Source of the DNA: Pseudomonadota bacterium
GTDB taxonomy: Bacteria > Myxococcota_A > Polyangia > Polyangiales > Polyangiaceae
DNA length: 11,035 nt
NCBI GenBank assembly: GCA_023411445.1
Contig: JAEYOT010000835.1
Span: 1-11,035, forward strand
Direction: 5' to 3'
Positions 1 through 11,035 of the stretch are shown piece after piece. The position numbers and the translations under genes were made by a program. The notes beneath the pieces are model-generated. The model ran no database searches, was not told the DNA's origin, and saw nothing but the letters and a program-made list of their open reading frames with translations. The stretch's first letter is position 1, and every line of letters starts with the position of its first letter.

Positions 1-153
1 CGTCGGACTGGCTTCCGTCGTCGGGGATGCGGGCACTTCCAGGTCCTCGTCGTCGGGACTGGGAGGCGTGGGGGGAGTCTGCGCGTGCGCCGCAGACGCC
101 CACAGCGCGACGCCGAGGGCCAAGACCAATCGTTCGTGAGTAGCTCTGAGCAA
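1..153 (-). CDS. Exported protein of unknown function, N-terminal part
   Basis: Partial minus-strand gene that leaves the window at position 1. The reading frame is open for 51 codons from a TTG at 153. It begins with a textbook Sec signal peptide: a short basic start (MLRATHER), a hydrophobic core (LVLALGVALWA) and an AHA-Q cleavage site at about residues 23-25. A Pro/Thr/Asp/Glu-rich linker follows (QTPPTPPSPDDEDLEVP), typical of the region after the signal in periplasmic or outer-membrane proteins. No ATG lies upstream in frame. TTG at 153 gives a normal-length signal peptide, while the TTGs at 129 and 123 would cut into it. The ribosome-binding site is weak (GGAA). It lies downstream of the Cys-rich lipoprotein gene on the same strand, separated by a large hairpin. 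No function can be assigned from this fragment. Confidence 0.6.
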   Translation of the reverse strand, partial: MLRATHERLVLALGVALWASAAHAQTPPTPPSPDDEDLEVPASPTTEASPT

Positions 154-180
154 GGGAGGTTCCAGACGGATAGGTGCGAG

Positions 181-274
181 ATCGAGCCCCCGCCGTGAGC
201 TGCACGGAGCCGCCAGCGGAGCGGGCGGCACGCAGGTCGTTCGGAGGAGCGCAGTTCACGGGCGAGGGCTCGAT
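181..274. repeat. Long imperfect inverted repeat (94-bp hairpin)
   Basis: Positions 181-203 are the near-perfect reverse complement of 251-274. About 22 Watson-Crick pairs plus one G-T pair are broken by only one mismatch and one bulged base. Outer arms read ATCGAGCCC and GGGCTCGAT; inner arms read GTGAGCTGC and GCAGTTCAC. The loop holds a second hairpin, GCCGCC pairing with GGCGGC. It fills most of the 140-bp gap between two minus-strand genes. No T-run follows on either strand, so it is not a classical intrinsic terminator. It may be a processing or stability element between cistrons, a REP-type repeat, or a small mobile-element remnant. Confidence 0.6.
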
Positions 275-293
275 CGGGGTGGACGTTACGGGT

Positions 294-740
294 TCAGTTC
301 GGGAGCTTGGGCACCGAGCCGTCGGCCTTGAGCAGGGGCAGACGCTCCGCGTTGTCGAACGGGATACATTCGCCGTCGGTGCAGCGATTGAGGAACTGCT
401 CCAAGTTGCGGTTCTCCGGGCAGTTGAAGCAGCCGTTCTCACCGCGCTCCGGCAGGTCGCACGGTACCTCGATCGGAGGTTCTCCGCCCGAGCCGCCTTC
501 GTTGCCTACCGGCGGCTCACCGCCATCGGAGCTGTTGTTGCCGGCGCCGCCGTTGTTGTCGCCGCCGCCGTCGGTCTTCTCACCGCCGACGCCGGGCTTG
601 TTGCCGCTGCCGCCCTTGGTGCCACCCGTGTTGACGACGGGGGGCTTGTTGTTGTCGCCGCCGTCCTCGTCGTCGCCGCAGGCAACGGCCACCAGGAACA
701 AGCTGCCCAGCAGCATGGGGAAGAGATTCTTGGTTTTCAT
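294..740 (-). CDS. Cys-rich lipoprotein with Gly/Asn-rich linker
   Basis: 148-residue predicted lipoprotein of unknown function. The N-terminus MKTKNLFPMLLGSLFLVAVAC is a lipoprotein signal peptide with the lipidated Cys at 21, followed by an acidic CGDDEDGGD stretch. Residues 30-91 are a low-complexity Gly/Asn/Pro/Asp linker, as is common for surface-tethered myxobacterial lipoproteins. A small C-terminal domain (about 92-148) holds Cys 94, 104, 107, 120 and 125, including a C-x2-C pair, so it could be a disulfide-rich knot or a metal site. The ATG at 740 is preferred over the longer frame that would start at 839 and overlap the upstream gene, because GAGGAAGAGGG lies just upstream. The start lies five bases after the stop of the binding-protein gene, which points to co-translation and a shared role in binding something at the envelope. 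No family was recognised. Confidence 0.85.
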   Translation of the reverse strand: MKTKNLFPMLLGSLFLVAVACGDDEDGGDNNKPPVVNTGGTKGGSGNKPGVGGEKTDGGGDNNGGAGNNSSDGGEPPVGNEGGSGGEPPIEVPCDLPERGENGCFNCPENRNLEQFLNRCTDGECIPFDNAERLPLLKADGSVPKLPN

Positions 741-745
741 ATCGC

Positions 746-2005
746 TCAGCCCTCTTCCTCGTCGTCGGCGCGGAACGCCTCGCAGAACCCAAAGTTGCAC
801 GCGGGCGTGTCGCCGCCGCAGTCCGCGTCGGTCTCGCACGCGGTGCAGCCGTTGTCGCTGCCGGGGTCAGTCAGCTTTTCGAAGTAGCAGCCGCACGGCT
901 TCGACGGTTGGTAGGAGGAGAAGGCGCCGAGGGTGCCCGAGCGCTGCACCTGCATGGCGCACTGCGGGATGTCTCCAGCCAGGATCGACTCGTCGAAGGC
1001 GTTGACGCTGGTGCCGGGCGCCTTTTCCTTCGCGCTAAACCAATTGATCAGGTTCTCCACGAGCGGGTTGAGCGGCTTACCGTTCTTGTCGACTTGCGTG
1101 TAGTAGTGACCGGGCGCCCACAGGAAGTACTTGCCCTGGCGCACGTTGATCTTGTCGAACTTGGTGACATCCGAGTCCGGATACACCGCGCACTCTTGGT
1201 CCCAGTGCTGGTAAGCCAGCGTGCGGACCTTGCTGCGGTTGGTGTCAGCGGCGCTGCCGGACACGTAACCTAGCGTTTGCTCGGCCAGCTGCGGCGTCGT
1301 GGCGTAGGCGTTGATGCCGCTGATGACGAGACCCTGCGTGGCGACCAGGCGCTCTTCCGCCCACTTGAAGGCGGTGTTCGGCACCTTGATGGCCGATGCG
1401 ATGAGCAAGCTGGCGAAGGAGTCCGGCTGGCGCTTGAAAACGCCGGTGCCGTCCGTCCACGGCGAGGCCTCACCAGTGGGGCCAAAGCCGTAGGTGAAGT
1501 AGAGCGCTTCAGCGCTGATGGCCTGCTGCGTGCTCTTCAGATCGGTCACGAAGTTCAGCGTCTGGATCGGCGCTACGAAGTCGCCGATGCCGGCGGGCAG
1601 CTCACCGTCCGGGCAGAACTCCCAGTCGTTGCCCATGTGAGAGAACGACACGGTGGTGCCGCCGGGCGCCGCGTCGCAGAACTGGTCCGCGTCGCTGCCT
1701 TCCACCCAGTAACGAAAGCGCCCGGTGGCCTTGCCGGTTAGGAACGCTTGGTAACCGGGGCACGCGCTCAGGTCATCGTTGTAAAAGATGGTGGTGCGCT
1801 CGTCGGTCTTGTTCGGATCCTTGGCGATGGCCAATGAGATGCGCTTGAGCGTCGCCGTGACGGCGCTGCCGCCCACGCCGTAGACGTGGGTGGGCAGGTT
1901 CGTCAGGCTCGAACAAGCGGCCTGTGCGTGCGCCTTGCTCGGCAGCAACAAAGCGGCCGAGAGGCTGAGCGCGCAAGCTAGCGTTGAGCTCGTTTTGAAA
2001 AGCAT
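746..2005 (-). CDS. PstS-like periplasmic solute-binding protein with Cys-rich tail
   Basis: 419-residue secreted protein. The signal peptide (residues 1-27, ending AHA-Q) is followed by a region resembling the PstS/PBP-like fold: VYGVGGSAVTATLK at 41-54 matches the ligand-loop region 'G-G/S-S-A-V' near the start of phosphate-binding-type proteins, and a hinge-like segment EALYFTYGFG lies at 166-175. A C-terminal extension (about 370-410) is unusual: CGC, then C-x2-C, then a DADC...PACNFGFCE Cys cluster. The ATG at 2005 has a strong GGAGGA ribosome-binding site; the frame extends to 2203 but would run into the tRNA-like element. No permease or ATPase genes are nearby, so it may act as a stand-alone binding protein or receptor with the adjacent lipoprotein. 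Ligand unknown; phosphate is not proven. Confidence 0.75.
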   Translation of the reverse strand: MLFKTSSTLACALSLSAALLLPSKAHAQAACSSLTNLPTHVYGVGGSAVTATLKRISLAIAKDPNKTDERTTIFYNDDLSACPGYQAFLTGKATGRFRYWVEGSDADQFCDAAPGGTTVSFSHMGNDWEFCPDGELPAGIGDFVAPIQTLNFVTDLKSTQQAISAEALYFTYGFGPTGEASPWTDGTGVFKRQPDSFASLLIASAIKVPNTAFKWAEERLVATQGLVISGINAYATTPQLAEQTLGYVSGSAADTNRSKVRTLAYQHWDQECAVYPDSDVTKFDKINVRQGKYFLWAPGHYYTQVDKNGKPLNPLVENLINWFSAKEKAPGTSVNAFDESILAGDIPQCAMQVQRSGTLGAFSSYQPSKPCGCYFEKLTDPGSDNGCTACETDADCGGDTPACNFGFCEAFRADDEEEG

Positions 2006-2052
2006 CGATTCCTCCAGAAAAGTGAGAGGCGCCTCGCGACCCCTGCTCACGG

Positions 2053-2123
2053 TGCTCCTCCCAGGAGTCGAACCTGGCCCGCCTTGGCTGCTGCAGCCTG
2101 CGCCGTCCCGGACGGCAAGGAGC
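2053..2123 (-). tRNA. tRNA-like element with non-canonical D and anticodon arms
   Basis: 71-nt element with two perfect tRNA parts. The acceptor arms GCTCCTT and GAGGAGC form seven pairs (one T-G) with discriminator A. The T arm CCAGG-TTCGACT-CCTGG has five pairs and a consensus TTCRANY loop, joined to the acceptor with the correct 7+5 spacing. The other half is not canonical: the D-arm position folds as GCCGTC-CGG-GACGGC with a 3-nt loop, and the anticodon position as GGCTG-CAG-CAGCC. If the only T in that arm were U33 the anticodon would read GCA (Cys), but then no 5-bp stem with a 7-nt loop forms. CCG rather than CCA follows. It starts six bases after the DUF2325 stop. A degenerate tRNA or a tRNA-mimic is more likely than a decoding tRNA. 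Confidence 0.35.
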
Positions 2124-2129
2124 TGATGG

Positions 2130-2456
2130 TTAGCCGCTGACGCGCTTCCACGCGGCGCCAGGAGTGGACAGCTCGGACAGCACCGAGCCGAACTTGGAGA
2201 CACCGCAGCGAGCCAGCAGCAGCAGCCGCTTGTGTCGCAGCTTGGCCAGCTTGCGCGCTCGCCAGACCGCTCCGTGGCTGTTGACCGCCGTGACCACGAT
2301 GACCAAGTCCGAGCGCTCGATCATCGACTCCAGCGTGCCCGCCCCGCGCCCCGCGAGGTCGCCCGTGTGCCACTCGATCGAATGCCCGGCACGCTCCGCG
2401 AGCTGCCGATACTGGGCTTCGCTCCGGTCCAGCCCACCTACGAGGCCGATGTGCAT
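2130..2456 (-). CDS. DUF2325 family protein
   Basis: 108-residue small cytoplasmic protein matching the DUF2325 pattern. A beta-strand-turn start MHIGLVGG (glycine pair at 7-8) is followed by a histidine region EWHTGD at 28-33, SDLVIVVTAVNSH at 49-61 (the family's 'ADLVV...D.VSH' motif), a basic helix RARKLAKLRHKR at 66-77, and a closing GVSKF segment at 85-89. The length is normal for the family. The ATG at 2456 has a GGAGA ribosome-binding site seven bases upstream. The fold is Rossmann-like; the biochemical role is unknown, and members often sit near metal-homeostasis genes. The tRNA-like element begins six bases beyond the stop and the solute-binding protein gene lies 124 bases downstream on the same strand, so they may share a transcript. 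Confidence 0.75.
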   Translation of the reverse strand: MHIGLVGGLDRSEAQYRQLAERAGHSIEWHTGDLAGRGAGTLESMIERSDLVIVVTAVNSHGAVWRARKLAKLRHKRLLLLARCGVSKFGSVLSELSTPGAAWKRVSG

Positions 2457-2498
2457 GCAGGTTCTCCATAATCCAATCAGTAGAGCGGAAAAGTAGGC

Positions 2499-2533
2499 TT
2501 AGTGGCTAAAGTAAAACCGACCAATCGGCCGGT
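2499..2533. promoter_or_regulatory. Two short inverted repeats upstream of the DUF2325 gene
   Basis: In the AT-richer stretch before the DUF2325 start lie TTAG-TGG-CTAA (2499-2509) and ACCGACC-AATC-GGCCGGT (2516-2533, one mismatch). They sit about 45-75 bases upstream of the minus-strand ATG at 2456, where a promoter or operator would be expected. A GATTAT box closer to the start could be part of a -10, but no convincing -35 partner was found. Confidence 0.3.
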
Positions 2534-2666
2534 AATGCGAGGAGGCCTGGGTTTTGGCGCGATTTAGCGATGACAAGCGCAGAATGCAGCCATAAAGCCC
2601 CCGGAGAGGCTCAGTTGCATACGCTTTGTGGCTCGAATCGGCACGTGGATAACCCTAGTTGTCCGG

Positions 2667-2672
2667 TATACT
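2667..2672 (+). promoter_or_regulatory. Candidate -10 box for the small RNA
   Basis: TATACT on the plus strand lies five to six bases before the likely 5' end of the predicted small RNA. The -35 region about 17 bases upstream (CGTGGA) is a poor match. An alternative weak promoter, TTGTGG (2626-2631) with GATAAC (2648-2653), lies about 20 bases further upstream. The site is supported mainly by its spacing to a structured transcript that ends in an intrinsic terminator. Confidence 0.3.
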
Positions 2673-2676
2673 GGAG

Positions 2677-2805
2677 GACGCTCTGCTGCCTGTCAAGCAA
2701 GATTCGGCTCCAAAGTGGCGGGTCGCCCCACCCCGGGGCTCGATGTAGCCCTGATCTCGCAGAATAGACGCTATTTCGCGATGCGAGACAGAGCGTCTTT
2801 TTTTT
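2677..2805 (+). ncRNA. Candidate structured small RNA
   Basis: About 129 nt on the plus strand in a gene-free gap. The ends are perfectly complementary over nine bases: GACGCTCTG at 2677-2685 and CAGAGCGTC at 2789-2797, followed at once by eight T. Inside, GGGCT (2736-2740) pairs with AGCCC (2747-2751) around a 6-nt loop. TCTCGCA (2755-2761) pairs with TGCGAGA (2782-2788), enclosing AATAG-ACG-CTATT, so the 3' hairpin stacks directly on the closing helix. A TATACT box sits just upstream. The intrinsic terminator has no plus-strand gene to serve. It does not match 4.5S, 6S or tmRNA signatures known to me. It could be a trans-acting sRNA, or antisense to the 3' end of the convergent CNNM mRNA if read-through occurs. 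Confidence 0.42.
2767..2805 (+). terminator. Intrinsic terminator with eight-T run
   Basis: Plus-strand hairpin: GACGCT (2767-2772) pairs with AGCGTC (2792-2797) and inner TCGC (2776-2779) pairs with GCGA (2783-2786), followed by T at 2798-2805. The 3' arm CAGAGCGTC can alternatively pair with GACGCTCTG at 2677-2685, a second copy of the same 5' arm. On the minus strand only TATTC follows the hairpin, so it is directional and a poor terminator for the CNNM gene that ends at 2827. Confidence 0.65.
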
Positions 2806-2826
2806 CAGAGGGCAGCTCGAGCGGGT

Positions 2827-4146
2827 TCAGTCGCCGTTTTCGAGTGCCTCGCTCTTTTCGGGCTTGCGTACCCGGACGCTGCGGACGCGGCGAGGCGTGG
2901 CGTCCAGCACTTCGAGCTTGATGCCGCTGGGCAGCGTGAACGCTTCGCCCGTCTTGGGCATCCGTCCTGCGAGGGAGAGCACCAAGCCCGCGACGGTCGT
3001 GTACGGGCCATCGTCGGGGAGGTCCTCGTCCAAAGTGCGGCCGAGCTCGCGGATCGGGGTGGTGCCGTCGACCACGAAGGAGTCGTCCGCACCGGGGCGA
3101 ATGCTCTCCTTCTTCAAGGCGTCGTGCTCATCGAAGATCTCGCCGACCAGCTCCTCCAGCAGGTCTTCCATCGTGATGATGCCGGACATGCCGCCGTGCT
3201 CGTCCACCACGATCACGAGCTGCAGGTGCCGCCGGCGCATCTCCTGCAAGAGCTCCACGGCGCCTTTCGAGCCGGGCACGAAATGGGCGGGCCGGATCAG
3301 ATCTGCCAGCACCAGCAGCTGGGACTCCCAAGCCAGCGCCAAGACATCCTTGACGCTGATGTAGCCGATCACGTCGTCGAGCTCCCCGTTGTAGACGGGC
3401 AGCCGGCTGTGCGGGTGCTCCAGCAGCACGCGGCGCAGCTCCTCGCGGTCGATATCGGCGGACACGGCGACCACGGAGCCGCGCGGGACCATCACCTCGG
3501 CAGCCGTGAGCGTGGGCATGTCCAGCGCGCGCGTGGCGATCTCCGCCGCCTCCGGGTCTACCGTGCCGGCCTGAACGGCCTCTTCCACCAGCTGCTGCAG
3601 CTCCTCGGTGGAGTGGCGCGCTTCCGTGAAGGTCGTGCTGTCGCCCAGCGGCCGGAGCAGGATGTTGGCGCTCTTGCTGAGCAGCCACACGACGGGACGG
3701 GCGAGGGCGGACAGCCACAGCAGCGGCCGCGCGACCAGCAGGGCGTAGCGCTCGGCGGAGCGCAGCGCGAGCGACTTGGGCACCAGCTCCCCGATCACGA
3801 TCGACAGGTACGACACCCCGCCGATCACCAGCGCGAGGGCAACGCCGCGCGCGTGGGGGGCGAGCCAGGCGTTTTGGGCCAGCACCGGCACCAGGTGCTC
3901 TGCGATCGACGCGCCGCCGAACGCCGCCGCGGTGGCGCTGACCAGCGTGATGCCCACCTGCACCGTGGCTAGGAAGCGCTCCGGCTGCGAGCGCAGCGCC
4001 AGCACCGCGCGTGCGCTGCCGCGACCCTCGTCGGCCAGCTCCTGAATGCGGTTCTTCCGCAGCGCGACGATCGCGATCTCAGCCCCGGCAAACACGGCAT
4101 TGGCCAGGATGAGCAGCACGACCACCACGAGCTCGGTAACGACCAT
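2827..4146 (-). CDS. CNNM/CorC-type membrane transporter (hemolysin family protein)
   Basis: 439-residue integral membrane protein of the CNNM/CorC/HlyC family, linked to divalent-cation (Mg2+, Co2+) handling at the inner membrane. The domain order is complete. A DUF21/CNNM membrane domain spans about 1-165, with conserved GAEIAIVALRKNRIQEL at 21-37, GITLVSATAAAFGGAS at 65-80 and SIVIGELVPKSLALR at 115-129. Paired CBS domains follow at about 215-335 (SRLPVY at 247-252, ISVKDVL at 263-269, VVDEHGGMSGIITMEDLLEE at 313-332). The C-terminal CorC_HlyC domain covers about 348-428. CBS pairs in this family bind ATP-Mg. The ATG at 4146 is chosen because it places the first TM at the N-terminus; the frame extends to 4335 but overlaps the kinase gene. 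There is no clear ribosome-binding site, and a hairpin lies just upstream. Substrate is inferred from the family only. Confidence 0.92.
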   Translation of the reverse strand: MVVTELVVVVLLILANAVFAGAEIAIVALRKNRIQELADEGRGSARAVLALRSQPERFLATVQVGITLVSATAAAFGGASIAEHLVPVLAQNAWLAPHARGVALALVIGGVSYLSIVIGELVPKSLALRSAERYALLVARPLLWLSALARPVVWLLSKSANILLRPLGDSTTFTEARHSTEELQQLVEEAVQAGTVDPEAAEIATRALDMPTLTAAEVMVPRGSVVAVSADIDREELRRVLLEHPHSRLPVYNGELDDVIGYISVKDVLALAWESQLLVLADLIRPAHFVPGSKGAVELLQEMRRRHLQLVIVVDEHGGMSGIITMEDLLEELVGEIFDEHDALKKESIRPGADDSFVVDGTTPIRELGRTLDEDLPDDGPYTTVAGLVLSLAGRMPKTGEAFTLPSGIKLEVLDATPRRVRSVRVRKPEKSEALENGD

Positions 4147-4152
4147 GCGAGT

Positions 4153-4206
4153 GCACCACGATTGGTGCAGACGCCGCACGCGCGCAAGGGTGCATCCGTC
4201 GCACCC
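4153..4206 (-). promoter_or_regulatory. Leader with two related hairpins before the CNNM gene
   Basis: Between the kinase stop and the CNNM ATG, the minus strand reads GGGTGC-GACGGAT-GCACCC (4206-4188) and then GCACCA-ATCG-TGGTGC (4168-4153), both perfect six-pair stems. The second stem ends six bases before the ATG, in the ribosome-binding region. Because the arms share GGTGC/GCACC, they could also pair across hairpins, giving alternative folds. Neither has a T-run. This may be a translational control element; no known Mg2+ riboswitch class was recognised. Confidence 0.35.
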
Positions 4207-4232
4207 CTGCCCAGTGAGCCCGCGGGCCGGTG

Positions 4233-5174
4233 TCAGCCGCCCGCGTGGGTGAGCGTCCGCATCGATTCGAGCCGCATCATCACATCTGCGCGCTGAACAG
4301 CCTTCAGCTTGGCCGGGCCGACGCCCTCGACGCAAAAAGAGGCGACCGCGCTGGCCAGCGTGAGGCCTCGGCGTAGAGCGGCTCCGTCCAGGGTGCCTGC
4401 GGCAGCCAAGTAGCCGAGGAGAGCGCCCGCGAAGCTGTCGCCAGCGCCGGTCGGGTCAATCTCGTCTTCCAGCGGGTAGGCGGGGGTGAAGAAGACGCCA
4501 TCGTCGTCGAACAGCATGGCGCCGTACTCACCGCGCTTGACCACCAAGCGCTTGGGGCCGAGCTTGCGCACGGCCGCCGCAGCGCGACGGATGTTGTGGA
4601 TCTCCGCGAGCTCGCGCAGCTCCTCGTCGTTGATCACCAGGGTGTCGATCTTCGCCAGCACCTCGCCGAGCTTCTTGCGCTCGCCGGAGATCCAGAAGTT
4701 CATCGTATCCGCGGCGACGAAGCGCGGAGCCTGGATCTGAGCCAGCACGTCCAGCTGCAGCTGCGGCTGGATGTTGCCGAGCAGCACGAAGGGCGAGCTC
4801 ACGTACGACGGCGGCAGCTTCGGGCGGAAATCCGCGAACACGTTGAGCTGCGTGTCCAGTGTCTCGCGGCTGGCTAGGTTCGCGGCGTAGCGGCCCGCCC
4901 AGCGGAACGTCTTGCCCTGAGCCTGCTCCACGCCGCTGCAGTCGACGTCTCGCTCGGCCAGCTCCTCGAGCACGCTGCGCGGGAAATCCTCCCCGATCAC
5001 CGCGACCACCCGCACGGGAGCGAACAAGCTGGCGGCGTAGGCCGCGTAGGTGGCGGCGCCACCGATGACGTCCTTGGCGTTCACGGAGGGGAGCTCGAGG
5101 TCGTCGAAGGCCATGGAGCCGACGAGCAGGACGTGGTCGGCGGTCTCTTTGCTGCGGGTGGGATAGCTAGTCAT
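4233..5174 (-). CDS. PfkB-family carbohydrate/nucleoside kinase
   Basis: 313-residue ribokinase-like enzyme that transfers ATP phosphate to a sugar or nucleoside hydroxyl. An N-terminal strand (HVLLVGSMAFDDLELP, 14-29) leads into the substrate-side GG motif GGAATYAAYAA at 38-48. The PfkB signature 2 DPTGAGDSFAGALLGYL spans 240-256, with D246 as catalytic base and the GAGD anion hole. NDEEL at 182-186 matches the family's conserved N-x-x-E region. Length is normal (300-330). The ATG at 5174 lies 12 bases after the gmk stop, so it is likely co-transcribed with gmk; the ribosome-binding site is weak. The substrate cannot be read from the sequence. Candidates are ribose, adenosine, fructose or another small sugar. 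Placement downstream of guanylate kinase hints at nucleotide salvage, but that is inference. Confidence 0.9.
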   Translation of the reverse strand: MTSYPTRSKETADHVLLVGSMAFDDLELPSVNAKDVIGGAATYAAYAASLFAPVRVVAVIGEDFPRSVLEELAERDVDCSGVEQAQGKTFRWAGRYAANLASRETLDTQLNVFADFRPKLPPSYVSSPFVLLGNIQPQLQLDVLAQIQAPRFVAADTMNFWISGERKKLGEVLAKIDTLVINDEELRELAEIHNIRRAAAAVRKLGPKRLVVKRGEYGAMLFDDDGVFFTPAYPLEDEIDPTGAGDSFAGALLGYLAAAGTLDGAALRRGLTLASAVASFCVEGVGPAKLKAVQRADVMMRLESMRTLTHAGG

Positions 5175-5186
5175 GAGTCTCGAATT

Positions 5187-5822
5187 TCAGGGATGTAGCT
5201 TGCCGCGTAGGCGGCCCTCGGCCAGAAACTGCTCGGCCAACGTCGCGACGCGACTCCGCCGGCACTCCTCGGCCAAAAAGATGGACACCAGCTTGCGGGT
5301 CGCTTCGTCGAGCTGCTCGTTCACGAGCACGTAGTCGAACAAGCCGTAGTGCTCGATCTCGCGCTTGGCGGCGTTGAAGCGCCGCTGAACGGTCTCTTCG
5401 TCTTCACTGGCGCGGCCACGCAGGCGCTGCTCGAGCACCGTCATGCTGGGAGGCAAGATGAACACCGCCACGGCGTCCGGCGCGGCGCACTTGATCTGAC
5501 GCGCGCCCTGGTGGTCGATGTCGAACACGATGCCGCGGTCACCGCGGCGCCGCTCGATCTCGTCCTTGCTGGTGCCGTACAGGTTGCCGTGCACCTCGGC
5601 CCACTCCAAGAAGGCGTCGGCGGCGATCAGCCGCTCGAACTCCGCGCGCGAGACGAAATGGTACTCCTTGCCGTCGGTCTCGTTGTGGCGCGGCCGGCGC
5701 GTGGTGTGGCTGATGCTGAAGGTCAGCCCCTGCACCTCCGCCAAGAGCCGCGCCGTCAGCGTGGTTTTGCCGGCGCCGGAGGGCGAGGAGATGATGAGGA
5801 GCAGCGGCTTATCACTCGACAT
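5187..5822 (-). CDS. gmk: Guanylate kinase
   Basis: 211-residue cytoplasmic enzyme that phosphorylates GMP (and dGMP) to GDP with ATP, essential for GTP and thus (p)ppGpp and c-di-GMP supply. The P-loop SSPSGAGKTT lies at 12-21. The GMP-binding region SISHTTRRPRHNETDG at 36-51 carries the family TTR-P-R core and continues as KEYHFVS. FLEWAEVHGNLYGTS at 71-85 and DIDHQGARQIK at 101-111 are the standard later motifs; His replaces the more common Val or Trp at 104. R-GR-S-E-E-x-x-x-RR of the lid is seen at 134-148. The ATG at 5822 overlaps the end of yicC by 11 bases, which points to coupled translation. The yicC-gmk order is widely conserved in bacteria. Confidence 0.97.
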   Translation of the reverse strand: MSSDKPLLLIISSPSGAGKTTLTARLLAEVQGLTFSISHTTRRPRHNETDGKEYHFVSRAEFERLIAADAFLEWAEVHGNLYGTSKDEIERRRGDRGIVFDIDHQGARQIKCAAPDAVAVFILPPSMTVLEQRLRGRASEDEETVQRRFNAAKREIEHYGLFDYVLVNEQLDEATRKLVSIFLAEECRRSRVATLAEQFLAEGRLRGKLHP

Positions 5823-6681
5823 TCTGAACCTGCTCTCTGATCTTCTCGAGCTGACTCTTGATGTCCACCACGAGGTGGGAAAGCTTGACGTCTTGGCTCT
5901 TGGAGCCCAGCGTGTTCGCCTCGCGCGACATTTCCTGCAGCAAAAACTCCATGCGTCTGCCGACCGGCTCGCTGCTCGAAAACAACTGCTCGAACTGGTC
6001 GAAGTGGCTGCACAGCCGCACCAGCTCCTCCGTCACGTCGCTGCGATCCGCGATCAGCGCCAGCTCCGTCTCGAGCCGCCCGGCGTCCGGCGTGGCCGCT
6101 ACGTCCGACATCAGGCGCGCGACGCGCTCACGGAGCCGGACCACGTGCCGCTCCGCGGCGCCGCGGCTCAGACCCTTGGCTTGCTCGCACAGGTCGCGCA
6201 GCGCGCTGAGCCGCTCGCCCAGCTCGCGCGCCAAAGCCTGGCCTTCGCGCTCGCGCATCTCTTCCAACCGGCCCACGGCGCCGCTGAACGCCAGCGTCAG
6301 CGCCTGCTCCACGCCTTGCACGCGCTCGCGCGGCTTCTCCAGCAACAGCTCCGGCAGGGACGCCAGCGCCGTGATCGGCACGTCCGTGCCCGGCGCCAGC
6401 TCGTCGCGCAGCGTCAGCAGGCTCTGGTACACGGCCCGCGCACGCTCCACGGAAAAGCGGGCAGCCGAGGCGGCTTCGTCCAGCCGCACGCCGATGTCGA
6501 AGCGACCGCGCGCCAGTCGCTCACGCGCCAGCTGCTCCACGAAGAAGGCGTGCGCTTGCAGCTCCTCGGGCAGGCGCACCCTCACGTCCAGAAAGCGGTG
6601 GTTCAGCGCTCGGAGCTCGCAGGTCAGCTTGCTTTCGCCGAGCGCAACCTCGCCCGCGCCGAAGCCAGTCATGCTGCGCAT
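5812..6681 (-). CDS. yicC: YicC family endoribonuclease
   Basis: 289-residue protein of the YicC/YloC family, cytoplasmic endoribonucleases implicated in small-RNA and mRNA decay. The N-terminus MRSMTGFGAGE is the hallmark of the family and fixes the start at the ATG at 6681; the upstream extension of the frame lacks homology-like sequence, and the inner ATG at 6672 would remove the RSM motif. LRALNHRFLDVRVRLP at 23-38 is the conserved YicC_N motif. The C-terminal DUF1732 part is intact and includes DVTEELVRLCSHFDQF and GRRMEFLLQEMSREANTLGS. Its stop lies inside gmk (11-base overlap), and its start lies 14 bases after the DUF507 gene, so DUF507-yicC-gmk form a compact operon. Ribosome-binding site is weak. 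Confidence 0.95.
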   Translation of the reverse strand: MRSMTGFGAGEVALGESKLTCELRALNHRFLDVRVRLPEELQAHAFFVEQLARERLARGRFDIGVRLDEAASAARFSVERARAVYQSLLTLRDELAPGTDVPITALASLPELLLEKPRERVQGVEQALTLAFSGAVGRLEEMREREGQALARELGERLSALRDLCEQAKGLSRGAAERHVVRLRERVARLMSDVAATPDAGRLETELALIADRSDVTEELVRLCSHFDQFEQLFSSSEPVGRRMEFLLQEMSREANTLGSKSQDVKLSHLVVDIKSQLEKIREQVQNVE

Positions 6682-6695
6682 GGCTGCATCCGCGC

Positions 6696-7205
6696 TCAGA
6701 GACCTTTGCGCCGCTTGATGTCGTCCATCATGCGGCGGTATTCCACTTCCCACACGGCCGTGCCCTCTTTCACGTGCTTGATCTTGCTGCGGACCTCGTT
6801 GTCGATGTCCTGATCGACCGCGGCTTGCTTGCGCAGCGGCTCGCGCAGCTTGCGCCGAAGCTCGTAGTCTTCAGCAAAGATCTCGTCCACGTTCGCGGAG
6901 TGCATCAGCATTTCCACGAGCTGATCGAGCAAGTAGTCGATGGCGTCGTCGCCGAGCTTGATCTTGCGCTCGTCCGCCAAAAGCTTCTTGATGCGCCCGA
7001 GCTCACTCACGGGTAGGCCGCGCTGCGCCAGCACGTCCTTCGCCTTGTCGCTGACGGCTTGCTCGTCCGTGATGAACTGGTTGAGCACAGCTTGGACGTC
7101 GAGCTCGACCTCTTTGGGAGACTCGGTTTCGATGTCGCCCGCTGACGTGAGCGCGTGCACCATCTGGTGCGAAATCTCGGGAACCTTGGCGCTGTGCAGC
7201 CGCAT
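6696..7205 (-). CDS. DUF507 family protein
   Basis: 169-residue, highly charged, helix-rich cytoplasmic protein. The opening MRLHSAKVPEISHQMVHAL resembles the DUF507 start (MRLS...I...I...L), and the closing WEVEYRRMMDDIKRRKGL matches its conserved tail. At 169 residues it is the long form, apparently with two copies of the helical unit (about 1-95 and 96-169), compared with about 95 residues in single-unit relatives. No catalytic motif is visible; biochemical role unknown. The ATG at 7205 has GAGGG six bases upstream, though CCTCCT lies between them and could pair with it. As the first gene of the DUF507-yicC-gmk cluster it is probably transcribed from the 82-bp gap before it. Confidence 0.85.
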   Translation of the reverse strand: MRLHSAKVPEISHQMVHALTSAGDIETESPKEVELDVQAVLNQFITDEQAVSDKAKDVLAQRGLPVSELGRIKKLLADERKIKLGDDAIDYLLDQLVEMLMHSANVDEIFAEDYELRRKLREPLRKQAAVDQDIDNEVRSKIKHVKEGTAVWEVEYRRMMDDIKRRKGL

Positions 7206-7287
7206 AGGAGGCCCTCGATACTCCAGTTTTCAGTGGGATTACAGCAGAAGTGGTCGGCTCTCCCGCTAATTTCGCGGAGCGGGCCGG
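7206..7287 (-). promoter_or_regulatory. Probable promoter region of the DUF507-yicC-gmk operon
   Basis: The 82-bp gap holds an extended-type -10 candidate TGCTGTAAT on the minus strand about 35-45 bases before the ATG, with no good -35. It also holds a perfect inverted repeat CCCGCT (7262-7267) and AGCGGG (7278-7283) around a 10-nt AT-containing loop, just after the stop of the RelA-like gene. The repeat may be a weak terminator for the upstream gene, although no T-run follows. Confidence 0.3.
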
Positions 7288-8343
7288 CTATTCCTTCTTG
7301 GCGGCGTCCCGAGCGCCCAGGCGCAAACGGCGAAAGACGGCCTCGCGCTGGCGATGCTTGTAGGCGTCGTGGCTGGCGTCACCCGTCTCGTTGTGCGCCT
7401 CGCTCTCGGCGTCTAGCACCTGGAATTCGCACAACATGTAGACGATCGGGCCCAAGTTCTCGGAGCCGGCGGGCGCAAACTCCATCAGGTGGGGCGGCAC
7501 CCGGACGGGCACGTCCGTCACGAACTGGATGACGCGGTAGGTGGGCGCGCTGAAGCGGTTGTCGCTCGCCAGCGGTCCGTCAGCATCCCCCTGAAACTGG
7601 GGGACGAGCTGGGCGAGAGCAGGGTTTTTGAGGCAATAGGAGCGGAAGTCGAAGATGCTGTTGGTGCTCTGCTTGGGCACCACGTAATTGAAGGGGAACA
7701 GTTGCTCGGTCAGGTAGTTGAGCACCGGCAGCACGTGATCCGGCGTGCGGGTGACGATGCGGAAGCGCAACTTGTCGTACAGCGCGGCGGCGGTCGCTTC
7801 GGGCTTGGAGAGTAGCTTGGTGTACGTGGAGTCCAGGTTCTTACGCCCACCGACGAACTCGGTGATCGGGAAGCCCTCACTCAGCATCGTCCCCACGACG
7901 CGGTAGACCTTCTCCTCCACCAGGTGGAAGAGGTCCCGATCGCTCACCGGCAGGCGGAACAGCAGCTCGCGCCCGGCCATGTGATTGATGATCTGCACGA
8001 CCTTGAGGATGGTGCAGGCGCAGACCTGACGGTGGCCCTTGCTGGAGGCGAGGAGCAGCAGCTGCTCGATGCTGGCTTCCTCGACTGGCTTGGGGATCGC
8101 GAAGGCGAAATGCCGGCGCAAGTAGCTGACGGCCTCACCCTTCACGTGCTCCATGAAGGTGCGGTCTTTGGCCTCGTCCGGCCGCAGCTCGTGATTTTCG
8201 ATGAACCGTCGCGCAGCGTCCTCGTCGTGCAGATTCAGACGGTGCCAGTCGATGACTGAGCCGCCGCTGAGGATGAGGCGCAAGGCCTCGACGTCATGCA
8301 GCGACAGGTCTTCGAGCCGCTTGAGCCTGGGAGGGTAGGGCAA
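7288..8343 (-). CDS. RelA/SpoT-synthetase-like protein without recognisable HD or TGS domain (possibly TIGR04552-type family)
   Basis: About 351 residues from the TTG at 8343. The C-terminal half follows the (p)ppGpp synthetase pattern in order: KNLDSTYTKLLSK (168-180) parallels 'K..SIY.KL..K'; LYDKLRFRIVT (188-198) parallels 'IYDLIAIRCI', with D190 at the metal-binding Asp; FNYVVPK (218-224) parallels the 'DYIA-PK' loop; CEFQVLDAESEAHNETGD (305-322) followed by HDAYKHRQ (325-332) parallels 'IEVQIRT..MH..AE.G.AAHW.YK', with E306 as catalytic Glu. The N-terminal 160 residues are helical and unlike HD or TGS domains. The frame stays open to a GTG at 8541, but that would overlap the small membrane protein by 151 bases. 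A CTG at 8394 overlaps its stop. The TTG at 8343 has AGGGGAG 12 bases upstream. The synthetase assignment is my alignment by eye; activity is not shown. Confidence 0.75.
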   Translation of the reverse strand: MPYPPRLKRLEDLSLHDVEALRLILSGGSVIDWHRLNLHDEDAARRFIENHELRPDEAKDRTFMEHVKGEAVSYLRRHFAFAIPKPVEEASIEQLLLLASSKGHRQVCACTILKVVQIINHMAGRELLFRLPVSDRDLFHLVEEKVYRVVGTMLSEGFPITEFVGGRKNLDSTYTKLLSKPEATAAALYDKLRFRIVTRTPDHVLPVLNYLTEQLFPFNYVVPKQSTNSIFDFRSYCLKNPALAQLVPQFQGDADGPLASDNRFSAPTYRVIQFVTDVPVRVPPHLMEFAPAGSENLGPIVYMLCEFQVLDAESEAHNETGDASHDAYKHRQREAVFRRLRLGARDAAKKE

Positions 8344-8390
8344 GGCCGAGATGCGCTCCCCTGAGCGCGGCGGTTCGCTGTCCGGAGCGG

Positions 8391-8555
8391 TCAGTGTTGA
8401 GTGGTGGTGGCGTTCGCCTGCGGACGGCCCAGCGCCAACGTGCCTAGGAAGATGCCGATGGTAACCCCGAGGACGGCGATTTGGGCACCAAACTGGCCAC
8501 CGGCCAGCAGTGCCACGGGAATCGATGCTGCGAGGTACCACGGGGAAAGCTTCAT
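8391..8555 (-). CDS. Small two-TM membrane protein
   Basis: 54-residue hydrophobic micro-protein of unknown function. MKLSPWYLAASIPVALLAGG begins the first TM (about 7-20) and AQIAVLGVTIGIFLGTLALG forms the second (about 23-42), followed by a short polar tail RPQANATTTQH. The ATG at 8555 has GGAG nine bases upstream. A TTG at 8603 would add 16 residues but lies in a structured leader. The stop is 48 bases before the chosen start of the RelA-like gene on the same strand, so the two are probably one transcript. The pairing of a small membrane protein with an alarmone-synthetase-like protein suggests, without proof, a partner or membrane anchor. Confidence 0.65.
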   Translation of the reverse strand: MKLSPWYLAASIPVALLAGGQFGAQIAVLGVTIGIFLGTLALGRPQANATTTQH

Positions 8556-8596
8556 GCTCAGGCGCTCCAGAGGTTCACTTGTAGAAGTAACGGTTT

Positions 8597-8622
8597 GAGC
8601 CAAAACGAGCCGTAAGGCTCAA
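8597..8622 (-). promoter_or_regulatory. Leader with competing GAGCC/GGCTC stems
   Basis: Minus-strand leader of the small membrane protein, about 42-67 bases before its ATG. TTGAGCC can pair with the neighbouring GGCTC (4-nt loop TTAC, a perfect GAGCC-GTAA-GGCTC palindrome at 8607-8620) or with the more distant GGCTCAA over seven pairs. The two folds exclude each other. This may be an RNA switch or simply overlapping operator half-sites. Confidence 0.3.
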
Positions 8623-8652
8623 GGTAAGTGAATGTAGGATAAGGTGCCACAA

Positions 8653-8704
8653 GGGCTTGAAGAGGGGCAAGAGTTAGTCAGGTGGCGCCGAGCCATCAAG
8701 CCCC
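8653..8704. repeat. 8-bp inverted repeat in the divergent intergenic region
   Basis: GGGCTTGA (8653-8660) and TCAAGCCC (8697-8704) are perfect complements separated by 36 bases in the 290-bp gap between divergent genes. The rest of the gap holds no open gene. AT-rich TTATTTAT at about 8720 is the most promoter-like base composition, but I could not pair it with a -35. Confidence 0.35.
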
Positions 8705-8773
8705 AATCGACCCGCCGCGTTATTTATGTGGGTGCGTTCAAGTAGGCGGCACACCTAACGAACAGTCGCGCAC

Positions 8774-8794
8774 GTTTCGAAAGGGTGACGAAAC
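8774..8794. promoter_or_regulatory. Operator-like inverted repeat upstream of the lipoprotein operon
   Basis: GTTTCG (8774-8779) and CGAAAC (8789-8794) form a perfect 6-bp inverted repeat with a 9-bp spacer, about 52 bases before the GTG at 8846. This is the size and place expected of a dimeric repressor or activator site. A second symmetric element lies closer in: CGTTTTGGCTC at 8813-8823 is the exact complement of GAGCCAAAACG at 8597-8607 in the opposite leader. Confidence 0.35.
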
Positions 8795-8845
8795 CGTACG
8801 TCCATAACGACCCGTTTTGGCTCGAGTTTTGGTAGCGTCAGCCAG

Positions 8846-9349
8846 GTGCAGGGTCGTGCTTTGAAGCTCGCCGTCACGGCGCTCGCTGTGCTCGCGCTCG
8901 GCGTGGCGAGCTGCGGAGAGGAAGGGCTACTGCCGACGACCGTGAACCCTGGCGCTGACTTCGTGCAAGAGGACGTGAGGTTCGACGACCAGTATTACTA
9001 CTGCCGCGTGGAGCCCGTGCTCTTTCAACAGAGCTGCGGCTCGGGCGTGTCGGGAACGGATCCGGCGAACGGCTGCCACTTCAGCGTGACGAAGTTTCGC
9101 CTGACCGACTACATGCCTCGCGTGGCGGATAGCTGCAGCGGCGGCGTGCTGGCGCCGGGCACGCTCGTGCCGACGGCCGCGCAGCAGAACTACGCGGCCG
9201 CGCAGGCTCGCATGAAGCGCGATCCGGGCGTCGCCCCGCTGCTGCAGCGTCCGATCGGCAAAGCCCAACATCCCCGCACGATTTTCGCCGAAAACAGCGA
9301 CCAGGCAGACGTCATTCGCCAGTGGGCCACGCAGTTCTCGGGTCAGTGA
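8846..9349 (+). CDS. Cytochrome-c-like lipoprotein with CX12CH motif
   Basis: 167-residue predicted lipoprotein, first gene of the plus-strand operon. The N-terminus has a hydrophobic stretch LAVTALAVLALGVASC, lipidated Cys at 23. The mature part has VEPVLFQQSC followed 12 residues later by CH (GCHFS). 'V-x-P-[LI]-[FL]-x3-C...CH' is the layout of haem-c sites in many myxobacterial and planctomycete cytochrome-like proteins, but here CXXCH is expanded to CX12CH. The C-terminus IRQWATQFSG resembles the closing helix of a small cytochrome c domain. Haem binding is therefore possible but unproven. The start is either GTG 8846 or TTG 8861; the latter has AGGG seven bases upstream and gives MKLAVTALAV. 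The stop TGA shares its last base with the next ATG. Confidence 0.72.
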   Translation: MQGRALKLAVTALAVLALGVASCGEEGLLPTTVNPGADFVQEDVRFDDQYYYCRVEPVLFQQSCGSGVSGTDPANGCHFSVTKFRLTDYMPRVADSCSGGVLAPGTLVPTAAQQNYAAAQARMKRDPGVAPLLQRPIGKAQHPRTIFAENSDQADVIRQWATQFSGQ

Positions 9350-10104
9350 TGCGCGCCGGCTTGTTCCTCACCGTGGCGCTTGCGCCTGCCCTGGCCTGGG
9401 GTGCCGACGACGAAGACGCCTACGCGCGCGTGGTCGTGGCCGAGGCGGAGCTACGCGCCGGCCCCGGCGTCTCGCACCGCGTCATCTATCGCGCCCCGCG
9501 GGGTGAGACGTTTCTGATCTCCTCGCGCGAGACGACCGGCTTTTGGCTGCAGGTCACGCTCCCCGACGGGCGCATCGGCTACGTGCTGGGCGACACCGTG
9601 GAAGCCGTGGCAGCGAGCGACGACTCGGCCGAGGCGGCGCGCAAGCCGGGCTTCTTCGCGCCGCCGCCGCTGCGCGACGCCAACGGTGGCTTTGCGGTCA
9701 TGGCCGGCGTGTTCGGCAAGCTGGACGATCTCGACGGTTACACCGAGCTACGCCCGGCTTGGGTGATCGCCCCGGCCATCGCGTTCGAGCCGTATGTGGG
9801 CGTCGCGCTGAAGAGCGATAGCCGCAGCTTGGTCTACGGCGGCGCCGGCACCTTGATGATGACGCCGCACCTGCCCGTGTCCGGCTTCGTGAACATCGGC
9901 GCGGGTGGCGTGTACGAGGATCCCAAAGGCGAGTACGTGGAGGAGCCGAGCAAATGGTTTCACCTGCGCGCGGGCGCCGGTCTGCTCGTGAGCCTGCGCT
10001 TTCGCGTCTCGCTTCGGCTGGAGTGGTCCCACCTGGTGCTGTTTCGCGAGGACGATTACCAGAACAGCGAGACGTTCGCCGCTGGCCTGGGGACTTATTT
10101 CTGA
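9349..10104 (+). CDS. SH3-domain outer-membrane barrel-like protein
   Basis: 251-residue exported protein. A short signal peptide (MRAGLFLTVALAPALAWGA, about 1-19) is followed by a bacterial SH3 domain at about 25-88, with ARVVVAEAELRAGPG, the usual 'V.ali.LR.GPs' start, and WLQVTLPDGRIGYV, the usual 'W..V...G..GWV' end. Such domains bind peptidoglycan or partner proteins in the periplasm. From about 112 on, alternating strands with aromatic girdles (FEPYVGVAL, FVNIGAGGVY, HLRAGAGLLV, VSLRLEWSHL) end in GLGTYF; a terminal Phe is typical of outer-membrane beta-barrels. The ATG at 9349 overlaps the upstream stop (TGATG); the earlier ATG at 9322 lies inside the upstream gene. Probably anchors or organises the operon's envelope complex; exact role unknown. 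Confidence 0.8.
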   Translation: MRAGLFLTVALAPALAWGADDEDAYARVVVAEAELRAGPGVSHRVIYRAPRGETFLISSRETTGFWLQVTLPDGRIGYVLGDTVEAVAASDDSAEAARKPGFFAPPPLRDANGGFAVMAGVFGKLDDLDGYTELRPAWVIAPAIAFEPYVGVALKSDSRSLVYGGAGTLMMTPHLPVSGFVNIGAGGVYEDPKGEYVEEPSKWFHLRAGAGLLVSLRFRVSLRLEWSHLVLFREDDYQNSETFAAGLGTYF

Positions 10105-10331
10105 TGGAGCGAGTCATGGTGCTCTCGCGCTGCGTGCTGTTCGGGCTGGCCTCGCTGCTCGCCGCCGGTTGCGTCACCGTGCGGCCCGAGCAGCGCGCCG
10201 TGATGGCGGATCCCACGATGCGCTTCGACAGCGATCCAGGCGACGGCGCCGCGCGCGAGCGCGTGCTGGAGAACCGCGAGGGCTCGAGCGGGGGCAAGTC
10301 CGTCAAGGGTGGAGGTTGCGGTTGCAACTGA
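10104..10331 (+). CDS. DUF4266 small lipoprotein with C-terminal CGCN
   Basis: 75-residue lipoprotein. The signal peptide ends in a classic lipobox LLAAGC with Cys at 23. The mature chain is about 53 residues: VTVRPEQRAVMADPTMRF (the family's conserved block), an acidic and Arg-rich middle, then a Ser/Gly tail ending GGGCGCN, so Cys 72 and 74 form a C-x-C pair at the extreme C-terminus. This layout is diagnostic of DUF4266. The invariant tail could bind metal (Cu, Fe), form a redox pair for a thioredoxin, or be a modification site. The ATG at 10104 overlaps the previous stop (TGATG); ATG 10116 with GGAG six bases upstream is an equally good start. It is followed directly by DUF3570, the usual partner. 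Confidence 0.85.
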   Translation: MERVMVLSRCVLFGLASLLAAGCVTVRPEQRAVMADPTMRFDSDPGDGAARERVLENREGSSGGKSVKGGGCGCN

Positions 10332-11035
10332 TGCGGCTCGCCACGCTCAGCGGGGCCTTGGCGGCGCTGCTCACGACCGGCGTCGCCTCGGCGCAGGTGG
10401 CGGAGCTTTCGCCACGCGCCACGGTGCTGCTCGAGCCATCGTCGACCAGCCAGCTGATCGTGATCAACCCAACCGCTGGACTGACTGTCAGCCCGACGGA
10501 GTGGCTGGACGTGAACGTCGGCTACGAAGCGGACATCGTGTCGGGCGCCACGGAGTCGCTGAAGGGAGGGCCGTTGAGCCCCGTGGACATCGTGAGCAGC
10601 GCCACGGATTTCAGCGACACGCGCCACGTGGTTTCGGGCGGCGTGGGCGTGGACTACGAAGGCGTGAAGTACTCCGCCACCTACTCGCGCGGCATGGAGT
10701 CGGACTACCGCTCGCACGCGATCGCGGTCACGGCAGGCACCACCTTCTTCCAGAAGAACACGGAGCTCACTTTGGGCTACGGGCGCGGCGTCGACGAGGT
10801 GTGCACGACCGCGTTCAAGAGTAGCGACGCGCCCTCGGTAAGGACGCCGCTCGACAGCTCCAAGGGCTGCTTCAAGGCGAACGCCCAGAATCGCGCTCGC
10901 CGCGACGTGGACATCGACAACTTCCAAGCGAGCTGGACGCAAACCTGGACGCCCGTGTTCGCGACGCAGCTGGTGGCGTTCGCCGGCTTGCAGCACGGCT
11001 TCCTCGAGAACCCGTACCGCGCGGTCGTGAACGCC
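10331..11035 (+). CDS. DUF3570 outer-membrane protein, N-terminal 235 residues
   Basis: Open frame from ATG 10331 that runs off the right edge; the full family length is about 400 residues. The signal peptide ends ASA-Q at about 21. DUF3570 landmarks follow: WLDVNVGYEADIVSGATESL (58-77), VDIVSSATDFSDTR (85-98) and SRGMESDYRSHAIAV (119-133), then FFQKNTELTLGYGRGVDEV (139-157), matching the family's 'S.E.DY.S...fF.kNT.L.lGys...D'. The protein is predicted to be an outer-membrane beta-barrel. DIVSGAT (68-74) fits the ApbE flavinylation consensus D-x-x-[ST]-G-A-[ST], with T74 as potential FMN-threonine site; DIVSSAT (86-92) is a near copy. Cys 158 and 180 flank a loop. The start overlaps the DUF4266 stop (TGATG). 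Family assignment is firm; flavinylation is inference. Confidence 0.88.
   Translation, partial: MRLATLSGALAALLTTGVASAQVAELSPRATVLLEPSSTSQLIVINPTAGLTVSPTEWLDVNVGYEADIVSGATESLKGGPLSPVDIVSSATDFSDTRHVVSGGVGVDYEGVKYSATYSRGMESDYRSHAIAVTAGTTFFQKNTELTLGYGRGVDEVCTTAFKSSDAPSVRTPLDSSKGCFKANAQNRARRDVDIDNFQASWTQTWTPVFATQLVAFAGLQHGFLENPYRAVVNA

Follow-up and report, generated by a model that had tools for sequence, protein, structure and literature searches.

The DUF3570 protein whose gene runs off the end of the window, i.e., the whole 11,035-nucleotide stretch analysed here, is likely to form a 16-strand outer-membrane beta-barrel that receives FMN on Thr74, and probably also on Thr92, before its insertion, and that would exchange electrons on the outer side of the membrane. 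This reading draws on the computed conservation of both sites, the co-occurrence of ApbE with DUF3570, a recurrent gene group and a barrel model. The core idea of flavinylation is already known, since the modification of DUF3570 from Chlorobium luteolum has been published (eLife 2021, PMC8238504). New here are a four-gene module with an unlinked apbE, the recognition of DUF3570 as the lone one found of four substrate families sought in most apbE-bearing relatives, and the prediction of an outward topology; the local picture departs from the published one both in the gene neighbourhood and in the second site.

Published Flavinylation of DUF3570

It has been reported that the C. luteolum DUF3570 protein (ABB24424.1) is flavinylated by its ApbE at two sites, and that flavinylation is lost only when both predicted serines are replaced (PMC8238504). 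ApbE as the modifying enzyme, named in the initial annotation of the window, is right or likely right. The same work describes two conserved [S/T]GA[S/T] motifs in 228 DUF3570s, and gene clusters that hold DsbD, thioredoxin-like genes (the type named is Thioredoxin_7) and DUF4266. The C. luteolum construct lacked the signal peptide; its product, as described there, ended up largely in the insoluble pellet and was still flavinylated. In the literature searched, DUF3570, DUF4266 or PF12094 are named only in this study, whose main text contains neither "barrel" nor "porin" and uses "outer membrane" once, in another context. A 2024 follow-up (PMC11334425) models other ApbE substrates, and DUF3570 is absent from its main text. 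Thus, although the modification is established, the literature found gives no function for DUF3570, and an outward-facing topology was not found in the literature searched.

The DUF3570 Gene and Its Two Candidate Sites

The gene and its predicted sites are as follows:

10331..11035, forward strand: DUF3570 outer-membrane protein gene, first 235 residues, cut by the window end (PF12094 match)
10532..10552, forward strand: predicted flavinylation site 1, DIVSGAT, residues 68-74, proposed acceptor Thr74 (translation and conservation)
10586..10606, forward strand: predicted flavinylation site 2, DIVSSAT, residues 86-92, proposed acceptor Thr92, Gly position relaxed (translation and conservation)

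The partial reading frame scores 37.8 bits against PF12094 (cut-off 25), which bears out the family originally assigned to it. A 410-residue record listed with PF12094, P0003, served as the full-length stand-in, being the same as the window protein at all 235 window residues except 234 (window 11030-11032), where the window protein has Asn and P0003 has Ile. That column is invariably Ile in alignment A1 (56/56 rows), and the Asn is either a true variant or an error close to the window end. The window protein starts MRLATLSGALAALLTTGVASAQ, a predicted signal peptide as judged by eye, and P0003 ends in an aromatic residue, F410. A sequence search against solved structures gave unrelated enzymes as its best matches (best E 0.6), and a search of a plasmid collection gave no match.

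The positions first given for DIVSGAT and DIVSSAT are exact in the translation of 10331-11035 (forward strand). Set against the published pair of [S/T]GA[S/T] motifs, site 1 is strict and site 2 has Ser in place of Gly. When the sequence of P0003 was shuffled 20,000 times, the strict motif arose in 0.55% of the shuffles, and the strict motif together with a second D..[ST].A[ST] in 0.025%. Stronger evidence that the pair is not due to chance comes from homologues, in which both sites are conserved.

Conservation of the Two Sites

In the window-type clade, represented by the best 120 of 197 homologues (P0003 counted in), site 1 reads D[IV]V[ST]GA[ST] in 120/120. Site 2 reads D..[ST].A in all 120 as well, with T as the last residue in 118, S in 1 and P in 1, and has Gly in 5/120. 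A second clade, sampled as the best 120 of at least 808 homologues of a Kofleriaceae-type member, is 31-35% identical to the first; its site 1 is [ST]GAT in 120/120 and its site 2 D..[ST].AT in 120/120, with Gly in 3. Pooling the two clades, site 1 is strict in 240/240 homologues, while site 2 retains D, S/T and A in 240/240, a final S/T in 239/240 and Gly in 8/240. Likewise, a 64-row alignment of 53 second-clade and 11 window-type rows shows no variation at the D, G and A in site 1 or at the D, A and T in site 2. The initial annotation had let its case depend on conservation of the Asp, Gly and Thr of the motif: at site 1, D, G, A and S/T are kept in 240/240, and at site 2 the Gly is mostly replaced. 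A third clade (best 120 of at least 395 homologues) possesses one site, D..[ST]SAS, located within the first 130 residues in 119/120 and at about residue 132 in the remaining one; the strict pattern is found in 0/120 of these single-site proteins, and Ser takes the place of the Gly in every one. Strict motif scans therefore miss sites, because the Gly is relaxed.

A wider census covered 32 loci of relatives of the window protein, obtained by a profile scan of genome contigs with alignment A1 (a single-protein query confirmed no relative), and 51 regions chosen by hand from a listing of the class, for which reason it is to be read as a sample. After removal of 3 duplicates and 4 matches without the relevant region, the 84 DUF3570 matches gave 77 proteins, 60 with two sites and 17 with one. 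Among the pairs, the fifth residue of site 1 is G in 48, S in 11 and A in 1 (one of the Gly-at-site-1 pairs, at locus L087, may be a single-site protein), and that of site 2 is S in 19, T in 15, A in 14, Q in 6, H in 2, N in 2, G in 1 and R in 1. The single sites have S in 15 and A in 2. Single-site proteins of the D..[ST][SA]AS type occur at L053, L054, L055 and other loci, and one genome of the class, G110, holds 10 DUF3570 matches.

The variability of site 2 bears on whether FMN is carried by site 1 alone, with site 2 a degenerate copy or one whose sole role is structural, in shaping the hairpin. Such an arrangement would fit the lack of Gly at site 2 in 232/240 homologues, where a few replacements are even R, K, E, Q, H or V, as well as the single homologue with Pro at the acceptor position and the existence of a clade with one site. 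We nevertheless consider it rather unlikely: the D, A and acceptor S/T persist as the Gly varies, the pattern expected from selection on an acceptor, and both sites are used in C. luteolum (PMC8238504). Locus L052 also speaks for the use of sites without Gly. Its gene cluster comprises a C-x(4)-CH protein, a CXXCH protein, DUF2271, DUF3570, one additional protein, a thioredoxin-like protein and ApbE, accompanied by a divergent DUF4266 gene, and its apbE lies 2.3 kb from DUF3570. The three candidate sites of this cluster, DIWTSAS and DVRTAAT in DUF3570 and DAVTSAS in DUF2271, all lack Gly and thus support a relaxed ApbE target rule. This stretch (L052:4700-10700) brings ApbE together with DUF2271 and DUF3570, the two DUF families published as substrates.

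The motif given for ApbE in a 2025 review (PMC12052999) is D-x-x-[S/T]-G-A-[S/T]. According to this review, replacing the Gly by Ala in another protein leaves flavinylation at about 50%, and replacing the last Thr by Ala abolishes it. Because loss of the Gly there halves rather than abolishes the modification, it is plausible by analogy that a working site 2 could tolerate Ser at that position.

Gene Neighbourhood of DUF3570

Three further genes lie 5′ of DUF3570 in the window:

8846..9349, forward strand: predicted lipoprotein with C-x(12)-CH (homologues near DUF3570 in relatives)
9322..10104, forward strand: SH3-domain protein, start uncertain (GTG 9322 or later), PF08239 (SH3_3) 36 bits, cut-off 27
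10104..10331, forward strand: DUF4266 small lipoprotein (by inspection), C-terminal CGCN, Cys codons 10317-10319 and 10323-10325 (PF14086)

They share the strand of DUF3570 and overlap or abut one another, and the stop of the DUF4266 gene overlaps the DUF3570 start codon. The DUF4266 product scores 60 bits against PF14086 (cut-off 27) and carries a C-terminal CXC. By eye, the C-terminal half of the SH3_3 protein seems beta-rich. The C-x(12)-CH lipoprotein has no Pfam or NCBIfam match, and a conserved HPR lies further downstream in it. A profile of this lipoprotein matched 42 proteins, all 42 with C-x(n)-CH, in which n is mostly 10 to 13 (13 in 18) and otherwise 4 to 9, one protein having both 3 and 10. 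Judging from its sequence, it may be an atypical c-type haem protein in which the spacer is unusual, or a former one that has lost its haem.

The C-x(n)-CH lipoprotein, the SH3 protein, the DUF4266 CXC lipoprotein and DUF3570 make up a four-gene module. Among the 48 census loci whose site 1 has Gly, DUF4266 is found near DUF3570 in 47/48, the SH3 protein in 45/48 and the C-x(n)-CH lipoprotein in 41/48, counting same-strand genes from -3.2 to +3.5 kb of DUF3570. This span is complete upstream in 40 loci, downstream in 39 and on both sides in 32. Within it, an ApbE or TlpA-type thioredoxin match occurs at 0/48 loci (32/48 with the full span), so that the original claim that apbE and thioredoxin genes commonly adjoin DUF3570 finds no support in this clade. 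An apbE beside DUF3570 was rejected for the window-type clade, with no instance among the loci examined. Neither family occurs among the 13 window reading frames scanned, i.e., up to position 11035. Where site 1 of a two-site protein lacks Gly (12 loci), a thioredoxin is near in 7 and apbE in 1, the L052 cluster; DUF4266 lies near DUF3570 at 17/17 single-site loci. The same-strand counts leave out five divergent DUF4266 genes (L052, L060-L062, L076), and a second-round profile ("cyt1") that matched DUF4266 genes was left out of the neighbour counts. The nine minus-strand reading frames of the window that were scanned match DUF2325, CNNM/CBS/CorC_HlyC, PfkB, guanylate kinase, YicC and DUF507 in Pfam; the rest are one with a RelA_SpoT match under the cut-off and two without a match.

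ApbE in Related Genomes and Across the Class

ApbE is present in 11/12 related genomes, with one match each, and in 11/11 of the apbE-bearing ones it lies on a different contig from any listed DUF3570. Thioredoxin_7 is present in 12/12 of these genomes, in none of them within 20 kb of a listed DUF3570. Viewing 7 of the 11 unlinked apbE loci by eye revealed no obvious substrate gene nearby. FMN_bind, DUF2271 and NqrB/RnfD each occur in 1/12 genomes, FMN_bind and NqrB/RnfD sharing one. Since these three families are mostly absent, DUF3570 is the only one found of four substrate families sought in 9/11 apbE-bearing genomes. Over 144 genomes of the class, ApbE occurs in 81/86 with DUF3570 versus 33/58 without (odds ratio 12, Fisher p 1e-7, uncorrected for kinship and assembly completeness).

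The initial annotation had also proposed scoring motif conservation by the presence of ApbE. Loss of the motif from DUF3570 of ApbE-less genomes was considered and rejected: ApbE went undetected in five DUF3570 genomes, and 7/7 DUF3570 genes examined from four of them keep a motif, perhaps because of incomplete assemblies. This persistence, together with the unlinked position of apbE in relatives, could be taken to mean that in this clade the motif is purely structural and has nothing to do with flavinylation. We hold this to be highly improbable, given that flavinylation of the family is published (PMC8238504), that ApbE and DUF3570 co-occur across the class, and that most related genomes lack the other three substrate families.

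Predicted Barrel and Topology of the Sites

AlphaFold2 models were obtained for P0003 (56 sequences; mean pLDDT 81, pTM 0.73) and for P0123 of the second clade (64 sequences; mean pLDDT 78, pTM 0.74). Each contains 16 long strands, excluding strands of 3-4 residues inside loops, and has the fold of an outer-membrane beta-barrel; the outer-membrane barrel originally proposed is right or likely right. Foldseek matches were many, mainly generic outer-membrane barrels, and uninformative on function. In both models, one site lies on either side of the hairpin that joins strands 3 and 4. This hairpin is poorly modelled, with pLDDT below 50 at residues 75-90 of P0003 and 81-90 of P0123, and is the least certain part of both models.

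Outer-membrane barrels usually have both chain ends in the periplasm. With 16 strands, this rule would put the strand 3-4 hairpin outside. Loops after odd strands, on the side of the sites, have mean lengths of 16.5 and 16.4 residues in the two models, versus 4.6 and 4.4 after even strands; on its own, this asymmetry falls short of significance (p 0.07 and 0.29) and is only suggestive of topology. In the 56-row alignment, the mean entropy rises from 0.77 bit in outer loops through 1.09 in strands to 1.58 in periplasmic turns, and columns below 0.3 bit make up 49%, 26% and 9%, respectively. Typical porins have the opposite pattern to these better-conserved outer loops. Both models thus place the two sites on the outward-facing, better-conserved side.

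On the other hand, the flavins might face the periplasm or lie far inside the lumen, and DUF3570 would then be a redox station of the periplasm with an outer-membrane anchor, not a redox protein of the surface. The low confidence of the site hairpin and the periplasmic location of ApbE and of the proposed partners are in keeping with such a location, which the strand count with the chain-end rule and the long, conserved loops on the side of the sites argue against; we judge it improbable, although to be taken seriously. The initial annotation had regarded a model placing the motif outside the periplasm as refuting flavinylation, and this is the placement that the models suggest. An outside position need not refute it, because the signal-less and mostly insoluble C. 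luteolum DUF3570 was flavinylated (PMC8238504).

Comparison with Known Systems

The window protein resembles the C. luteolum DUF3570 in its Pfam family, in having two sites (predicted ones here) and in the presence of DUF4266 with a C-terminal CXC in the gene group; the equivalence of the C. luteolum and window-type sites rests on the description in PMC8238504. While the published clusters contain apbE and often a thioredoxin-like gene or DsbD, the window has genes for the SH3 protein and the C-x(n)-CH lipoprotein, its relatives carry apbE elsewhere, and its site 2 lacks Gly. Other ApbE substrates are soluble domains or proteins of the cytosolic membrane as described in PMC11334425, in contrast to DUF3570, which is modelled as an outer-membrane barrel. 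What they have in common is an extracytosolic motif resembling D-x-x-[ST]-G-A-[ST] that holds a Thr or Ser, the residue flavinylated in those substrates.

Porin-cytochrome conduits of the MtrCAB type combine a barrel with redox partners and carry electrons across the outer membrane. The likeness to DUF3570 is one of idea only, a barrel plus redox partners being proposed for both. Unlike MtrCAB, the module has no visible multihaem cytochrome, the DUF3570 barrel would itself bear the flavin, and it has 16 strands. The Mtr barrel 6r2q_B is one of 126 barrel-type Foldseek matches (E 0.001 or better; 50 shown).

Proposed Mechanism and Significance

For the window protein we infer flavinylation, its timing before insertion, a surface position, and electron transfer and its direction. 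In the preferred model, ApbE would flavinylate the unfolded DUF3570 chain in the periplasm on Thr74 and probably also on Thr92, and the BAM machinery would then insert the flavinylated chain into the outer membrane. From the behaviour of the signal-less C. luteolum protein (PMC8238504), insertion itself seems not to be needed for flavinylation. After insertion, one or two FMNs would sit on the strand 3-4 hairpin, either on the outward side or tucked into the barrel mouth. They would pass electrons between an acceptor or donor on the cell surface and two periplasmic partners encoded in the gene group, the DUF4266 lipoprotein with its CXC and the C-x(n)-CH lipoprotein. Iron is one possible acceptor, because the iron transporter VIT1 occurs in 25 of the published clusters (PMC8238504). 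It counts against this model that a large distance would separate an FMN on the outside from its periplasmic partners, unless some component reaches into the barrel.

A bolder version, which we offer only tentatively, would be a cytochrome-independent outer-membrane conduit, in which two FMNs face each other across the surface hairpin and are fed from below by the DUF4266 protein or the C-x(n)-CH lipoprotein, with the ApbE target widened to D-x-x-[ST]-x-A-[ST]. In the P0123 model, Thr79 and Thr92 would be cross-strand partners by residue count, not by coordinates.

The predicted outward-facing topology makes electron transfer across the outer membrane testable. If the flavins do face outward, a single compact protein could serve bacteria for redox chemistry at their surface in place of multihaem conduits, and numerous barrels now annotated as hypothetical would become redox proteins.
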